In this document: piece after piece, positions 1 to 64,000 of the stretch | Layout: every line of letters starts with the position of its first letter | How positions within the stretch are numbered: the first letter of the stretch is position 1 | Source of the DNA: Firmicutes bacterium HGW-Firmicutes-7 | GTDB lineage: Bacteria; Bacillota; Clostridia; Lachnospirales; Vallitaleaceae | Direction of reading: 5' to 3' | Assembly (NCBI GenBank): GCA_002841375.1 | Contig: PGZO01000019.1 | Span: 1-64,000 of the forward strand | Length of the DNA: 64,000 nt | Position numbers and translations under genes: made by a program | The notes under the pieces: model-generated | Database searches by the model: none | Told to the model about the DNA's origin: nothing | Seen by the model: only the letters and a program-made list of their open reading frames with translations

Positions 1-47
1 ACAAACGATATAAGTTTATTTTTGGTCATCTGCTTTATTTTTAGTAA

Positions 48-99
48 AAAAAGGAAGCATCGCTCGCTACTAAAAGTAGTTTTGCGACACCCCCTTTTT
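48..99. other. Possible hairpin in the upstream flank
   Basis: A weak nested inverted repeat: AAAAAGG near 48-54 pairs with CCTTTTT at 93-99, with short inner arms TCGC/GCGA and TACT/AGTA. It could end transcription of a gene lying before the window. A short open stretch in frame 1 (to a TAG at 106-108) might be the tail of such a gene, but its composition is not convincing, so no CDS is called. Confidence 0.25.
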
Positions 100-133
100 A
101 TCCAGTAGGAAAATTCTACTTTCCTACGAAGTC

Positions 134-193
134 ATAAAAAGAGCGTTGAAAAATTAAAATCTTTCATAACACGCTGTCAAGCGCTCTTTTTAT
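134..193. terminator. Long hairpin terminator upstream of asnB
   Basis: ATAAAAAGAGCG (134-145) is perfectly complementary to CGCTCTTTTTAT (182-193). The stem extends inward by TTGA (146-149) against TCAA (177-180) with G181 bulged. The loop is about 27 nt. The stem has an A-tract on one side and a T-tract on the other, so it could act as a bidirectional terminator for a gene before the window. Most of 1-374 is otherwise non-coding. Confidence 0.6.
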
Positions 194-251
194 TTAGGAT
201 GCTTGTTGGGAAAGTCTGCTTGCACTTTAATAACCATTATGATAAAATTTA

Positions 252-335
252 TTAGATTAACGTCGTATTAGCACTTATAATGTTGCCAATTTTGGATATG
301 CTTTTATGTAAAAGTAATCATTAATACGTCGTAAA
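252..335 (+). promoter_or_regulatory. Putative asnB promoter with a pair of inverted ACGTCGTA sites
   Basis: A -10 box TATAAT lies at 276-281 with a weak -35 (TTAGAT, 252-257, 18-bp spacer). TTAACGTCGTATTA (257-270) sits between the boxes. TAATACGTCGTAAA (322-335) lies downstream; its reverse complement matches the first site at 12 of 14 positions. Two mutually inverted sites about 65 bp apart around a promoter suggest an operator pair. The regulator is unknown. Confidence 0.4.
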
Positions 336-374
336 ACTTTGATCAGAAAACAAAAGCAGAAAGCAGGTATTAAT

Positions 375-2192
375 ATGTGTGGATTTGTTGGATTTATAGA
401 TAAAATAGATGATAAAGACGCAATACTAACGAATATGATGAATGAAATCATTCATAGAGGACCAGATAGTGATGGAAGGTATATTGATGATAATGTAGCT
501 TTAGGTTTTAGAAGATTGTCAATTATTGACCTTGAAGGTGGCGCCCAGCCTCTATATAATGAAGATGATGCAATGGTATTAGTGTTCAATGGAGAGATTT
601 ATAATTACAAGGTTATTAGGGAGGAGTTGATTGCTAAAGGGCATATTTTCAAGACTTCTACTGATTCTGAGGTATTGTTACATGGTTATGAAGAATATGG
701 AACAGAATTGGTTAAAAGGCTAAGAGGAATGTTTAGTTTTGCAATATGGGATAAAAGAAGTCAATCACTTTTTTGTGCCCGTGATTTCTTTGGCATTAAG
801 CCGTTATACTATAGCCAAAGTAACGGTACTTTTATGTTTGGATCAGAAATCAAAAGCTTCATTAAGCATCCAAGTCTAACAAAGGAATTAAATGAAAGGG
901 CACTAGAGAATTATTTAACCTTTCAATACTCCCCATCAAATGAAACCTTTTTTAAAGGTGTTTTCAAGCTACCTCCAGCACATTATTTCATTTATAAAAG
1001 CGGTGAAATTAACATAGAACGGTATTGGGAACCAGAGTTTGAAGCAGAAGACAAACCACTAGAAGAATATGTTGATTTGATCGATAATCGGTTTAAAGAA
1101 TCTGTTGAGGCTCATAAAATTTCAGATGTAGAGGTTGGATGTTTTTTATCAAGTGGGGTAGACTCGAGCTATGTTGCATCTTGCTTCCACGGGGATAAAA
1201 CCTTTACAGTTGGGTTTGATTATCATAAGTACAATGAGATTGATTATGCAAAGGAATTATCATCAACGATTCATATTGATAATTATCATAAGATTATTAC
1301 ATCAGAAGAATATTGGCGTGTTTTGCCTAAAGTTCAATATCATATGGACGAGCCATTAGCGGATCCATCGGCAGTAGCACTTTATTTTGTAAGCCAATTA
1401 GCGAGTGAACATGTAAAAGTTGTTCTGTCTGGTGAAGGCGCAGATGAACTATTTGGTGGTTATAATATATACAGGGAACCAATGGACATTGCCTTCTATA
1501 CAAAACTACCTCAATCTATTAGAAAAGCAATTGGATTTTTAGCGAAGTATCTTCCGGATATTAAAGGCAAGAGCTTTCTAATTAGAGGCAGTAAAACGAT
1601 AGAGGAACGTTTTATTGGAAATGCTTTTATGTTTACTGAAAAGGAAAGAAAAAGATTACTAACAATTACTACTGATGCAGAGGCCCCACAAAAGCTTACT
1701 AAGCCTTTTTACAATAAGGTAAAGGATAAAGATGATGTAACTAAAATGCAATTTTTAGATATTCATATGTGGATGGCTGGAGACATATTGCTAAAGGCAG
1801 ACAAAATGAGTATGGCGCATTCACTAGAGCTTAGGGTCCCATTTTTAGATAAAGAGGTTATGAAGTTAGCTGGTAAAATACCTACAAAATATAGAGTTCA
1901 TCCAGTCAATACTAAATATGCTATGCGCTTGGCTGCGCTTAGAAATATTCCAGAAGCTGTGGCACAAAAGAAGAAGCTAGGCTTTCCTGTGCCTGTTCGT
2001 GTTTGGCTGAGAGAAGAAAAATACTATTTAACCGTTAAAGAAGTCTTTGCTTCAGAATATGCTAGAAAGTTTTTTAACGAGAAAGAATTACTTAAATTAC
2101 TAGAGATTCATTACAAAGGAAAAAAAGACAACTCAAGAAAAATTTGGACAATATATATGTTTTTAGTATGGTATCAACAATATTTTGCGTAG
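375..2192 (+). CDS. asnB: Asparagine synthase (glutamine-hydrolysing)
   Basis: Makes asparagine from aspartate, glutamine and ATP in the cytoplasm. The ATG at 375 is chosen because it gives MCGFVGF, so Cys2 becomes the N-terminal nucleophile of the class II glutaminase domain (about residues 2-200); an upstream in-frame start at 339 would bury this Cys. The glutaminase half shows HRGPD and FNGEIYN motifs. The synthetase half (about 230-560) has the pyrophosphate-binding loop SSGVDSS and the GEGADELFGGY motif. At 605 residues it has the usual AsnB length. The ribosome site is weak (AAGCAGG). It is probably the first gene of a short transcript with the membrane protein gene that follows 18 bp later. 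Confidence 0.95.
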   Translation: MCGFVGFIDKIDDKDAILTNMMNEIIHRGPDSDGRYIDDNVALGFRRLSIIDLEGGAQPLYNEDDAMVLVFNGEIYNYKVIREELIAKGHIFKTSTDSEVLLHGYEEYGTELVKRLRGMFSFAIWDKRSQSLFCARDFFGIKPLYYSQSNGTFMFGSEIKSFIKHPSLTKELNERALENYLTFQYSPSNETFFKGVFKLPPAHYFIYKSGEINIERYWEPEFEAEDKPLEEYVDLIDNRFKESVEAHKISDVEVGCFLSSGVDSSYVASCFHGDKTFTVGFDYHKYNEIDYAKELSSTIHIDNYHKIITSEEYWRVLPKVQYHMDEPLADPSAVALYFVSQLASEHVKVVLSGEGADELFGGYNIYREPMDIAFYTKLPQSIRKAIGFLAKYLPDIKGKSFLIRGSKTIEERFIGNAFMFTEKERKRLLTITTDAEAPQKLTKPFYNKVKDKDDVTKMQFLDIHMWMAGDILLKADKMSMAHSLELRVPFLDKEVMKLAGKIPTKYRVHPVNTKYAMRLAALRNIPEAVAQKKKLGFPVPVRVWLREEKYYLTVKEVFASEYARKFFNEKELLKLLEIHYKGKKDNSRKIWTIYMFLVWYQQYFA

Positions 2193-2210
2193 TGGAATAG
2201 AAGGAGTATT

Positions 2211-2795
2211 ATGAAAAAAATTAAAGGCGAAAATGGATATATTGATTATTATAAAAAGCAGTACCTTATTATTTCAGTTGCTTTTTTAGTTGCTGTGATG
2301 ACGATTTATATTATTGGAAATATATTTGCAAAAAGTTATTTTGTTTATTTTGCAGTTTTATCAGCGTTAATGATTTTACCAGCCTCACAATACCTTACAA
2401 AGTATTTGTTGTTTGTACGGTATAAAAGTGGTGCATCAGATTACTATGAGAAATTCAAGGGCCTTCATGAACAAATGCTGGTACTAAGTGATTTGATCGT
2501 TGTAAAAGGAAAGCAAACACTATATTTTGACTTTATTATCTTTTCAGACAAAAACATACTTGCTTGTCATAAACAAAAAAGTGGTGATGTTAAAAAAAAT
2601 GAAAGACTTCAGGTAGCAAAAAGCTTACTTCAAAATATTTATCATCCTAATGGGTATGATATTCCAATCATTGTTTTTGATTGTGAAGAAGAGTTATTAG
2701 CTTATTTAATTAAGAATGTAGCCAGTATAATGAATAGCAACAATGAAGCAAAACAAGATAAGTTGGCTAATCTTATCCTAAATAGTGCAATTTAA
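2211..2795 (+). CDS. Hypothetical protein with two N-terminal membrane segments
   Basis: A 194-residue protein I do not recognise. Residues about 18-40 and 44-68 are hydrophobic helices, giving a small hairpin anchor. The remaining 125 residues look cytoplasmic, with alternating hydrophobic strands (LYFDFIIFSD, IPIIVFDCEEEL) suggesting a small alpha/beta domain. It has a strong ribosome site (AAGGAG) and lies between asnB and a pseudouridine synthase gene with short gaps, so co-transcription is likely. No catalytic motif is evident. The AT content and codon use match the neighbours. Confidence 0.7.
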   Translation: MKKIKGENGYIDYYKKQYLIISVAFLVAVMTIYIIGNIFAKSYFVYFAVLSALMILPASQYLTKYLLFVRYKSGASDYYEKFKGLHEQMLVLSDLIVVKGKQTLYFDFIIFSDKNILACHKQKSGDVKKNERLQVAKSLLQNIYHPNGYDIPIIVFDCEEELLAYLIKNVASIMNSNNEAKQDKLANLILNSAI

Positions 2796-2824
2796 TCAAA
2801 TAAAGGAAGGGATTGACTTCCATA

Positions 2825-3763
2825 ATGAAGACTTACGTAATCAGTTCAATTGAAGAGAACCAAAGAGTAGATAAATACATAATGAAAATCTTAGGAAATG
2901 CATCAAAAAGCTTTATCTATAAAATGTTTCGCAAAAAAAATATTAAGATAAATGATCAAAGAATCGTGGGAAATGAGATTTTAAAAGAAGGCGATATAAT
3001 TAAAATCTTTTTTTCAGACGATACCTTTGAGACTTTTAAAAAAGTAGAAGAGGTAAATCATTCAAGGAATATTTGTTTTTCTGTCATATATGAAGATGAA
3101 AATTTGCTTATATGTAATAAGCCGGTTGGCTTGTTATCTCAACCAGATGGCAAAAGTGAAAGCTTAGTCCAGCAAGTTGAAAGCTACTTAAATATAAAGG
3201 AAAGTAGCTTTAAGCCAGGAATCTGTAATAGACTAGATAGAAATACGAGTGGAATCATTATTGCAGGTAAAAACATTAAGGCACTACAAGTAATTAATGA
3301 TTCCATTTCAAAAAGAAACATTGATAAAGATTATTTAACGATTGTAAAAGGAATAATCCTTACTGAAAACACAATTGAAGGTTATTTATATAAAAATGAA
3401 TCGACAAACAAAGTGACCATTAACAAAGACCCAAGTAAGGGCGATTTTATTAGGACGATTTATCGACCTATTAAAGATAATGGGGCGTATACCTTACTTG
3501 AAGTGAAAATCATCACGGGTAAATCACATCAAATTAGAGCACATCTTCAAAGTATAGGACACCCTATTATCGGAGACTACAAGTATGGGGACATGACGGT
3601 TAATAGATTTTTTAGTAGGCGATTTAACTTAAATAATCAATTGCTACACGCATATAAATATACATTTTTGGATATAGAAGAACCCCTTAAGTATTTAATT
3701 AATAAACAATTTGATGCACCAATAACTGAGCAGTTTAATACAATTATTCAACAATTATTTTGA
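2825..3763 (+). CDS. RluA-family pseudouridine synthase (RluC/RluD-like)
   Basis: Isomerises uridine to pseudouridine in rRNA or tRNA. An N-terminal S4 RNA-binding domain (about 1-65, ENQRVDKYI) precedes the RluA catalytic domain with NRLDRNTSG, whose Asp is the nucleophile; most relatives have HRLD here. The later GKSHQIRAHL and GHPIIGDYKYG motifs are typical. ATG 2825 is preferred over TTG 2813, because the AAGGAAGGG ribosome site ends only about one base before the TTG. The 312-residue length fits. The exact target site cannot be told from sequence; a second, RluD-like paralogue lies at 55223-56146. Confidence 0.88.
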   Translation: MKTYVISSIEENQRVDKYIMKILGNASKSFIYKMFRKKNIKINDQRIVGNEILKEGDIIKIFFSDDTFETFKKVEEVNHSRNICFSVIYEDENLLICNKPVGLLSQPDGKSESLVQQVESYLNIKESSFKPGICNRLDRNTSGIIIAGKNIKALQVINDSISKRNIDKDYLTIVKGIILTENTIEGYLYKNESTNKVTINKDPSKGDFIRTIYRPIKDNGAYTLLEVKIITGKSHQIRAHLQSIGHPIIGDYKYGDMTVNRFFSRRFNLNNQLLHAYKYTFLDIEEPLKYLINKQFDAPITEQFNTIIQQLF

Positions 3764-3773
3764 GGTGCATAAT

Positions 3774-4781
3774 ATGAATATAAAGCAAGAAATTATTCTT
3801 CATGCTAAAGAGATAGGTATTGATAAAATTGGCTTTTGTAGAGGAGATGGCGAACTACAACAAAAGGAACTTAAAGATGCAAAGAGCTTTATTGTTATTC
3901 TAGAAAGCTATAATCTCTATTCAGATAACAACTGGACATCAAAACTATATGGAAAAATGTCAAAAGCAGCAATTTTTGAAGATTACCATAAAATCGTTCG
4001 TAGAAAACTAGAACGACTCCAACACTTCATAACCGACCGCTTCAAATGTAATAGTAATATTTATTGTGATCAAAGTCCATTTTTTGATAGAAGTATTGCC
4101 TTAAGAGCTGGACTTGGAGCAATTGGAAAAAATACGTTTTTAATAAATAAAGAACATGGTACTTCAACCTTTATTGGATATGTATTGACGGATTTAAAGC
4201 TTGATCATTATAATACAGAAATTCACGATGATTATTGTGAAGGCTGTGAAAAATGTGCACAGGCATGTCCAAGTAAAGCGATAACAGTAGGAAAAGAATT
4301 TAATGCTAACAGATGCCTATCCTATTTAACGCAAGCAAAGATCGTTCCTAATGATTTAAAAGAAATGATGAAAAATCATCTATATGGATGTGATATATGT
4401 CAATTGGCCTGTCCTTACAATAAACCTTCGAATAAAAACAATGAGCATGCTCCTATTATCGATGAATTTTTTGACTTGAAAGCGATTATGTCTTTGAACA
4501 ATACACAGTTTAAAAGCTCAATTGGTAAAACCGCTGCAGGGTGGAGAGGGAAGAAAATGCTTCAAAGAAATGCAATTATTGCTTTAGGTAATAATAAAAG
4601 CAATGAGAGTGTTCATTTGTTGAACGAGTTCTATCAAGATATACGAGTTGATATACGGACTGAAATTGTTCATTCCTTAGGGCGTATTGGTTCAGCTGAA
4701 GCGAAGCAAGTACTAAAAGAACGATATAAATTGGAAAAAAATGAAGAGGTTAGGTACCTTATTACAAAATACCTATTATAA
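3774..4781 (+). CDS. queG: Epoxyqueuosine reductase
   Basis: Catalyses the last step of queuosine tRNA modification, reducing epoxyqueuosine to queuosine with cobalamin and Fe-S clusters. The N-terminal DUF1730-type region has the family motif around CDQSPFFDRS and GLGAIGKNT. Two ferredoxin-like cysteine sets follow (CEGCEKCAQACP and CDICQLACP), giving two [4Fe-4S] clusters. The C-terminal about 70 residues look like HEAT repeats (ALGNNKSNESVHLLNEF), as in QueG. ATG 3774 is used with GAGGTG six bases before it; the GTG at 3765 lies inside that ribosome site. It starts 11 bp after the pseudouridine synthase gene, forming an RNA-modification pair. Confidence 0.93.
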   Translation: MNIKQEIILHAKEIGIDKIGFCRGDGELQQKELKDAKSFIVILESYNLYSDNNWTSKLYGKMSKAAIFEDYHKIVRRKLERLQHFITDRFKCNSNIYCDQSPFFDRSIALRAGLGAIGKNTFLINKEHGTSTFIGYVLTDLKLDHYNTEIHDDYCEGCEKCAQACPSKAITVGKEFNANRCLSYLTQAKIVPNDLKEMMKNHLYGCDICQLACPYNKPSNKNNEHAPIIDEFFDLKAIMSLNNTQFKSSIGKTAAGWRGKKMLQRNAIIALGNNKSNESVHLLNEFYQDIRVDIRTEIVHSLGRIGSAEAKQVLKERYKLEKNEEVRYLITKYLL

Positions 4782-4792
4782 GGTGGGATAAT

Positions 4793-5317
4793 ATGGCTTG
4801 GCAATCACGAGGTTTAAGAGGAAGCGCATTAGAAGAATTAATCAACTTAACAAATGATAAATATAGAGAGCATAGTTTGGCTTTAATTCAGAAAGTACCA
4901 ACTCCAATTAAACCAATTAAGTTAGATCAAGAAAAAGGACACATTTCTTTAGCATATTTCGAAAAAAGAAGCACAGTAGATTATATTGGCGTAGTTCAAG
5001 GCATCCCCATTTGTTTTGAAGCAAAGGAAACAACAAAAAATGGATTACCATTACAGAACATCCATCAGCATCAAATAGACTTCATGACTGATTTTGAAAA
5101 ACAAGATGGAATTGCTTTTTTAATTGTTTTTTTCGCGCTACATAATGAGTATTATTATTTACCTTTTAAACAGTTGAAAGAATTCTATCTATCGAGTAGT
5201 AAGAAAACAATGTCTTATGAAATGTTTGAAAAGCAATACAAAATAGATACAAAATCGGGGTATTACTTGCATTATTTAGAGCCGTTAGGTATTTATTTAG
5301 ATGCTGTAGGTAAATAA
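4793..5317 (+). CDS. recU: Holliday junction resolvase RecU
   Basis: Cleaves four-way DNA junctions during recombination and chromosome segregation; it is the Firmicute counterpart of RuvC. The 174 residues match the family in length. The N-terminus (WQSRGLRGSALEELI) and the nuclease core with STVDYIGV followed by ICFEAKET provide the metal-binding Asp, Glu and Lys of the PD-(D/E)xK fold. HQIDFM and a FLIVFF strand follow as in other RecU proteins. The ATG has a good ribosome site (AGGTGGG) that overlaps the end of queG, so translation is probably coupled. In many Firmicutes recU neighbours a class A PBP gene; none is present here. Confidence 0.92.
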   Translation: MAWQSRGLRGSALEELINLTNDKYREHSLALIQKVPTPIKPIKLDQEKGHISLAYFEKRSTVDYIGVVQGIPICFEAKETTKNGLPLQNIHQHQIDFMTDFEKQDGIAFLIVFFALHNEYYYLPFKQLKEFYLSSSKKTMSYEMFEKQYKIDTKSGYYLHYLEPLGIYLDAVGK

Positions 5318-5343
5318 AATGAGTTTATTATGACAGAAATTGT

Positions 5344-5372
5344 TTGCAATAAATGGAATAAAACTATATAAT
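5344..5372 (+). promoter_or_regulatory. Sigma-A type promoter for the SleB-like gene
   Basis: TTGCAA (5344-5349), a 17-bp spacer and TATAAT (5367-5372) form a near-consensus vegetative promoter between recU and the cell-wall hydrolase gene. Confidence 0.7.
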
Positions 5373-5409
5373 CGTAATAGGTCTAAAGAAAATGGGGAGA
5401 ATCAATAAA

Positions 5410-5427
5410 ATGACACCTAATTCTTGA
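5410..5427 (+). other. Possible five-residue leader peptide (MTPNS)
   Basis: An ATG at 5410 preceded by GGGGAG (5394-5399) opens a five-codon frame ending in TGA at 5425-5427. This stop overlaps the GAGAGGT ribosome site of the next gene. It lies within the predicted transcript from the promoter at 5344-5372, so ribosomes ending here could affect initiation downstream. It may be chance, since so short an ORF has no statistical support. Confidence 0.2.
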
Positions 5428-5439
5428 GAGGTATTTTAT

Positions 5440-6255
5440 ATGAAAAAAGCAATGATAATTTTAATTTTTGTAGTTATGATCACAAGCACTTATAGCTTTA
5501 GCTATGGTGCTACAAACAAATTACCAATTACTATGTATTTAAATGGAAGCTTTGTAGCAACAGATGTGCTACCTTACAAGGCGAATGGAACCACATATGT
5601 TCCAATTAAACCGCTTACGGATGCACTAGGTATCACAGAGGTGATATTTCAATTAGAAGATTATAGTGTTACAATTGTTGACAGCAATAAAACAATCAAG
5701 TTCTTTATTGATCAAAACATAGTTTGGGTAAATGAACGAGAATATTATATTAATGCGACACCAACGATTATTGATGATCGAACGATGGTCCCCTTAGAAT
5801 TTATGGCTGATAATTTTGATTGCGAGATAACTTGGGACAATCTAACTGAAACAGTGTATATTACAAAGGATGGTCTTGAGTTCGCAAAAAACACATCAAT
5901 AGATAGCTATTATCCTGAAGATGTTCTTTGGTTAGCAAGAATTGTTCATGTTGAAGCGCATAGTATTTCATATGAGGGCAAGCTTGCTGTAGCTAATGTG
6001 GTGCTTAATAGGAAAAAAAGTGATGTTTTTCCAGATACAATTCATGACGTTATTTTTCATCCTGGTCAATTTCCACCTGCACATAAAAGTGGATTTACGA
6101 GCTTAGTGCCTTCGCAAGAGTGCCTTTTAGCCGCTAAAAATGCTTTAAATGGAGAAAACAACATTTCTACTAGTTTGTATTTTAACAATAGACCTTTTCA
6201 ATCAAAGAGTAGTGACCTTTATAAGATTATTGATGGAGAATATTTTTATTATTAG
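5440..6255 (+). CDS. Secreted cell-wall hydrolase: copper-amine-oxidase-like N-domain plus SleB/CwlJ domain
   Basis: Predicted exported peptidoglycan hydrolase. Residues 1-23 form a signal peptide (MKKAMIILIFVVMITS) with likely cleavage after SYG. Residues about 28-145 resemble the copper amine oxidase N-terminal-like domain common in clostridial surface proteins (YVPIKPLTDALG, RTMVPLEFMAD). Residues about 160-271 carry the Hydrolase_2 (SleB/CwlJ) fold: VHVEAHSISYEGKLAVA with the probable catalytic Glu, then VVLNRK and FPPAHKSG. SleB relatives are spore-cortex lytic enzymes, but this domain also occurs in vegetative hydrolases, so a role in germination is only inferred. It has its own promoter and a GAGAGGT ribosome site. 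Confidence 0.85.
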   Translation: MKKAMIILIFVVMITSTYSFSYGATNKLPITMYLNGSFVATDVLPYKANGTTYVPIKPLTDALGITEVIFQLEDYSVTIVDSNKTIKFFIDQNIVWVNEREYYINATPTIIDDRTMVPLEFMADNFDCEITWDNLTETVYITKDGLEFAKNTSIDSYYPEDVLWLARIVHVEAHSISYEGKLAVANVVLNRKKSDVFPDTIHDVIFHPGQFPPAHKSGFTSLVPSQECLLAAKNALNGENNISTSLYFNNRPFQSKSSDLYKIIDGEYFYY

Positions 6256-6279
6256 AAATTTATTAGTGGAGGAAGAATA

Positions 6280-6510
6280 ATGAAAATTGGTATAAGAGAA
6301 ATTATTGCAGCGTTAGATTTTTTTGCTATTGCAATTTTTTTGGGGGCTAGTTTATTTGCAATAATAAAACCTCAAAAGGCGCATGAACTTCTTAGAAGTA
6401 AGAAAAAGAAAGATAGTAAACCTGATATAAAGACATTAAATAAAGTAAGAATATATGCAATAGCAATTTTTGTTTTAGTAGCTGTTGGACTTATTGAAAA
6501 ATTTATTTAA
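6280..6510 (+). CDS. Small two-helix membrane protein, function unknown
   Basis: A 76-residue protein with a good ribosome site (GGAGGAAG). Two hydrophobic helices (about 10-28 and 57-74) flank a lysine-rich loop (RSKKKKDSK), so the loop is probably cytoplasmic. It starts 24 bp after the hydrolase gene and is followed by a strong terminator, so it likely ends that transcript. No family is recognised. Confidence 0.65.
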   Translation: MKIGIREIIAALDFFAIAIFLGASLFAIIKPQKAHELLRSKKKKDSKPDIKTLNKVRIYAIAIFVLVAVGLIEKFI

Positions 6511-6538
6511 GCATAAGAAGGATAGAGTAGACTTATTT

Positions 6539-6570
6539 AAAAGCTAGCTTATATAAAAGCTAGCTTTTAA
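6539..6570 (+). terminator. Rho-independent terminator
   Basis: AAAAGCTAGCTT (6539-6550) and AAGCTAGCTTTT (6557-6568) make a perfect 12-bp stem with a 6-nt loop, followed by T-rich sequence. It separates the hydrolase transcript from the histidine operon. Confidence 0.85.
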
Positions 6571-6581
6571 TTTACTATAAA

Positions 6582-6655
6582 CTAATTCAATTTTGAAAAA
6601 AAAGTTGACATATAAAATGGGTTATCATATAATAAAAACTAGTTTAATGAATTAG
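6582..6655 (+). promoter_or_regulatory. Histidine operon promoter with flanking inverted repeat
   Basis: TTGACA (6605-6610), a 17-bp spacer and TATAAT (6628-6633) match the sigma-A consensus exactly. CTAATTCA (6582-6589) upstream and TGAATTAG (6648-6655) downstream form an 8-bp inverted repeat around it. ATTAGCA occurs twice after the start (6651-6657 and 6667-6673). These could be repressor sites. The leader is only about 65 nt, too short for a T-box. Confidence 0.75.
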
Positions 6656-6704
6656 CAAATCATTTAATTAGCACTTTACCATAATAAACTAAGGAGGATG
6701 TAAA

Positions 6705-8009
6705 ATGATTGATCGTTTACTGCACACACCAGACGGAGTGAGAGACATACATCTGGTAGAAGCTTCAAGAAAAAATGAATTACAAAATAGAATATTGAGC
6801 ATATTTCATTCATATGGGTTTAAAGATGTTCAAACACCTACCTTTGAATATATAGATATTTTTAATAAAGAAAGAGGAACTATTGATATTAAAATGATGT
6901 ATAAGTTTTTTGATAGGGATGGAAATATATTAGCGCTCCGACCAGATATTACGCCATCCATTGCTCGTTTTGTTGCTTCTTCTTTTGATAAGGATGGATT
7001 ACCAAAAAGAATTTGTTATCTTGGTAATACATTTAGAAACAATGAAAGCTATCAAGGCAAGCTTAGAGAATTTACCCAAGCAGGTGTAGAGTTTATTGGT
7101 GTTGATAGCGCTGATGCAGATGCAGAAATAATTGCTGTAGTTGTGAATAGCTTGCTTGCTTCAGGCCTTGAAGAGTTTCAAATTGATATCGGTCAGGCAA
7201 GTTTTTTTAAGGGTCTTGTCGAAGAAGCTGGGCTAGATGCTGCTTATGAGGAAGAACTGAGAAGACTGATCGATGAAAAGAATTATATTGCAATTGAAGA
7301 ACTTCTTCAAAGCTTAAATTTAGATCAAGCACATAAAACTGTATTATTAGATTTGCCAAAGCTTTTTGGATCAATAGATGTATTGGCTCGGGCAAGAAAA
7401 ATGACAGCAAATAAAAAAGCATTGGAAGCACTTGATAGATTAGAACAAATTTATGAAATACTTTCAGATTACAAACTAGAGAATTATATTACTGTAGACC
7501 TTGGAATGATAAGTCAGGTAAATTATTATACTGGAATTGTTTTTAGAGGGTATACGTATGGCACAGGAGTTGCTATTGCTGATGGAGGTCGATATGACTC
7601 CTTAATAGGGCAATTTGGGCATGATGTTCCTGCTGTTGGTTGTGCAATCATTATTGATGAATTGATGGCAACATTAGAACGTCAAGATATTTTTTTGCCA
7701 ACAGAGGAGATTAACACATTATTAGTTTATAATTCTAAATCTAGGAAGATTGCTATAGGTATAGCAGAAAGTATGAGATATCAAGAAATGAATATTGAGA
7801 TTGGATTATTAGATGAAAGTATAGAGAAAAACATTGAATATGGTAAAAAGCATGAAGTAGGTGGAATTATGAACTTTATATCAGAAGAGGAAGTAGAGAT
7901 GATTAATTTGACTACGAATGAAAGTTCTTTGGTTTTGGTATCAACATTATTTGAAGATCATCATCACGAAGAACATCAACATGATCAACTTAAGGATGGT
8001 GAAGCATAA
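6705..8009 (+). CDS. hisZ: ATP phosphoribosyltransferase regulatory subunit HisZ
   Basis: A HisRS-like paralogue without tRNA charging that binds short-form HisG and makes it active and histidine-sensitive. The N-terminal TPDGVRDI motif and class II synthetase-type segments ([25 protein letters not shown]) are clear, and 434 residues is slightly longer than usual. The extra length is a C-terminal tail rich in His, Asp and Glu (His at 419-421, 424 and 426). Its codons run through the final 60 bases before hisG, next to the hisG ribosome site. The gene has an AAGGAGG site and overlaps hisG in TAATG. It is the first gene of the his operon. Confidence 0.95.
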
Positions 8010-8641
8010 TGAGATATTTAACAATTGCGCTAGCAAAAGGAAGACTGGCAAAAAAAGCCATGGAGATGCTTGAAGAAATTGGAATAACTTGTGATGAAAT
8101 GAAAGAAGGCACTAGAAAGCTAATTTTCACGAATGAAGAACTTAAACTAAAATTTTTTCTTGCAAAGGCGAATGATGTTCCAACATATGTGGAATATGGT
8201 TCAGCTGACATTGGCGTAGTTGGCAAGGATACAATATTAGAAGAAAAAAAGAATCTATATGAGGTTGTAGACTTGGGTTTTGGAAAATGTAATATGGTAG
8301 TTGCAGGCCCAAAGGAAATGGAAGAACGACTTAAATATAGCAATACTATTAGAGTTGCTACCAAATATCCCAATATTGCGAAAGATTACTTTTATAATAA
8401 GAAGAATCAAAAGGTTGATATCATTAAGCTTAATGGGTCTATAGAATTAGCACCATTAGTAGGCTTATCAGAAGTAATTGTAGATATAGTGGAAACAGGC
8501 TCTACACTTAAGGATAATGGTCTAGTTATACTTGACACAATATGCCCACTATCGGCTAGAATGGTTGTAAATAGAGTCAGCATGAAAATGGAAGGTGAGC
8601 GTATTAATGAAATCGTTGAGGGTCTGAGGAATTTAAAATAA
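8009..8641 (+). CDS. hisG: ATP phosphoribosyltransferase catalytic subunit, short form
   Basis: Condenses ATP with PRPP, the first step of histidine synthesis. At 210 residues it is the short HisG that lacks the C-terminal regulatory domain and needs HisZ, which is encoded directly upstream. The N-terminus ([17 protein letters not shown]), the ADIGVVGKD segment and the PRPP-binding [15 protein letters not shown] region are diagnostic. Its start overlaps the hisZ stop by one base (TAATG), with AAGGATGG inside hisZ as ribosome site, so translation is coupled and subunit ratio is likely set by this overlap. Confidence 0.96.
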
Positions 8642-8660
8642 TTGTTAAGGAGACTTTTAG

Positions 8661-9965
8661 ATGAAAATATATAATTTTAAAGACGGACAAAAAATAAATA
8701 TAAAGAAAATGCTAATTGAACGTGCTCCTATGAGCTATAATCAATATGAAGAAAGGGTTGCAAAAATTATTGAAGCAGTAAAGGCGAAGGGTGATCAAGC
8801 ACTTATAGAGTATAGTAACCAATTTGATGGTGTCTCTTTAACGATAGATACAATAAAAGTAACAAGGGAAGATATAGATTTTGCCTATACCCAAGTAGAT
8901 TCGACCTTAGTTGATGTGTTAAATAGAGCAAAGGATCGGATTGAGGCATTTCATGAAAAGCAGAAAACAACTAGCTGGTTTGACACAAGTGAAAAAGGTG
9001 CTATCCTTGGTCAAAAAGTTACCCCCATAGAAAGCGTGGGCGTCTATGTTCCAGGTGGAAAAGCAGTATATCCTTCTTCTGTACTTATGAATGTTATGCC
9101 TGCAATCGTTGCAGGGGTTGAGAAGATTGTAATGGTAACACCACCTTCTAAGGAGTTAGAAGGACGTATAAACCCACTAACGTTAGTTGCTGCAGATTTA
9201 TGCGGAATTAAAGAAATATTCAAGGTAGGTGGCGCTCAGGCGGTTGCAGCATTAGCCTTTGGTACAAACGTAATACCGTGTGTAGATAAGATTGTCGGTC
9301 CAGGAAACATCTATGTAGCTTTAGCAAAAAAAGCAGTTTATGGATATGTTAGTATAGATTCAATTGCAGGTCCAAGCGAAGTGTTGGTTATTGCAGATGC
9401 CTCGGCGAATGCAAAATTTGTTGCAGCTGATTTATTATCTCAAGCAGAGCACGATGAACTAGCTTCTTCAGTTCTTGTTACTACGGATGAGGCATTGGCT
9501 TATGCTGTTGAAAAAGAAATTTTAAGACAAACTGAATATTTATCTAGAAAAGAAATAATTAAAGCTTCTTTAGATAGCTTTGGTGCAATAATTATTGTTG
9601 ATTCCCTACAAGAAGCAGTCGATATTTGTAATGATATTGCGCCAGAACATTTAGAATTATGTGTGAAGGAACCCTTTTCAGTAATGCCTATGATTAAAAA
9701 TGCGGGTGCAATCTTTTTAGGTGATTATAGTCCTGAACCTCTTGGAGACTATATGGCGGGTCCGAATCATGTATTACCAACGAATGGTACTGCAAAGTTC
9801 TTTTCACCACTCAATGTTGATGATTTTGTTAAGAAATCAAGTATCATTTCTTTTGATGAAGAAGCGTTAAGATTATTAAAGGATGATATCATTACTTTTG
9901 CTAATGCAGAATTATTAACAGCACATGCGAATTCAATAAAGGTGAGGTTTGAAGATGATAAATGA
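8661..9965 (+). CDS. hisD: Histidinol dehydrogenase
   Basis: Zinc- and NAD-dependent enzyme that oxidises histidinol to histidine in two steps. Visible family motifs are VGVYVPGGKAVYPSS, GPGNIYVALAKK, the zinc-ligand segment SQAEHDE, APEHLEL with the catalytic Glu-His pair, and the C-terminal GPNHVLPTNGTA. The 434-residue length is normal. The ribosome site is AAGGAGA. The gene overlaps hisC by 11 bp. It is in the third position of the operon, out of biochemical order, as is common. Confidence 0.97.
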   Translation: MKIYNFKDGQKINIKKMLIERAPMSYNQYEERVAKIIEAVKAKGDQALIEYSNQFDGVSLTIDTIKVTREDIDFAYTQVDSTLVDVLNRAKDRIEAFHEKQKTTSWFDTSEKGAILGQKVTPIESVGVYVPGGKAVYPSSVLMNVMPAIVAGVEKIVMVTPPSKELEGRINPLTLVAADLCGIKEIFKVGGAQAVAALAFGTNVIPCVDKIVGPGNIYVALAKKAVYGYVSIDSIAGPSEVLVIADASANAKFVAADLLSQAEHDELASSVLVTTDEALAYAVEKEILRQTEYLSRKEIIKASLDSFGAIIIVDSLQEAVDICNDIAPEHLELCVKEPFSVMPMIKNAGAIFLGDYSPEPLGDYMAGPNHVLPTNGTAKFFSPLNVDDFVKKSSIISFDEEALRLLKDDIITFANAELLTAHANSIKVRFEDDK

Positions 9966-11013
9966 TTATTTGCGTAAAGACTTAAATGACTTTAAGCCTT
10001 ATCATGCACCAGAAAAGGAATACGAAGTAAAAATTGATGCAAATGAAAATCCATATTCCCACAGTCCAGAGGTATTATCAAAAGCATGTCAGTGGTTGCT
10101 TGAAAAAGATAATATTACAAGATATCCAGATACAGATCAACATAAACTAAGAGAAAAGTTGGCAGAAATTCATCATGTATCAAAAGATAATATTACTTGT
10201 GGCGTTGGTTCTGATCAATTAATTGAGTATATTATTAAAGCTTTTATAGAACCAGGAAATGTAATTTTATCTCCAAACCCTTCCTTTAGTATGTATGCGC
10301 TTTCAAATACTTTAAATCATGGTAAAACGATCAATTATGAGCTAGAAAAAGATTTTTCTTATAATATTGATCACATTATTGACTTATATAAAGAGCACAA
10401 TCCTAAAATCATTTTCATATGTACGCCTAATAATCCTACAGGAACGACAATTAACAAAGAAAAGTTGCATAAGTTATTAGAAGTGGTAAAATGTCCCGTT
10501 GTTATTGATGAGGCATATGGAGAATTTATTAATGAAGGAATGATAAATGAAGTTTCTTCTTATAAACAAATCGTGGTGCTTAGAACCTTTTCAAAAGCTT
10601 TTGGATTAGCCGGATTACGAGTTGGGTATGCGATTGCTTCACAGGAAATGATTGAGGCAATAAATATTTGTAAGGCGCCATATAATTTATCTAGCTTTTC
10701 GGCAAAAATGGCAATGTTAGTTTTAGAGTATTTAAGCTATTATCAGGAACAGGTTCAAGTTCTTCTTAATAACAGAACTATTTTCATGAAGCAGCTTAAG
10801 TGTATACCAACCATTGAAGAAGTATATCCATCTGAGGCCAATTTTGTTTTAGTTAAAGTTAAAAATATTGATATAATAAAAATATTGGAAAATAATAAAA
10901 TACTTGTGAGAGGCTATGGAACAGAAGGAAGATTAGCGTATTGTATGCGTATAACAGTAGGTACAAAAGAAGAAAATGAAATACTCATACAAACATTAAA
11001 TAAATACAAATAA
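9955..11013 (+). CDS. hisC: Histidinol-phosphate aminotransferase
   Basis: PLP-dependent transamination of imidazole-acetol phosphate to histidinol phosphate. Class I/II aminotransferase features are clear: DANENPY at the N-terminus, CTPNNPTGT, DEAYGEF, and TFSKAFGLAGLRVGYA carrying the PLP lysine. ATG 9955 is chosen because GGTGAGG lies seven bases before it; the TTG at 9949 is too close to that site. It overlaps the hisD stop by 11 bp, implying translational coupling. The product is 352 residues, the typical size. Confidence 0.96.
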   Translation: MINDYLRKDLNDFKPYHAPEKEYEVKIDANENPYSHSPEVLSKACQWLLEKDNITRYPDTDQHKLREKLAEIHHVSKDNITCGVGSDQLIEYIIKAFIEPGNVILSPNPSFSMYALSNTLNHGKTINYELEKDFSYNIDHIIDLYKEHNPKIIFICTPNNPTGTTINKEKLHKLLEVVKCPVVIDEAYGEFINEGMINEVSSYKQIVVLRTFSKAFGLAGLRVGYAIASQEMIEAINICKAPYNLSSFSAKMAMLVLEYLSYYQEQVQVLLNNRTIFMKQLKCIPTIEEVYPSEANFVLVKVKNIDIIKILENNKILVRGYGTEGRLAYCMRITVGTKEENEILIQTLNKYK

Positions 11014-11039
11014 GATAAGTTATTTGGAGGGAATAAAAG

Positions 11040-11630
11040 ATGGCAAGACAAGTAAATATCAAAAGAAATACAAAGGAAACAAAAATTGAAATGAGTTTGA
11101 ATTTGGATGGAAGTGGGTTATACAACATTGAGTCAGGCGTTGGATTTTTTGACCATCTGATGTCTCATATTGCTAAGCACGGTTTTTTTGATGTGAAGCT
11201 AAAATGTGAAGGAGATTTGCATATTGACTGCCATCATACTATAGAGGATATTGGGATAGTATTTGGTAAATGTATTCAAGAAGCAGTAGGTAACAAAGAA
11301 GGAATAAAAAGATATGGGTCTGCAATAATTCCAATGGATGAAGCCCTCGTCTTATGTTCTCTTGATATTTCAGGTCGACCATATATAAATTTTGATGTAG
11401 ACTTTACAACGATAAAAATCGGTGATATGGATACTGAAATGGTGGAAGAATTCTTTAGAGCTGTTGCTGTGCATGGAGGAATGAATTTACATATTAAATT
11501 GTTAAACGGCAAGAACAATCATCATATAGCAGAAGGAATATTTAAAGCTTTTGCAAATGCGCTAGATATAGCTACCTCAATTGATCCAAGAATAGTAGGT
11601 ACAAGGTCAACAAAGGGAATGCTGGAATAA
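11040..11630 (+). CDS. hisB: Imidazoleglycerol-phosphate dehydratase
   Basis: Dehydrates imidazoleglycerol phosphate to imidazole-acetol phosphate with two manganese ions. The metal-binding motifs are all present: DHLMSHIAKHG, DCHHTIEDIG, and NNHHIAEGIFKAFA. At 196 residues it is the monofunctional dehydratase; the histidinol-phosphatase domain fused in enterobacteria is absent, and no separate hisJ or hisN phosphatase gene is in the window. A GGAGGG ribosome site precedes the ATG. Confidence 0.97.
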   Translation: MARQVNIKRNTKETKIEMSLNLDGSGLYNIESGVGFFDHLMSHIAKHGFFDVKLKCEGDLHIDCHHTIEDIGIVFGKCIQEAVGNKEGIKRYGSAIIPMDEALVLCSLDISGRPYINFDVDFTTIKIGDMDTEMVEEFFRAVAVHGGMNLHIKLLNGKNNHHIAEGIFKAFANALDIATSIDPRIVGTRSTKGMLE

Positions 11631-11644
11631 TATGGAGGTTTCAT

Positions 11645-12244
11645 ATGAAGATAGGAATTATAGATTATGGCATGGGTAACTTGAAAAGTGTATCAAACGC
11701 TCTAAAATATCTTGGTTATACTTCTTTTGTTTCATCTGACATAAAAGAGCTATCCAAAGCGGATAAGCTCATATTGCCAGGTGTTGGTGCCTTTAAAGAT
11801 GCGATTGCACTAATTAGAGAAAAGAATATAGAAAACTTCCTACATCAGATACACCATGAAGAAGTGCCTCTATTAGGTATTTGTTTAGGTATGCAGCTCG
11901 TATTTGATTCTTCAACTGAATTTGGTAGTCATAAAGGATTATCTTTACTAAAGGGAGAAATTGTTAAATTAGAGGTTGATTTAAAAATTCCTCATATGGG
12001 ATGGAATAAGCTAAATATAAAAAAAGAGGCACCCCTATTCGTAGGTTTACCGGAAAATAGTTATGTCTACTTTGTTCATTCCTTTCATTTGCAAACAAAT
12101 GAGGATATTGTTTCTGCAACTACTTACTATGGAAAAGAAATTCAAATTGCTGTTCAAGAAAAAAACACCTTTGCACTTCAATTTCATCCAGAAAAAAGTG
12201 GAGATGTTGGACTACAAATATTGAAAAACTTTTCTAGCCTATAA
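11645..12244 (+). CDS. hisH: Imidazole glycerol phosphate synthase, glutaminase subunit
   Basis: Supplies ammonia from glutamine to HisF. It is a class I glutamine amidotransferase of 199 residues: the nucleophile Cys lies in GICLGMQL, the oxyanion region in PGVGAFKDA, and the His-Glu dyad in [14 protein letters not shown] site precedes the ATG. It lies 17 bp before hisF, its partner subunit, with hisA missing from the usual position between them. Confidence 0.96.
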
Positions 12245-12261
12245 ATAGAAGGAGTGATAGG

Positions 12262-13023
12262 ATGCATTGTAAAAGAATTATACCTTGTTTAGACGTTGAT
12301 AAAGGAAGAGTTGTAAAAGGGGTTCGATTTTTGGATCTTGTAGATGCAGGAGACCCTGTAGAGGTTGCAAAGGCTTATAATAAAAGTTTAGCTGATGAAA
12401 TCGTATTTCTTGATATCACAGCTTCTCATGAGGCAAGAGAAACAATTGTTGAGGTTGTTCGAAAGACAGCAGAAGAAATATTTATACCGCTTACAGTAGG
12501 TGGTGGCATTAGAACAACAGAAGATTTTAGAAAAATGTTACTTGCTGGCGCAGATAAAGTTGCTGTTAATTCAGCGGCGATTAGTAGGCCTGAATTAATC
12601 AATGAGGCTGCAGAGAAATTTGGAAGTCAATGCGTTGTTGTAGCAATGGATGCAAAAAGAAATGAAAATAGAGGAAGCTGGGATATATACATTAATGGAG
12701 GACGAGTTAATACGAGCCTTGATGCCATTAAGTGGGCGATAGAGGTTGAACAACGCGGTGCAGGGGAGATACTGTTAACAAGTATGGATTGTGATGGTAC
12801 CAAGGCTGGATACGACATTGAATTGACAAAAATGATTAGTGAGAAAGTAAATATTCCAGTGATCGCATCAGGTGGTGCGGGAAATATGTCGCATTTTTCT
12901 GACGTTTTAACTGAAGGTAAAGCAGATGCAGCATTAGCAGCAAGCCTATTTCATTTTAAAGAAATTGAAATAGTAGATTTAAAGGAATATTTATTGAAAC
13001 AGAACATACCAGTTAGATTATAA
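12262..13023 (+). CDS. hisF: Imidazole glycerol phosphate synthase, cyclase subunit
   Basis: A (beta/alpha)8 barrel that uses ammonia from HisH to form imidazoleglycerol phosphate and AICAR. The catalytic Asp pair is visible in [12 protein letters not shown] (near residue 11) and VVAMDAKR (near residue 130). The phosphate-binding loops LTVGGGIR and IASGGAGN are intact. 253 residues is normal. It is clearly HisF and not HisA. No sequence evidence suggests it also performs the HisA step. Confidence 0.97.
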
Positions 13024-13056
13024 CACCAATAAGGTTCTTAAAGGAGAATTATATTA

Positions 13057-13689
13057 ATGAAATTTACTGACTTAAAGCTGAATGAACAAGGTCTTGTAAC
13101 CGTTGTAACCCAAGACCATTACAATGGACAAGTATTAATGGTTGCTTATATGAATGAAGAAGCTTTTAATAAAACATTTGAAACAAAAAAAGCACATTAT
13201 TTTAGTAGAAGCAGAAATGTTTTATGGTTAAAAGGTGAAACTTCTGGACACATTCAACATGTTAAGGAATTATATGTAGATTGTGATAACGATACATTAT
13301 TAATGAAGGTTGCCCAAGAAGGCGTTGCTTGTCATACTGGAAAACCAAGTTGTTTTTATAAGCGTGTAGATCTTGAAACTTGTGAAGCACAGGAAATAGA
13401 TGAATTTAAGGCTACAGATATTTTTAAGGGTATATATAACGTTATATTAGACAGACAATTAAATCCTAAAGAGGGTTCTTATACAAATTATTTGTTTGAT
13501 AAAGGAATTGATAAAATACTAAAGAAAGTCGGAGAGGAAACAGCAGAAGTAATTATTGGTGCAAAAAACGCAGGTAAGGATGAAATTGTGTATGAAATTG
13601 CTGACTTAATTTATCATTTATCAGTGCTCATGGTGCAGAAAGGTGCAACATGGGAGGATATTTATCAGGAACTAGAGGGTAGAAGATAA
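13057..13689 (+). CDS. hisI: Bifunctional phosphoribosyl-AMP cyclohydrolase / phosphoribosyl-ATP pyrophosphatase
   Basis: Performs the second and third steps of histidine synthesis as a HisI-HisE fusion of 210 residues. The N-terminal cyclohydrolase (about 1-110) has the Mg/Zn site VDCDNDTLL with Asp residues, then GVACHTG and SCF cysteines. The C-terminal MazG-like domain (about 120-210) has [13 protein letters not shown] and [20 protein letters not shown] ribosome site precedes the start. It closes the operon; no clear intrinsic terminator follows before the next promoter. Confidence 0.95.
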
Positions 13690-13762
13690 TAAATTTAAAA
13701 AGAGATTTATGTAAAACATTGGTTAAATTGTACTTATTAGAAAGGCCTACGCCCAATTTTTG

Positions 13763-13791
13763 TTGAAAAATGCCTAAATTAGTGGTAGTAT
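13763..13791 (+). promoter_or_regulatory. Promoter of the chemoreceptor gene
   Basis: TTGAAA (13763-13768), a 17-bp spacer and TAGTAT (13786-13791), followed 35 bp later by an AAGGAGCG ribosome site and the chemoreceptor start. The hexamers fit sigma-A, not the flagellar sigma-D pattern. Confidence 0.55.
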
Positions 13792-13826
13792 AGTATTATC
13801 ATTTTTTAAAAAGGAGCGATAGGTAT

Positions 13827-15590
13827 ATGAAAAAAATCAGTTCTAAAATTGTTTTTTTTACAATATTTATAGTTTTGATTTTGGCATTTGTACTGCAAGG
13901 CACTTTTTTAATGAGTCAATATTCTTTAAACAAGTTTATTAGTGGACAGAACCGCTTATTATTAGAAGAATCGTTTAACAGATTAATTCAGTCGGAAGTA
14001 GAAACTGTTGTTAGTGGTATTAAAAGTATACATGAACATGGAAAGGAAAATGGTTTAACCGAAGAGGAAATTAAATCTAACGCAGTTGAATACGTTAGAA
14101 ATATTCGTTATGCTGAGTCAGGTTACTTTTGGATTGATGAAGAATCAGGAAAAAATGTTTTATTACCGCCTAAACCTGAAGTGGAAGGAACAAATAGGTA
14201 TGAAGATGTAGATGACTACGGGAATTTTTTCATAAAGGATATTATCAATGCAGGAATGAATGGTGGAGGTTTTTCTGAATACTATTTCCCAAAACCAAAT
14301 GAAGAAGTGGCCAAAAAGAAAATATCGTACTCATTAGCATATAAGCCCTTTAACTGGGTACTTGGAACTGGAAATTATGTTGATGATATTGATACTGTTG
14401 TTCAACAACAAGGAGAAGTGGTTGCCAAAAAGATAAACAACTCAGTCATTCTATCTATAGGGATCACGGGTATATTAATATTGTTGTTTTCAATATTGGC
14501 TTCATTATACGGTAAAAAAATATCTAAACCTATTGTTGAACTAAATAAGATTATTAAACAAGCTGCAGACGGTGATCTTACTGTACAAGCAAATAGTAAT
14601 TCCAAAGACGAAGTTGGGGAATTATCCGCATCCTTTAATATAATGATAAACAATTTGCAAATTATTACAACGGATATAGCAGACCTTAGTAGCAACTTAT
14701 CAAAAGGATTCATCAAAATTGAAGATACTGCAGATGATGTTGCAAAAGGTTCTGAGGAAATAGCGAAAACAATACAAGATCTTGCAGAAGGTGTTTCAAA
14801 TCAAGCATTAGCTACTGGACTTGTTGATAAAAACATTTTTAACATTGTAGAGAACTTAAAGGGTATGAATCACAATATGGACGAGGCCCAAAAACAAGCA
14901 GTTATTTCCATTGATGCAATTAACAAAGGAAAAGAAACAATTGATATTCAAAAGAATAAGATGTTGTTGAACAAGGAAGCAAGTGTAAAAGTGTCGGATG
15001 CAATTACCGCACTTGCAAGTGTAGCAAAGGAAATTGGCAATATAGTAGAAGTTATTGACTCAATTTCACATCAAACGAACTTGTTAGCGTTAAATGCAGC
15101 AATAGAAGCTGCTAGAGCAGGAGAACTGGGAAAAGGTTTCGCAGTAGTAGCGGATGAGATTCGAAAGCTAGCTGAACAAACGATGTCGTCAACCAAGCAG
15201 ATCGGTGATATCATACATGAAGTTACTGATTCAGTTAATGTAGCGGTTGTAGAAATTGGACATGTTGGTAAGTCGGTAATAGACCAAGAAGATGCGCTTC
15301 AAGATAGTGTAATGAGCTTTGAAAATATTTCAAATGCTGTAAGTGTCATAATTGAAAAGGTAGATGCTTCTGCGGATAAAGCAAATAGTGTGAATTTTGA
15401 TGCGAGTAATGCATCTAAGGAAATGAGCAATATTGCAAGTATAGCAGAAACTTCAGCAGCAAGTACACAAGAGGTTGCAGCTACTACTGAAGAGCAAACA
15501 GCTCAAATCAGCCAAGTGAATCAATATATTAAGGATATATCAAATCTGGTTAATAATTTGAGTGACAGTACGAAGAAATTTAAAATTTAG
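13827..15590 (+). CDS. Methyl-accepting chemotaxis protein with an extracellular single-Cache domain
   Basis: Transmembrane chemoreceptor of 587 residues. TM1 spans about 8-30. An extracytoplasmic sCache_2-like domain (about 35-190) follows, with [12 protein letters not shown] and [13 protein letters not shown] motifs typical of ligand-binding Cache folds. TM2 spans about 203-228, then HAMP (about 229-282) and the cytoplasmic signalling coiled coil. The highly conserved hairpin tip reads [22 protein letters not shown], here split across two lines of helix, and interacts with CheA/CheW. The ligand is unknown; sCache_2 receptors often sense small organic acids. It is monocistronic, with its own promoter and a strong terminator. 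It implies a motile host. Confidence 0.93.
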
Positions 15591-15607
15591 CAGGTTGTAT
15601 TACGCAA

Positions 15608-15652
15608 TAAAAGGAAATGAAAAGGTTGTTTAACCTTTTTCATTTCCTTTTT
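15608..15652 (+). terminator. Rho-independent terminator after the chemoreceptor gene
   Basis: A stem of about 18 bp: AAGGAAATGAAAAGGTT (15610-15626) against AACCTTTTTCATTTCCTT (15631-15648), with one extra T bulged, a 4-nt loop and a run of six T. Confidence 0.9.
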
Positions 15653-15808
15653 TGTACTTGAGACGGCAGGTGCTTGAATTTATTATTTCTTCATGCTAGT
15701 ATTGTTATGAGAAATAGAAAATTAACCAATATATAATTATAATTGGAACTTTACTTATGTGGTAGTCGTCAAAGTAGAATCAAAACATTGCAAAGGAAGG
15801 GGAATTTT

Positions 15809-18800
15809 ATGAAAAAACGAATGATTAGTTTGGTTTTAAGTGTAACAATGATATGTACATTTCTTGGGGTGGGTCCATTTTCTCTTGACAATAATATTGT
15901 TAAAGCAGAAGAATATAGAAATGGTTTTTCACTTAGTCCTCAAGAACAAGACGCTACCGGTATTGATACAAAAACTTCTTTTATATTTAACTCAACGGAA
16001 GATGTACATTTAAAGACGCTTCAAGAAGGGTTAAAAGTATCACCCGAGATTTCATTTACATTAGAGAAAAAGGAAGAAGGTTATATCATTACCCCCGTTA
16101 CTGATTTAACTGCGAATCAATTATATTCCTTTACATACGAAGAGGCTACTTGGATATTTCAAACGAAGGCACCATTTAGCTTGCTAGGAACGCTTCCCGA
16201 AAACCAAGGGGTTAATGTCCCAATAGAAACAGGTATTGAGTTCTATTTTAGTCACCCAGATGCACAAATTAAGGATTATTTTGTTATACAGCCAAGCGTC
16301 CAAGGAACCTTTGAGGAACATGGTAATTCTGTCGTTTTCATTCCCAAAGGTGGTCTGAAGGAAAAGACTATTTATACGGTAACACTAAAAGCAGGTATTT
16401 TTGTAAAAGGTTCAAATCAGAAACTATCTAAGGATTATTCCTTTACTTTTGAAACTGCTTCTGAAAAAGATGAAGCGTACATAGAACTTAAAGGATATTT
16501 CAATTTCAATAACATCATGAGTGAATTTGCAGTTAACGAAGCGCCTAAAATTCCATTAAGCTATTATGTAGCTAAAGATTCACTTGATTCTAGTATTAAG
16601 ACAACCATTTATGCCTATCCATCAATTGACAGCTTTAAAGATGCCATTATTGATTATAACGAATTGCCTCATTGGTCAAGTTATTCACTAAAGGACACGA
16701 AGATCAAAACAGATGGATTAAGTAAAGTAATATCCTTTGAACAACCAATCATTAAAAATAATAACAAACAACAGTTTATAAATAGTACGCAACCTTTATC
16801 TGCTGGATATTATTTGGTGGATTGTACATGGGAAGGAATACAATTTCAAACGTTTATACAAGTTACAAATTTAAGTTATTACTTCACAGATTCATCTGAT
16901 AAAGGCTTAATATGGATAAATGATATTGGAACGGGTAAGGCTGTGGTAGGTGCTACCGTTACAAATAATAATTTGGGTAAGAAGTATACAAGCAATGAAA
17001 ATGGTATAGTTGAACTACCAACAGGCAAAGAAGATACAGCATTAAATTTATACAAAGTAGCCTATAAGGATCAGAGTGCTGTCATAATGAGCTATCCTTA
17101 TTATACATATTATCAAAACGATCATCGTAGTGACTATTGGAAATATATCCAAATAGATAGAAATATATATCAACCTGATGACAAAATAATGGTATGGGGA
17201 TTTTTACAAAATAGATATTTAAAAGAAATGATTAATGAAGTGACCATTGAAATAAATTCAAACAGCTATAGAAGGTATAGTATGTGGGGTGGATTTAAAA
17301 ATGATATGCCTTATTCATCTAAGAAGGTTAAAGTCAACAATGGCTTTTATGATGGTGAATTAGAACTTCCGAATTTAGAACCCGGCAGTTACCAATTAGA
17401 AGTTAAGTTAAAGGATGAGACAGTTTCTAGCACTTACTTTCAAGTTGATAGATATGTTAAGCCAGAATATAAAATACAAGTTACACCTGATAAGAAAGCA
17501 GTTTTTGTTGGGGAACGTATTAGTTTTCTTACTGAAACGAGTTTTTTTGAAGGTACCCCTGTTGCAAAGCTTGATGTAAATTATAATATTTCAGGACTAG
17601 ATTATATTACTGGGGAAATGCAGACCGATTCTAAGGGATTAAGTAAAATACCTTATATTCCTCAATATATAAATGGGTATCAAGGCATGAATACTATTTA
17701 TTTTAATGCCTTTACAACTTTGCCAGAATCAGGACAAATATATACCAATAGTGGCGTTAAAGTATTTATGAATGATATTCATGTTCAGTTCACAACAACT
17801 TTAGATCAAGAACAAGGCGTCATTTCAGCTGATGTAAACAAGATTGTGTTAGAGAAGTTAAATGATAATATCGATGACAATGATGAGGAATATCTCGGTG
17901 AGGGGATTTCAGGACAAATCATCAAAGGTACCGTTTACAAAAATGAATGGAAAAAGAGAGAGAGTGGAGAATACTACGATTATATTAATAAGGTAGTTGT
18001 TAAACAATATGACTATTATACGGATAAGACAAAGTATAAAGACATTGTTTTAGCAACGAATAAAGATGGAAAAGCTACAACAAATGTAGCGTTGTCAGAT
18101 CAAATAAACGGTTATTATACAGTAGAACTAACAACCAATGATCTGTCAGGAAAGAAAATGAATTTTGAACAATATTTTGGAGAAAGTTGGATGTATAGTC
18201 CAAGTTATGATCGATATATTCTTAAATCTGAAAAAAGCACTTTTGATTTGGGAGATAAAGTTAATGTTCAATTTTTGAAAAATGATAAAGCATTGGATGA
18301 TGGGAGATTTTTATATATTACAGCACAAAATGGCATTAAAAAATATGCTGTAACAAATCACTCAACTTACAATACAATATTTGATGAAACGTACATTCCT
18401 AATGCTGATCTTATTGGCATATACTTTAATGGAAAAACCTATGTTCAGGCAGAATATTTTTCACCTAGATTAGATACAGAAAATAATCGAATCACCATAA
18501 CAGCAAAAACGGATAAAACAGCCTATAAACCTGGAGATGTATGTACCGTAACTGTAGGTGCAACCATTTTTTCTAAGGAATTAAATAAAGATATTGGCGC
18601 AAAAGGTGTGAAAATTAATATTAGTATAGTCGATGAAGCATTATTTCAATTAAGCGAGCAAACAATTGACACACTTGATCGTCTATATGAATGGGTACCA
18701 AATGGCATAAGAAATTCCTATACATCACATAAGAATGATGGATATAATATGATTGGTCCTGTTATGTTCGGAAGAGGGGGCATAGAAAATCAATCAGCTG

Positions 18801-20713
18801 ATGAATTGGTAACTACTGCAGAAAGTGGAAAAAAAAGTGTAGAAGGAGGTGCTGTCCGTTCTGAGTTTAAAGATACGGCTTATTTTAACACAATTGGGCT
18901 TGATGAAAATGGAATGGGAACCTTTACATATAAGTTGCCAGATAATGTTACTTCATGGCGCATGACTTTTGCAGGTATATCAGAAACATTAAAAGCTGGC
19001 ACTAATATAGAAGAAGTCATTGTTACAATGCCTTATTTTATTAACACTTCACTAAGTTCAACTTATTTAGAAGGAGATAAGCCCTATATTGGAATCACTT
19101 CTTATGGAAGTGGTGTGAAAGATGGAGAAAAGATTGTTTATGAGATCAGCAGCGATAAAAATAATTATATAACTACAGCAAATGGCACTGCCTTTGAAAG
19201 AATAAATATTCCGCTATTTGATATGAAGGAAGGAACATATAAGCTTCTAATTAAATCAACATCTGCATCAGGGTTTACTGATACAATAGAAAAACAAATT
19301 CAGGTTGTTAAAACCTATCATGAAAAAGAAGTAGCAGATTATTATCAATTATCAGATGGATTTAAACTTAATACAACAGAGGAAGGTATGACCCGGTTAA
19401 CTTTTGTTGACCAAGGAAAAGGACAGTATATGCCTTCGCTTTATCAATTGGCATATGGTGGCGGAAAGCGTGTAGATCAAAAGTATATTGGATTATTATC
19501 TAGAAATATTCTAACAGATGTGTTTGGTGAAACTTTTGATTTTAATGAAGAAGTAGTTCTTTTGGATTATCAAAAGGAAGATGGCGGCTTTGGTATATTA
19601 CCTTATTCAGCAAGTGATTTAGATACAACTGTTAAATTATTGCCTTTAATTAAACCAGTAGTAAATAACAAAACGATCACCGCTTATTTATATAAAAACT
19701 TATATGATAAAAATAATATTAATAAGGCATCCGCATTATATGGGTTATCGATTATGGAGGAGCCGGTTATTATTGAAATGGATAAGCTAGTAAACGTATC
19801 AACCCTTAATTTAAAAGACTATATATATTTAAGCTTAGCGTATGCTACCATTGGAGACAATTTTAAGGCTAAGGAAATATATGATCAATACATTGCAAAA
19901 AATGTGGAAAAGTTTGATCAAGTATCTAGAGTGAAAGCGGGTAAAACAGAAGATGAATATTTAGAATATACTGCACTTACAATGCTTCTTGCATCAACCT
20001 TAGATTTGCAAGAAAAACAACTGTTTTTTAACTATGTAAATAGTGGGCAGTCAAAGGAAGTATTAGTAAATGCATACATACTAACATACATTAAAAATGA
20101 ACTGTCTAAAGCAAATGAATCAACGTTATCTGTAACATATAATTATGAAGGGAAATCAACGACCAGGAAAATAGAAAATGGATGGCCAGTTACAATTACT
20201 GTGCCTTCTAGCAAATTAAAGGATTTTGAAGTAACCAAGGTAGAAGGGCGTGCGGCTTTAGTTGCAATTTATAGTGCGCAGCTATCGGAGGCTACTGCAA
20301 ATGATAACGATATTCAAGCAAATCGTACTTATTATAATTATAATACAAATGGTTCGACAACCGAATTTTCACAGTCAGATATCATTAAAGTGCAAATTAA
20401 TTGGGATATTCTTGAAACAGCAATAGATGATACATACACTGTAACAGATTATCTTCCATCAGGGCTTCGACCAATAGAGAATGTTTGGGATATGGGACTT
20501 AAAACAGGTGACGATTATTGGTATAGGGATATTGACGGACAAAAAGTGAAGTTCTATATTAGTAAAAAATCCGATAAAAAACAACCACTGTATTACTATG
20601 CAAGGGTGGTAACACCGGGCACCTATAAGGCGGAAGGCGTAGTGATTCAAGGCGTTCATGTCAACAATAGTATTTATATTGGCGAGCAGCAAAAAATTTC
20701 AATAAAGGAATAA
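15809..20713 (+). CDS. Secreted bacterial alpha-2-macroglobulin-like protein lacking the thioester
   Basis: A 1634-residue exported protein. Residues 1-35 are a signal peptide without a clear lipobox. An Ig-like Big_5 domain (about 40-215) leads into macroglobulin-type beta domains, with MG2-like motifs at IQIDRNIYQPDDKIMVWG and VDRYVKPEYKI. The A2M core is marked by TWRMTFAG-type sequence (VTSWRMTFAGI) and a helical thioester-domain region with DYQKEDGGFGILPYS. The usual CxEQ thioester is absent and the mature protein has only two Cys. ATG 15809 is preferred because AAGGAAGGGG precedes it. Bacterial relatives trap proteases, often beside a pbpC gene; here no pbpC is present, so the role is uncertain. 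Confidence 0.85.
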   Translation: MKKRMISLVLSVTMICTFLGVGPFSLDNNIVKAEEYRNGFSLSPQEQDATGIDTKTSFIFNSTEDVHLKTLQEGLKVSPEISFTLEKKEEGYIITPVTDLTANQLYSFTYEEATWIFQTKAPFSLLGTLPENQGVNVPIETGIEFYFSHPDAQIKDYFVIQPSVQGTFEEHGNSVVFIPKGGLKEKTIYTVTLKAGIFVKGSNQKLSKDYSFTFETASEKDEAYIELKGYFNFNNIMSEFAVNEAPKIPLSYYVAKDSLDSSIKTTIYAYPSIDSFKDAIIDYNELPHWSSYSLKDTKIKTDGLSKVISFEQPIIKNNNKQQFINSTQPLSAGYYLVDCTWEGIQFQTFIQVTNLSYYFTDSSDKGLIWINDIGTGKAVVGATVTNNNLGKKYTSNENGIVELPTGKEDTALNLYKVAYKDQSAVIMSYPYYTYYQNDHRSDYWKYIQIDRNIYQPDDKIMVWGFLQNRYLKEMINEVTIEINSNSYRRYSMWGGFKNDMPYSSKKVKVNNGFYDGELELPNLEPGSYQLEVKLKDETVSSTYFQVDRYVKPEYKIQVTPDKKAVFVGERISFLTETSFFEGTPVAKLDVNYNISGLDYITGEMQTDSKGLSKIPYIPQYINGYQGMNTIYFNAFTTLPESGQIYTNSGVKVFMNDIHVQFTTTLDQEQGVISADVNKIVLEKLNDNIDDNDEEYLGEGISGQIIKGTVYKNEWKKRESGEYYDYINKVVVKQYDYYTDKTKYKDIVLATNKDGKATTNVALSDQINGYYTVELTTNDLSGKKMNFEQYFGESWMYSPSYDRYILKSEKSTFDLGDKVNVQFLKNDKALDDGRFLYITAQNGIKKYAVTNHSTYNTIFDETYIPNADLIGIYFNGKTYVQAEYFSPRLDTENNRITITAKTDKTAYKPGDVCTVTVGATIFSKELNKDIGAKGVKINISIVDEALFQLSEQTIDTLDRLYEWVPNGIRNSYTSHKNDGYNMIGPVMFGRGGIENQSADELVTTAESGKKSVEGGAVRSEFKDTAYFNTIGLDENGMGTFTYKLPDNVTSWRMTFAGISETLKAGTNIEEVIVTMPYFINTSLSSTYLEGDKPYIGITSYGSGVKDGEKIVYEISSDKNNYITTANGTAFERINIPLFDMKEGTYKLLIKSTSASGFTDTIEKQIQVVKTYHEKEVADYYQLSDGFKLNTTEEGMTRLTFVDQGKGQYMPSLYQLAYGGGKRVDQKYIGLLSRNILTDVFGETFDFNEEVVLLDYQKEDGGFGILPYSASDLDTTVKLLPLIKPVVNNKTITAYLYKNLYDKNNINKASALYGLSIMEEPVIIEMDKLVNVSTLNLKDYIYLSLAYATIGDNFKAKEIYDQYIAKNVEKFDQVSRVKAGKTEDEYLEYTALTMLLASTLDLQEKQLFFNYVNSGQSKEVLVNAYILTYIKNELSKANESTLSVTYNYEGKSTTRKIENGWPVTITVPSSKLKDFEVTKVEGRAALVAIYSAQLSEATANDNDIQANRTYYNYNTNGSTTEFSQSDIIKVQINWDILETAIDDTYTVTDYLPSGLRPIENVWDMGLKTGDDYWYRDIDGQKVKFYISKKSDKKQPLYYYARVVTPGTYKAEGVVIQGVHVNNSIYIGEQQKISIKE

Positions 20714-20726
20714 TGAAAAAGCGAAA

Positions 20727-20778
20727 ATAAAAGCGAAACATAAAAGCGAAACATAAAAGCGAAACATAAAAGCGAAAC
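20727..20778. repeat. Four perfect tandem copies of a 13-bp unit
   Basis: ATAAAAGCGAAAC occurs four times without a mismatch, beginning 13 bases after the stop codon of the macroglobulin gene. A degenerate partial unit (GAAAAAGCGAAA) precedes the array. The unit length is not a multiple of three and the array is non-coding. It probably arose by slippage, but could also bind a protein or lengthen the 3' UTR. Confidence 0.95.
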
Positions 20779-20811
20779 ACATTAATAGAGAAAGAAAAAT
20801 AATCACAACAA

Positions 20812-20857
20812 TAAGACAAGATCCAGTTGGTAGAACTAAAGGGGTCTTGTTTTTTTG
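20812..20857 (+). terminator. Terminator after the macroglobulin gene
   Basis: ACAAGATCC and GGGTCTTGT pair (one G-U) around a 17-nt loop that can form a small inner AGTT/AACT helix, followed by seven T. It ends the macroglobulin transcript after the tandem repeat. Confidence 0.8.
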
Positions 20858-20894
20858 ATTGTAAGACAATTTTAAAATAAACATGAACAACCCA

Positions 20895-20976
20895 TTGATG
20901 AAGTTTAATGAATCGTATATAATTTAACCTAACGAAGGAAGTCCCCCACTTTTTAAAGTGGGGGTAACTTACTTCC
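20895..20976 (+). promoter_or_regulatory. Promoter and structured leader of the histidine kinase gene
   Basis: TTGATG (20895-20900), a 17-bp spacer and TATAAT (20918-20923) form a promoter. It overlaps a 20-base sequence (20917-20936) found again at 56695-56714. A strong hairpin follows: CCCCCACTT (20943-20951) with AAGTGGGGG (20956-20964), enclosed by GGAAGT (20937-20942) and ACTTCC (20971-20976). No T-run follows, so it is more likely a leader structure or a repeat-element end than a terminator. The rest of the gap 20714-21029 holds the tandem repeat and terminator. Confidence 0.6.
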
Positions 20977-21029
20977 AAAATGAGATTACTATAATTAGAT
21001 AATAATCACAATCAGATTAGGAGAGATGT

Positions 21030-24000
21030 ATGGAGATTAATGGCAATGAGTTCCTGCAAAAAAACAATTTACTACAAGCATTGATCAATACCATAAAAAC
21101 CAACTTTGATAAAAATAATGTTGAAATATCGTTTTGGGATATAAGTTCAAATCACATTAACAACATTGATAAAAACGGAAAAATATTTGGCGTTGTTTCT
21201 GGTGATAAAAGTTATGATATAACGGAGCTCATTAATCGACATGTTCATGAAAATGATAGAGGAAAAGCACTAAATACCTTTGCAGAGTTAAAAAAAGGTG
21301 TTTTTAAAACAGCATTACTACTAAGAGTATTTGATGAAGAGAAAAACACGAGGCATATTAAAAGCACCTTCGAAAAAGTACTAGATTGTGAAGGTAATAT
21401 GATAGCAATTCTAATCTTATCTTCAGATTGTACGATGGAGATTAAGGAAAAGAAAGAAATCCAATATAGAAGGTTGAAAAATGAACTGATTTATAAAATG
21501 AATACGATGAATCTAGAAGATGTTCCAGCAATGATAAGAATTTTTCTGGAAAATTCATTAATTATTTCTGAGAGTAAAGTTGGATATATGTATCATTATA
21601 ATAAATCTACTCATGAGTTTAATCTCTTCTCTTGTTCAAACCGTTTTATTCAAAAAGACGATGAACCTATGGAAGATGTAACTTTTCCTTTTGATAGTCA
21701 AGAAGTAATAAATGTTGTTAGTAGAGATAAACAACTAATTATTGCTAATAATCAGTATGAAATGACATTTAAAGCGGACACACTTATTAGGCACATGGTT
21801 ATTCCAGTATTTTTTCATGATCAGTTGATCGGTGTACTGATTTTGGGCAATAAGGAGGATTACTATACGAATAGTGATGCTAGATCTATTATGTCTCTTA
21901 TGGATGAAGTATACCACATCGTTCATGTGAAGGAAAATGAAACAATCGCTCTAATTAATAGAGAAAAATTTCAATTGACCTTTGAAAAAGCACCTGTAGG
22001 GATATGTTTTTTAACCCTTTCAGGAAATCTAATTAACGTAAACAATAAATTTTGCGAAATATTAGATTATTCTGAACAAGAAATAATCAATATGAATTAT
22101 TTAGACTTCACTTTTGAAGAAGATATAAATGAAAATAAAAGATTGTTTGATTTGCTTATTAAAGATAAGATAAATGAATTTTCTTATGAAAAAAGATATA
22201 TAAGAAAAGGTGGAGTAATTATTTGGGTTAAAATTACTTCGACTAAAGTTGATGAAGCCATTTCAAAAGAAGTATATATTATTTCGGTGGTTGAAGAAAT
22301 AACAGATAGTAAGCTTAATCAACAACGATTAAAATTAAGTGAAGCAAAATTAAAAGAGGCTGAAAAGATTTCTAAATCTGGTTATTTTGAGTTTAATATT
22401 AGAACGAAAACAAATTACTTTTCAGAAGGATATTTAAGACTGTTCAAAAAAGATAAAACCGTTATTAAAGGTTTTTTTAATATGGAAATAAATAAAACAT
22501 GGATTTTTGAGGGGTTTATCGAAAGGATTATAGAAGAAATAATTTTAAAAAACAAAAAGAAAGCTTTCTCTTTTAATTATGAATTTATCACGGTAGATAG
22601 AAAAATTCAATATTTACAATTTACCATATTACCTGAATATAATAATACAGAACTAGTATTAGTAAGGGGTTTTATTAAAGATGTTACAATAGAAAAATTA
22701 ACTGAAGAAAAGTTAAAGGAAAATGAAGTCCTGTATCAGAGTGTAATTGAAAATTTACCATATAAGTTCATTATTAAGGATGTGAATTTAAATTATATAA
22801 CTTCAAATACGTTGTTTTCCAATTCACTTCAAGTTGAAAAAGATGAGCTTCAAGGAAAAAATGATTTTGATTTTTATCCTAAAGAACTTGCAAAGCAATT
22901 TAGAGAAGATGATCTTAGAATATTAAACACAAAAAAATCTGAGGATTGGGACCAAAAATATATTCATTATAATAAGGTCTATTGGGAGAACATTATTAAA
23001 ACGGCTGTTATTGATGAAAACGATCATATCATCGCTATCGTTGCGATGATTAAAGACATTACAGATCGAAAGGAAATAGACTTAGAATTAGAAAGTTATA
23101 GAAATAAGCTAGAGGAGTTAGTGGAAGAAAAGGCCAAGGAAATAGTTAGAATTGAAGAGGAGGTCAAGTTGTTTTTCAGCACTACATTAGATATGCTTTG
23201 TATCGCTGATTTTGAAGGCCATTTTACAAAAATAAGTAATACATGGTCTAAGACACTTGGTTGGACTGACGATGAACTATTTGATAACACAATTATCACT
23301 TTTATACATCCAGAAGATGTAGATAAAACCCGTGACATTTTTAATCAGCTTATAACAGGTCAAGACATTGTAAATTTCAATAATAGATTATTGTGTAAAG
23401 ATGGATCTTATAAATGGATTGATTGGAATTTAACAGCTATCTTAGAAAGAAAAATTATTATAGCGGCGGCAAGAGATATTACAAAACAAAAAGATATTGA
23501 ATTGGTTCTGATTGATGCAAAGCAGAAAGCAGAACTTGCCTACAATGCTAAAAGTGAATTTTTAGCTAACATTAGCCATGAAATTCGAACCCCTCTCAAC
23601 TCAGTAATTGGTTATTCTGAATTACTAGAAAGTCACTTACAAGACCCAAGCCTCATTAATTATGTCAAAGGTATTAATACATCTGGAAGAATACTTCTTG
23701 GATTAATTAATGATATATTAGATTTATCAAAACTAGAAGCGAGTAAAATGACACTTAAGTATGATTGGGTAGATATGAGGGATTTTATTGCTAATATTGA
23801 AAAGGTATTCACTTATAGTGCAAATGACAAAAAAATTGAATTCGTGGTTGAAATTGATGATTTGTTACCGAATTACTTTTACATTGATGAAATAAGGCTT
23901 AGACAAGTATTAATTAATTTAATTGGCAATGGGATTAAGTTTACACATGACGGATATGTTTTGCTAAGGGTTGAACTGGTTAAATCAGAAGATGTAAGCA

Positions 24001-24554
24001 ATTTAGTGTTTACAGTTAAAGATACAGGTATAGGAATTGATGAGAATGAACTTGATTCTATTTTCGATGCTTTTACACAACAAAAGTCTATTGATCGGAT
24101 TAAGTACGGAGGTACTGGTTTGGGGCTTACAATATGTAAGAAGTTAATAAACAGTATGGAGGGAGAAATATCTGCAAAAAGCAAAGTAAATGAAGGATCT
24201 ACTTTTATAGTAGAAATTAGAAATATAATAACTAAGAATTCAAACAGTTTTAATGCGAGTTATATAAATGAAGAAGAATTGATTAAAGCGTTAAGCTGTA
24301 ATGAAGAAATTAAGATTATACTAATTAAGCAACTAATGAAATCGAAAAATGCGCTCAAAATGACTATGATTAATCATATGGCACGCCTGCTAGTGGATTA
24401 TGGTAAAGCAAACGACAATGTTTATCTTGAAACACTTGGACATGAAATGATGATTGCAATCAATGAAGCAAATCTTGAAAAATGTAATGTTATAGTAAAT
24501 GAATTAAAAGCGATATTATTAAAGGAAGGTGAAAACTGTGAAAAGTCCGAATAA
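21030..24554 (+). CDS. Large cytoplasmic multi-PAS sensor histidine kinase
   Basis: A 1174-residue kinase with no obvious membrane helix, so the signal is probably cytoplasmic. Residues about 150-300 look like a GAF domain, followed by several PAS/PAC units (about 310-430, 440-560, 565-690 and 710-830; TEEIINM-type and RKGGVIIWVKI PAC strands). The kinase core has an H-box with His850 (NISHEIRTPLNS), an N-box (NLIGNGIKF), DTGIGID and GGTGLGL ATP-binding motifs. About 100 helical residues follow the ATPase domain, perhaps a degraded or unrecognised phosphotransfer module. It overlaps the receiver-GGDEF gene downstream by 17 bp, which is the likely output. Ribosome site: GGAGAG. Confidence 0.9.
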   Translation: MEINGNEFLQKNNLLQALINTIKTNFDKNNVEISFWDISSNHINNIDKNGKIFGVVSGDKSYDITELINRHVHENDRGKALNTFAELKKGVFKTALLLRVFDEEKNTRHIKSTFEKVLDCEGNMIAILILSSDCTMEIKEKKEIQYRRLKNELIYKMNTMNLEDVPAMIRIFLENSLIISESKVGYMYHYNKSTHEFNLFSCSNRFIQKDDEPMEDVTFPFDSQEVINVVSRDKQLIIANNQYEMTFKADTLIRHMVIPVFFHDQLIGVLILGNKEDYYTNSDARSIMSLMDEVYHIVHVKENETIALINREKFQLTFEKAPVGICFLTLSGNLINVNNKFCEILDYSEQEIINMNYLDFTFEEDINENKRLFDLLIKDKINEFSYEKRYIRKGGVIIWVKITSTKVDEAISKEVYIISVVEEITDSKLNQQRLKLSEAKLKEAEKISKSGYFEFNIRTKTNYFSEGYLRLFKKDKTVIKGFFNMEINKTWIFEGFIERIIEEIILKNKKKAFSFNYEFITVDRKIQYLQFTILPEYNNTELVLVRGFIKDVTIEKLTEEKLKENEVLYQSVIENLPYKFIIKDVNLNYITSNTLFSNSLQVEKDELQGKNDFDFYPKELAKQFREDDLRILNTKKSEDWDQKYIHYNKVYWENIIKTAVIDENDHIIAIVAMIKDITDRKEIDLELESYRNKLEELVEEKAKEIVRIEEEVKLFFSTTLDMLCIADFEGHFTKISNTWSKTLGWTDDELFDNTIITFIHPEDVDKTRDIFNQLITGQDIVNFNNRLLCKDGSYKWIDWNLTAILERKIIIAAARDITKQKDIELVLIDAKQKAELAYNAKSEFLANISHEIRTPLNSVIGYSELLESHLQDPSLINYVKGINTSGRILLGLINDILDLSKLEASKMTLKYDWVDMRDFIANIEKVFTYSANDKKIEFVVEIDDLLPNYFYIDEIRLRQVLINLIGNGIKFTHDGYVLLRVELVKSEDVSNLVFTVKDTGIGIDENELDSIFDAFTQQKSIDRIKYGGTGLGLTICKKLINSMEGEISAKSKVNEGSTFIVEIRNIITKNSNSFNASYINEEELIKALSCNEEIKIILIKQLMKSKNALKMTMINHMARLLVDYGKANDNVYLETLGHEMMIAINEANLEKCNVIVNELKAILLKEGENCEKSE

Positions 24555-25485
24555 AATTGTTGTGCTTGATGACAATAATCAGAACTTGAAATTGATTTCC
24601 GATGTTTTAGAGGATGTAGGATATGATGTATCTTTATGTCTTACAAGCTATCAATTACTTGATTATTTAGAAGAAGAGCTTCCAGACATTATTATTTTAG
24701 ATGTAATGGTTCCAGATATTAATGGTTTTGAAGTGTGTAAGAGAATCAAAGAGAATGAAAGGCTGAAGGATCTGCCTATTATATTTTTATCAGCTAAAAC
24801 GGAAACAGTAGACATCGTTTACGGCCTTGAAATTGGAGGGGTAGATTACATAACGAAACCTTTTAGGCCAATTGAACTAATCGCAAGAATAAAAACGCAT
24901 CTTGAAATTAAGACCATACGTGATGAATTAAAAGAAAAGAATAAGGAGTTAATTGCTTTAAATGAACAATTAGAAGAGTATGCAATTAAAGATACATTAA
25001 CAAAGTTATATAATAGAAGAATGATTTTAGCTAAATTTGATGAAGAGATCTCAAGATGTAAACGAAACAAGGAGGTCTTCTCAATCATTCTTTTAGATAT
25101 CGACCATTTTAAAAATATTAATGACAACTATGGACATAATTTTGGTGATGAAGTATTAACCGTATTTGCAAATGTACTTACATCATCAAAAAGACTTCAA
25201 GATTTAGTTGCAAGATGGGGAGGAGAAGAGTTTCTCTTGATACTACCTGAGACTGATATTAAAGGTGCGTTGATTGTAGCTGACCGTATTAGGCAACAAG
25301 TATCAGAATGTGAATATTTATCAAGCGATGGAGTGATTCATATTACAGCTACTTTTGGCGTTGCAGAGTTTAACCAAGAGGACAGTTCAGAAAAAATAAT
25401 AAAAAAGGCTGATTATGCATTGTATTTTGGTAAAAATCATGGGCGCAATCAAGTTAACGAATATGAAAAAATAAAAGACCAGTAA
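24538..25485 (+). CDS. Response regulator with GGDEF output (diguanylate cyclase)
   Basis: A 315-residue receiver-GGDEF protein predicted to make c-di-GMP on phosphorylation. The receiver has Asp11/Asp12, the phosphoacceptor Asp55 (IIILDVMVPD) and Lys107 (ITKPF). After a coiled-coil linker (about 122-147) the cyclase domain shows GGEEF at 228-232 and an RxxD inhibitory site (RLQD, 219-222) exactly five residues before it, so product inhibition is expected. GTG 24538 is preferred: AAGGAAGG lies eight bases before it, while the GTG at 24529 falls inside that site. It overlaps the kinase gene by 17 bp and is very probably its cognate partner. Confidence 0.93.
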   Translation: MKSPNKIVVLDDNNQNLKLISDVLEDVGYDVSLCLTSYQLLDYLEEELPDIIILDVMVPDINGFEVCKRIKENERLKDLPIIFLSAKTETVDIVYGLEIGGVDYITKPFRPIELIARIKTHLEIKTIRDELKEKNKELIALNEQLEEYAIKDTLTKLYNRRMILAKFDEEISRCKRNKEVFSIILLDIDHFKNINDNYGHNFGDEVLTVFANVLTSSKRLQDLVARWGGEEFLLILPETDIKGALIVADRIRQQVSECEYLSSDGVIHITATFGVAEFNQEDSSEKIIKKADYALYFGKNHGRNQVNEYEKIKDQ

Positions 25486-25494
25486 AGGAAGAAT

Positions 25495-26352
25495 ATGAAA
25501 AAAATATTTATTAATAAAAATAAACAATTAAGATCTGGTTGGAAAATAAGCCTTGTGTTAACACTATCATTTATGATAATTACAGGATTATTTTATATTT
25601 TACGCCCGCTAATTGAGGGGAATTCATTATTTTTAATAATGGGCATTATTCAATCGATCGTCTTCATCAAAATAATCTTAGTAATGTGGAAGTTACTTGA
25701 TAAAAAACCGTTTTCTGATATGGGTCTAACGCCAATAAGAGGAAACTATAAACAACTGGTAATTGGACTTGTATGTGGGATGTTGTCAATGTCAATCGTA
25801 TTTTTAGTATTATTGATGATTGGAGATATTAAGCTTGAAAATAGTATATTAGCGCCAAATTTTCATCCAACCATTTTAATATATTTACTATTGTTTACTT
25901 TAGTAGGATTTAATGAAGAACTCTTTTCAAGAGGTTATTGTATGACTGTTTTGAAACAAACGGGTAATAAGTGGGTTGTTTTACTTGGTTCATCTTTGAT
26001 TTTTTCTGTATTACATATAAATAACCCTAATATTGAACTTATTGGTTTGCTAAATATTTTTCTAATTGGTCTTTTATTTGCTTATATGTTTATAAGAACG
26101 GGCTCCATATGGATGCCGATTGGTTATCATATTACTTGGAATTTTTTCCAGGGAAATATTTTTGGATTTGAAGTTAGCGGATTAGATGTACTAAGTGTTT
26201 ATAATAATAAATTAATAAGAAGTAATTTTATTAATGGTGGTTTGTTTGGGCCAGAAGGAGGACTACTCGTTACTTTAATTATTATTATTGGATTTGTATT
26301 CGTTTATTTTATTACGATTAACAAAGGAGCAAAGAATGAATTTTTTAATTGA
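25495..26352 (+). CDS. CPBP-family intramembrane metalloprotease
   Basis: A 285-residue polytopic membrane protein with about eight hydrophobic segments. The CPBP (Abi, type II CAAX protease-like) catalytic motifs are visible: the EExxxR motif in FNEELFSRGYC, His in SVLHINNPN, and the last motif in YHITWNFFQG. Bacterial relatives serve in immunity to bacteriocins or in membrane-protein processing, but the substrate cannot be told. It begins 10 bp after the diguanylate cyclase gene and overlaps the acetyltransferase gene by 17 bp, so these genes may share a transcript. Confidence 0.88.
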   Translation: MKKIFINKNKQLRSGWKISLVLTLSFMIITGLFYILRPLIEGNSLFLIMGIIQSIVFIKIILVMWKLLDKKPFSDMGLTPIRGNYKQLVIGLVCGMLSMSIVFLVLLMIGDIKLENSILAPNFHPTILIYLLLFTLVGFNEELFSRGYCMTVLKQTGNKWVVLLGSSLIFSVLHINNPNIELIGLLNIFLIGLLFAYMFIRTGSIWMPIGYHITWNFFQGNIFGFEVSGLDVLSVYNNKLIRSNFINGGLFGPEGGLLVTLIIIIGFVFVYFITINKGAKNEFFN

Positions 26353-26833
26353 CAAAATGGAAACATCAGATTGGTCACAAGTGAGCGAAATATATTTTGA
26401 AGGAATTAAAACTGGCAATGCCACTTTTCAAAATGATGTGCCTTCTTGGGAAGACTGGGATAGAGAACATTTAAAAGAATGCAGATTTGTTGCAAGATTA
26501 AATCAACATATACTTGGCTGGGTTGCTCTTAGTGCGGTTAGTAACCGACCAGTTTTTCGAGGTGTAGCAGAAGAGAGTATATATATTAAAGCAGAATATA
26601 GAGGGCTAGGTGTTGCTACAGCTTTGATGCAGCACTTGATTGAACAATCTGAATTACTCGGATTTTGGACTTTAGAGGCAAAGATATTTCCTGAAAACAT
26701 TGAAAGTATCGCTTTACATCACAAATTTGGGTTCAAGTCAGTTGGAATTAGACATAAGATCGGACAGTCGGTTTTGGGTAGTTGGCGTGATATTGATGTC
26801 CTTGAACGAAGAAGTTCTGTAGTGGGGCAATAA
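26336..26833 (+). CDS. GNAT-family N-acetyltransferase (phosphinothricin-acetyltransferase-like)
   Basis: A 165-residue acetyltransferase. WSQVSEIYFEGIKTGNATF and FVARLNQHILGWVAL at the N-terminus, the acetyl-CoA loop EYRGLGVATALMQHLI, and HHKFGFKSVGIRHKIG near the end resemble the PAT/MnaT subgroup, which acetylates amino acids or analogues such as methionine sulfoximine. ATG 26336 with AAAGGAGC seven bases before it is chosen over a longer frame that opens inside the preceding gene without a ribosome site. The true substrate is not known. Confidence 0.85.
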   Translation: MNFLIDKMETSDWSQVSEIYFEGIKTGNATFQNDVPSWEDWDREHLKECRFVARLNQHILGWVALSAVSNRPVFRGVAEESIYIKAEYRGLGVATALMQHLIEQSELLGFWTLEAKIFPENIESIALHHKFGFKSVGIRHKIGQSVLGSWRDIDVLERRSSVVGQ

Positions 26834-26865
26834 GTAGAAAATGTTTAGAAGAAGCCGTGAAATAA

Positions 26866-26894
26866 TTGTCAAAACAATAACAATATGATATAAT
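26866..26894 (+). promoter_or_regulatory. Promoter of the redox-sensing cassette with an overlapping Rex-like operator
   Basis: TTGTCA (26866-26871), a 17-bp spacer and TATAAT (26889-26894) make a good promoter. The same DNA reads TTGTCAA-AACA-ATAACAA (26866-26883), which matches the clostridial Rex consensus TTGTTAA-N4-TTAACAA at 12 of 14 fixed positions. Binding there would cover the -35 box and repress transcription when NADH is low. The Rex assignment is an inference from the motif. Confidence 0.6.
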
Positions 26895-26952
26895 ATTTGT
26901 TATGTATGCGATTAATTATATAGAATAAAAAAAGGCATATTGGAGGTTTCTA

Positions 26953-27306
26953 TTGAAAATTCGTGAGATATTAGAGTATATAGATGCAGAAGTATTAATA
27001 GGCGAAGAACATATGGAAGAAGAAATTGAGTATGGCTGGAGTTGTGATTTAATGAGTGATGTACTTGCATTCGTTAAGAACAACGTTATTCTATTAACTG
27101 GGTTAATACATCCACAAGTTATTAGAACTGCAGAAATGCTTGATATAAAAGCAATTGCTTTTGTTAGAGGAAAGATACCAGGAGAAGAAATTTTAAGGAT
27201 GGCAAAGTCAAGAGATATGGTCGTTTTGGCTACAAAGCATTCATTATTTACTTCGAGTGCGTTATTACATGAAAAAGGTCTTATAGGAGAGGATTGCACA
27301 AGATGA
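26953..27306 (+). CDS. DRTGG-domain protein (first copy)
   Basis: A small 117-residue DRTGG-type protein. The family pattern is visible as an N-terminal ILEYIDAEVLIG segment, a SCDLMSDVLAFV motif, ILLTGLIHPQVIRTAEML, and a C-terminal strand-helix unit. Such domains occur as single proteins beside sensory [FeFe]-hydrogenase genes in Clostridia and Thermotogae, and also in Pta; their ligand is unknown. It starts with TTG (site TGGAGGT six bases before) and its stop overlaps the next start as ATGA, so translation is coupled. Confidence 0.8.
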   Translation: MKIREILEYIDAEVLIGEEHMEEEIEYGWSCDLMSDVLAFVKNNVILLTGLIHPQVIRTAEMLDIKAIAFVRGKIPGEEILRMAKSRDMVVLATKHSLFTSSALLHEKGLIGEDCTR

Positions 27307-27716
27307 AATTACACTTTATAGTCGATGGGGGAGAATTCACTTCAGCTGGTGGTGCTTCAAGTAAATTAAAAAAAACCTTAAGACAATTGGGTATTGCACC
27401 TGAGATAATAAGAAAAGTATCAATAGCAATGTATGAAGCGGAAATCAATATGGTGATACATGCAAATGGGGGCGAAGTTAGTATTGAAATTACACCACAA
27501 AAGATTTACATATTACTAGAGGACAATGGTCCTGGTATTGATGACGTGGAATTAGCAATGCAGATAGGATATTCAACTGCATCAAGACAAGCACGAGAAA
27601 TGGGATTTGGAGCAGGAATGGGGCTACCCAATATTAAAAAAAACAGCGATCACCTAAAAATCACTTCTGTACTTGGTGAAGGGACTAAGGTTGAGATTTC
27701 TGTTATGCTTGGTTAG
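27303..27716 (+). CDS. RsbW-like HATPase / serine kinase
   Basis: A 137-residue stand-alone GHKL ATPase. The N-box reads AMYEAEINMVIHA, with EDNGPGIDD as G1 motif and GFGAGMGLPNIK as G2. There is no dimerisation/phosphoacceptor His domain, so it resembles anti-sigma serine kinases and not two-component kinases. ATG 27303 is selected (GGAGAGG ten bases before); it forms an ATGA overlap with the DRTGG gene. Located next to the HydS-like gene, it probably passes on that protein's redox signal, but its target is unknown. Confidence 0.85.
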   Translation: MKLHFIVDGGEFTSAGGASSKLKKTLRQLGIAPEIIRKVSIAMYEAEINMVIHANGGEVSIEITPQKIYILLEDNGPGIDDVELAMQIGYSTASRQAREMGFGAGMGLPNIKKNSDHLKITSVLGEGTKVEISVMLG

Positions 27717-27725
27717 GAGGACAAA

Positions 27726-29051
27726 ATGTCTACTATTTTTCACTCAGTAACACTAGATCAAAACAAATGTATTGGCTGCACAGATTGCATAAAGAGATGT
27801 CCAACAGAAGCAATAAGAGTTAGAAATTCTAAGGCCGTCATCACTGACGAAAGATGTATTGATTGTGGTATGTGTATTCGAGTATGTAGAAACAATGCAA
27901 AAAAGGCAACAACAGATTCTATTGATAAAATTCAGTTGTTTAAGTATAAGGTTGCAATACCAGCGCCTACGCTTTACACACAATTTAAAAATATTGTAAA
28001 TCCAAATGTTGTCTTAACAGGTTTAAAGCAGATTGGTTTTGATGAAGTTTTTGAGGTTGCTAAAGCTGCTGAAGTTGTTACAGAATATACTAAAAAGCTT
28101 CTTCAAGATAATTCCATTAAGAGACCAATAATTTCTTCTGCATGTCCAGCTATCGTTAAGCTTATTCAAATGAGATTTCCATCATTAATTCCTAATATTA
28201 TTCCTGTTATTTCACCAAAGGAAGCCATGGCACGATATGCCAAAAACTATTTAGTTGCTCAAGGAATTGAAGAAAAATCTATTGGTGTTTTTTTTATTTC
28301 ACCCTGTGCTGCAAAGGTAACAAACAGTAGAGTACCTGAAACAATTAATAATTCTTATGTAGATGGTGTTATTTCCTTAAAAGAAGTTTACTTAAAACTC
28401 ATTCCAGTACTTAAAAAAATGGGTGAACCAGAAGCATTATTAATGAGTTCAGTTGATGGTATTGGTTGGGCTGGTATCGGTGGCGAAGGAAAGGCTACTA
28501 AGATTGAAAATCATATCGCAGTAGATGGCATTGAAAATGTAATAAAAGTTCTTGAAAGAATTGAAGACGGTAAGCTAGATGTAGACTTTATTGAATGTTT
28601 AGCTTGCGTTAATGGGTGCCTTGGTGGACCACTTACGGTAGAGGATTCCTTTGTGGCCAATAACAGAATGGATAAAGTGAAAAAATATATTAAAGAGGGC
28701 GCAGCGGCAAAGAGACCCATTCATATTTATGATGAGCGTGTAAAACTATCTTGGGATTTACCGCTAAAGACAAAACAAGTACTTAAGCTTGATGATGATA
28801 TGAATAAGGCTTTAGAAAAAATCGAAAAACTTGAAATGATTTATGAGACCTTACCACAAATTGATTGTGGCTCATGTGGTGCGCCAACTTGTAGAGCCTT
28901 AGCAGAAGACATTGTTAGAGACATTGCAAATATTGAAGACTGTGTATTTATGCTTAGAATGAAAGTTAGAAGCATGGCTGAAGATATGTTAACATTAACA
29001 CAAAAAATGCCTCCATCAATTAGTAGAAAACAATTAAATAAGGAGATATAA
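27726..29051 (+). CDS. Sensory-type [FeFe]-hydrogenase-like protein (HydS group)
   Basis: A 441-residue iron-sulfur protein. Two [4Fe-4S] ferredoxin motifs occupy the N-terminus (Cys15/18/21/25 and 44/47/50/54). The H-cluster domain keeps all four cluster cysteines: Cys140 (SSACPAI), Cys194 (ISPCAAK), Cys294 and Cys298 (ECLACVNGCLGG). The proton-transfer Cys of catalytic enzymes (TSCCP) is Ala139, and the Met of the MPC motif is Ser192; both fit sensory HydS and not H2-producing enzymes. A C-terminal Fe-S domain (Cys381/384/389/406; CGSCGAPTC) follows, and there is no PAS domain. It is the centre of a five-gene cassette. The hydABC genes and the maturases are not in the window. Confidence 0.88.
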   Translation: MSTIFHSVTLDQNKCIGCTDCIKRCPTEAIRVRNSKAVITDERCIDCGMCIRVCRNNAKKATTDSIDKIQLFKYKVAIPAPTLYTQFKNIVNPNVVLTGLKQIGFDEVFEVAKAAEVVTEYTKKLLQDNSIKRPIISSACPAIVKLIQMRFPSLIPNIIPVISPKEAMARYAKNYLVAQGIEEKSIGVFFISPCAAKVTNSRVPETINNSYVDGVISLKEVYLKLIPVLKKMGEPEALLMSSVDGIGWAGIGGEGKATKIENHIAVDGIENVIKVLERIEDGKLDVDFIECLACVNGCLGGPLTVEDSFVANNRMDKVKKYIKEGAAAKRPIHIYDERVKLSWDLPLKTKQVLKLDDDMNKALEKIEKLEMIYETLPQIDCGSCGAPTCRALAEDIVRDIANIEDCVFMLRMKVRSMAEDMLTLTQKMPPSISRKQLNKEI

Positions 29052-29052
29052 A

Positions 29053-29388
29053 ATGATTGTAAATGATATTGTAGAAAAAATTGATCTAAAGGTCGTAGCT
29101 GGTGAAAAGCAACTTAATAAGGAAGTTAATAGTGGCTTTGTAGGTGATTTATTGAGTGTTGTTATGGGAAAAGCAAAAGAAGGATGTGCGTGGATTACCA
29201 TTCAAGGTCATCTTAATATAGTGGCAGTTGCGTCCTTAGTTGATGTGGCCTGTATTATTGTTTCAGAAGGCTTCGAGGTTGAGTTAGATACAATTGAAAA
29301 AGCGAATGAGGAAGAAATTCCGATTTTATCAACGACAATGTCTTCATACCAAATAGCTGCACAATTAACTAAGCTAGGTATTGCATAG
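29053..29388 (+). CDS. DRTGG-domain protein (second copy)
   Basis: A 111-residue DRTGG-type protein, distantly similar to the copy at 26953-27306: it shares the N-terminal IVEKIDLKVVAGE segment and a GFVGDLLSVVMG motif in place of the first copy's CDLMSDVLAFV. It begins one base after the HydS-like gene with an AAGGAGATAT ribosome site. Two divergent copies flanking the HydS gene suggest heteromeric or distinct ligand-sensing roles. No enzymatic motif is apparent. Confidence 0.8.
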   Translation: MIVNDIVEKIDLKVVAGEKQLNKEVNSGFVGDLLSVVMGKAKEGCAWITIQGHLNIVAVASLVDVACIIVSEGFEVELDTIEKANEEEIPILSTTMSSYQIAAQLTKLGIA

Positions 29389-29414
29389 GAAATGAAAGGC
29401 AAGGTATATGTACT

Positions 29415-29972
29415 ATGAAAGAATTATCACTGCATATTTTAGATATTGCGCAAAATAGTGTAAGAGCCAAAGCAAAGAATATTGAAATCACAGTGAAAGA
29501 ACTGATCAAAGAAAATATTCTTGAGTTTTCTATCGAAGATAATGGAACAGGTATACCAAATGAAATTTTTAAAACAATAAAAGATCCCTTTACCACTTCA
29601 CGAACCACAAGAAAAGTTGGATTAGGCATTCCTTTTTTAAATGATACTTGTATATTATGCTCAGGCCATTTAGACATACAAACAGAAATAGGTAAAGGTA
29701 CTATATTAAAAGCGTATATGATGTATGATCATATAGATCGCCCACCCTTAGGTGATATTACTTCCACTATTGTTGGGCTCGTAACATCTAATGAAGACAT
29801 TAATATTCATTATCGCCATTTCTTTAACAATAATATTTTTGAATTTGAAACAAATGAAATTAAAGATGTTGTTGGTGAAATACCTTTAGCAGATATTAAC
29901 ATTTATCAATGGATGAAGGAGTTTGTTAAAGAAAATATACAAGAAATACAAGAAATGAACAAAGAACAGTAA
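29415..29972 (+). CDS. Stand-alone HATPase with C-terminal extension
   Basis: A 185-residue GHKL ATPase. The N-box reads ILDIAQNSVRAKA, the G1 box EDNGTGIPNEI, and the G2 region RKVGLGIPFLND. Like the first ATPase of the cassette it has no phosphoacceptor His domain. About 80 extra residues follow the ATPase fold and have no recognised motif. It closes the cassette and is followed by the rnf control region. It may be a Ser/Thr kinase acting on an unknown regulator. Known hydS operons in other bacteria include kinase or phosphatase genes. Confidence 0.82.
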   Translation: MKELSLHILDIAQNSVRAKAKNIEITVKELIKENILEFSIEDNGTGIPNEIFKTIKDPFTTSRTTRKVGLGIPFLNDTCILCSGHLDIQTEIGKGTILKAYMMYDHIDRPPLGDITSTIVGLVTSNEDINIHYRHFFNNNIFEFETNEIKDVVGEIPLADINIYQWMKEFVKENIQEIQEMNKEQ

Positions 29973-30045
29973 AACGCGAATTATGTAAACTGAAATTGAT
30001 ATAATATTAACAAAAAACGATATTTTGCATATTTCAATTTGTTAA

Positions 30046-30070
30046 AATGAAAATAATTTTTATTTTCATT
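30046..30070. repeat. AT-rich perfect inverted repeat between cassette and rnf
   Basis: AATGAAAATAA (30046-30056) and TTATTTTCATT (30060-30070) form an 11-bp palindrome with a 3-nt loop. No T-run follows, so termination would be weak; an operator role is possible. A wider pair, TTAACAAA (30007-30014) and TTTGTTAA (30038-30045), lies just upstream. Confidence 0.6.
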
Positions 30071-30123
30071 GCATAAAACGTGCATAAACAGTAAATAAAT
30101 TCCAATATATGAATTTTTATTAC

Positions 30124-30173
30124 ATGTTAAAATAATAACAGGTATTGTGTCAGCTTGTATTTTGTAGTATAAT
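30124..30173 (+). promoter_or_regulatory. rnf promoter with upstream Rex-like operator
   Basis: TTGTGT (30145-30150), a 17-bp spacer and TATAAT (30168-30173) lie 58 bp before rnfC. Immediately upstream, 30124-30141 reads aTGTTAA-AATA-ATAACAg, matching the Rex consensus TTGTTAA-N4-TTAACAA at 11 of 14 fixed positions. The arrangement suggests NADH/NAD-responsive control of rnf. Confidence 0.6.
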
Positions 30174-30231
30174 ACTTAAGGATTTAGTCATTTTATGACG
30201 TAATAATAAACTGAAATGGGGGGTCTAGTTA

Positions 30232-31554
30232 ATGAGCGCATTAACTTTTAAACGAGGTATTCACCCGAATGAGTCCAAACATTTAACAGAACATAAATCG
30301 ATAAACACCTTATTACCAACAGGTGATGTTGTTTTTCCAATGGTTCAACATATTGGAGCACCATGTAAGCCTATCGTTGCAAAAGGCGATTACGTTTTTG
30401 TAGGTCAAAAGATTGGAGAAGCTCAGGGGTTCATTTCTTCGCCGATACATAGTAGCGTTTCTGGTATTGTTAAAAATGTAACAGAAGTATTGCATCCAAA
30501 TGGATTCAAAATTGCAGCAATAATTATTGAAAATGATGAAAAGTACGCAATGCTTGAATCAATTGTGCCAAGAACGAATATTGACAGTCTGTCAAAACAA
30601 GAAATTATTGAAATTATTAAAGAAGCTGGGGTTGTAGGTATGGGTGGTGCTGGATTTCCAACTCATGTAAAATTAGCGCCGCCACCAGATAAGAAGATTG
30701 ATTTTATAATTATCAATGGTGCTGAATGTGAGCCTTTTCTTACATCTGACCATAGAATTATGTTGGAAGAAACCGATAAAGTAGTGTTAGGATTAAAGCT
30801 TGTCCTATCAATGTTTCCTGATGCAAAGGGTTATATTGGTATAGAAGACAATAAACCTGATGCAATTAAAGTATTACAAGAAGCTACAAAAAGTATTAAT
30901 AATATTGATGTTGCAGTGGTTAAATCAAAATATCCACAAGGTGCAGAGAAACAACTTATTTATTCTATTACTAAACGTACTGTTCCTTCTGGAGGATTAC
31001 CAGCTGACGTAGGATGTATTGTTAATAATATTGACACGATCGTTGCAATTCAAAAAGCAGTATATGAAGGCTTGCCATTAATTAGAAGAATCGTAACAGT
31101 ATCAGGTGGAGCAATTAAAGAACCACAAAACTTTCAAGTTAAGTTAGGGGTTTCTTATAGAGAACTTATTGATGCGGCAGGCGGTTTTACCGAAGCCCCA
31201 GCAAAAGTTATTTCTGGAGGCCCAATGATGGGATTTGCTTTATACTCTTTAGATGTTCCGGTAGTAAAAGGAACCTCTTCAATTTTATGTCTTACAAAAG
31301 ATGAAATTGGAACGGATGAAGAGTTAAACTGTATTAGATGTGGTAAATGTGTTTCTCACTGTCCAATGAATTTGATGCCAGTTGAATTAAATAAATATGC
31401 GTTAGCAAATGAAGCAGATAAGTTTAGTGATTATAGGGGAATGGACTGTATTGAATGTGGTGCCTGTTCCTATGTCTGTCCTTCTAAGCGCCATTTGTTA
31501 CAATCCATTAGAACCGCAAAAAAAACAATTATAGCAAATAGAAAAAAGAGCTAA
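30232..31554 (+). CDS. rnfC: Rnf electron transport complex subunit C
   Basis: Peripheral NADH-oxidising subunit of the Rnf complex, which couples electron flow between ferredoxin and NAD to Na+ or H+ export. The 440 residues show an N-terminal barrel-sandwich domain, the flavin/NADH-binding GVVGMGGAGFPTHVKL loop, NGAECEPFL, an SLBB-like region, and two C-terminal [4Fe-4S] motifs (CIRCGKCVSHCP and CIECGACSYVCP). It is the first gene of rnfCDGEAB, the order usual in Clostridia. Start ATG with a GGGGGG-type ribosome site. Confidence 0.97.
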   Translation: MSALTFKRGIHPNESKHLTEHKSINTLLPTGDVVFPMVQHIGAPCKPIVAKGDYVFVGQKIGEAQGFISSPIHSSVSGIVKNVTEVLHPNGFKIAAIIIENDEKYAMLESIVPRTNIDSLSKQEIIEIIKEAGVVGMGGAGFPTHVKLAPPPDKKIDFIIINGAECEPFLTSDHRIMLEETDKVVLGLKLVLSMFPDAKGYIGIEDNKPDAIKVLQEATKSINNIDVAVVKSKYPQGAEKQLIYSITKRTVPSGGLPADVGCIVNNIDTIVAIQKAVYEGLPLIRRIVTVSGGAIKEPQNFQVKLGVSYRELIDAAGGFTEAPAKVISGGPMMGFALYSLDVPVVKGTSSILCLTKDEIGTDEELNCIRCGKCVSHCPMNLMPVELNKYALANEADKFSDYRGMDCIECGACSYVCPSKRHLLQSIRTAKKTIIANRKKS

Positions 31555-31567
31555 GGAGGAATTAAAC

Positions 31568-32509
31568 GTGTCTGATTTATTCGTTGTATCTTCGTCACCA
31601 CATATCCGTGCCAAAGAAAATGTTTCAACAATCATGAGAGATGTTGTTATTGCGTTATTACCAGCTACGGCGTTTGGTATATATAATTTTGGTTTTTTAG
31701 CATTACAAACCATTATTTTATGTGTTGTTAGTGCAGTTGGCTTTGAAGCACTTTATCAATGGTTTACAAAACAAAAAGTTACTATTGGAGATTATAGTGC
31801 CATCATTACTGGATTGCTTTTAGGATTAAACTTACCACATACTGTTCCATTTTGGATTCCAATATTAGGTAGTGCATTTGCAATCATCATAGTAAAACAG
31901 TTATTTGGTGGTTTAGGTCAAAATTTCATGAATCCAGCTTTAGGTGCAAGAGCATTTTTGCTGATTTCTTTTGCTGGAATAATGACAAACTGGCAAATAG
32001 ATGGTGTAACAACAGCAACCCCGCTTGCAATATTTAAAGCAGAGTCGGCGGTAGGGTTTACATCACCTCAGTTAATTGATTTATTTATAGGTGGAATTGG
32101 CGGGTCTATTGGTGAAACATCAGCAATTGCCTTAATACTAGGTGGTTTGTACTTATTATTTAGAAAAGTGATTGATTGGAGAATTCCGGGTACATATTTA
32201 TTAAGTGTTGCTGTTATGGCAGTTGCAATCGGTGGAAATGGATTTGATATGAGCACAATACTATATCATGTGTTTTCAGGTGGGTTATTATTAGGAGCTT
32301 TCTTTATGGCAACTGATTATGCTTCTTCACCTGTTTCGAATATTGGCAAAATCATCATGGGTGTCGGATGTGGTATTTTAACAGTCTTGATTAGACTCTA
32401 TGGTGGATATCCAGAAGGTGTTTCTTTTGCAATCATCATTATGAATTTATTTGTTCCACTTATTGATCGTTATACAATACCAAAATCTTTTGGGGAGGTG
32501 GCTAAATAA
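31568..32509 (+). CDS. rnfD: Rnf electron transport complex subunit D
   Basis: Integral membrane subunit with covalently bound FMN, part of the ion-translocating core. It has 313 residues and about nine or ten hydrophobic helices. HIRAKENVSTIMRDVVIALLP at the N-terminus, split across the first helix, and GLGQNFMNPALGARAFLL are family signatures. TTATPLA (148-154) is the flavinylation site, with Thr151 the likely FMN attachment residue. It starts with GTG, with AAGGAGG eight bases upstream. Its stop overlaps the rnfG start (TAATG). Confidence 0.96.
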   Translation: MSDLFVVSSSPHIRAKENVSTIMRDVVIALLPATAFGIYNFGFLALQTIILCVVSAVGFEALYQWFTKQKVTIGDYSAIITGLLLGLNLPHTVPFWIPILGSAFAIIIVKQLFGGLGQNFMNPALGARAFLLISFAGIMTNWQIDGVTTATPLAIFKAESAVGFTSPQLIDLFIGGIGGSIGETSAIALILGGLYLLFRKVIDWRIPGTYLLSVAVMAVAIGGNGFDMSTILYHVFSGGLLLGAFFMATDYASSPVSNIGKIIMGVGCGILTVLIRLYGGYPEGVSFAIIIMNLFVPLIDRYTIPKSFGEVAK

Positions 32510-33078
32510 TGAAAGAAATTATTAAAAATGCTTTAATATTATTTGCAATCACCCTTGTATCGAGCGTTTTACTTGCAATTGCTTTTCAAGTTACAGAAGA
32601 ACCTATTAGCGTTCAAAAAATAAAACAAAGAGATGCTGCCTTTGCTACAGTAATTCCAGATGCTACATTTGAAGAAATAGTAGATTTAGACTTTTCTGAA
32701 TATGAAAAAATAGATTCAGTATATGTAGCAAAAAAAGCTGATGAAATTATAGGCTATACGTTTAAATTAATAACGAATGAAGGATATAGTGCAGGTATTG
32801 AAATGGTGGTTGGTGTTAGTATAGAAGGTACCATTACCGGTATTGATGTAATGAGGCATGCCGAAACTCCAGGACTTGGTGCACTAGCAGATGAGGCAGA
32901 TTTTAAGAATCAATTTGTTTCTAAGCCTTTAGGTGAACTTTCTACTGTAAAAGGTGTGTCTTCAAATGATACACAAATATCTGCTATCAGTGGTGCTACG
33001 ATTACATCAAAAGCAGTTACAAATGCAGTTAATGAAGCAGTTACCTATTACAATAATGAATTAAAGGAGGGCAACTAA
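32509..33078 (+). CDS. rnfG: Rnf electron transport complex subunit G
   Basis: Membrane-anchored, extracytoplasmic flavoprotein subunit of 189 residues. One N-terminal helix (about 7-27) anchors an FMN-binding domain with ETPGLGALAD and the flavinylation motif SGATITS; Thr164 is the predicted covalent FMN site. It is translationally coupled to rnfD by a one-base overlap and abuts rnfE with no gap. Confidence 0.96.
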   Translation: MKEIIKNALILFAITLVSSVLLAIAFQVTEEPISVQKIKQRDAAFATVIPDATFEEIVDLDFSEYEKIDSVYVAKKADEIIGYTFKLITNEGYSAGIEMVVGVSIEGTITGIDVMRHAETPGLGALADEADFKNQFVSKPLGELSTVKGVSSNDTQISAISGATITSKAVTNAVNEAVTYYNNELKEGN

Positions 33079-33681
33079 ATGAGCGGAGTAATGAATAGAT
33101 TAAAAAATGGTCTCGTTACAGAGAACCCTGTCTTTGTTCAAGTATTAGGTATGTGCCCAACTTTAGCGGTTACAACCTCTGCAGTAAATGGTATTGGTAT
33201 GGGATTGGCAACAACGGCAGTTTTAATTGGATCAAACATCGTTATATCTATGTTGAAAAATATTATTCCTTCAAAAGTAAGAATCCCAGCATATATTGTT
33301 GTTATTGCAACATTTGTAACACTTATTGATATGTTATTACAAGCTTATATTCCTAGTTTATACGATGCATTAGGATTATTTATTCCATTAATTGTTGTAA
33401 ACTGTGTGGTATTAGGTAGAGCAGAAGCATATGCTTCAAAAAATAGTATATTTAATTCGTTATTTGATGGGTTAGGTATGGGTCTCGGATTCGCATTTTC
33501 TTTAGGTTGCATTGGTCTAGTTAGAGAAGTGTTTGGAGCAGGTAAAGCATTTGGATTTCAAGTAATGCCAAATTTCTTTGAGCCTATTACCATATTAGTT
33601 CTTGCTCCGGGTGCATTTATTGTTTTAGGATTATTATTTGCATTATTCAACTATATTAATTCAAAAAAAGCTAAAGCATAG
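33079..33681 (+). CDS. rnfE: Rnf electron transport complex subunit E
   Basis: Hydrophobic ion-channel subunit of 200 residues with six predicted helices. The N-terminal NPVFVQVLGMCPTLAVT and the central PLIVVNCVVLGRAEAYA segments, each with a conserved Cys for an intramembrane Fe-S cluster shared with RnfA, identify it. AAAGGAGGG precedes the start, which follows the rnfG stop directly. Confidence 0.96.
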   Translation: MSGVMNRLKNGLVTENPVFVQVLGMCPTLAVTTSAVNGIGMGLATTAVLIGSNIVISMLKNIIPSKVRIPAYIVVIATFVTLIDMLLQAYIPSLYDALGLFIPLIVVNCVVLGRAEAYASKNSIFNSLFDGLGMGLGFAFSLGCIGLVREVFGAGKAFGFQVMPNFFEPITILVLAPGAFIVLGLLFALFNYINSKKAKA

Positions 33682-33693
33682 AGGAGGGACAAA

Positions 33694-34269
33694 ATGGATT
33701 TATTATTATTATTTATTGGTGCAATCATTGTAAATAACGTTGTATTATCAAGATTCTTAGGCATTTGTCCTTTTCTAGGTGTTTCTAAGAAAGTTGAAAC
33801 ATCTATAGGTATGGGGCTAGCTGTAACATTTGTTCTAACGTTGGCATCAATTATTTCTTATATTGTTTATACTTTTTTATTAGTACCAAGAGAATTAGAA
33901 TATTTATCAACTATAACATTTATACTTGTTATTGCAGCTTTGGTTCAATTTGTAGAAATGGTTATTCAAAAAACAAGCCCAGCTCTATATCAAGCGCTAG
34001 GCGTATTCTTACCATTGATCACAACGAACTGTGCAGTTCTTGGTGTTGCGGTTATTAATATGACAAATAAGTACTCGTTATTTTCAAGTATTATTAATGG
34101 TTTAGGAACAGCAATTGGTTTTACGCTTGCCATTGTACTTATGGCAGGTATAAGAGAAAAAATTGACTATAATAATGTACCAAAGCCTTTTAAGGGCTAT
34201 CCCATTGTATTATTAACAGCAGGCTTAATGGCGATTGCGTTCTTAGGCTTTACTGGATTAATCAAATAG
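33694..34269 (+). CDS. rnfA: Rnf electron transport complex subunit A
   Basis: Hydrophobic subunit of 191 residues, homologous to RnfE with inverted topology. NNVVLSRFLGICPFLGVS and PLITTNCAVLGVAVIN hold the conserved cysteines that with RnfE ligate an intramembrane Fe-S cluster. AGGAGGG lies nine bases before the ATG. It sits between rnfE and rnfB in the standard clostridial order. Confidence 0.97.
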   Translation: MDLLLLFIGAIIVNNVVLSRFLGICPFLGVSKKVETSIGMGLAVTFVLTLASIISYIVYTFLLVPRELEYLSTITFILVIAALVQFVEMVIQKTSPALYQALGVFLPLITTNCAVLGVAVINMTNKYSLFSSIINGLGTAIGFTLAIVLMAGIREKIDYNNVPKPFKGYPIVLLTAGLMAIAFLGFTGLIK

Positions 34270-34285
34270 ATTGGAGGGTTAAGTC

Positions 34286-35080
34286 GTGGAATTAACAAAT
34301 ATCCTTTATGCGGCAATGGCTATAGGTGGCCTCGGATTGCTATTTGGACTTGGTCTTGGATTTGCAGCTAAAAAGTTTGCGGTAGAAGTGGATCCATTAG
34401 TACCCATAGTGAGAGATTTATTACCAGGAGCGAACTGTGGAGGTTGTGGTTTTGCTGGGTGTGATGCATTTGCAAATGCATTAGTAAAGGGTGAAGCTAG
34501 GCCAAATGGTTGTCCTGTAAATAATAGTGACAATACAACTCAAATTGCAAGTGCACTAGGCCAAGAAGCAACTGTAGGTGAAAAAACTGCTGCTTTTGTT
34601 AAATGTAATGGAACTTGCGATGTAGCGAGTGAAAAATATGAATATTACGGAATAAAAGATTGTCAATCAGCTGCATATTTACAAGGAACAGGTTCAAAGG
34701 GGTGTGAATATGGATGCCTAGGATTAGGAAGTTGTTTTAATGTATGTATGTTTGATGCAATCACAATTGAAAATGGTGTTGCAGTAATTGATGAAGACAA
34801 ATGTGTTTCATGCGGTATGTGTGTTGATGCTTGTCCAAAGAATATTATTGAGATTGTAAGAGTATCAGGTCGTACTAGAGTGAAATGTAACTCAAAAGAC
34901 AAAGGTAAAGAAGTAAAAGCAAAATGTCAGGTTGGATGTATTGGTTGTGGTATTTGCGTAAAACAATGTGAAGACGATGCGATACACGTAACAGATGCAT
35001 TAGCAAAAATCGATTATGATAAATGTATTAATTGTGGTAAATGTGTTGCTAAATGTCCGACAAAGGCAATTGTCAACTAA
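34286..35080 (+). CDS. rnfB: Rnf electron transport complex subunit B (ferredoxin-interacting)
   Basis: Iron-sulfur subunit that receives electrons from reduced ferredoxin. After one N-terminal helix (about 5-27), ANCGGCGFAGCDAF with a later Cys forms the [4Fe-4S] domain. The rest is Cys-rich, with ferredoxin motifs CVSCGMCVDACP, CIGCGICVKQCE and CINCGKCVAKCP plus further Cys near CEYGCLGLGSC. At 264 residues it matches clostridial RnfB. GTG start with GGAGGG upstream. It is the last gene of the operon and is followed by two terminator hairpins. Confidence 0.96.
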   Translation: MELTNILYAAMAIGGLGLLFGLGLGFAAKKFAVEVDPLVPIVRDLLPGANCGGCGFAGCDAFANALVKGEARPNGCPVNNSDNTTQIASALGQEATVGEKTAAFVKCNGTCDVASEKYEYYGIKDCQSAAYLQGTGSKGCEYGCLGLGSCFNVCMFDAITIENGVAVIDEDKCVSCGMCVDACPKNIIEIVRVSGRTRVKCNSKDKGKEVKAKCQVGCIGCGICVKQCEDDAIHVTDALAKIDYDKCINCGKCVAKCPTKAIVN

Positions 35081-35088
35081 TAACTTTT

Positions 35089-35128
35089 AACATCAGGGCA
35101 TAACAATTTGTTGCGTCCTGATGTTTTT
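35089..35128 (+). terminator. Terminator of the rnf operon
   Basis: AACATCAGG (35089-35097) pairs with CCTGATGTT (35117-35125), followed by TTTT. The 19-nt loop can pair further in part. It lies nine bases after the rnfB stop. Confidence 0.85.
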
Positions 35129-35142
35129 AACAAACTATCGAC

Positions 35143-35275
35143 AAAAGCATTTTTCTAATAGGTTTATTCTTTATTGGCAGTATGTATTCATTTTTCAGGC
35201 CTTATCCTTCGGCCGCTTATGCGAAAAATGAATACTTACTGCCTTTTTTATTAATCTGGAAGAAAAAATGCTTTT
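35143..35275. repeat. 133-bp nested inverted-repeat element containing a 21-bp hairpin
   Basis: Outer arms AAAAGCATTTTTCT (35143-35156) and AGAAAAAATGCTTTT (35261-35275) are inverted repeats differing by one extra A. Within them GGCAGTATGTATTCATTTTTC begins at 35176 and its 21-base complement ends at 35243 with one mismatch; the loop contains a GGCC/GGCC inner pair, and six T follow. The core would be a very strong second terminator; the outer arms suggest a small palindromic repeat or MITE. The remaining sequence to 35480 has no gene and only a weak promoter candidate. Confidence 0.8.
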
Positions 35276-35480
35276 ATCTCTGTTTCGTTAATTGATAATT
35301 AATTACCTGAAGGTTCCTAAGAACTTTAATGTTTATCTAATCAAATTTTCGCAGTCTTGTCTTATGTCAAATAAGCCATATGAATGTAAATAAAAAACTG
35401 GTTGTTTATATATACAAACTATATGCATTATGATAAAATTACTCATGAAAGAATTTCCATATTGAGAGGGGTTGAATTCC

Positions 35481-35750
35481 ATGGCATATAATAGAAATGG
35501 TGCGAAGAATGGATGGTCGTTATTTTTTTTAATTTTAGCTGGTATTGTTTTAGGCGGCTTTTTGGGTAGCTTAGCAGTTGGGGTATCTTTTTTAAGCTGG
35601 CTAAATTTTGGATATACTTTTGGTATGAACGCGCCAGTAATCATTGACTTAAAAGTAATATTTCTTCAATTTAAGCTTTCCTTTGATATATCTATTGCAA
35701 GCTTACTCGGTATTTGTGTTGCAATTTTTGTATATAAAAAGATACTATAA
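35481..35750 (+). CDS. DUF4321 small membrane protein
   Basis: An 89-residue protein with two hydrophobic helices (about 14-38 and 66-86) and glycine-rich LAGIVLGGFLGSLAVG. It matches the DUF4321 family, commonly found directly upstream of maf and the mre genes in Clostridia, as here. ATG 35481 is favoured (GAGAGGGG nine bases before); the TTG at 35472 abuts that site. The function is unknown, but the location suggests a role tied to cell-envelope growth. Confidence 0.78.
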   Translation: MAYNRNGAKNGWSLFFLILAGIVLGGFLGSLAVGVSFLSWLNFGYTFGMNAPVIIDLKVIFLQFKLSFDISIASLLGICVAIFVYKKIL

Positions 35751-35772
35751 TTTTTGTGGAAGAAAGTGACTT

Positions 35773-36369
35773 ATGAATACTATTGTATTAGCCTCTGCTT
35801 CACCAAGAAGAAGCGAGATATTAGAAAAACTAAATATTCCTTTCGAAAAAAGAATGAGTTCCATTGATGAGAAAAAATATGTAAATGATAATTCAATTGA
35901 ACTTGTTAAAATGCTTGCCTATGAAAAGGCCAATAGTGTTGTCAATGAATTAGAGGATAGAATCATTATAGGTGCAGATACAGTTGTTGTATATGAAAAC
36001 CAAGTACTAGGGAAACCGAATAGTCATGATGAAGCCTTTCATTTTTTGAAGCAGCTTTCAGGAAAAAAACACTATGTATATTCTGGAATAGCTATGCTTA
36101 GTCCTTATAAGAAGAAAGTATTTATTGACTATTGCGAAACGAAGGTTTTTATGAGAGACTATAAGGAACATGAAATAAATGCCTATATTAAAACGATGGA
36201 ACCATTTGGTAAGGCTGGCGCCTATGCAATTCAGGGATTTGGTGCTACATTAGTTGATAAAATTGAAGGCGATTATTATAATGTTGTAGGCTTACCTATT
36301 TCAAAATTGATAGAGGGCTTCACCTATTTAGGTGTTGATTACTTTAATGCTTTTCATGGACAGGCATAG
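35773..36369 (+). CDS. maf: Maf-family nucleoside triphosphate pyrophosphatase
   Basis: Hydrolyses non-canonical or regulatory nucleoside triphosphates such as dTTP, UTP or modified nucleotides, and in Bacillus overexpression inhibits septation. The 198-residue protein has the signature LASASPRRSEIL near the N-terminus, GADTVVV with the catalytic Asp, LGKP, and FGKAGAYAIQGFGA. It lies at the head of the shape/division block, as in many Firmicutes. Confidence 0.94.
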   Translation: MNTIVLASASPRRSEILEKLNIPFEKRMSSIDEKKYVNDNSIELVKMLAYEKANSVVNELEDRIIIGADTVVVYENQVLGKPNSHDEAFHFLKQLSGKKHYVYSGIAMLSPYKKKVFIDYCETKVFMRDYKEHEINAYIKTMEPFGKAGAYAIQGFGATLVDKIEGDYYNVVGLPISKLIEGFTYLGVDYFNAFHGQA

Positions 36370-36465
36370 CCAAATAAAAAGACTATATAACATTTGCTGG
36401 GGAGTAGGTGTTAAATAGATAAATGAATGTGAAATGCATTCAATAATTACAATGGGGGAGAAAAA

Positions 36466-37158
36466 ATGAATAATGTTAGGCTAACTGTGAAGGAGTTGCC
36501 AACAGACGAACGACCTTATGAAAAGCTTGAGAAGTATGGAGCTTCTGTTTTGTCAGATGCTGAACTACTGGCGATAATCATAAAAAGTGGTTCTAGAAGG
36601 GAACGATCCATCGACTTGGCACAAAAAGTACTAAAGCTAAATAGTAGGGGTTTAGCTGGGATACATCAATTATCGCTTAAGGAATTAGAGATGATTTCTG
36701 GAATCGGTAGAGTAAAAGCAATTCAGATTAAATCTATTGCAGAGCTATCAACACGTATTTCTAAGAATAACGCAATACAAAAGCTTCAAATAACGTCACC
36801 AAGCTCGGTTGCGGATATTTATATGGAAGAAATGCGCCACCTACAACAAGAGCATTTGAAAATTGTTTTATTAGATACTAAAAATAATATTATTAGTGAT
36901 CACACCATATCAGTAGGAACGGTAAATGCTTCATTAGTTAATCCTAGAGAAGTATTCATTCATGCATTAAAAAATTTAGCTGTTCATATTATAATTTTGC
37001 ATAATCACCCTAGTGGTGACCCAACACCAAGTAGTGAAGATATTTCAATAACGAAAAGAATACTTGGAGCCAGTGAAATTATTGGTGTAAAACTATTAGA
37101 TCATATTATTATTGGAGATGGAAAATACATAAGCTTAAAAGAACGAGGTATTTGTTAA
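36466..37158 (+). CDS. radC: RadC-family JAB1/MPN protein
   Basis: A 230-residue RadC protein. The N-terminal half has a helix-hairpin-helix DNA-binding segment (EMISGIGRVKAIQIKSI). The C-terminal MPN/JAB domain has the metal motif HNHPSGDPTPSSED. The precise role is unknown; a DNA-repair function has been questioned in Escherichia coli. GGGGGAG precedes the ATG. A short inverted repeat TGAATG/CATTCA (36424-36442) lies in its leader. The maf-radC-mreB order is typical of Firmicutes. Confidence 0.93.
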   Translation: MNNVRLTVKELPTDERPYEKLEKYGASVLSDAELLAIIIKSGSRRERSIDLAQKVLKLNSRGLAGIHQLSLKELEMISGIGRVKAIQIKSIAELSTRISKNNAIQKLQITSPSSVADIYMEEMRHLQQEHLKIVLLDTKNNIISDHTISVGTVNASLVNPREVFIHALKNLAVHIIILHNHPSGDPTPSSEDISITKRILGASEIIGVKLLDHIIIGDGKYISLKERGIC

Positions 37159-37268
37159 TTAAAACTTAATAGCGATATGCTTAAGTCAACTGCTTTTTCG
37201 TTGTGAGTATCCTTTGCTTTTTTGGTAATAATAGTTTTATACAAATCAGCTATTCAAAGGAGAAAGAT

Positions 37269-38285
37269 ATGATCTTTAAAAAAGACTTTGGTTTTGACTT
37301 AGGCACAACATATATGCATATCTGTCAAAAAGACAAAGGTGTTATACTAAATGAACCAGAGACCATTGCTATTGATCTAATATCAAAAAATGTAATCGCT
37401 GTTGGGAGCATGGCACATGATATGTTTGAAAAAGCGCCTAGATCAATAAAAATCAATATGCCCGTAAATCATGGAGTTATTGCTGATTTTGACAATATGT
37501 TAAGTCTTTTAGAACATCAATGTAAGAAATTGAAAATTGATAAAGGAGGCAGATCTATAGCACTTGTATGTGTTCCATATCACATTTCAGATGTGGAAAG
37601 AAGAGCCTTATATGATTTGTTTACGAAGTCTAAACCAAGATTTAAAAGTGTTCATATGATAGAAAAACCACTTGCAGCTGGGGTTGGTTGTGGAATAGAT
37701 GTAATGCAGCCTGAAGGCAATATGATTGTAGACATAGGTGGGGGAACAACTGAGATATCTGTAATTTCTTTAGGTGGTGTAGTTATTAGTGATTTATTAA
37801 AGGTCGGAGGAGAACGGTTTGACCACAATATCAGAAATTTTGTAAAAAGAAAATACAATATTTTGATTGGAATTAGAACTGCTGAGAAGATTAAGATTGA
37901 GATCAGTAATGCAATTGGAAATGATGTTGGTCAGTCTATTAATGTCGTTGGACGTGATATTGTAAGTGGATTACCCAAAAATGTTATAGTAACGAGTGTA
38001 GATGTATTTGAATCTATTAAAGAAGATATAAATTCAATAATTGAAGCAATTAAATTGATTTTAGAAAAAACACCTCCAGAGCTTTCAGCAGATATATTAA
38101 CAGCGGGCGTTCATTTAACGGGTGGAACAGCAAGCATTAAAAACATTGATACACTAATAAAAAAAGAAACGAATCTTCAAGTTCATATTAATGAAGAACC
38201 AGAAAAGAGTGTTATTAATGGCGTATGCCATATATTAAACAATTATAATAAACATAAAAATATACTTTTTACGCTTAAGGAATAG
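37269..38285 (+). CDS. mreB: Rod shape-determining actin homologue MreB
   Basis: Forms membrane-associated filaments that guide lateral wall synthesis with MreC, MreD, RodA and PBP2. The actin-fold motifs are present: FGFDLGTT (phosphate 1), VDIGGGTTEISVISLGG (phosphate 2) and GGERFDHNI. It is divergent from most MreB, for example YMHIC after the first phosphate loop where NTLVY is usual, so it may be one of several paralogues. ATG 37269 is selected because AAAGGAG precedes it; the longer frame has no site. The product is 338 residues. Confidence 0.9.
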   Translation: MIFKKDFGFDLGTTYMHICQKDKGVILNEPETIAIDLISKNVIAVGSMAHDMFEKAPRSIKINMPVNHGVIADFDNMLSLLEHQCKKLKIDKGGRSIALVCVPYHISDVERRALYDLFTKSKPRFKSVHMIEKPLAAGVGCGIDVMQPEGNMIVDIGGGTTEISVISLGGVVISDLLKVGGERFDHNIRNFVKRKYNILIGIRTAEKIKIEISNAIGNDVGQSINVVGRDIVSGLPKNVIVTSVDVFESIKEDINSIIEAIKLILEKTPPELSADILTAGVHLTGGTASIKNIDTLIKKETNLQVHINEEPEKSVINGVCHILNNYNKHKNILFTLKE

Positions 38286-38316
38286 TATTGGTACTGTTTT
38301 ATTTAAGGAGGCATTA

Positions 38317-39183
38317 ATGAAAAGAAGAAAAAATTTACCTGCTAAAAATATAATGATTGTTATTACACTTATATGTATATTAGCAATTATATTTACTTGG
38401 CAAAGCAGATCAAGCATTACACCTATAGAGAAATCTTTTTCATACGTTGTTATTCCAATACAAAATGGCGTAAATGTTGTTGGTGATTGGTTGGGAGAAA
38501 AGGTTCAATTTGTTAAAGATATTCGTGATTTAGAAAATATAAATGAAACACTTCAAACTGAGCTTAATGAATTAGAATATGCCAATAAAATATTACAAAT
38601 GGATAAAACTGAGTTGGTAAGATTAAGAGAGTTATATACGTTAGATAAAAGATATGCAGATTATCCTAAAATAGGCGCACAAGTAATTGGTAAAGACCCG
38701 AGTAATTGGTACAAAATGTTTATGATAAACAAAGGTGAAAAGGATGGACTTAAGGTGAATATGGTTGTATTGTCAGGAGAGGGTTTAGTTGGACATATTA
38801 CTGAGGTTGGCCCAAACTATGCAAAAGTACAATCAATCATTAATGATACCTGTAATGTTAGTGCAAAAATTTTGAGAACTTCAGATTTATGTATAGTAAA
38901 AGGGGATCAAACCCTGGTTAATAATGAAGCATTATGTCGGGTAGATTATATTGAAGATCGTGCTAATATTGTTATTGGCGATGAAGTTGTAACATCTCAT
39001 CTAGGTTCTATTTACCCACCTGGAATACTAATTGGTACGATTAATCAAATTGATACGAATTCACCTAAAATGACAAGAACAGCTACCTTACAACCTGCAG
39101 TTGATTTTAAACATTTAGAAGAGGTACTGGTTATTAATCAAGTATGGGAAGATGGTTTAACAGAGGCAGCAGATGTGCAGTAA
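38317..39183 (+). CDS. mreC: Rod shape-determining protein MreC
   Basis: Bitopic membrane protein of the elongasome. A basic N-terminus (MKRRKNLPAKN) precedes a single helix (about 12-28). A coiled coil follows (about 65-103; DIRDLENINETLQTELNEL), then the extracytoplasmic beta-barrel domain with VIGKDPSNWYKMFMINKG and GLVGHITEVGPNYAKVQ. 288 residues is normal. AAGGAGG precedes the ATG. It scaffolds MreB and PBP2. Confidence 0.95.
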   Translation: MKRRKNLPAKNIMIVITLICILAIIFTWQSRSSITPIEKSFSYVVIPIQNGVNVVGDWLGEKVQFVKDIRDLENINETLQTELNELEYANKILQMDKTELVRLRELYTLDKRYADYPKIGAQVIGKDPSNWYKMFMINKGEKDGLKVNMVVLSGEGLVGHITEVGPNYAKVQSIINDTCNVSAKILRTSDLCIVKGDQTLVNNEALCRVDYIEDRANIVIGDEVVTSHLGSIYPPGILIGTINQIDTNSPKMTRTATLQPAVDFKHLEEVLVINQVWEDGLTEAADVQ

Positions 39184-39219
39184 GCTTGAAAAGAACAAAG
39201 AGAGAGTAGGAATGATGAA

Positions 39220-39741
39220 ATGTTTAGAATAGTTACTGTTATAGCAATTGTTATTTTTAATATCGTATTTCAATCAACTATTGTCCAAGACATTGCCATT
39301 GGCGGTATAACAATAAATTTGCTTATCATTACAGTTGTTTCCTTTTCACTAATGAGGGGGAAGTTAGAAGGAGCGATTATTGGATTTTTTATTGGGCTAA
39401 TGCAAGATGTTTTTTTTGGTAACGTAATTGGTTTTTATGCACTTTTATATATGTATTTTGGCTTTTTTAGTGGGTATCTCAATAAAGCACTTTATAGAGA
39501 CAACTTGCTGATTCCAATTTTAGCGATAACAGGAAGCGATTTAATATTAAATCTTCTTATTTACATAATGACCTATCTTTTTAGAGGGAGAATAGATTTT
39601 GCGTATTATTTTATGAATATTATATTGCCAGAACTCGTATATACAACCCTTGTATCTGTTTTTGTATATAAATTTTATTTGTTTGTTAATGAGAAATTAG
39701 ATGGTGTGGAGAAAAGAAGGGAGAACAAGGATAAGATATGA
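39220..39741 (+). CDS. mreD: Rod shape-determining protein MreD
   Basis: Polytopic membrane subunit of the elongasome; 173 residues with five or six helices. The GAIIGFFIGLMQDVFFGNVIG segment, which here starts at about residue 51, is the family hallmark. Its stop codon overlaps the PBP2 start as ATGA. The start at 39220 has GAGAGTAGG nine bases before it. Assignment rests on hydropathy, the signature and synteny. Confidence 0.92.
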   Translation: MFRIVTVIAIVIFNIVFQSTIVQDIAIGGITINLLIITVVSFSLMRGKLEGAIIGFFIGLMQDVFFGNVIGFYALLYMYFGFFSGYLNKALYRDNLLIPILAITGSDLILNLLIYIMTYLFRGRIDFAYYFMNIILPELVYTTLVSVFVYKFYLFVNEKLDGVEKRRENKDKI

Positions 39742-42497
39742 AAGCATTTTTAAAAGCTATACGTAAGTTAGTAACGAATAGATTATTTATTATTAGTGTT
39801 GTTATTTTGGGTATGTTTATCCTTTTATTTAATAGAATTTTTGATTTGCAGATTATTAAAGGTGAATTACTAGAAAAAGAGTTTAGCCTAAGTATTCTAA
39901 AAGAAAGAACAGTAGAAGGCCAACGTGGTAATATTTACGATAGATATGGATATCCATTAGCTGAGAATATTATTGCTTACAATGTGTTATTAGATGGAAG
40001 TATTAGAGTTGACAATATGAATCAAATGATTTTTGAGCTTTGTAATATTATAGAGAAAAGTGGAAGTAAAATTGTTAACGAACTTCCTATTGCATTAAAT
40101 GAAGATGGTATATTTGTATTTACGCATACAGATTCCCAAATACTAAAATTTAAAAAAAATATTTTCGTTGGTAATACCTCTGCAACACTTACAACAGAAA
40201 AAAAAAATATGACTGCAAATGATATGTTTAAATATTTAAGAGATGATCTTTTTCAAATACCAAACGATATCTATACGGATGAAGACGTGATTACCATATT
40301 AAATATTAGATATCCGTTATGGTTAAATCGGTATACCCAATATCAGCTTGAGACTGTAGCTATTGATATAAATGATGAGACCTTAGCTCGAATAGAAGAG
40401 AATATATGGAAATTTCCTGGTGTATCCATTGTGGAAGATCCACTTCGGGTTTATAATGATTCAAAATTCTTTTCACATATTATTGGATATACCGGAACAA
40501 TTGATGCGGCAGCTTATGAGGAGCTTAAACCTCTTGGTTATACTGCCAATGATACCGTTGGTAAAATAGGAATTGAACAAGAAATGGAGATATACCTTAA
40601 GGGCAAGGATGGCGTTCAAAAAGTTGAGGTAGATAATTTTGGTAGAACGATGAACATATTAGAAACCATTGAACCCGCTGCTGGTAAAGATGTTTATCTA
40701 ACAATAGATCGGGACTTGCAATTAGAATGCTATAATTTATTGGAACAAAAGCTTGCATTTTTACTTGAAAGCAAGTTAAGTATGAGTGGCTATTCAGGTT
40801 TAGATAAAGATGACGGTGTCACATTAATGAGAGATGTCTTTAGTTCGTTATTTTCTAATAATATCTATTCAATTCAACAAATTGAAGAAGCTTCTGAAGG
40901 GCAAAGACAAAAAAGAATACACAATACATTTATGAATTCATATACTACGCTCGTCAATAGTATGGAGGCTTCATTAACTGAGAACTATGCATATCCTAAC
41001 AAGGACGATATTAATTATTATACCTTTATGCTAACAAAATTAAAGGAAGAAGGTTATCTTTTAGATGGCTATAAAGACGTTCCATTATATTCAGAATTTT
41101 TGAATAGAGAAGCATCATTTAAGCAACTTCTAGAAGAGTATACAGACAAAAAGCTTTTAACTATTGAAAGCTTAGGAATTAAAGACAAAAAATCTTATGA
41201 AGTTATTAAAGATATAATACTTAAGGAATACGTAAACTACATTACTTTTAAAAGAGCGATCTACACTAACCTTGCAAAAAAAGAACGATTTTCTTACACG
41301 GATTTATGTATAGCACTTGTTGAACAAGGTATTGTAACGTCCTCTGATGAACAATTTAAGGCTTTGTCAAACGGATCATTAGGTAGTATGGCTTTCATAA
41401 AAGATAAAATATCTAAGCTTGAAATAACCCCCCAACAGTTAGCACTTGATCCATATTCAGGATCAGTTGTTGTAACAGATGTCAATACAGGGGAAGTGTT
41501 AGCAATGGTTAGCTACCCAAGCTATGATAACAATCGTTTAGTAAATAATTTTGACTATGAGTATTACTTAAGTCTACTTAATGATGATTCAAAGCCGTTG
41601 TTTCCTATGGCAACCCAAGGAAAAACTGCGCCTGGTTCAACCTATAAAATGGTAGCTGCCTTAGCCGCATTGGAAGAAGAAGTTATAGGAATAAATGAAC
41701 ATTTTTCTTGCCAAGGCCTTTATCAAAAGGTGGTCCCTCATGCAAAATGTTGGATCTATGATTTGGGCGGAACCCATGGAGCGCTAACCGTATCAGGTGC
41801 CTTAGAGGTATCCTGTAATTATTTTTATTATGATATGGGCTACAGGTTATCTAAGGACAATGATAATTCATATTTAGATATTAGAGGCATTAATGAACTT
41901 AACAAATATGCAACGTTGTTAGGGCTTGGAACTAAAACGGGTATTGAAATTGGAGATTCAGATCCAACATTACCAGTACAGGATGCTGTTCGTTCGTCGA
42001 TAGGGCAAACAGCAAATACCTATACACCAGTTCAATTAGCCAGATATGTTTCTACGTTGGCGAATGGTGGTACAAGTTATGAATTAAATGTAATCGATAA
42101 AATCCTTGAAAGCAATGGAACACTGTTTTTTGATAAAACACCTGCAAGCACATGGGAAACAAACTTTAATCCAAACAATATAAAAACGATTCAAGAAGGC
42201 ATGTATTTAGTGACAGCAGGATCAAAAGGTACTGCTAGACATGTTTTTGCAGGCTTTCCAATTTCTGTAGCTGGTAAAACAGGTACTGCTCAACAATCAA
42301 AAACTCGACCTGATCATGGTATATTTGTAGGCTATGCGCCATACGATAAGCCTGAGATTGGGGTATCAGTTGTAATTCCTTTTGGTTATGGTTCAACTGA
42401 ACCAACTGTAATTGGTAGAGATGTTATTGGTGCATATTATCAAATTGGAACTGAGAAAGTCGATGATGAAGCTTCCTTTTATCATATTTTAGATTAG
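39738..42497 (+). CDS. mrdA: Penicillin-binding protein 2 (elongasome transpeptidase) with a large insertion
   Basis: Class B PBP that cross-links peptidoglycan in the lateral wall with RodA. One N-terminal helix (about 14-36) is followed by the pedestal domain with RGNIYDRYGYPLAEN. The transpeptidase motifs are intact: S634-TYK, S692-CN and K847-TG. At 919 residues it is about 250 longer than ordinary PBP2. The extra part lies between LTIDRDLQ (about 321-328) and GSVVVTDVNTGEVLAM (from 575), a place where most homologues have few residues; it is rich in helix-forming, charged residues and lacks a known motif. It overlaps mreD by four bases. Confidence 0.93.
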   Translation: MKAFLKAIRKLVTNRLFIISVVILGMFILLFNRIFDLQIIKGELLEKEFSLSILKERTVEGQRGNIYDRYGYPLAENIIAYNVLLDGSIRVDNMNQMIFELCNIIEKSGSKIVNELPIALNEDGIFVFTHTDSQILKFKKNIFVGNTSATLTTEKKNMTANDMFKYLRDDLFQIPNDIYTDEDVITILNIRYPLWLNRYTQYQLETVAIDINDETLARIEENIWKFPGVSIVEDPLRVYNDSKFFSHIIGYTGTIDAAAYEELKPLGYTANDTVGKIGIEQEMEIYLKGKDGVQKVEVDNFGRTMNILETIEPAAGKDVYLTIDRDLQLECYNLLEQKLAFLLESKLSMSGYSGLDKDDGVTLMRDVFSSLFSNNIYSIQQIEEASEGQRQKRIHNTFMNSYTTLVNSMEASLTENYAYPNKDDINYYTFMLTKLKEEGYLLDGYKDVPLYSEFLNREASFKQLLEEYTDKKLLTIESLGIKDKKSYEVIKDIILKEYVNYITFKRAIYTNLAKKERFSYTDLCIALVEQGIVTSSDEQFKALSNGSLGSMAFIKDKISKLEITPQQLALDPYSGSVVVTDVNTGEVLAMVSYPSYDNNRLVNNFDYEYYLSLLNDDSKPLFPMATQGKTAPGSTYKMVAALAALEEEVIGINEHFSCQGLYQKVVPHAKCWIYDLGGTHGALTVSGALEVSCNYFYYDMGYRLSKDNDNSYLDIRGINELNKYATLLGLGTKTGIEIGDSDPTLPVQDAVRSSIGQTANTYTPVQLARYVSTLANGGTSYELNVIDKILESNGTLFFDKTPASTWETNFNPNNIKTIQEGMYLVTAGSKGTARHVFAGFPISVAGKTGTAQQSKTRPDHGIFVGYAPYDKPEIGVSVVIPFGYGSTEPTVIGRDVIGAYYQIGTEKVDDEASFYHILD

Positions 42498-42507
42498 ACG
42501 AATAATT

Positions 42508-42551
42508 TATCTACAATAGTGTAGATATTTATTATTGCTTTATGCTATAAT
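42508..42551 (+). promoter_or_regulatory. minC promoter region with palindromic operator
   Basis: TATCTACAATAGTGTAGATA (42508-42527) is a perfect 8-bp inverted repeat around ATAG. A -10 box TATAAT follows at 42546-42551, and the palindrome covers the place of the -35, which has no good hexamer. The TACA-N4-TGTA core resembles BlaI/MecI/CopY-type operators, which usually have two bases between the halves. No regulator gene of that type is in the window. Confidence 0.5.
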
Positions 42552-42595
42552 AAAACATGTATTGTTTCTCTATATTAAGAAAAGAAGGTACGTAT

Positions 42596-43342
42596 ATGAA
42601 AGATGCAATATTAATAAAAGGGAATAAATATGGATTAACGATTATTATCAATGATCAAGTTGATTTTTCTACTATAAAGGACGCACTATTTAAAAAGTTA
42701 AATGATTCAAGAAAATTTTTTGGTTCTTCAAAAGTTTCTTTGACGTTTGAGGGAAAAATTCTTTCAACTGAAGAACAAAAAACCTTGATTGAAATTATCC
42801 AAAGTGCTTCCGATTTAGATATAGTATGTATAATTGATTCCCAGTTAGAACTGTCTCAAGTTCTTGAGGTCAAAAGTGTGACAAGCCCTACAGAAATTGA
42901 AAATAAAAACACGAATGAGATTTCAAACGTAAGTAGTATGCACATTGAAAAACCTATTAAAACGCAAATAATTCCCGAAAATGCAGCAATATTTCACAAA
43001 GGAACACTTCGATCTGGTCAAGAAATTATTGCTGATTCAAGCATTATCGTTATGGGAAATGTTCACAACGGTGCAACAGTTGCAGCAAAAGGTAATGTTA
43101 TAGTAATTGGAAAATTGAATGGCTGTGTTCATGCTGGAAAAGATGGAAATGCAACTGCCTTTGTTGTCGCATTGAATATGAGCCCAACTCAACTAAGGAT
43201 CGCTGATGTATTTGGCCGTTCACCAGATAAGAAAGGCAAAAAAATTATTAGTATCCCTCAAATAGCGTATGTTGAAGATGAACGCATTATTATTGAAAAT
43301 ATAAACAGAAATATTTATGAAAATTTAAATTATATTAATTAA
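42596..43342 (+). CDS. minC: Septum site-determining protein MinC
   Basis: FtsZ-assembly inhibitor that, with MinD, prevents division near the poles. The C-terminal beta-helix domain (about 140-240) is clear: GTLRSGQEI, IVMGNVHNGA, KGNVIVIGKLNGCVHAG. The N-terminal domain is more divergent. ATG 42596 is chosen because AGAAGG lies seven bases upstream; the ATG at 42557 has no ribosome site and overlaps the promoter. The product is 248 residues. It leads minC-minD-minE-rodA. Confidence 0.92.
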   Translation: MKDAILIKGNKYGLTIIINDQVDFSTIKDALFKKLNDSRKFFGSSKVSLTFEGKILSTEEQKTLIEIIQSASDLDIVCIIDSQLELSQVLEVKSVTSPTEIENKNTNEISNVSSMHIEKPIKTQIIPENAAIFHKGTLRSGQEIIADSSIIVMGNVHNGATVAAKGNVIVIGKLNGCVHAGKDGNATAFVVALNMSPTQLRIADVFGRSPDKKGKKIISIPQIAYVEDERIIIENINRNIYENLNYIN

Positions 43343-43359
43343 GAAAAGGGGAGACATCC

Positions 43360-44157
43360 ATGAGCGAAGTAATTGTTATTACATCCGGTAAAGGTGGTGT
43401 AGGCAAAACAACTACCAGTGCAAATATTGGTACTGGTCTTGCTATGTTAGATAAGAAGGTTGTTTTATTAGATGCAGATATTGGTTTGCGAAATCTAGAT
43501 GTTGTTATGGGATTGGAAAACAGAATTGTATATAATGTTATTGATGTAATAGAAGGGAATTGTAGATTAAAACAAGCATTAATCAAAGACAAAAAATACC
43601 CAAATCTATTTCTTCTACCTGCTGCTCAAACAAGAGACAAAGATGCTGTGACCCCAGAACAAATGAAAAAGCTATGTGAACATTTGAAAGAAGAATTTGA
43701 TTATATAATTATTGATTGTCCTGCAGGGATTGAACAAGGTTTCAAAAATGCAATTGCAGGAGCAGATAAGGCCATCGTCGTTACAACACCAGAAGTATCC
43801 GCTATTCGAGATGCTGACAGAATCATTGGTCTATTAGAAGCAAATGACCTCCATGATTCTAGACTAATAGTTAATCGAATTCGTGTAGATATGGTGAAAC
43901 GTGGAGATATGATGTCTGTTGATGATGTAATTGAAATATTAGCAATTGAACTTATTGGCACAATACCAGATGATGAAAACATCGTTATTTCAACAAATAA
44001 TGGTGACCCAATCGTAAATAATACATCATGTCCGGCAGGAAAAGCATATTTCAACATAAGTAAAAGAATAATTGGTCACGAAGTACCATTTATGGAATTT
44101 CAATCTGAAAAAGGCCTTTTTGGCAAACTAAGAAGCATAATGGGTTTTAATAATTAA
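43360..44157 (+). CDS. minD: Septum site-determining ATPase MinD
   Basis: Membrane-associated ParA-like ATPase that recruits MinC to the membrane. The deviant Walker A GKGGVGKTT, the DADIGLRNLDVVMGLENR motif, and DCPAGIEQGF are diagnostic. The C-terminus (about 248-265: GLFGKLRSIMG) fits an amphipathic membrane-targeting helix. 265 residues is standard. It sits between minC and minE with close spacing. Confidence 0.97.
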   Translation: MSEVIVITSGKGGVGKTTTSANIGTGLAMLDKKVVLLDADIGLRNLDVVMGLENRIVYNVIDVIEGNCRLKQALIKDKKYPNLFLLPAAQTRDKDAVTPEQMKKLCEHLKEEFDYIIIDCPAGIEQGFKNAIAGADKAIVVTTPEVSAIRDADRIIGLLEANDLHDSRLIVNRIRVDMVKRGDMMSVDDVIEILAIELIGTIPDDENIVISTNNGDPIVNNTSCPAGKAYFNISKRIIGHEVPFMEFQSEKGLFGKLRSIMGFNN

Positions 44158-44173
44158 AAAGGGGGGAGTCCAA

Positions 44174-44449
44174 GTGGGTATTTTTGGAAAGAAAACATCA
44201 AGAAATGTTGCAAAAGATAGACTAAAGCTTGTATTAATACATGATCGTGCAAATTGTTCATCTGAAATTCTTGAGATGATTAAAACGGATATCCTTCATG
44301 TAATAAACAAATATATGGAAGTTGAAGAACAAGGATTGGAAGTTAAAATTGGGACAACTAGATCGGATAGAAGTAATACGCAAGTTCCTGTTTTATACGC
44401 AAACATTCCAATTAGAAACATGAGAAACGCCGGTGTAAAACACTATTAG
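44174..44449 (+). CDS. minE: Cell division topological specificity factor MinE
   Basis: Stimulates MinD ATPase and drives its oscillation. The 91-residue protein has the N-terminal membrane/MinD-binding segment (FGKKTSRNVAKDRLKLVLIHDR) starting at residue 4 and a topological domain ending in VPVLYANIPIR. It starts with GTG after a GGGGGGAG site. Having MinE with MinCD suggests pole-to-pole oscillation; a distinct DivIVA-type gene also lies in this window at 52895. Confidence 0.93.
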   Translation: MGIFGKKTSRNVAKDRLKLVLIHDRANCSSEILEMIKTDILHVINKYMEVEEQGLEVKIGTTRSDRSNTQVPVLYANIPIRNMRNAGVKHY

Positions 44450-44462
44450 AAAGAGGAGTTAT

Positions 44463-45590
44463 ATGTTTCGTGAATATGATTTTAGAAGATTAGATATATT
44501 TTTAATTATAGTAATTATTGGGTTATCGATTATTGGTATTTTTGCAATAAAAAGTGCAACAATGTCTAATATACATGGTGGAACGGATCTATTTGTCAAA
44601 AAACAAATAATCGGATTAGTTTCTGGATTTATCATAATGATTATTGTTACATTAATTGACTATCGTTTTATTAGTAAATTTTATTGGCCCATTTACTTGC
44701 TAGGTATCGTGCTATTGCTTGCTGTTTTATTTTTTGGCAAACCTGTAAATGGTGCTACCAGATGGATTAATATTGGTGGCTTCACGCTTCAGTCTTCAGA
44801 GTTTTTTAAGATATTTCTCATAATTTTCTTAGCAAAATTTATTGATAAATATAAGGAGAAGGTAAATAAACCACTATTTTTACTTGTTACGATTGGCCTT
44901 ACGGTTATACCTGTTTTTTTGATTTTAAAGCAACCCAATTTATCAACAAGTTTGGTTATAATCGCAATATTAGGCATAACGTTATTTGTTTCTGGATTAA
45001 GCTATAAATATATTATTGGTACAATCGTTATTTTAATTCCTTGTCTAATCATTGGATTTTGGTATATACAGCAGCCTAATCAACAGCTTTTAGAAGAGTA
45101 TCAGGTTAAGCGAATTATGACAGCAATTTATCCTGAAAACGCTACAACCTCTGAAAAGTTTCAAACGAATAATTCAATTCAAGCAATCGGATCAGGAAAA
45201 TTGTTTGGCAAGGGATTATATCAAGGTAAATTAAATCAATATAATTATTTACCTGAACCTCAAACCGATTTCATATATTCAATTGTTGGTGAAGAATTTG
45301 GGTTTGTTGGATGCAGTACAATCCTAACACTAATGCTCGTGCTCATTATGAGGTGTTTGTGGATTTCAAAAGATACGAAGGACTTAGCAGCAACGATAAT
45401 GGTTATTGGTTTTGTTACCATTATCTCTTCTCAAACGTTTATCAACATAGGGGTAGTAACAGGAATTCTTCCGAATACAGGAATTCCATTACCATTTATT
45501 AGTTATGGACTTAGCTCTCTTTGGTCCAATATGATAGGTGCTGGATTAGTCCTTAATATAAGTATGCAGCGTAAAGCTATATATTATTAA
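44463..45590 (+). CDS. rodA: SEDS-family glycosyltransferase RodA
   Basis: Polytopic peptidoglycan polymerase with about ten helices in 375 residues. Motifs of the SEDS family include GGTDLFVKKQ, GATRWINIGGFTLQSSEFFKI, and LPEPQTDFIYSIVGEEFGF, the catalytic Asp loop. The C-terminal TGIPLPFISYGLSSLWSN segment is also conserved. Position after minE and near PBP2 favours RodA over FtsW. It probably polymerises glycan for the PBP2 at 39738-42497. Confidence 0.92.
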   Translation: MFREYDFRRLDIFLIIVIIGLSIIGIFAIKSATMSNIHGGTDLFVKKQIIGLVSGFIIMIIVTLIDYRFISKFYWPIYLLGIVLLLAVLFFGKPVNGATRWINIGGFTLQSSEFFKIFLIIFLAKFIDKYKEKVNKPLFLLVTIGLTVIPVFLILKQPNLSTSLVIIAILGITLFVSGLSYKYIIGTIVILIPCLIIGFWYIQQPNQQLLEEYQVKRIMTAIYPENATTSEKFQTNNSIQAIGSGKLFGKGLYQGKLNQYNYLPEPQTDFIYSIVGEEFGFVGCSTILTLMLVLIMRCLWISKDTKDLAATIMVIGFVTIISSQTFINIGVVTGILPNTGIPLPFISYGLSSLWSNMIGAGLVLNISMQRKAIYY

Positions 45591-45608
45591 ATTGAAAGGG
45601 GTGTTAAA

Positions 45609-46004
45609 ATGAATATTGGATTGATAGCCCACGATAGCAAAAAAAAACTCATGCAAAACTTATGTATTGCGTATAGAAATATTTTAAGTAAACATGAATT
45701 ATATGCTACGGGGACAACAGGAAGATTGATTGAAGAAGTAACCAACCTTTCTATTCATAAATACTTAGCTGGACATTTAGGAGGTCAACAACAATTAGGA
45801 TCACAAATAGCACATAATCAAATTGATATTGTTATTTTTCTAAGAGATCCGCTTTCTCAAAAGCAACATGAACCTGATCCAGCTTCAGTTATTCGTTTAT
45901 GTGATATTCATAATATTCCAATTGCAACGAACTTAGCTACTGCCGAATTACTCATTAAGGCATTAGAAAGAGGAGACTTGGACTGGAGAAACGTTTTAAA
46001 ATAG
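45609..46004 (+). CDS. mgsA: Methylglyoxal synthase
   Basis: Converts dihydroxyacetone phosphate to methylglyoxal and phosphate, a bypass of lower glycolysis under phosphate limitation. The 131-residue protein shows IAHDSKKKLM, the phosphate-binding ATGTTGRLIEE, GHLGGQQQLGSQIA, FLRDPL and PIATNLATAELLIKAL, all standard. The catalytic Asp is expected in the HDS/RDP motifs. It is the last + strand gene before a bidirectional terminator. Confidence 0.95.
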   Translation: MNIGLIAHDSKKKLMQNLCIAYRNILSKHELYATGTTGRLIEEVTNLSIHKYLAGHLGGQQQLGSQIAHNQIDIVIFLRDPLSQKQHEPDPASVIRLCDIHNIPIATNLATAELLIKALERGDLDWRNVLK

Positions 46005-46032
46005 TAAACCTGTCTAAAAAATTAGAATAAGA

Positions 46033-46060
46033 AAGCCATTATCCAAGAGGATAATGGCTT
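46033..46060. terminator. Bidirectional hairpin between mgsA and the P-loop gene
   Basis: AAGCCATTATCC (46033-46044) and GGATAATGGCTT (46049-46060) form a perfect 12-bp stem with an AAGA loop. It lies between convergent genes. T-runs on both sides are poor, so strength is uncertain. Confidence 0.65.
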
Positions 46061-46148
46061 ATTAATATACCTTCGTAAAAACAAAAAACTTTAAAAAATG
46101 TAAAATCTCAAATCCTACTACAAGAATACGATTAATACGCTATTTTTG

Positions 46149-46565
46149 CTATGCTACTATGAATTCCTTCATAAAATCAGGTAATAAACTTGTGTCACAA
46201 TTAACACTGAATATAAATCGTACACAAAACTTTTCTGAAAGAGCTTTCAGCTTATTGATCAAATCATAAGATGCATGTATATCACTTACATGGGCTAATC
46301 GTAATAAGCCATCTGCATATATTTCTGAAATATCATTATCTTCAGATAGTATGCCGCACATAAAACCAAAAAACTCTTTGTAGTCTGTGATGGGATATTC
46401 GGAAATATTCGTATAACGGATCTGATGCTTTAAATGAAGCATATGACTACTGTCACCATCTAGGTAAACAATATTTCCTTTTGTTAAATTGGTAGCTTCA
46501 TTTGCCATCTTTATTAAGCTTTTTGTTTTCCCTTCGCCAGTATCACCTGCAACTAAACGTATCAT
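46149..46565 (-). CDS. Small P-loop protein, function unknown
   Basis: A 138-residue protein read leftwards, with an excellent AAGGAGGAG ribosome site. Walker A is GDTGEGKTKS (residues 7-16). A Walker B-like strand may be RFIFSVNCD near the end, and IVYLDGDSSH follows the first helix. The size fits a minimal nucleotide-binding core without accessory domains. I do not recognise the family. It is convergent with mgsA and shares its strand only with the DUF378 gene, from which it is separated by a terminator, so it is probably monocistronic. Confidence 0.7.
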   Translation of the reverse strand: MIRLVAGDTGEGKTKSLIKMANEATNLTKGNIVYLDGDSSHMLHLKHQIRYTNISEYPITDYKEFFGFMCGILSEDNDISEIYADGLLRLAHVSDIHASYDLINKLKALSEKFCVRFIFSVNCDTSLLPDFMKEFIVA

Positions 46566-46693
46566 AGTAATCTCCTCCTTATAGAGTGGTAATTAAAACA
46601 AAAAATGTTCATAGAATATATATTCCATAAGAAATTAATTTATCCTTTTATAAATCGAAAATTAATTTCTTTTGTAAAGTTAGACTAGAAAAA

Positions 46694-46724
46694 AACGTTA
46701 TTCTATTATACTTAGAATAACGTT
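46694..46724 (-). terminator. Terminator of the DUF378 gene (minus strand)
   Basis: AACGTTATTCTA (46694-46705) and TAGAATAACGTT (46713-46724) form a perfect 12-bp stem with a 7-nt loop. Read on the - strand it is followed by a run of seven T, and it lies directly after the DUF378 stop. Confidence 0.9.
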
Positions 46725-46730
46725 AGAAAA

Positions 46731-46940
46731 TCATACCTCGTTTCTAATTCTATTGAAAAATGTTAATCCATATAAAGCTGCTAAGCCTACTAAAGCATAA
46801 ACAATACGACTACCAGCAGTATCCATTCCACCAAAAATAGCAGCAACTAAATCAAACCGAAAAAAGCCAATTAAACCCCAGTTGATAGCACCTATTATTA
46901 TTAAGGTTAAAGCAATTATGTCAACAGGTTTTGTATTCAT
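46731..46940 (-). CDS. DUF378 small membrane protein
   Basis: A 69-residue protein with two hydrophobic helices. The sequence IIIGAINWGLIGFFRFDLVA and the later RIVYALVGLAALYGL are the DUF378 signature. The function is unknown; such proteins are widespread in Firmicutes. The AAGGAGG ribosome site precedes the start on the - strand and its own terminator follows. It is divergent from the LysM peptidase gene. Confidence 0.88.
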   Translation of the reverse strand: MNTKPVDIIALTLIIIGAINWGLIGFFRFDLVAAIFGGMDTAGSRIVYALVGLAALYGLTFFNRIRNEV

Positions 46941-47078
46941 GAAAATCCTCCTTAAACAATTAGATTATAATTATCTATTAAATTCATAAACATAGTCTAT
47001 GCAATTTTTTAATAATTACAATGCTAAATTATGGAAAAAATTAATAAGATAGATTATAACTAAAAAAAGAGGTTGAGT

Positions 47079-48152
47079 ATGAAAGAAAGTTGTTATACAA
47101 CACATAGGATAGTTGAAGGTGAGACACTGAATGATATTGTAAAGAAATATGGTTCTACGACTACAGGTATTCTTACAGCAAATCAAACAATTAATCCATT
47201 TTTTTTGAAAGTGAATTCAACAATTATTGTCCCCATAAGTAAGGAAGGTCAAATTGTTCAGACCAATAATCGTTATAACCACACGAATCTAAAACATGAT
47301 TTGATGCAATTGAAAGTACTTTATCCTTTTCTAGATATGGAAACCATTGGATTAAGTGTTAATGGTAGGGAAATTTACATGGTCACATTTGGCACAGGAG
47401 ATCATCCAGTAATATATAATGGTGCGCATCACGGGGATGAATGGATTACATCATTATTATTAATGAAGTGGTTAGAAAATATATGCTTTGCCTACGCTAA
47501 CAATGCTAGTATGAAAGGCTATCCAATTAACGAGTTATATAAACGTTCGAAAATTATACTCGTACCAATGGTTAATCCTGATGGTGTAGAATTAGTAGTT
47601 AATGGATTAAAAAGTTTTAACAACACTGAAATAATTTTGCGAATGAATAGGGGTAATGCAGATTTTAGTCAATGGAAGGCAAATGTTAATGGCGTAGATT
47701 TAAATAGGAATTATCCTGCAGGATTTCGTGAATATAAGAAAATAGAAAAAAAATTAAGTGCTTTTAAACCTGGACCTTCAAAATATGCGGGGGTAAAACC
47801 ACTTTCAGAGCCTGAAACTAGGTGCATATCAAACTTGACAATGCGGATAGAACCAAGGTTAACTTTGTCATTCCATGCTCAAGGGGAAGTAATCTATTGG
47901 CAATATTTAGGCAGAGGTGTTGCTGATAGCTTAAACATTGCGAGTGAGTTATCTAAAGCTTGTGGATATAAGCTTGAAAATGAAAATTGGTTGGAAGCTT
48001 TTGCGAGCTATAAAGATTGGTTTATTCACCACTTTTCGAAGCCAGGATTTACAATTAAAGTCGGTCTAGGCAATGATTGTAATGGCGTTAATCAATTCGA
48101 TTCAATATATGAAAAAAATGAAGAACTCATGCTCCTAGGTTCCATAATCTAG
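47079..48152 (+). CDS. LysM-M14 peptidase-like protein with the catalytic Glu replaced by Lys
   Basis: Resembles gamma-D-glutamyl-L-diamino acid endopeptidase I, which cleaves peptidoglycan stem peptides in spores. Residues about 9-52 are one LysM domain (HRIVEGETLNDIVKKYG). The M14 carboxypeptidase domain (about 70-357) keeps the zinc ligands His118 and Glu121 (HHGDEW), His266 (LSFHAQG) and the substrate Arg region DLNRNYPA. The general-base Glu, normally in a TIEVG motif, is Lys327 (FTIKVG). This predicts a zinc-binding but inactive or altered enzyme. There is no signal peptide, as in spore forms. ATG 47079 has GAGGTTG upstream. Confidence 0.88.
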   Translation: MKESCYTTHRIVEGETLNDIVKKYGSTTTGILTANQTINPFFLKVNSTIIVPISKEGQIVQTNNRYNHTNLKHDLMQLKVLYPFLDMETIGLSVNGREIYMVTFGTGDHPVIYNGAHHGDEWITSLLLMKWLENICFAYANNASMKGYPINELYKRSKIILVPMVNPDGVELVVNGLKSFNNTEIILRMNRGNADFSQWKANVNGVDLNRNYPAGFREYKKIEKKLSAFKPGPSKYAGVKPLSEPETRCISNLTMRIEPRLTLSFHAQGEVIYWQYLGRGVADSLNIASELSKACGYKLENENWLEAFASYKDWFIHHFSKPGFTIKVGLGNDCNGVNQFDSIYEKNEELMLLGSII

Positions 48153-48232
48153 ATTAATTCTAGCATTCAAAGAAGAAATATGATAATATAATAGAGATTA
48201 CAATATACCATACATATAAAGGTTGGGAAGCA

Positions 48233-49165
48233 ATGAATGAAGAAGAGTTGTATTATAAATATTCTCACTATCTAAGACAAAAATATGGTGAGAAAGTTTA
48301 TAAATTACCCGTTAATTTAAATATTTCTTGTCCTAATAGAGATGGTACGGTGGGTACAAAAGGATGTTATTTTTGCAGTGATTTAGGCACTGGGTTTGAA
48401 ATGCTAAATTGTGAAAAATCAGTAGAACAACAATTATTAGAAAATATCGATTATATTGGCAAGCGATATGGAGCCAATAAATTTATAGCATATTTTCAAA
48501 ATTATACGAACACTTATATGCCAATCGATGACTTTAAACAATATATGAATGATGCATGTAGAGATAGAATTGTGGAAATAGATGTATCTACGAGACCTGA
48601 TTGTATATCTAGAGAATATTTAGAAGTATTAAAAGAAATATATATCAAAAACAATATAAATATTACAATTGAACTAGGTCTTCAAACTACGAATGATGAA
48701 AGTTTGGTAAAAATTAATAGAGGGCATAATGTGCAAGATTTTATTGATGCGGTTAATCTCATTAAGGAATATCCTTTTGACATATGTGTTCATCTTATAC
48801 TAAATTTACCATGGGATAACGATCAAGATGCAATAAACAGTGCTATGCTTATTAATGAACTAGAGATTAAACAGGTTAAACTACATGCTTTATATATTGC
48901 GAAAGGTACTGTTTTTGAGGATATGTACGCTAATAAATGTTTTGAACTATGCTCCAAGGAGGAATATATTAATAGAGTTGTTCTATTTCTTGAGAATCTA
49001 AGTACTTTGGTAGCAGTTCAAAGATTAATTGGACGAGCTCCTAAAGAAGAAACAGTTTTTTGCAATTGGAATACGAGCTGGTGGAAGATTAGAGATGAAA
49101 TAGAAAACAAGATGAGGGAAATGAAAACGTATCAAGGAAAAAGAAGGTTAACAGATGAAGAATGA
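48233..49165 (+). CDS. Radical SAM protein of the TIGR01212 (YhcC-like) family
   Basis: A 310-residue radical SAM protein. The family-specific cysteine set is in SCPNRDGTVGTKGCYFCSD, which ligates the SAM-binding [4Fe-4S] cluster. FIAYFQNYTNTY, DVSTRPDCIS and ELGLQTTNDESL follow as in YhcC proteins. The reaction is not established. It overlaps the next gene by 11 bp. The ribosome site is weak (GTTGGGAAG). Confidence 0.9.
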   Translation: MNEEELYYKYSHYLRQKYGEKVYKLPVNLNISCPNRDGTVGTKGCYFCSDLGTGFEMLNCEKSVEQQLLENIDYIGKRYGANKFIAYFQNYTNTYMPIDDFKQYMNDACRDRIVEIDVSTRPDCISREYLEVLKEIYIKNNINITIELGLQTTNDESLVKINRGHNVQDFIDAVNLIKEYPFDICVHLILNLPWDNDQDAINSAMLINELEIKQVKLHALYIAKGTVFEDMYANKCFELCSKEEYINRVVLFLENLSTLVAVQRLIGRAPKEETVFCNWNTSWWKIRDEIENKMREMKTYQGKRRLTDEE

Positions 49166-50624
49166 AAAAGTCAATAAATATATTGAAAAAGAAAAAAAAA
49201 TGATGAAAGAGAAAAAAATAAAAAGCAGGGTAAATAAGCATATTAATTTAGGATTAATTGTTTATTTTATTATATTTGCCTATTTGGTGTTTTGCATTCT
49301 TAACTTTTCATTTTCAGAAAAAACCAATTATACCATGGCGGAGCCGGGAGCCATTATCGAGTCAGAAGTTTTTAACGGATTAATTATTAGAGACGAAACA
49401 ATCATATTTAGTCAAATAGACGGGAAAGCAAATTACTTTGTACCTGAAGGAGAAAAGGTGAAGAAAGGTGCTTTAATTAGTTGCATAGATAATAACGGAG
49501 AAATAACAGCAGCTATTAATGATAAGCTTCAAGTGGCAAAAGCATCCCTTCTAAGTGATGTGGATTTATCTACAAATAACTATAAATATATTCAAGACAA
49601 ATTGAAAAGTTATGTTCTTTATAAGCATTCTAGACCATTTGGGCACACTTATTCAGCTAAAGTAGATATTGAAAAGGCAATATTTGACGCTTCAAACACT
49701 GTGTTATTAGAAGATGATCAAATGCTACGTAATATATTAAGCAATTCCTTAGCAAGGGATGAAAATATTTATTATGCTTTAAAAAGTGGGGTAATATCTT
49801 ATCAATTTGATGGCTTTGAAAGATTAACCATAGATAATTTCATACCTGAAAGCTTGGATCAAATTGTCGTAGCCCAGGATGTACTTGTTGATTCAACTAC
49901 TAAAAAAGACGTCCCTTTATTTAAAATTGTTAATAATCACAAGTGGTACTTAGCCGCTGAAATAAATGATGTTTGTGAAAAATATTTAGAAGATGAAAAT
50001 ACCGCAACAATTAATATATCCTATAATAATATGAAAATCCAAGGCAACATATATAAAATTCTTAATGAGGATACAAAAACATATATCATTTTAGAATTTG
50101 ATAGATACTTAAATGAATTTTTAGACGATCGCTTTTTACAGTTTTCTATTATATATTCAAGTTCAGAAGGTATTAAAATTCCAGCCTCATCAATAACTCA
50201 GAAGGATTTTCTGAAAATACCAGTTAAAGCGCTAATGAAATCTAATCGTCAAAGTGAAGTAAAGAAAAAGATTGTTAGCAAAGATGCAGTAGGTGGAGAA
50301 TCACTTGAAGGTGTTCCGATTCAAATATATAAAATCAAAGATAAAGACGCTTATATTCCTAAGTCAGATAAGCTAGGTGTTGGTGATGAGCTTGTTTATA
50401 TTCTTGAAAATGGTAAGAATGAAACGTACAAAATAAATGAAGTTACCCCCTTAGAAGGTGTTTATGTAATTAATAAAGGTTACGCTGCGTTCAAGTTCAT
50501 TGAAGTTCTTTCATATACAGAACATTATAAAATTGTAAAAGATAATGTTAGCTTTGGTGTCAGTAGATATGATAGAATTGCTACAGATGCAAGTATACTT
50601 GAAGAAAATCAAATTATTAATTAG
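49155..50624 (+). CDS. HlyD-like membrane-anchored protein
   Basis: A 489-residue bitopic protein. A basic, cytoplasmic N-terminus (about 1-35) precedes one helix (about 36-56). The exterior part has a lipoyl/barrel-sandwich-like segment (GKANYFVPEGEKVKKGALIS), as in HlyD adaptors, and several beta-rich regions. No transporter partner gene is adjacent, so export function is doubtful. Homologues sit at the same place before yggS-sepF in Clostridia, suggesting an envelope or division role. It overlaps the radical SAM gene by 11 bp. Confidence 0.75.
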   Translation: MKNEKVNKYIEKEKKMMKEKKIKSRVNKHINLGLIVYFIIFAYLVFCILNFSFSEKTNYTMAEPGAIIESEVFNGLIIRDETIIFSQIDGKANYFVPEGEKVKKGALISCIDNNGEITAAINDKLQVAKASLLSDVDLSTNNYKYIQDKLKSYVLYKHSRPFGHTYSAKVDIEKAIFDASNTVLLEDDQMLRNILSNSLARDENIYYALKSGVISYQFDGFERLTIDNFIPESLDQIVVAQDVLVDSTTKKDVPLFKIVNNHKWYLAAEINDVCEKYLEDENTATINISYNNMKIQGNIYKILNEDTKTYIILEFDRYLNEFLDDRFLQFSIIYSSSEGIKIPASSITQKDFLKIPVKALMKSNRQSEVKKKIVSKDAVGGESLEGVPIQIYKIKDKDAYIPKSDKLGVGDELVYILENGKNETYKINEVTPLEGVYVINKGYAAFKFIEVLSYTEHYKIVKDNVSFGVSRYDRIATDASILEENQIIN

Positions 50625-50636
50625 GGAGAGAAAAAT

Positions 50637-51323
50637 ATGTCTATTAAAAGTAATATAGAAGAGATTCATAGCAAGGTGATCGAAGCTTGTAGACAAGTAG
50701 GTAGACGACAAGAAGAAGTGACATTAATTGCAGTTACAAAAACAAAGCCCATTGAAGCAATGGAACAAGCACTTTCGTGTGGAATTATTCATGTTGGGGA
50801 AAATAAGGTTCAAGAAATAATAAATAAGTACCCACACTTTGAAAATAACTTTAAATGGCATATGATTGGACACTTGCAAACGAATAAAATTAAATCAATC
50901 ATTGATAAGGTGGAACTCATTCATTCAGTGGATCGTATGAAATTGGCACAATTAATTAGCCTCGAGGCTTCTAAAATTAATAAAGTACAAAATATTTTGA
51001 TTCAAGTGAATATAGCTGAAGAAGAAACCAAGTTTGGAATAGAAAAGAATGAGGTAGAAGCATTTATAAAAGAAGCTGCTCAATTACCCAATATATGTAT
51101 CAAAGGACTTATGACTGTTGCACCTTTTGTAGAAGATGCAGAAGAAAACAGACCTATTTTTAGGGAAATGTTTCAAGTTTTTGTTGACATAAATAGCAAA
51201 AACATTGATAATGTTACTATGGATGTGCTATCAATGGGGATGACGAATGACTTCGAAGTTGCGATTGAAGAAGGCGCTACAATGGTACGAATTGGAACTG
51301 CAATTTTTGGCGAAAGAAATTAA
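50637..51323 (+). CDS. yggS: YggS/PROSC-family PLP homeostasis protein
   Basis: A 228-residue single-domain alanine-racemase-like PLP-binding protein involved in vitamin B6 balance, with no known catalysis. The PLP lysine is in IAVTKTKP, and [18 protein letters not shown] and [21 protein letters not shown] are typical. It starts 12 bp after the HlyD-like gene with an AGGGAG site, and leads the yggS-sepF-yggT-ylmH-divIVA block conserved in Firmicutes. Confidence 0.95.
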
Positions 51324-51343
51324 AAAACGAAGGGATGAAAAAA

Positions 51344-51835
51344 ATGGCTAAATTTTTTGATAAAATGTTAGATATCATGAATTTAAATGACTATGATGAT
51401 GACGATGAAGAATTTGAAAATGATGATGAATTAGACGAATATGGAAGCCTAGCAGAAAAACGCCCTTTTAAGAGTTATTCTGGTGGTAAGAATTATGAAA
51501 ATACAACTACATCTACATCAAAGGTTGTTAATTTTCAAGCAAGTGTACAAATGGAAGTTGTAGTTATTCAACCACTTCAATTTGATGAAGCGCAAGTAAT
51601 TTGCGATCATATTAAAAGTAAAAGACCAGTAGTATTAAATTTAGAAAAAATGGACAAAAGTGTTGCACAACGTATTATGGATTTTATTAGTGGTTCTTGC
51701 TATACATTAAATGGAAATTTGCAAAGAATTACAAATAATATTTTCATTATTGCACCTGAAAATGTTGATATAGCAGGTGACTTTAGAGAAGAACTTAAAT
51801 CAAACGGCATCATTTTACCATGGAAAAACGAATAA
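51344..51835 (+). CDS. sepF: Cell division protein SepF
   Basis: FtsZ-binding ring protein anchoring the Z-ring to the membrane. The N-terminal amphipathic helix (MAKFFDKMLDIMNL) and an acidic linker (DDDDEEFENDDELDE) lead to the folded C-domain (about 75-160) with VVLNLEKMDKSVAQRIMDFI and IFIIAPENV. ATG 51344 is preferred: AAGGG lies nine bases before it, while the ATG at 51335 directly abuts this site. It is 163 residues. Confidence 0.94.
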   Translation: MAKFFDKMLDIMNLNDYDDDDEEFENDDELDEYGSLAEKRPFKSYSGGKNYENTTTSTSKVVNFQASVQMEVVVIQPLQFDEAQVICDHIKSKRPVVLNLEKMDKSVAQRIMDFISGSCYTLNGNLQRITNNIFIIAPENVDIAGDFREELKSNGIILPWKNE

Positions 51836-51850
51836 ATTAGGAGGCTTTTC

Positions 51851-52111
51851 ATGGATCTTTTTTTAGCAGCAATAGATAAATTCCTTTACATCTTAGAGGT
51901 TTTTATTTTAATTAGAGTAGTTGTTTCTTGGTTACCTATAGGAAGGGATAACCCATTAATTGAGTTTTTATATACTGTAACGGAGCCAATCCTATCTCCG
52001 ATTAGAAAAATGATTGATAAATCAATTTTTGGAGGTAAGGGTCAAGTGTTTGACTTATCGCCTTTAATTGCTTATTTTATATTGCAATTGTTACACCCAT
52101 ACTTCAAATAG
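51851..52111 (+). CDS. yggT: YggT-family membrane protein
   Basis: An 86-residue membrane protein with two helices and the family motif VVSWLPIGRDNPLIEFLYTV, with TEPILSPIRKMI after it. The role is unsettled; a link to division and cell shape is suggested by constant synteny with sepF. GGAGG site six bases before the ATG. Confidence 0.92.
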   Translation: MDLFLAAIDKFLYILEVFILIRVVVSWLPIGRDNPLIEFLYTVTEPILSPIRKMIDKSIFGGKGQVFDLSPLIAYFILQLLHPYFK

Positions 52112-52122
52112 GAATGATTAGC

Positions 52123-52884
52123 GTGGATTCAAGAAGTGGCGAGAGCCTAGTTTTAAGGAAATTAATTGATAAAGCTGAACAAGCATATTACAATAATTTT
52201 CCTACAAATACTCAATTTTTAGACTTAAACGAACAAAATATTTTTATGAAACATATTAAAGAATTCCCGAGCATTAAATACAATATGTTTGGTGGTAATG
52301 ATATATGTGAACGGAAAATGATCATGTTTTTTCCAAGGGATTTTCAAGCAGATCAAATATCTTTTCCTATTTGTGCACTCCATATTAAGAACAATAGTTC
52401 TTCAGATAAACTAAATCATAGAGATTATCTTGGAGCGCTTATGAGTTTAGGTATTGAAAGATTTAAACTAGGGGATGTCGTTTGTAATGACCAATCTGCA
52501 TATGTGTTTTGTGTAGATACGCTTACAGATTATATTCTTGAACAATTGATAATGATTAAAAGTACTGCAGTAACGGTTGATCGAGTTGAAATGAGCCATG
52601 TAAAACATATTGAACCTCGTTTCGATGTTATTAAGGGTTCAGTATCCTCTTTAAGATTGGATAGTATCCTAAAATTAGGCTTTTCATTATCAAGGGGTAA
52701 TTCAACATTGTTAATTCAAAGTGGTAAGGCCTTTATCAATAATAAACTTTATGAGAAAAACTCAGCAAAAGTTGAAGAAGGCGATGTTATTTCATTAAGA
52801 GGTTTTGGTAAATTGAAGATACATACCATCGGGGATTATACTAAGAAAGGACGAATTTATTTAGAGTTATTCAAATACAAGTAG
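52123..52884 (+). CDS. ylmH: YlmH RNA-binding protein (S4 domain)
   Basis: A 253-residue protein with a C-terminal S4 RNA-binding domain (about 178-235; LRLDSILKLGFSLSRG). In Bacillus YlmH rescues stalled ribosomes. The N-terminal part (AEQAYYNNFPTNTQFLDL) matches the family. The start is uncertain: GTG 52123 has AGGA nine bases before it; the ATG at 52114 immediately follows AGGA and would add three residues. It follows yggT directly and precedes divIVA by 10 bp. Confidence 0.85.
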   Translation: MDSRSGESLVLRKLIDKAEQAYYNNFPTNTQFLDLNEQNIFMKHIKEFPSIKYNMFGGNDICERKMIMFFPRDFQADQISFPICALHIKNNSSSDKLNHRDYLGALMSLGIERFKLGDVVCNDQSAYVFCVDTLTDYILEQLIMIKSTAVTVDRVEMSHVKHIEPRFDVIKGSVSSLRLDSILKLGFSLSRGNSTLLIQSGKAFINNKLYEKNSAKVEEGDVISLRGFGKLKIHTIGDYTKKGRIYLELFKYK

Positions 52885-52894
52885 GAGGGCTACA

Positions 52895-53536
52895 ATGTTA
52901 ACACCATTAGATATTGAATCAAAGGTTTTTTCCAAGTCTTTTCAGGGATACAATACAAATGAGGTAAAAACTTTTATTAAAGAAGTTTTAACTTATTATG
53001 AGAAATTTTACAAAGAAAATATTGAGTTGAAGGACAAATTAAATACTTTGCAAGAGGCTGTTCAATACTATAAAAACATTGAAACTACACTTCAAAATAC
53101 GTTGATCTTAGCTGAAAAAACTGCAGAAGAAACGAAAACGAGTGCTAGATACAGAGCTGAGCAAATTGAAAAAGAAGCACAGCTTAAAGCAGATGTTATG
53201 ATTAATGATGCGAGAAATGAGATTATCTCCATTAATAACATTAAAGAAGAATTGATTCGAAACTTTGATCATTCTAAAATACAAATTAAGCAGTACTTGA
53301 AAACGCAACTTGAAATAACAGAAAAGAGTGATATTGATTTTGATTTTGGATCGTCAGCTTTTGATATGTTATTTAGAACAAATACTACACATAGTCAAAC
53401 AGAGATTGAAGCACCATTAAGAGAACTTGAAGAAGCAAAGTTACAAGCTGCACCTATAGTTGATGACGGTGCAACACGTACTTTTCAACTAAAAACACCT
53501 ATCCCGCCGTTTAATGAAGATAAGAAAAGCGATTAA
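52895..53536 (+). CDS. divIVA: DivIVA-family cell division protein
   Basis: Curvature-sensing coiled-coil protein at the poles and septum. The N-terminal lipid-binding motif LTPLDIESKVFSKSFQGYNT contains the conserved F/R-type tip and GYN, followed by long coiled coils (about 30-75 and 75-150). A less ordered C-terminal tail (about 150-213) is acidic. Length 213 is typical. AGGAGGG site. It ends the sepF-ylmH block; an AT-rich hairpin covers its stop (53533-53551). Confidence 0.92.
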   Translation: MLTPLDIESKVFSKSFQGYNTNEVKTFIKEVLTYYEKFYKENIELKDKLNTLQEAVQYYKNIETTLQNTLILAEKTAEETKTSARYRAEQIEKEAQLKADVMINDARNEIISINNIKEELIRNFDHSKIQIKQYLKTQLEITEKSDIDFDFGSSAFDMLFRTNTTHSQTEIEAPLRELEEAKLQAAPIVDDGATRTFQLKTPIPPFNEDKKSD

Positions 53537-53575
53537 TAACTAAGTTATTAAACTTTAAATAAATAACAAATATAT

Positions 53576-53608
53576 AATAAGGTGCTGTTATTTTTACAGC
53601 CCTTATTT
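53576..53608 (+). terminator. Hairpin terminator between divIVA and aroB
   Basis: AATAAGG and GCTGT (53576-53588, T53583 bulged) pair with ACAGC and CCTTATT (53596-53607), around a 7-nt loop. Three T follow, so termination may be partial. Confidence 0.6.
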
Positions 53609-53627
53609 CGTAATTAAGGTGAATAAA

Positions 53628-54707
53628 ATGAATCAATTAATAGTAAATACAAAAAACAAAAAATATAAAATAGTAATCAATAGTAATTTTGATGGATTAT
53701 ATCAAGAGATTACTAAACTTAATATTCCAATTAGTAAAATTGCAATTATAACCGACGATATTGTAGATCCTTTATACTCAGGTCAAGTAATAGACCACTT
53801 AAAGAAATCCTACCCAGAGATTTCTAGTTTTTCCTTTATCCACGGGGAAAAAAGCAAGAATTTAAATACAATTAGTGATATATATGCCTTCATGATAGAT
53901 CAAAAGCTAGACAGGAAATCTCTTGTAATAGCATTAGGTGGAGGAGTTGTCGGGGATATGGCTGGGTTTGCTGCAGCTACATATATGAGGGGTATTAAGT
54001 TTATACAAGTACCAACATCCCTATTATCACAAGTTGATAGTAGTGTAGGTGGTAAAACTGGTGTTGATTTTAATGGATACAAAAATATAGTGGGTGCCTT
54101 TTATCAACCAGAACTTGTATATATTAATACGAGCACTTTAATTACGTTGCCTAATAAGGAGTTTAACTCAGGTATGGCAGAAGTTATTAAACATGGACTG
54201 ATCTTAGACCAAAATTATTATAATGAAATTAAAAATAACATTGACAAAATACTTGACTTAGATGATGAACAATTACAAATATTAATTTATAACTCTTGTA
54301 AAATAAAAAGCCAAATTGTCTCAGAAGATGAAAAGGAAGAAGGGTGCAGAGCGCTTCTTAACTTTGGACATACAGTAGGACATGCTGTGGAACGATTAAA
54401 GAATTTTGAATTATTACATGGTGAATGTATTTCAATTGGGTTTATTGCAGCACTATATATTAGTAACCAATTAGGTGAAATAACAGAAAGTACCATTGAT
54501 AATGTAAAAAAACTTCTTGAAACATTTGAACTTCCGACATCAGTTGCTGGGTTAGATCCAACTGATATATATCATGAAATGTTTCATGATAAAAAAACCT
54601 CAAATAATCAATTGAATTTTATTCTATTAACCGACATAGGCAATTCTTATATTGATAATTTAGTTGAAAAAGAAACTGTTATGAATGCATTACAAAAAAT
54701 TACTTAA
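53628..54707 (+). CDS. aroB: 3-dehydroquinate synthase
   Basis: Second step of the shikimate pathway: converts DAHP to 3-dehydroquinate using NAD and zinc or cobalt. The 359-residue protein has LGGGVVGDMAGFAAATYMRG, the PTSLLSQVDSSVGGKTGVD motif, and metal ligands Glu in AEVIKHG, His in GHTVGHAVE and His in LLHGECISIG. ATG 53628 is chosen: AAGGTG lies six bases upstream; the GTG at 53619 is part of that site. It is inserted between the division block and lspA; no other shikimate gene is present. Confidence 0.96.
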   Translation: MNQLIVNTKNKKYKIVINSNFDGLYQEITKLNIPISKIAIITDDIVDPLYSGQVIDHLKKSYPEISSFSFIHGEKSKNLNTISDIYAFMIDQKLDRKSLVIALGGGVVGDMAGFAAATYMRGIKFIQVPTSLLSQVDSSVGGKTGVDFNGYKNIVGAFYQPELVYINTSTLITLPNKEFNSGMAEVIKHGLILDQNYYNEIKNNIDKILDLDDEQLQILIYNSCKIKSQIVSEDEKEEGCRALLNFGHTVGHAVERLKNFELLHGECISIGFIAALYISNQLGEITESTIDNVKKLLETFELPTSVAGLDPTDIYHEMFHDKKTSNNQLNFILLTDIGNSYIDNLVEKETVMNALQKIT

Positions 54708-54729
54708 AATAATTACGGGTGGTATCAAT

Positions 54730-55221
54730 ATGTGGATTGAAATAGTGGCAATAGGCCTCTTGATTGGATTAGATCAATTAGTAAAATATTTGACTGTAAT
54801 ACATTTACAAGGGAATAGCCCTTATGTGATTATTGATGGCGTATTTCAATTAACCTACGTCGAAAATAGCGGTGCTGCTTTTGGAATGCTACAAAATCAA
54901 AGAACATTTTTCTTGATTTTTACGTTAATTGTCATTGGGCTTGTTTTAGTTTATTACTTAAAGATACCAAAAACAAAAAGGTTCACTATACTTAGAATAA
55001 CGGTGATTTTATTTTTCGCTGGAGCATTAGGTAACTGGATTGATCGACTTAGATTATCCTATGTAATAGACACCTTTTATTTCAATTTAATAAATTTCCC
55101 TGTATTTAACGTTGCAGATTCCTATGTAGTCGTGTCAACTTTTGTTTTTGCTTATTTGATATTGTTTTACTATAAAGAAAATGAATTTGATTTTATTAAA
55201 TCAAAAGCTAAAAAGGAATAG
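54730..55221 (+). CDS. lspA: Lipoprotein signal peptidase (signal peptidase II)
   Basis: Membrane aspartyl protease that removes signal peptides from lipoproteins. The 163-residue protein has four helices, with motifs GLDQLVKY, NSGAAFGML, GNWIDRLRLSYVIDTF (first catalytic Asp) and FNVADSYVV (second Asp). ATG 54730 has GGGTGG seven bases upstream; the longer frame begins inside aroB. It precedes rluD by one base, the usual lspA-rluD pair. Confidence 0.95.
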   Translation: MWIEIVAIGLLIGLDQLVKYLTVIHLQGNSPYVIIDGVFQLTYVENSGAAFGMLQNQRTFFLIFTLIVIGLVLVYYLKIPKTKRFTILRITVILFFAGALGNWIDRLRLSYVIDTFYFNLINFPVFNVADSYVVVSTFVFAYLILFYYKENEFDFIKSKAKKE

Positions 55222-55222
55222 T

Positions 55223-56146
55223 ATGGAAACACTTAATTTAATTGTAGACGAAAATTTTATCAATACGCGTATTGATAAATATCTCACAGAACATGTAACT
55301 GAACATACAAGATCTTATTTACAAAAGCTCATTACAGATGAAGCAGTACTAGTTAATGGAAAATTAGTTAAGGCAAATTATAAACTAAGATTAAATGATC
55401 ATATTACATTAAATATTCCTGATGTCGTTGCGTTAGATGTTATTGCTCAAGATCTGGATTTAAATATCGTGTTTGAGGACAGTGATTTTCTTATTATTAA
55501 CAAACCTCAGAATATGGTTGTACACCCAGCCCCAGGACATTATGAGGATACGTTAGTAAATGGTGTGTTATTCCATTGTAAGGATGAGCTTTCTGGCATA
55601 AATGGCATATCACGACCAGGAATAGTTCATAGAATTGATAAGAATACCTCTGGCTTACTTGTGATTTGTAAAAATGATAAAGCACATGTTAGTATTGCAG
55701 AGCAGTTAAAGAATCACACGATAACTAGAAAATACGAAGCCATTGTCTATAATAATATTAAAGAAGATGAAGGTATTATTGATGCACCAATCGGTAGACA
55801 TCACACAAATAGGCAACTAATGGCTATTAATTATAAAAATGGTAAGGCAGCTATTACGCATTATCGTGTTATTGAAAGATTGAATAACCAGTATACTTAT
55901 GTTGAACTAACTTTAGAAACAGGTAGAACGCATCAAATACGTGTTCATATGGCAAGTCTTCATCATCCATTACTGGGCGATGATATTTATGGACCAAAGA
56001 ACAAAAAAGCACCTGTTAAGCTATTAGGACAAGTATTGCATGCAAAAACGCTTGGCTTCATTCACCCATCAACTGGTGAGTACGTGGAATTTACATCTGA
56101 TTTACCAGACTATTTTGAAGAGCTACTAAATAAACTGAGAAATTGA
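55223..56146 (+). CDS. rluD: Pseudouridine synthase RluD-like
   Basis: Forms pseudouridines in 23S rRNA. An N-terminal S4 domain (about 12-75; NTRIDKYLTEHV) precedes the catalytic domain with HRIDKNTSGLLV, where the Asp is the nucleophile, and LETGRTHQIRVHMA. 307 residues. ATG 55223 has AAGGA five bases before; the upstream start lies within lspA. Synteny with lspA and pyrR is typical of Firmicutes and supports RluD/YlyB. Confidence 0.93.
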   Translation: METLNLIVDENFINTRIDKYLTEHVTEHTRSYLQKLITDEAVLVNGKLVKANYKLRLNDHITLNIPDVVALDVIAQDLDLNIVFEDSDFLIINKPQNMVVHPAPGHYEDTLVNGVLFHCKDELSGINGISRPGIVHRIDKNTSGLLVICKNDKAHVSIAEQLKNHTITRKYEAIVYNNIKEDEGIIDAPIGRHHTNRQLMAINYKNGKAAITHYRVIERLNNQYTYVELTLETGRTHQIRVHMASLHHPLLGDDIYGPKNKKAPVKLLGQVLHAKTLGFIHPSTGEYVEFTSDLPDYFEELLNKLRN

Positions 56147-56167
56147 AAGTTTAAAAGGTGAACAATA

Positions 56168-56689
56168 ATGAAAATATTAATGGATGATAAGGCAATTAAC
56201 AGAGCTATAACACGTATTGCACATGAAATTATTGAAAACAATAAAGGTGTTCAGGATCTAGTGATTTTAGGAATTAAAACTAGAGGCGTTCCTCTTGCTA
56301 AATGCATTATCAAGAAAATTAAATTGATTGAAAATGTAGATGTTCCATTAGGTATATTAGACATTACTTTTTATAGAGATGATTTAAATCACAAATCAAT
56401 TCATCCAATATTAAATAATAAGTTAAATGTTGATGTTAAAAACAAGACGGTAATTCTCGTGGATGATGTTGTATTTACAGGAAGAACATGTCGAGCTGCT
56501 TTAGATGCAGTTATGGCTGCTGGAAGAGCAAGAAAGGTTCAATTTGTCGCATTAGTTGATCGAGGTCATAGAGAGTTGCCACTAACCCCTGATTATGTAG
56601 GTAAAAACTTACCTACTTCAAAAAATGAAGTAGTACACGTTAGGCTTGTGGAAACAGACGGAGAGGATATTGTAGTAATCACGAATTGA
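56168..56689 (+). CDS. pyrR: PyrR bifunctional RNA-binding regulator / uracil phosphoribosyltransferase
   Basis: Senses UMP/UTP and PRPP and attenuates pyr mRNA in Firmicutes. The 173-residue protein has a PRTase fold with the PRPP loop VILVDDVVFTGRTCRAAL, the LGIKTRGVPLA and LDITFYRDD segments, and the C-terminal LVDRGHRELP motif, all typical. AAGGTG site. Although it lies just before pyrB, no PyrR-binding attenuator is visible in the 77-bp gap before pyrB, so its target may be elsewhere. Confidence 0.95.
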   Translation: MKILMDDKAINRAITRIAHEIIENNKGVQDLVILGIKTRGVPLAKCIIKKIKLIENVDVPLGILDITFYRDDLNHKSIHPILNNKLNVDVKNKTVILVDDVVFTGRTCRAALDAVMAAGRARKVQFVALVDRGHRELPLTPDYVGKNLPTSKNEVVHVRLVETDGEDIVVITN

Positions 56690-56694
56690 TTGTG

Positions 56695-56714
56695 ATATAA
56701 TTTAACCTAACGAA
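56695..56714. repeat. Second copy of a 20-bp repeated sequence
   Basis: ATATAATTTAACCTAACGAA occurs here and identically at 20917-20936. It starts six bases after the pyrR stop. At the earlier site it contains the -10 box of a promoter; here no convincing -35 box is present. It may be a shared promoter/leader unit or the end of a small mobile repeat. Confidence 0.85.
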
Positions 56715-56766
56715 CTAAGTATACAGGACTTCAAATTTTTACCGAACGAAGAGAGGTGCCTAAACA

Positions 56767-57708
56767 ATGGTATTTAATAATAAGCATTTTTTAGATTTAA
56801 AGTCATTATCTGAACAAGAAATTCATTATATTCTTAATACAGCACAGCAAATGAAATACACGATTACCTCAAGTAAGGCAGCAGCTGTAGCGCCTCATTT
56901 AAAAGGTAAGACTGTAGCAACTTTATTTCATCAAGAAAGCTCAAGGAGCAAATTATCTTATGAGCTCGCAGCATATAATTTAAGCGCAAAAGTTATTAAC
57001 TTAACAACTTCGAGACAATTTCAGAGTGGTGAATCCCTTAAAGACATCGGAAGAACGGTGGATCAAATGGGCGCAGACTTTATTGTACTTAGACATCCAG
57101 TAGCTGGTGGCCCTCATTACCTTGCTAAGTTTGTTGATGCTTCAGTCATTAATGCAGGCGATGGGCTAAATGAAAATCCAAGTCAAGCATTAATAGACTT
57201 GCTTACAATACTGGAAATGAAGAAGATTTTTAAAGGCTTAAAGGTAGTTATGATTGGAGATATCGAACATAATAGAGTTGCTAAGAGCAATATTTGGGGT
57301 TTAACTAAACTTGGTGCAAAGGTTTCAATTGCTGCCCCACCTACATTAATTCCATCTAGAATTGAAGAGCTTGGTGTAGAAGTATATAATTCTATCTCTG
57401 AGGCTATTATTGATGCTGATGTTATTATGACAATGAAAATCCAAAGTGAAAGACAAGAGAGAAACCTACTGCCTTCTCTTAACGAATATAAGAAGTTGTA
57501 CAAATTAGATGTGAATAGGCTAGAGTATGCAAAAGAAGATGTAATTGTTATGCATCCTGGTCCGATTAATAGAGGAATAGAAATTTCATCAAAAGTAATC
57601 GATGGGGATTGCTCCCTAATTGACAGACAGCAAATAAATGGTGTTGCGGTTAGAATGGCATTATTCCATTTGCTTTCAAAGAAAAGTGGGGTGTCTTACA
57701 ATGATTAA
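56767..57708 (+). CDS. pyrB: Aspartate carbamoyltransferase-like protein with altered active site
   Basis: By fold and synteny the catalytic chain that joins carbamoyl phosphate to aspartate. NAGDG, RQQINGVAVRMA and HPGPINRG are conserved, and 313 residues fits. But several normally invariant residues differ (Escherichia coli numbering): the STRTR loop reads SSRSK (58-62), Lys84 is Ser87 (FQSGES), His134 of HPTQ is Asn137 (NPSQ), and Arg229 is Lys224 (MKIQSER). These bind carbamoyl phosphate and aspartate. It overlaps pyrC by 8 bp. It could be a diverged but functional enzyme, an enzyme on another substrate, or inactive. No regulatory pyrI gene is seen. Confidence 0.8.
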   Translation: MVFNNKHFLDLKSLSEQEIHYILNTAQQMKYTITSSKAAAVAPHLKGKTVATLFHQESSRSKLSYELAAYNLSAKVINLTTSRQFQSGESLKDIGRTVDQMGADFIVLRHPVAGGPHYLAKFVDASVINAGDGLNENPSQALIDLLTILEMKKIFKGLKVVMIGDIEHNRVAKSNIWGLTKLGAKVSIAAPPTLIPSRIEELGVEVYNSISEAIIDADVIMTMKIQSERQERNLLPSLNEYKKLYKLDVNRLEYAKEDVIVMHPGPINRGIEISSKVIDGDCSLIDRQQINGVAVRMALFHLLSKKSGVSYND

Positions 57709-59047
57709 CACATTGCTAATAAAAAATGGTACGATTTTTACACATGATAAAACCATTTATAATATGGATTTATTAATTGAAAACGATAAAATTGCAGCAA
57801 TAGAAGCAAATATTATACCTGGCGATAACTGGCCAGTTATTGATGCAACAGGATTATATATTATTCCTGGTCTTGTTGATATGCACTGTGATGTATGTGA
57901 GCCTGGCTACGATTATAAGGAAGACTATGAATCAGCAGGAGAAAGTGCAATTAATGGTGGATTTACAACGATTACAAACAACCCTAATACGGATCCAGTA
58001 ATTGATAATAAGGCCATCGTTGAATATGTTTTAACGAAATCTAAAAAAGAATGTCCTGTAAACATTTACCCCTATGGTTCCCTTACAAAGGGTTGCGCAG
58101 GCAATGAAATTGCTGAAATTGGAGAAATGCAAATAGCTGGTATTGTTGCAGTTTCAGATGGAGATTATCCAATTCAAAATCCGGCCTTAATGAAAACAAT
58201 TTTAAACTACTGTAGTATGTTTGATATGCCGGTAATTCTTCATTGTGAAGATATAGCGCTATCTAATGGACATGGTGTTAATGATGGGTTAATCTCAACT
58301 CAATTAGGACTTATTGGGGCACCAGAAGTAGCAGAAACTGTTGCACTATCAAGAAATATCCTTTTAGCTGAAGCGTATAATGTTCATGTTCATGTTTGCC
58401 ATGTATCTACAAGACGTTCTTTGGACTTAATTAGAAGTGCCAAAAGAAATGGTGTGAAAATTACAGCAGAAACTTCGCCACAATATTTTACTATGGATGA
58501 AAGCTCGATATTAGACTTTAATTCATATGGAAAAGTGAACCCTCCACTTAGGACAAAGGAAGATGTACAAGCGATCATTAAAGGTATCGGTGATGGTACC
58601 ATTGATGTTATTAGCTCAGACCATAAACCAGATACGATTGATTCTAAAGATGTAGAGTTTGAATTAGCTTCCTACGGTATTTCATCCTTTGAAACAGCTT
58701 TTTCATTAGCTTATACTAAGTTAGTAGATTCTAAAGTAATTAATATGGAACAACTTGTTCAGAAGATGTCTTATAAACCGGCACATATATTGGGTTTATG
58801 TAAAGGTAGACTCTGCCTGGATGGTGTCGCAGACTTAACTATTTTTGATCCAAATGCATCCTTTTTAGTTGAAGCAAGAAACTTTAAATCTAAAGCAAAT
58901 TACTCACCTTATGATGGAATGATACTTAAGGGCTTAGTTAAATATACAATTGTTGGCGGAAAAAAATACAATGCAAATACAGATACCATAGTTTTTCCAA
59001 CAGCGGCTTATGATACAGACGAATTTGAAAGCAATAATCATGATTAA
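57701..59047 (+). CDS. pyrC: Dihydroorotase-like amidohydrolase with altered active site
   Basis: A 448-residue class I dihydroorotase-type amidohydrolase. Metal residues His62, Asp153, His181, His234 and Asp307 are retained, as are NPPLR and PNTDPV. The usual HxHxR motif is H62-C-D64-V-C66: the second metal His is Asp and the substrate-carboxylate Arg is Cys. SPHH reads SPQY (259-262) and TDHAPH reads SDHKPD (306-311). Changes concern substrate binding, as in the overlapping pyrB. ATG 57701 with GTGGGGTG upstream is chosen over a longer frame inside pyrB. It is dihydroorotase by family, but the real substrate needs testing. Confidence 0.8.
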   Translation: MINTLLIKNGTIFTHDKTIYNMDLLIENDKIAAIEANIIPGDNWPVIDATGLYIIPGLVDMHCDVCEPGYDYKEDYESAGESAINGGFTTITNNPNTDPVIDNKAIVEYVLTKSKKECPVNIYPYGSLTKGCAGNEIAEIGEMQIAGIVAVSDGDYPIQNPALMKTILNYCSMFDMPVILHCEDIALSNGHGVNDGLISTQLGLIGAPEVAETVALSRNILLAEAYNVHVHVCHVSTRRSLDLIRSAKRNGVKITAETSPQYFTMDESSILDFNSYGKVNPPLRTKEDVQAIIKGIGDGTIDVISSDHKPDTIDSKDVEFELASYGISSFETAFSLAYTKLVDSKVINMEQLVQKMSYKPAHILGLCKGRLCLDGVADLTIFDPNASFLVEARNFKSKANYSPYDGMILKGLVKYTIVGGKKYNANTDTIVFPTAAYDTDEFESNNHD

Positions 59048-59208
59048 ACAGTTAAAAAAGGAAGAAAGAAGGTTTAATAATTACATAATATAATTATGGT
59101 AACCTATCGAATTTTTCTTAATATGTAAGAACGTAATAAATTGAATAAGTTGCTATTGATGCCAATGGCTCATATAGCTACAAATAAAATACGAAGGAGT
59201 GAGGTATT

Positions 59209-59877
59209 TTGTTTATTAAAAAATTCAAGAAACTTACGGAGGATGATATGTTTAGAGGAATATGCAATAAAGGAAAATGTACGAAAGGAAAAGCAATCTG
59301 TGGTATTCTTACTGGTACAATTCTTGGATTGTTTTTAGGCTTTTTATTTGCCCCTAGATCGGGAAAAGAAACACGTAAGGAAATTCTAGAGAAAGCTTCA
59401 GGGGACATTAACTTAAAGACTTCAGAACTTAAAGTGAAAGTTAAAGAAAAAGCTGAAAACGCACAAGAAGAATTCCATGAGTTTGTTGAAAAAGTTGAAA
59501 AAGCACAAGAAGAAATTCATGAAATTTCAGAAGAGATTAAGGAAAAGGTAAAAGAAAAGGTTCAAGAAAAAGTAAAAGAAAAGGTTAAAACAAGAAAAGA
59601 AAAAAAGAAAGTAACCGTACATATTGATGAACTAGAAAATGAAGTTGCTGATGATATGGCTATTCATACAATTGTTGAAAAGAGCTTTACTGAGAACGAG
59701 GAAGAGCGCCCTATAAGTACGCCTCTAGTTAACTTAGAAGAAAAGGTTATTATAGAAGAGGTCAAAAAAACAAGAAGAGCTAGAAAAAAGAAAACAGTAG
59801 TTGAAGAACCTGTAGTTGAAGAACCTGGTATTACAGAAGATGACATAATCAATGCAACGTTAAAAGAAGAATTATAG
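59209..59877 (+). CDS. YtxH-domain protein with Lys/Glu-rich repeats
   Basis: A 222-residue protein. A hydrophobic segment (about 30-48; GILTGTILGLFLGFLFAP) ending in APRSGKETR defines the YtxH family, linked in Bacillus to stress. It is followed by a long charged helix with repeats of KEKVKEKVQEKV type (about 65-130), likely coiled coil or LEA-like, then an acidic VVEEPVVEEP tail. Start uncertain: TTG 59209 (AAGGAGTGAGG upstream) or ATG 59248 (GGAGG five bases before). It has a strong terminator. The preceding gap 59048-59208 shows no clear promoter. Confidence 0.8.
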   Translation: MFIKKFKKLTEDDMFRGICNKGKCTKGKAICGILTGTILGLFLGFLFAPRSGKETRKEILEKASGDINLKTSELKVKVKEKAENAQEEFHEFVEKVEKAQEEIHEISEEIKEKVKEKVQEKVKEKVKTRKEKKKVTVHIDELENEVADDMAIHTIVEKSFTENEEERPISTPLVNLEEKVIIEEVKKTRRARKKKTVVEEPVVEEPGITEDDIINATLKEEL

Positions 59878-59888
59878 AAGTAAAGGTT

Positions 59889-59917
59889 ACAGCTATCATA
59901 CGTGATAGCTGTTTTTG
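59889..59917 (+). terminator. Rho-independent terminator after the YtxH gene
   Basis: ACAGCTATCA (59889-59898) and TGATAGCTGT (59903-59912) form a 10-bp stem with a TACG loop, followed by five T. Confidence 0.9.
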
Positions 59918-59932
59918 TGACTTCTCGTTTAC

Positions 59933-59961
59933 TTGTGTTACTTATTAATTTATGCTACAAT
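59933..59961 (+). promoter_or_regulatory. Promoter of the GGDEF/HD-GYP receptor gene
   Basis: TTGTGT (59933-59938), a 17-bp spacer and TACAAT (59956-59961) lie 29 bp before the ATG, which is preceded by CGGAGGT. Confidence 0.6.
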
Positions 59962-59990
59962 AATAACTATTAAATTCGGAGGTACCGTTT

Positions 59991-62279
59991 ATGAGAATAA
60001 AAAAATGTTGCCTTACTTTACTTATTATTTTGGTTTTTCTTTTTATTCATCCAATACATGGAAAAGAAGAATCTAGAACTATTAAAGTCGTTTTAGATGA
60101 TCATTATCCGCCGTACTCATTTAGAAATGAGAACGGTTATTTACAAGGAATTGCAATAGACCATTGGAAGCTTTTTGAACTTGAAACAGGTATACAAGTT
60201 GAAATTAGTGGAATGGAGTGGAATCTAGCTTTTGAGAGTATGAAAAACGGTAAATTCGATGTTATCGATACCATTTCATATAATGAAGAGAGAGAGCATT
60301 TCTTAGATTATACGAATCCATATGCGACCATTCAGGTACCTATTTTTTTTCATAAAAATATTTCAGGAATCACCGATATAGATTCCTTAAAGGGATTTAC
60401 AGTTGCAGCTAAAAAGGGAGATAATAGCATTTATATACTGAACAAAAGTGGTATTGATAGTATTAAATTGTATGACTCAGCAGAAGAGGTTGTAGCTGCT
60501 GCTAAAAATAAAGAAGCTGTAATATTTGTGTTAGGTAAGCCACCAGCGCTATATTATCTATATAAAATGGGCATTGAAAATGACTTTAATTATTCAACGT
60601 CTCTATATACAAGTAATTTTCATAGAGCGGTAAAAGAAGGCGATTCAGCTTTATTGAATGAGCTGAATGTTGTCTTTTCAGAAATCCCTGACTCAGCATA
60701 TAAGAAAATTAATGATAAATGGCTAGGTACTTCTAATTCTTCACAATATAACCCTAAAGTGTTGCGAAACCTTATTCTTTTAGGTGGTATTGTTTCTTTC
60801 ATTACAATATTATTATTAATTTGGAATCGTACGTTACGCTCTAAAGTAGTAGAAAAAACCATGGCACTTTCAAATACAATTGAAGAACTGAAAAGTAGTG
60901 AAGCACGAGGTAAAGCTTTATTAGAAGCTATTCCAGATACCTTTTTTCTATTTAATCAAAAAGGGAAAATCCTTGATTATCATACTATGAATGTCGATCA
61001 ATTATTTATGCAGCCTGAACAATTTTTAAATAAACATTTACATGAAATCTTTTCCCCAACGTATACTACTGTTTTTGTAGAGGCAATTAGAGAAGCCTTT
61101 TCCACAAATAATGTTATAACAATAGAATATGAGTTACTCGTTCAAAATACAATGTCCTACTATGAAGCACGATTTGTAGCTTGTGATAAAGAACGGGTTG
61201 TTGCTATTGTTCGTGATATTACAGAACGTAAAAAGGCGGAGAAAACACTTATAGAAATTGGTATCCACGATGCTTTAACAGGTTTATATAATCGCTACTA
61301 TTTTGAACAAGAATTGGCAAAAATGAATGATAACAATGATAGCAATCTTTATGTAGGAATGTTTGATTTAGATGGATTGAAGCTTATAAATGATACAATT
61401 GGACATGAACAAGGTGATGAATACTTAATTGCTACAGCACAAATAATCAAAGCATCCTTTCCGGAGCATTCAATTATATCAAGGATTGGTGGAGATGAGT
61501 TTTGTATTATGATTTCAAATACCTCACAAAATGAAATCGACCAATACCGTAAAGCCTTTTTACAGCAAATAGAAAATTATAATCAAGAAAAACGCATTAT
61601 ACCAATAAGCATTTCTCATGGATACGTATTTAACCCTGAAGGATCAAAGGGAATATCAGAAATGGTCATGCAAGCTGACAATCGAATGTACAGAGAAAAG
61701 CTACATAGACGTCAAAGTATGAAAAGTGAAGTTGTTCAAACTATGAAAAACATGCTAGAAGCACGAGATTTCATCACTGAAGGTCACGCAAGCCGTATGG
61801 AAGTTTTAGCGGCACATTTAGCGACTGCTATTGGCATCCAAGATAAGGATATTGCTGATATCAAATTGCTTGCTCAATTTCATGATATTGGAAAAGTAGG
61901 TATCCCTGATCATATTTTGTTTAAACCAGGCAGGTTAAATGAAGAAGAATATGAAATTATGAAACGTCATACAGAAATAGGCCATCGTATTGCAGAATCC
62001 TCTGTGGACTTATTACCTATAGCTGAATTCGTTTTAAAACATCATGAATACTGGAACGGATGTGGTTATCCTTTTGGTCTTGAAGGTACAGAAATCCCTA
62101 TTGAGTGTAGAATTTTATCAATTGTAGACGCATATGATGCGATGACTAATGATAGGCCTTATCGTAAAGCATTATCTGAAGAAGTAGCCATAGAAGAAAT
62201 TAAACGGTGTTCAGGAACGCAATTTGATCCTAAACTGGTTAAGGAATTTGTTAAAATCATGAATGCAACGAAAGAATAA
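59991..62279 (+). CDS. Substrate-binding receptor with PAS, GGDEF and HD-GYP domains
   Basis: A 762-residue membrane receptor linking an extracellular ligand to c-di-GMP turnover. A signal peptide (about 1-25) precedes an SBP_bac_3 periplasmic-binding domain (about 30-250; DDHYPPYSF, GMEWNLAFESM). One helix (about 258-280) leads to PAS (about 300-420), GGDEF with a canonical motif at 500-504 and no RxxD inhibitory site before it, then HD-GYP with His631-Asp632 and GYP at 692-694. Both synthesis and hydrolysis motifs look intact, so the balance may switch with ligand, probably an amino acid by family precedent. Confidence 0.92.
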   Translation: MRIKKCCLTLLIILVFLFIHPIHGKEESRTIKVVLDDHYPPYSFRNENGYLQGIAIDHWKLFELETGIQVEISGMEWNLAFESMKNGKFDVIDTISYNEEREHFLDYTNPYATIQVPIFFHKNISGITDIDSLKGFTVAAKKGDNSIYILNKSGIDSIKLYDSAEEVVAAAKNKEAVIFVLGKPPALYYLYKMGIENDFNYSTSLYTSNFHRAVKEGDSALLNELNVVFSEIPDSAYKKINDKWLGTSNSSQYNPKVLRNLILLGGIVSFITILLLIWNRTLRSKVVEKTMALSNTIEELKSSEARGKALLEAIPDTFFLFNQKGKILDYHTMNVDQLFMQPEQFLNKHLHEIFSPTYTTVFVEAIREAFSTNNVITIEYELLVQNTMSYYEARFVACDKERVVAIVRDITERKKAEKTLIEIGIHDALTGLYNRYYFEQELAKMNDNNDSNLYVGMFDLDGLKLINDTIGHEQGDEYLIATAQIIKASFPEHSIISRIGGDEFCIMISNTSQNEIDQYRKAFLQQIENYNQEKRIIPISISHGYVFNPEGSKGISEMVMQADNRMYREKLHRRQSMKSEVVQTMKNMLEARDFITEGHASRMEVLAAHLATAIGIQDKDIADIKLLAQFHDIGKVGIPDHILFKPGRLNEEEYEIMKRHTEIGHRIAESSVDLLPIAEFVLKHHEYWNGCGYPFGLEGTEIPIECRILSIVDAYDAMTNDRPYRKALSEEVAIEEIKRCSGTQFDPKLVKEFVKIMNATKE

Positions 62280-62338
62280 TTACTTGTGAAAGTTATCATG
62301 AACAGTCTATTTTCTTGACAATGAATTTGGAGGTTTCA

Positions 62339-62827
62339 ATGAAACAAATCGGTGAATTAGTAAGTGAAATGATTAACTATTACTCGGGAGATATTAAGCG
62401 AATTAATCATTTCATTAAGGTATATGGTTTTGCAAAAGCCATTGGAGAAAATGAAAAAATTGAGACAACAAAACAAAATATTTTAGAAGTTGCTGCACTT
62501 GTACATGACATTGGAATCAAAGTTAGTGAGTTGAAATACAATTCTAGTGCTGGAAAGTACCAGGAGCTTGAAGGACCCATGGAAGCAACACACTTATTAG
62601 AAAGATTAGGCTATAGTGAAAAAGTGATAGAGAGAGTGTGTTTTTTAATTGCAAATCACCATACGTATAGCAATATTCAAGAGCTTGATCATCAAATACT
62701 TGTAGAATCAGATTTTTTAGTGAATATAGCGGAAGAGGAAATACCAGAAGATAGAATAATAAGAATCAAAGAAAAGATTTTTAAAACAAAAACTGGGCAT
62801 TTGTATTTAGATCGTCTTTATTTGTAA
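62339..62827 (+). CDS. HD-domain phosphohydrolase
   Basis: A 162-residue metal-dependent HD protein. Metal-binding motifs are INHFIKVYGFA (His), LVHDIG (His-Asp) and ANHHTYS (His). The small size fits a hydrolase acting on nucleotides or phosphate esters; the substrate is unknown. ATG 62339 is used because TGGAGG lies five bases before it. It follows the receptor by 59 bp without a terminator, so it may be co-transcribed. Confidence 0.82.
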   Translation: MKQIGELVSEMINYYSGDIKRINHFIKVYGFAKAIGENEKIETTKQNILEVAALVHDIGIKVSELKYNSSAGKYQELEGPMEATHLLERLGYSEKVIERVCFLIANHHTYSNIQELDHQILVESDFLVNIAEEEIPEDRIIRIKEKIFKTKTGHLYLDRLYL

Positions 62828-62970
62828 AGCATTTAATTGAAAAAAATAGTACTAAAGTTTAGCTTTTAAATAATGCGTTAGTTATAAATTGTTAGAAATA
62901 TATTTCCATTATTAATAGCAATTAGTGACATCATTCGTCAAAAAAACTATGAAACATCACATAAATATAC

Positions 62971-63016
62971 CACAACCAATATATGCGTTGTGAGGTTTAT
63001 TTATGCATGCTATAAT
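62971..63016 (+). promoter_or_regulatory. Promoter of the Cache sensor gene with an overlapping inverted repeat
   Basis: TTGTGA (62988-62993), a 17-bp spacer and TATAAT (63011-63016) with an upstream TG extension make a strong promoter. CACAAC (62971-62976) and GTTGTG (62987-62992), an inverted repeat with a 10-bp spacer, overlaps the -35, suggesting an operator. The rest of 62828-63054 is AT-rich with nothing else recognised. Confidence 0.65.
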
Positions 63017-63054
63017 TAATTACTATGAAGAAACCTAACTTGGAGGCTTATACC

Positions 63055-64000
63055 ATGAGTTTAAAGAAAAAAAACAGGGGATTTAATAAAAGCGAAAATC
63101 AAATACCCTTAAAAAATGAAAAGCTAAAAAAAGAAAGATTATCTATTAAAGTAAAATTGATTTTATCTCATATTTTGATAGCCGTTATACCAATTCTCAT
63201 TATCGTTATTACTTTAACTACACAAGCTAGTAATTCTTTATTAGAAAAAGTCAACAGCTCTAATTTAGCTTATGCGACAAAGGTTACAAAGATTTTAGAT
63301 GGGAATATAAAAAGCATTGAAGATAATACAAAACTTATTTTATCAGACATAAGATTGAATTCTACAGTCAGTAAGGATATCAATGATTATGATAGCTCTT
63401 ATGAAATGACAAAAGACAGACAAGAAAATTTTGATAAGAGTGTTCAAACCTTACAATTTTCCAATCCCATGATTAAAAACATATTTTTATTAAAAGATCA
63501 GGAAATTCTTGGGAGTGTACCTGTAGAGCTTAAGGGACAACTTGATGGATTTTTCAAGAGTGATGTTTATGAAAAAGTTCAAAAGGCTAATTTAGCACCT
63601 GTTTGGTTTTTCAATTTATATGGTACGCAAGACCTTTATGTTATGAGAAATATTAATAACAGTAATACTGGTGAATTTATTGGTGTTTTGGTTATTCAAG
63701 TGAAAAAAGACTTGATGATGGGAGATTTAAACAGTGATTTTGGCAGCTTAGCAAAATTGGCAATTATTGATCCATCAGGACAAGTGATTATGGAACAAAA
63801 AGATCAAACCGAATTAGGAGAAATACAATATCTAGATGAGTTAATGGCGCAGATGAATATCAACACAGAGAAAAATGAAGCCTTGATAGGAACCTTTCAG
63901 ACAAATAGTGGTGTTGAAGTTGAAAACATGATTCTTTATGGAAATTGCTCCAACAACTGGGTTTATTTATTGCAAATTCCCATAAGTGAATTCTTAGGGG
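63055..64000 (+). CDS. Cache-domain transmembrane sensor, N-terminal part (truncated by window end)
   Basis: An open frame of 315 codons runs off the end with no stop. A basic, cytoplasmic N-terminus (about 1-35) precedes a helix (about 37-60; ILIAVIPILIIVITLTT). The extracellular region that follows has the character of a double Cache domain: helix-rich start, then LAKLAIIDPSGQVI and NWVYLLQIPISEFL strands near the end. The continuation should reveal a second helix, HAMP and either a chemoreceptor or kinase/cyclase output. The ATG has TTGGAGG upstream. Confidence 0.75.
   Translation, partial: MSLKKKNRGFNKSENQIPLKNEKLKKERLSIKVKLILSHILIAVIPILIIVITLTTQASNSLLEKVNSSNLAYATKVTKILDGNIKSIEDNTKLILSDIRLNSTVSKDINDYDSSYEMTKDRQENFDKSVQTLQFSNPMIKNIFLLKDQEILGSVPVELKGQLDGFFKSDVYEKVQKANLAPVWFFNLYGTQDLYVMRNINNSNTGEFIGVLVIQVKKDLMMGDLNSDFGSLAKLAIIDPSGQVIMEQKDQTELGEIQYLDELMAQMNINTEKNEALIGTFQTNSGVEVENMILYGNCSNNWVYLLQIPISEFLG

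Follow-up and report, generated by a model that had tools for sequence, protein, structure and literature searches.

Paired paralogues of aspartate carbamoyltransferase and dihydroorotase with degenerate active sites, co-inherited at the lspA-rluD locus

In a window of 64,000 nucleotides, the whole stretch of DNA analysed here, two adjacent genes resembling pyrB and pyrC had been singled out in an initial annotation because residues that are normally invariant in the active sites of aspartate carbamoyltransferase (ATCase) and dihydroorotase (DHOase) are replaced in both products. It had been suggested that the two proteins co-diverged, perhaps towards a different substrate, an altered multi-enzyme assembly or a joint loss of activity. 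This raises the question of whether the replacements are real, whether they occur together in other genomes, and what two proteins changed in this way could still be doing for the cell.

The gene pair and its substituted residues

The two genes, which we call pyrB' and pyrC', follow the gene order aroB-lspA-rluD-pyrR in the window. The lspA gene (54685..55221, + strand) and the gene for an rluD-type pseudouridine synthase (55181..56146, +) are the syntenic anchors of the locus, and pyrR, of the bifunctional pyr attenuator / uracil phosphoribosyltransferase family (56168..56689, +), lies directly 5' of pyrB', as in the ancestral operon order. The first gene of the pair, pyrB' (56767..57708, +), encodes a degenerate ATCase paralogue of 313 aa, and the second, pyrC' (57701..59047, +, start ATG at 57701), a degenerate type-I DHOase paralogue of 448 aa. 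Both reading frames are open and full-length and they overlap by 8 bp (57701..57708, +), as originally annotated. Overlaps of 4-17 bp were seen in most relatives where this was measured, and the arrangement suggests translational coupling of the two genes. The uraA permease gene, present between pyrR and pyrB' in most members of the window's family, is absent from this interval (window:56690-56766) in this genus, which is represented by the window's genome (G000) and a congener (G001). A promoter scan was at chance level, with 15 found versus 15.7 expected.

By Pfam and NCBIfam models PyrB' scores as an aspartate carbamoyltransferase (NCBIfam PRK00856, 330 bits, cut-off 263) and PyrC' as a dihydroorotase (TIGR00857, 362 bits, cut-off 279). 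Since both pass the curated family cut-offs, annotations of many Clostridia probably list them as ordinary pyrB and pyrC, and the wrong gene may be given a pathway step in metabolic models. The nearest solved relatives are the ATCases of B. subtilis, S. aureus and Aquifex for PyrB', and the dihydroorotases of B. anthracis and Aquifex for PyrC'. AlphaFold models (mean pLDDT 84.8 for PyrB' and 81.7 for PyrC') were compared with known structures using Foldseek: the PyrB' model has the ATCase fold, with TM values of about 0.8-0.9 against ATCases, and the PyrC' model has the DHOase fold, matching the Aquifex and B. anthracis enzymes. For both models the best matches included chains of the Aquifex DHO-ATC complex.

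To place the substitutions, PyrB' was aligned with the PyrB proteins of E. coli and B. subtilis, and related sequences were collected by a search of 96 genomes together with six named loci, giving 55 PyrB' and 52 usable PyrC' sequences. The window's protein reads S52 S53 R54 S55 K56, S84, R105, N134, Q137, R167, K229 and Q231. The reported Ser for Lys84, Asn for His134 and Lys for Arg229 were all recovered; of the reported SSRSK for STRTR, the serines at 53 and 55 stand in place of T53 and T55, but Lys56 carries no weight, STRTK being the normal reading in canonical PyrB of this order. Where the carbamoyl-phosphate signature consists of S-T-R-T, H134-P-x-Q137 and Lys84 from the neighbouring chain, PyrB' therefore presents SSRS, N134 and S84, with Q137 kept as in the two references. 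Asn134 is found in 55/55 of the related proteins, and Ser84 is limited to this genus within the window's subclade, its relatives having R, K, Q, N, E and others. Among the aspartate-binding residues, R167 is kept in 55/55 and R229 is changed to lysine in the window and in 27/55, and Q231, kept in the window, is lost in about half of the relatives. The residues R54 and R105 are each kept in 54/55; one locus (L055, in G024) has the sole PyrB' in which both are gone, Arg54 being replaced by S and Arg105 by H. From the roles described for the active-site residues (PMC4581275), carbamoyl transfer should be severely impaired once H134, K84 and the T53/T55 pair are gone. A literature search found no mutants at His134, Lys84 or Arg229.

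For PyrC' the reference and the residue numbering were those of B. anthracis PyrC. The substitutions previously noted were all reproduced by this alignment, HxDxC for HxHxR as HCDVC (H61D, R63C), SPQY for SPHH, and SDHKPD for TDHAPH (H308D), and one more had been overlooked, Asp151 being replaced by Gly (VSDGD for FTDDG). Thus among the alpha-zinc ligands H59 is kept and H61 and D151 are changed, the substrate residues R63 and H308 are both replaced, and H178, H231 and D304 are kept. The single catalytic (alpha) zinc in the type-I DHO of Aquifex is bound by His61, His63 and Asp153 (PMC3880350), and 51/52 PyrC' have lost the counterparts of two of these ligands. Residues R63 and D151 are absent from all 52 sequences and H61 from 51 of them; position 61 is variable (E, D, N, T, Q, S) and Arg63 is without one constant replacement. 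Without two of the three alpha-zinc ligands and R63, dihydroorotase chemistry should be abolished.

Alignment to characterised enzymes thus shows that canonical residues are changed in both proteins. Misalignment could be ruled out, as the canonical residues are nowhere else in the two proteins and the differences fall in the same columns in 49 genomes (29 + 20). So could sequencing error, as identical residues are found in the sister genome (PyrB' 98% and PyrC' 91% identical) and across a wide clade. Neither are the substitutions a product of chance, because H134N and the loss of R63 and D151 are without exception among the sequences collected.

Distribution and origin of the pair

A scan of genome contigs gave mostly canonical PyrB from many phyla among the matches listed, and placed at least six named loci in the clade of PyrB'. 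In quick-mode trees PyrB' forms one clade (35/35 rows, SH-aLRT 100), and so does PyrC' (34/34 rows, SH-aLRT 100); the membership of the two clades matches, and PyrC' adjoins PyrB' in 53/55 loci. The proposed co-divergence of the two proteins is therefore supported, and the changes do occur together. In the window's subclade (20-21 genomes) they are close to uniform, with S53, S55 and N134 in 21/21 and K229 in 18/21 PyrB', and with H59, H178, H231 and D304 kept and D152 present in 20/20 PyrC'. Decay of PyrC' is further on in the sister subclade, where Gly replaces D304 in 30/32 and more than half have lost H178 and H231.

The fixed H134N motif was used as a signature, in the form of a DNA pattern for AGDGxNENP with the reversed pattern as control. 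Of 392 genomes of the order, 85 carried this signature and none the reversed control, and the signature was seen in 0/188 sampled genomes of the class outside the order; among 196 genomes drawn from the class, it occurred only in two clade members within the order. Upstream of PyrB' in the 55 loci we found rluD in 46, lspA in 44, uraA in 16 and pyrR in 15. Among these 55 loci, pyrR and uraA were seen next to the pair only in the window's family and its closest relatives.

The nearest canonical PyrB proteins include some from other Clostridia whose genes lie in complete pyr operons at this lspA-rluD site, for example Bacillota MAG.222 (L153; lspA-rluD-...-pyrR-uraA-pyrB-pyrC-pyrF-carA-carB) and Caldicoprobacter oshimai (L158; lspA-rluD-pyrR-pyrB-pyrC-pyrF-carB). 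The canonical pyrBC of the window's own order branch elsewhere in the trees, although support for the exact sister node is moderate. Because the nearest canonical relatives lie in complete operons at this site, the tree and the synteny together suggest that the pair is probably a relict of an ancestral lspA-rluD-pyrR-uraA-pyrB-pyrC operon. The two canonical operons share with the pair the chromosomal site, the gene order and the nearest PyrB sequences; they differ from it in that pyrF and car genes follow, in having His134 and HCHLR, and in carrying a PyrR-binding RNA element (RF00515; L153:2826-2975 and L158:4855-4943), whereas at the degenerate loci just pyrR-(uraA)-pyrB'-pyrC' or pyrB'-pyrC' remain. 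When the pyrB'-pyrC' loci were scanned for the PyrR RNA with one covariance model, none was seen at the Rfam gathering threshold, and none was seen upstream of the pair in the window even with a relaxed threshold. The pair is also a clear example from nature of an enzyme module of two genes that was probably repurposed jointly and in its ancestral place, and the operons with canonical motifs that persist at the same site in related bacteria provide the comparison for the repurposed module.

Canonical enzymes and selection on the pair

A second, canonical pyrB and pyrC were found in the window's genome on contig 3 (G000:C3), in an operon pyrB-pyrC-pyrF-carA-carB-pyrK-pyrD-pyrE with canonical residues, and their products are 49% and 45% identical to PyrB' and PyrC' respectively. 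More widely, 79 of the 85 signature genomes have a conventional ATCase elsewhere, of either the pyrBC type or the PyrB-PyrI type (G296 was counted as PyrB-PyrI though without a PyrI match), and in the first set of genomes the catalytic motifs of the PyrB-PyrI ATCase were read as intact. No other ATCase was found in six of the 85 (G002, G045, G053, G142, G196 and G312), three of which are less than 90% complete. Because the pair is maintained intact in these 85 of the 392 genomes, with a working set present as well in nearly all of them, it has probably taken on a new role outside classical pyrimidine synthesis.

Many relatives have canonical operons without pyrB beside pyrC, and PyrB' was considered as their only ATCase; this was ruled out by the intact-motif PyrB-PyrI found in those genomes. 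Examples are the loci L065-L068 and L076 (G016, G005, G003, G013 and G014), where a PyrB-PyrI ATCase elsewhere replaces the missing pyrB. A separate case is the 1.5 Mb genome G053 (G053:C19:26987-28763, L270), in which PyrB' is kept, PyrC' is broken and no other ATCase was found; this organism is possibly a pyrimidine auxotroph.

It could be argued that PyrB' and PyrC' are a low-activity isozyme pair of ATCase and DHOase in which the substitutions are tolerated. The HMM score above the NCBIfam ATCase cut-off would agree with this, as would the retention of Lys84 in several relatives and of Arg54, Arg105 and Arg167 in nearly all, and the six genomes, some incomplete, without another ATCase found. 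However, His134 is lost from every PyrB', the alpha-zinc ligands and Arg63 are lost from PyrC', and a conventional ATCase is kept in nearly all of the genomes, and we consider such an isozyme pair very improbable.

We then compared rates of substitution using pairs of genomes that all came from the window's part of the clade. Between G000 and G001, PyrB' is 98.4% identical with a dN/dS of 0.013 (canonical PyrB, 92.3% and 0.044), and PyrC' 90.1% identical with a dN/dS of 0.064 (canonical PyrC, 90.4% and 0.046). Over all these pairs dN/dS ranged from 0.013 to 0.086 for PyrB' and, where estimable, from 0.04 to 0.21 for PyrC', similar to the canonical copies. Both proteins are under purifying selection. 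We also asked where the losses fall, taking columns nearly invariant in canonical sequences (101 of them for PyrB) and counting a column as lost when retention was below 90%. In PyrB' 9/12 active-site columns were lost versus 14/37 others, a moderate result by the Fisher test (p 0.044; rank test p 0.006), and in PyrC' 9/9 versus 21/52 (p 0.0008; rank test p 0.0003). Both proteins have thus lost residues preferentially at their active sites.

These data largely refute, for the window's part of the clade, the idea that the genes are non-functional relics drifting to loss, the chance of which we regard as nearly negligible. The active-site decay is variable among families and PyrC' is broken in G053, as would be expected of relics, but the low dN/dS, near that of the canonical copies, and the frames that are open in nearly all of the 55 loci, from many families, are against it. 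Of the three suggestions made at the outset, a joint loss of classical activity is the best supported, as long as it is not taken to mean decay, since what is observed is purifying selection.

Possible roles of the pair

The best explanation, to which we give a probability of about 0.48, is that a relict pair has been kept as co-inherited and probably physically associated pseudoenzymes, while the canonical ATCase and DHOase make the pyrimidines. What is kept, namely the arginines that bind phosphate and carboxylate, the coupled genes and the remainder of the fold, suggests an assembly that binds a ligand and does not carry out classical catalysis. PyrB' and PyrC' would still assemble as a complex of the ATCase-DHOase type, in which Arg54, Arg105 and Arg167 together with Asn134 may bind a phosphate or carboxylate ligand, such as carbamoyl phosphate, aspartate or a similar compound, with the ligand held and not efficiently turned over. 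Perhaps the complex senses or buffers this ligand and so regulates pyrimidine metabolism or uptake, and a regulatory role of this kind seems the most likely because of the ancestry of the pair and its neighbours pyrR and uraA in part of the clade. In its specific form, in which two pseudoenzymes make up a regulatory complex that senses carbamoyl phosphate, aspartate or some related metabolite, the proposal is a tentative one. Two results weigh against the explanation: at the loci scanned no PyrR element reached the Rfam threshold, although canonical operons at this site have one, and in families further from the window's pyrR and uraA did not accompany the pair.

Alternatively, the pair may have acquired a new function as enzymes, PyrB' carbamoylating another amine or transferring another group and PyrC', with a rebuilt metal site, acting on the product. 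The changes are fixed and not random in the window's subclade (S53/S55/N134, the PyrC' ligands and D152), the anion-binding arginines at 54, 105 and 167 are kept, and a two-step route would account for both genes being kept together. Against this, the STRT-like motif and HPxQ, conserved across the transcarbamylase superfamily including ureidoglycine transcarbamylase (UGTCase; PMC4016543), are lost in PyrB', Arg63 has no constant substitute and position 61 is variable, the sister subclade loses further metal ligands (D304, and in many members H178 and H231), and genes of a new pathway travelling with the pair were not seen at the loci. We find this reading unlikely overall, an altered enzyme being possible, judging from the residues, chiefly in the window's subclade, where four of the six PyrC' metal ligands are invariant.

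A known precedent for ATCase paralogues with another substrate is that of the 'pseudo-ATCases', which retain STRT and HPTQ; one of them has been shown to act as a UGTCase (PMC4016543). Like PyrB', they are found beside an authentic ATCase in one genome (PMC4016543), but they have an altered R229-Q231 and HPLP and purine-catabolism neighbours (PMC4016543). The motif pattern of PyrB' is the reverse. The neighbours of PyrB' are lspA, rluD, pyrR and uraA, and a purine-catabolism context is absent.

Another alternative is that PyrC' and/or PyrB' serve as structural or inhibitory partners of the canonical enzymes, in mixed assemblies with the cell's own PyrB or PyrC. The ATCase of Pseudomonas, an active ATCase paired with an inactive DHOase, requires the inactive chain for assembly (PMC7053772), and the locus appears, from its gene content, to resemble this class A2 arrangement in having pyrB beside a degenerate pyrC and a separate canonical dihydroorotase elsewhere (G000:C3). 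In Pseudomonas, however, the adjacent ATCase chain is the active ATCase of the cell, whereas here it is itself degenerate and a second, canonical ATCase is present. The folds also match the Aquifex aeolicus DHO-ATC dodecamer (class A1; PDB 3D6N, 4BJH), which shares both of them with PyrB' and PyrC', but both chains are active in that complex and PyrC' is without two of the three alpha-zinc ligands. In addition, the pair persists although two distant types of canonical ATCase (pyrBC and PyrB-PyrI) occur in the clade, and a dedicated scaffold for this enzyme is less likely because the partner would differ so much; we consider a partner role of this kind quite unlikely. An inactive DHOase partner of an active ATCase is therefore already known, but our searches of open-access literature turned up no description of an ATCase and a DHOase that are both degenerate and conserved as a pair.

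The most decayed PyrC' proteins are those of four loci (L261, L266, L272 and L280), which read, for example, DIGCKIFENG for DVHVHLREPG and have zero metal ligands remaining; their frames stay open.
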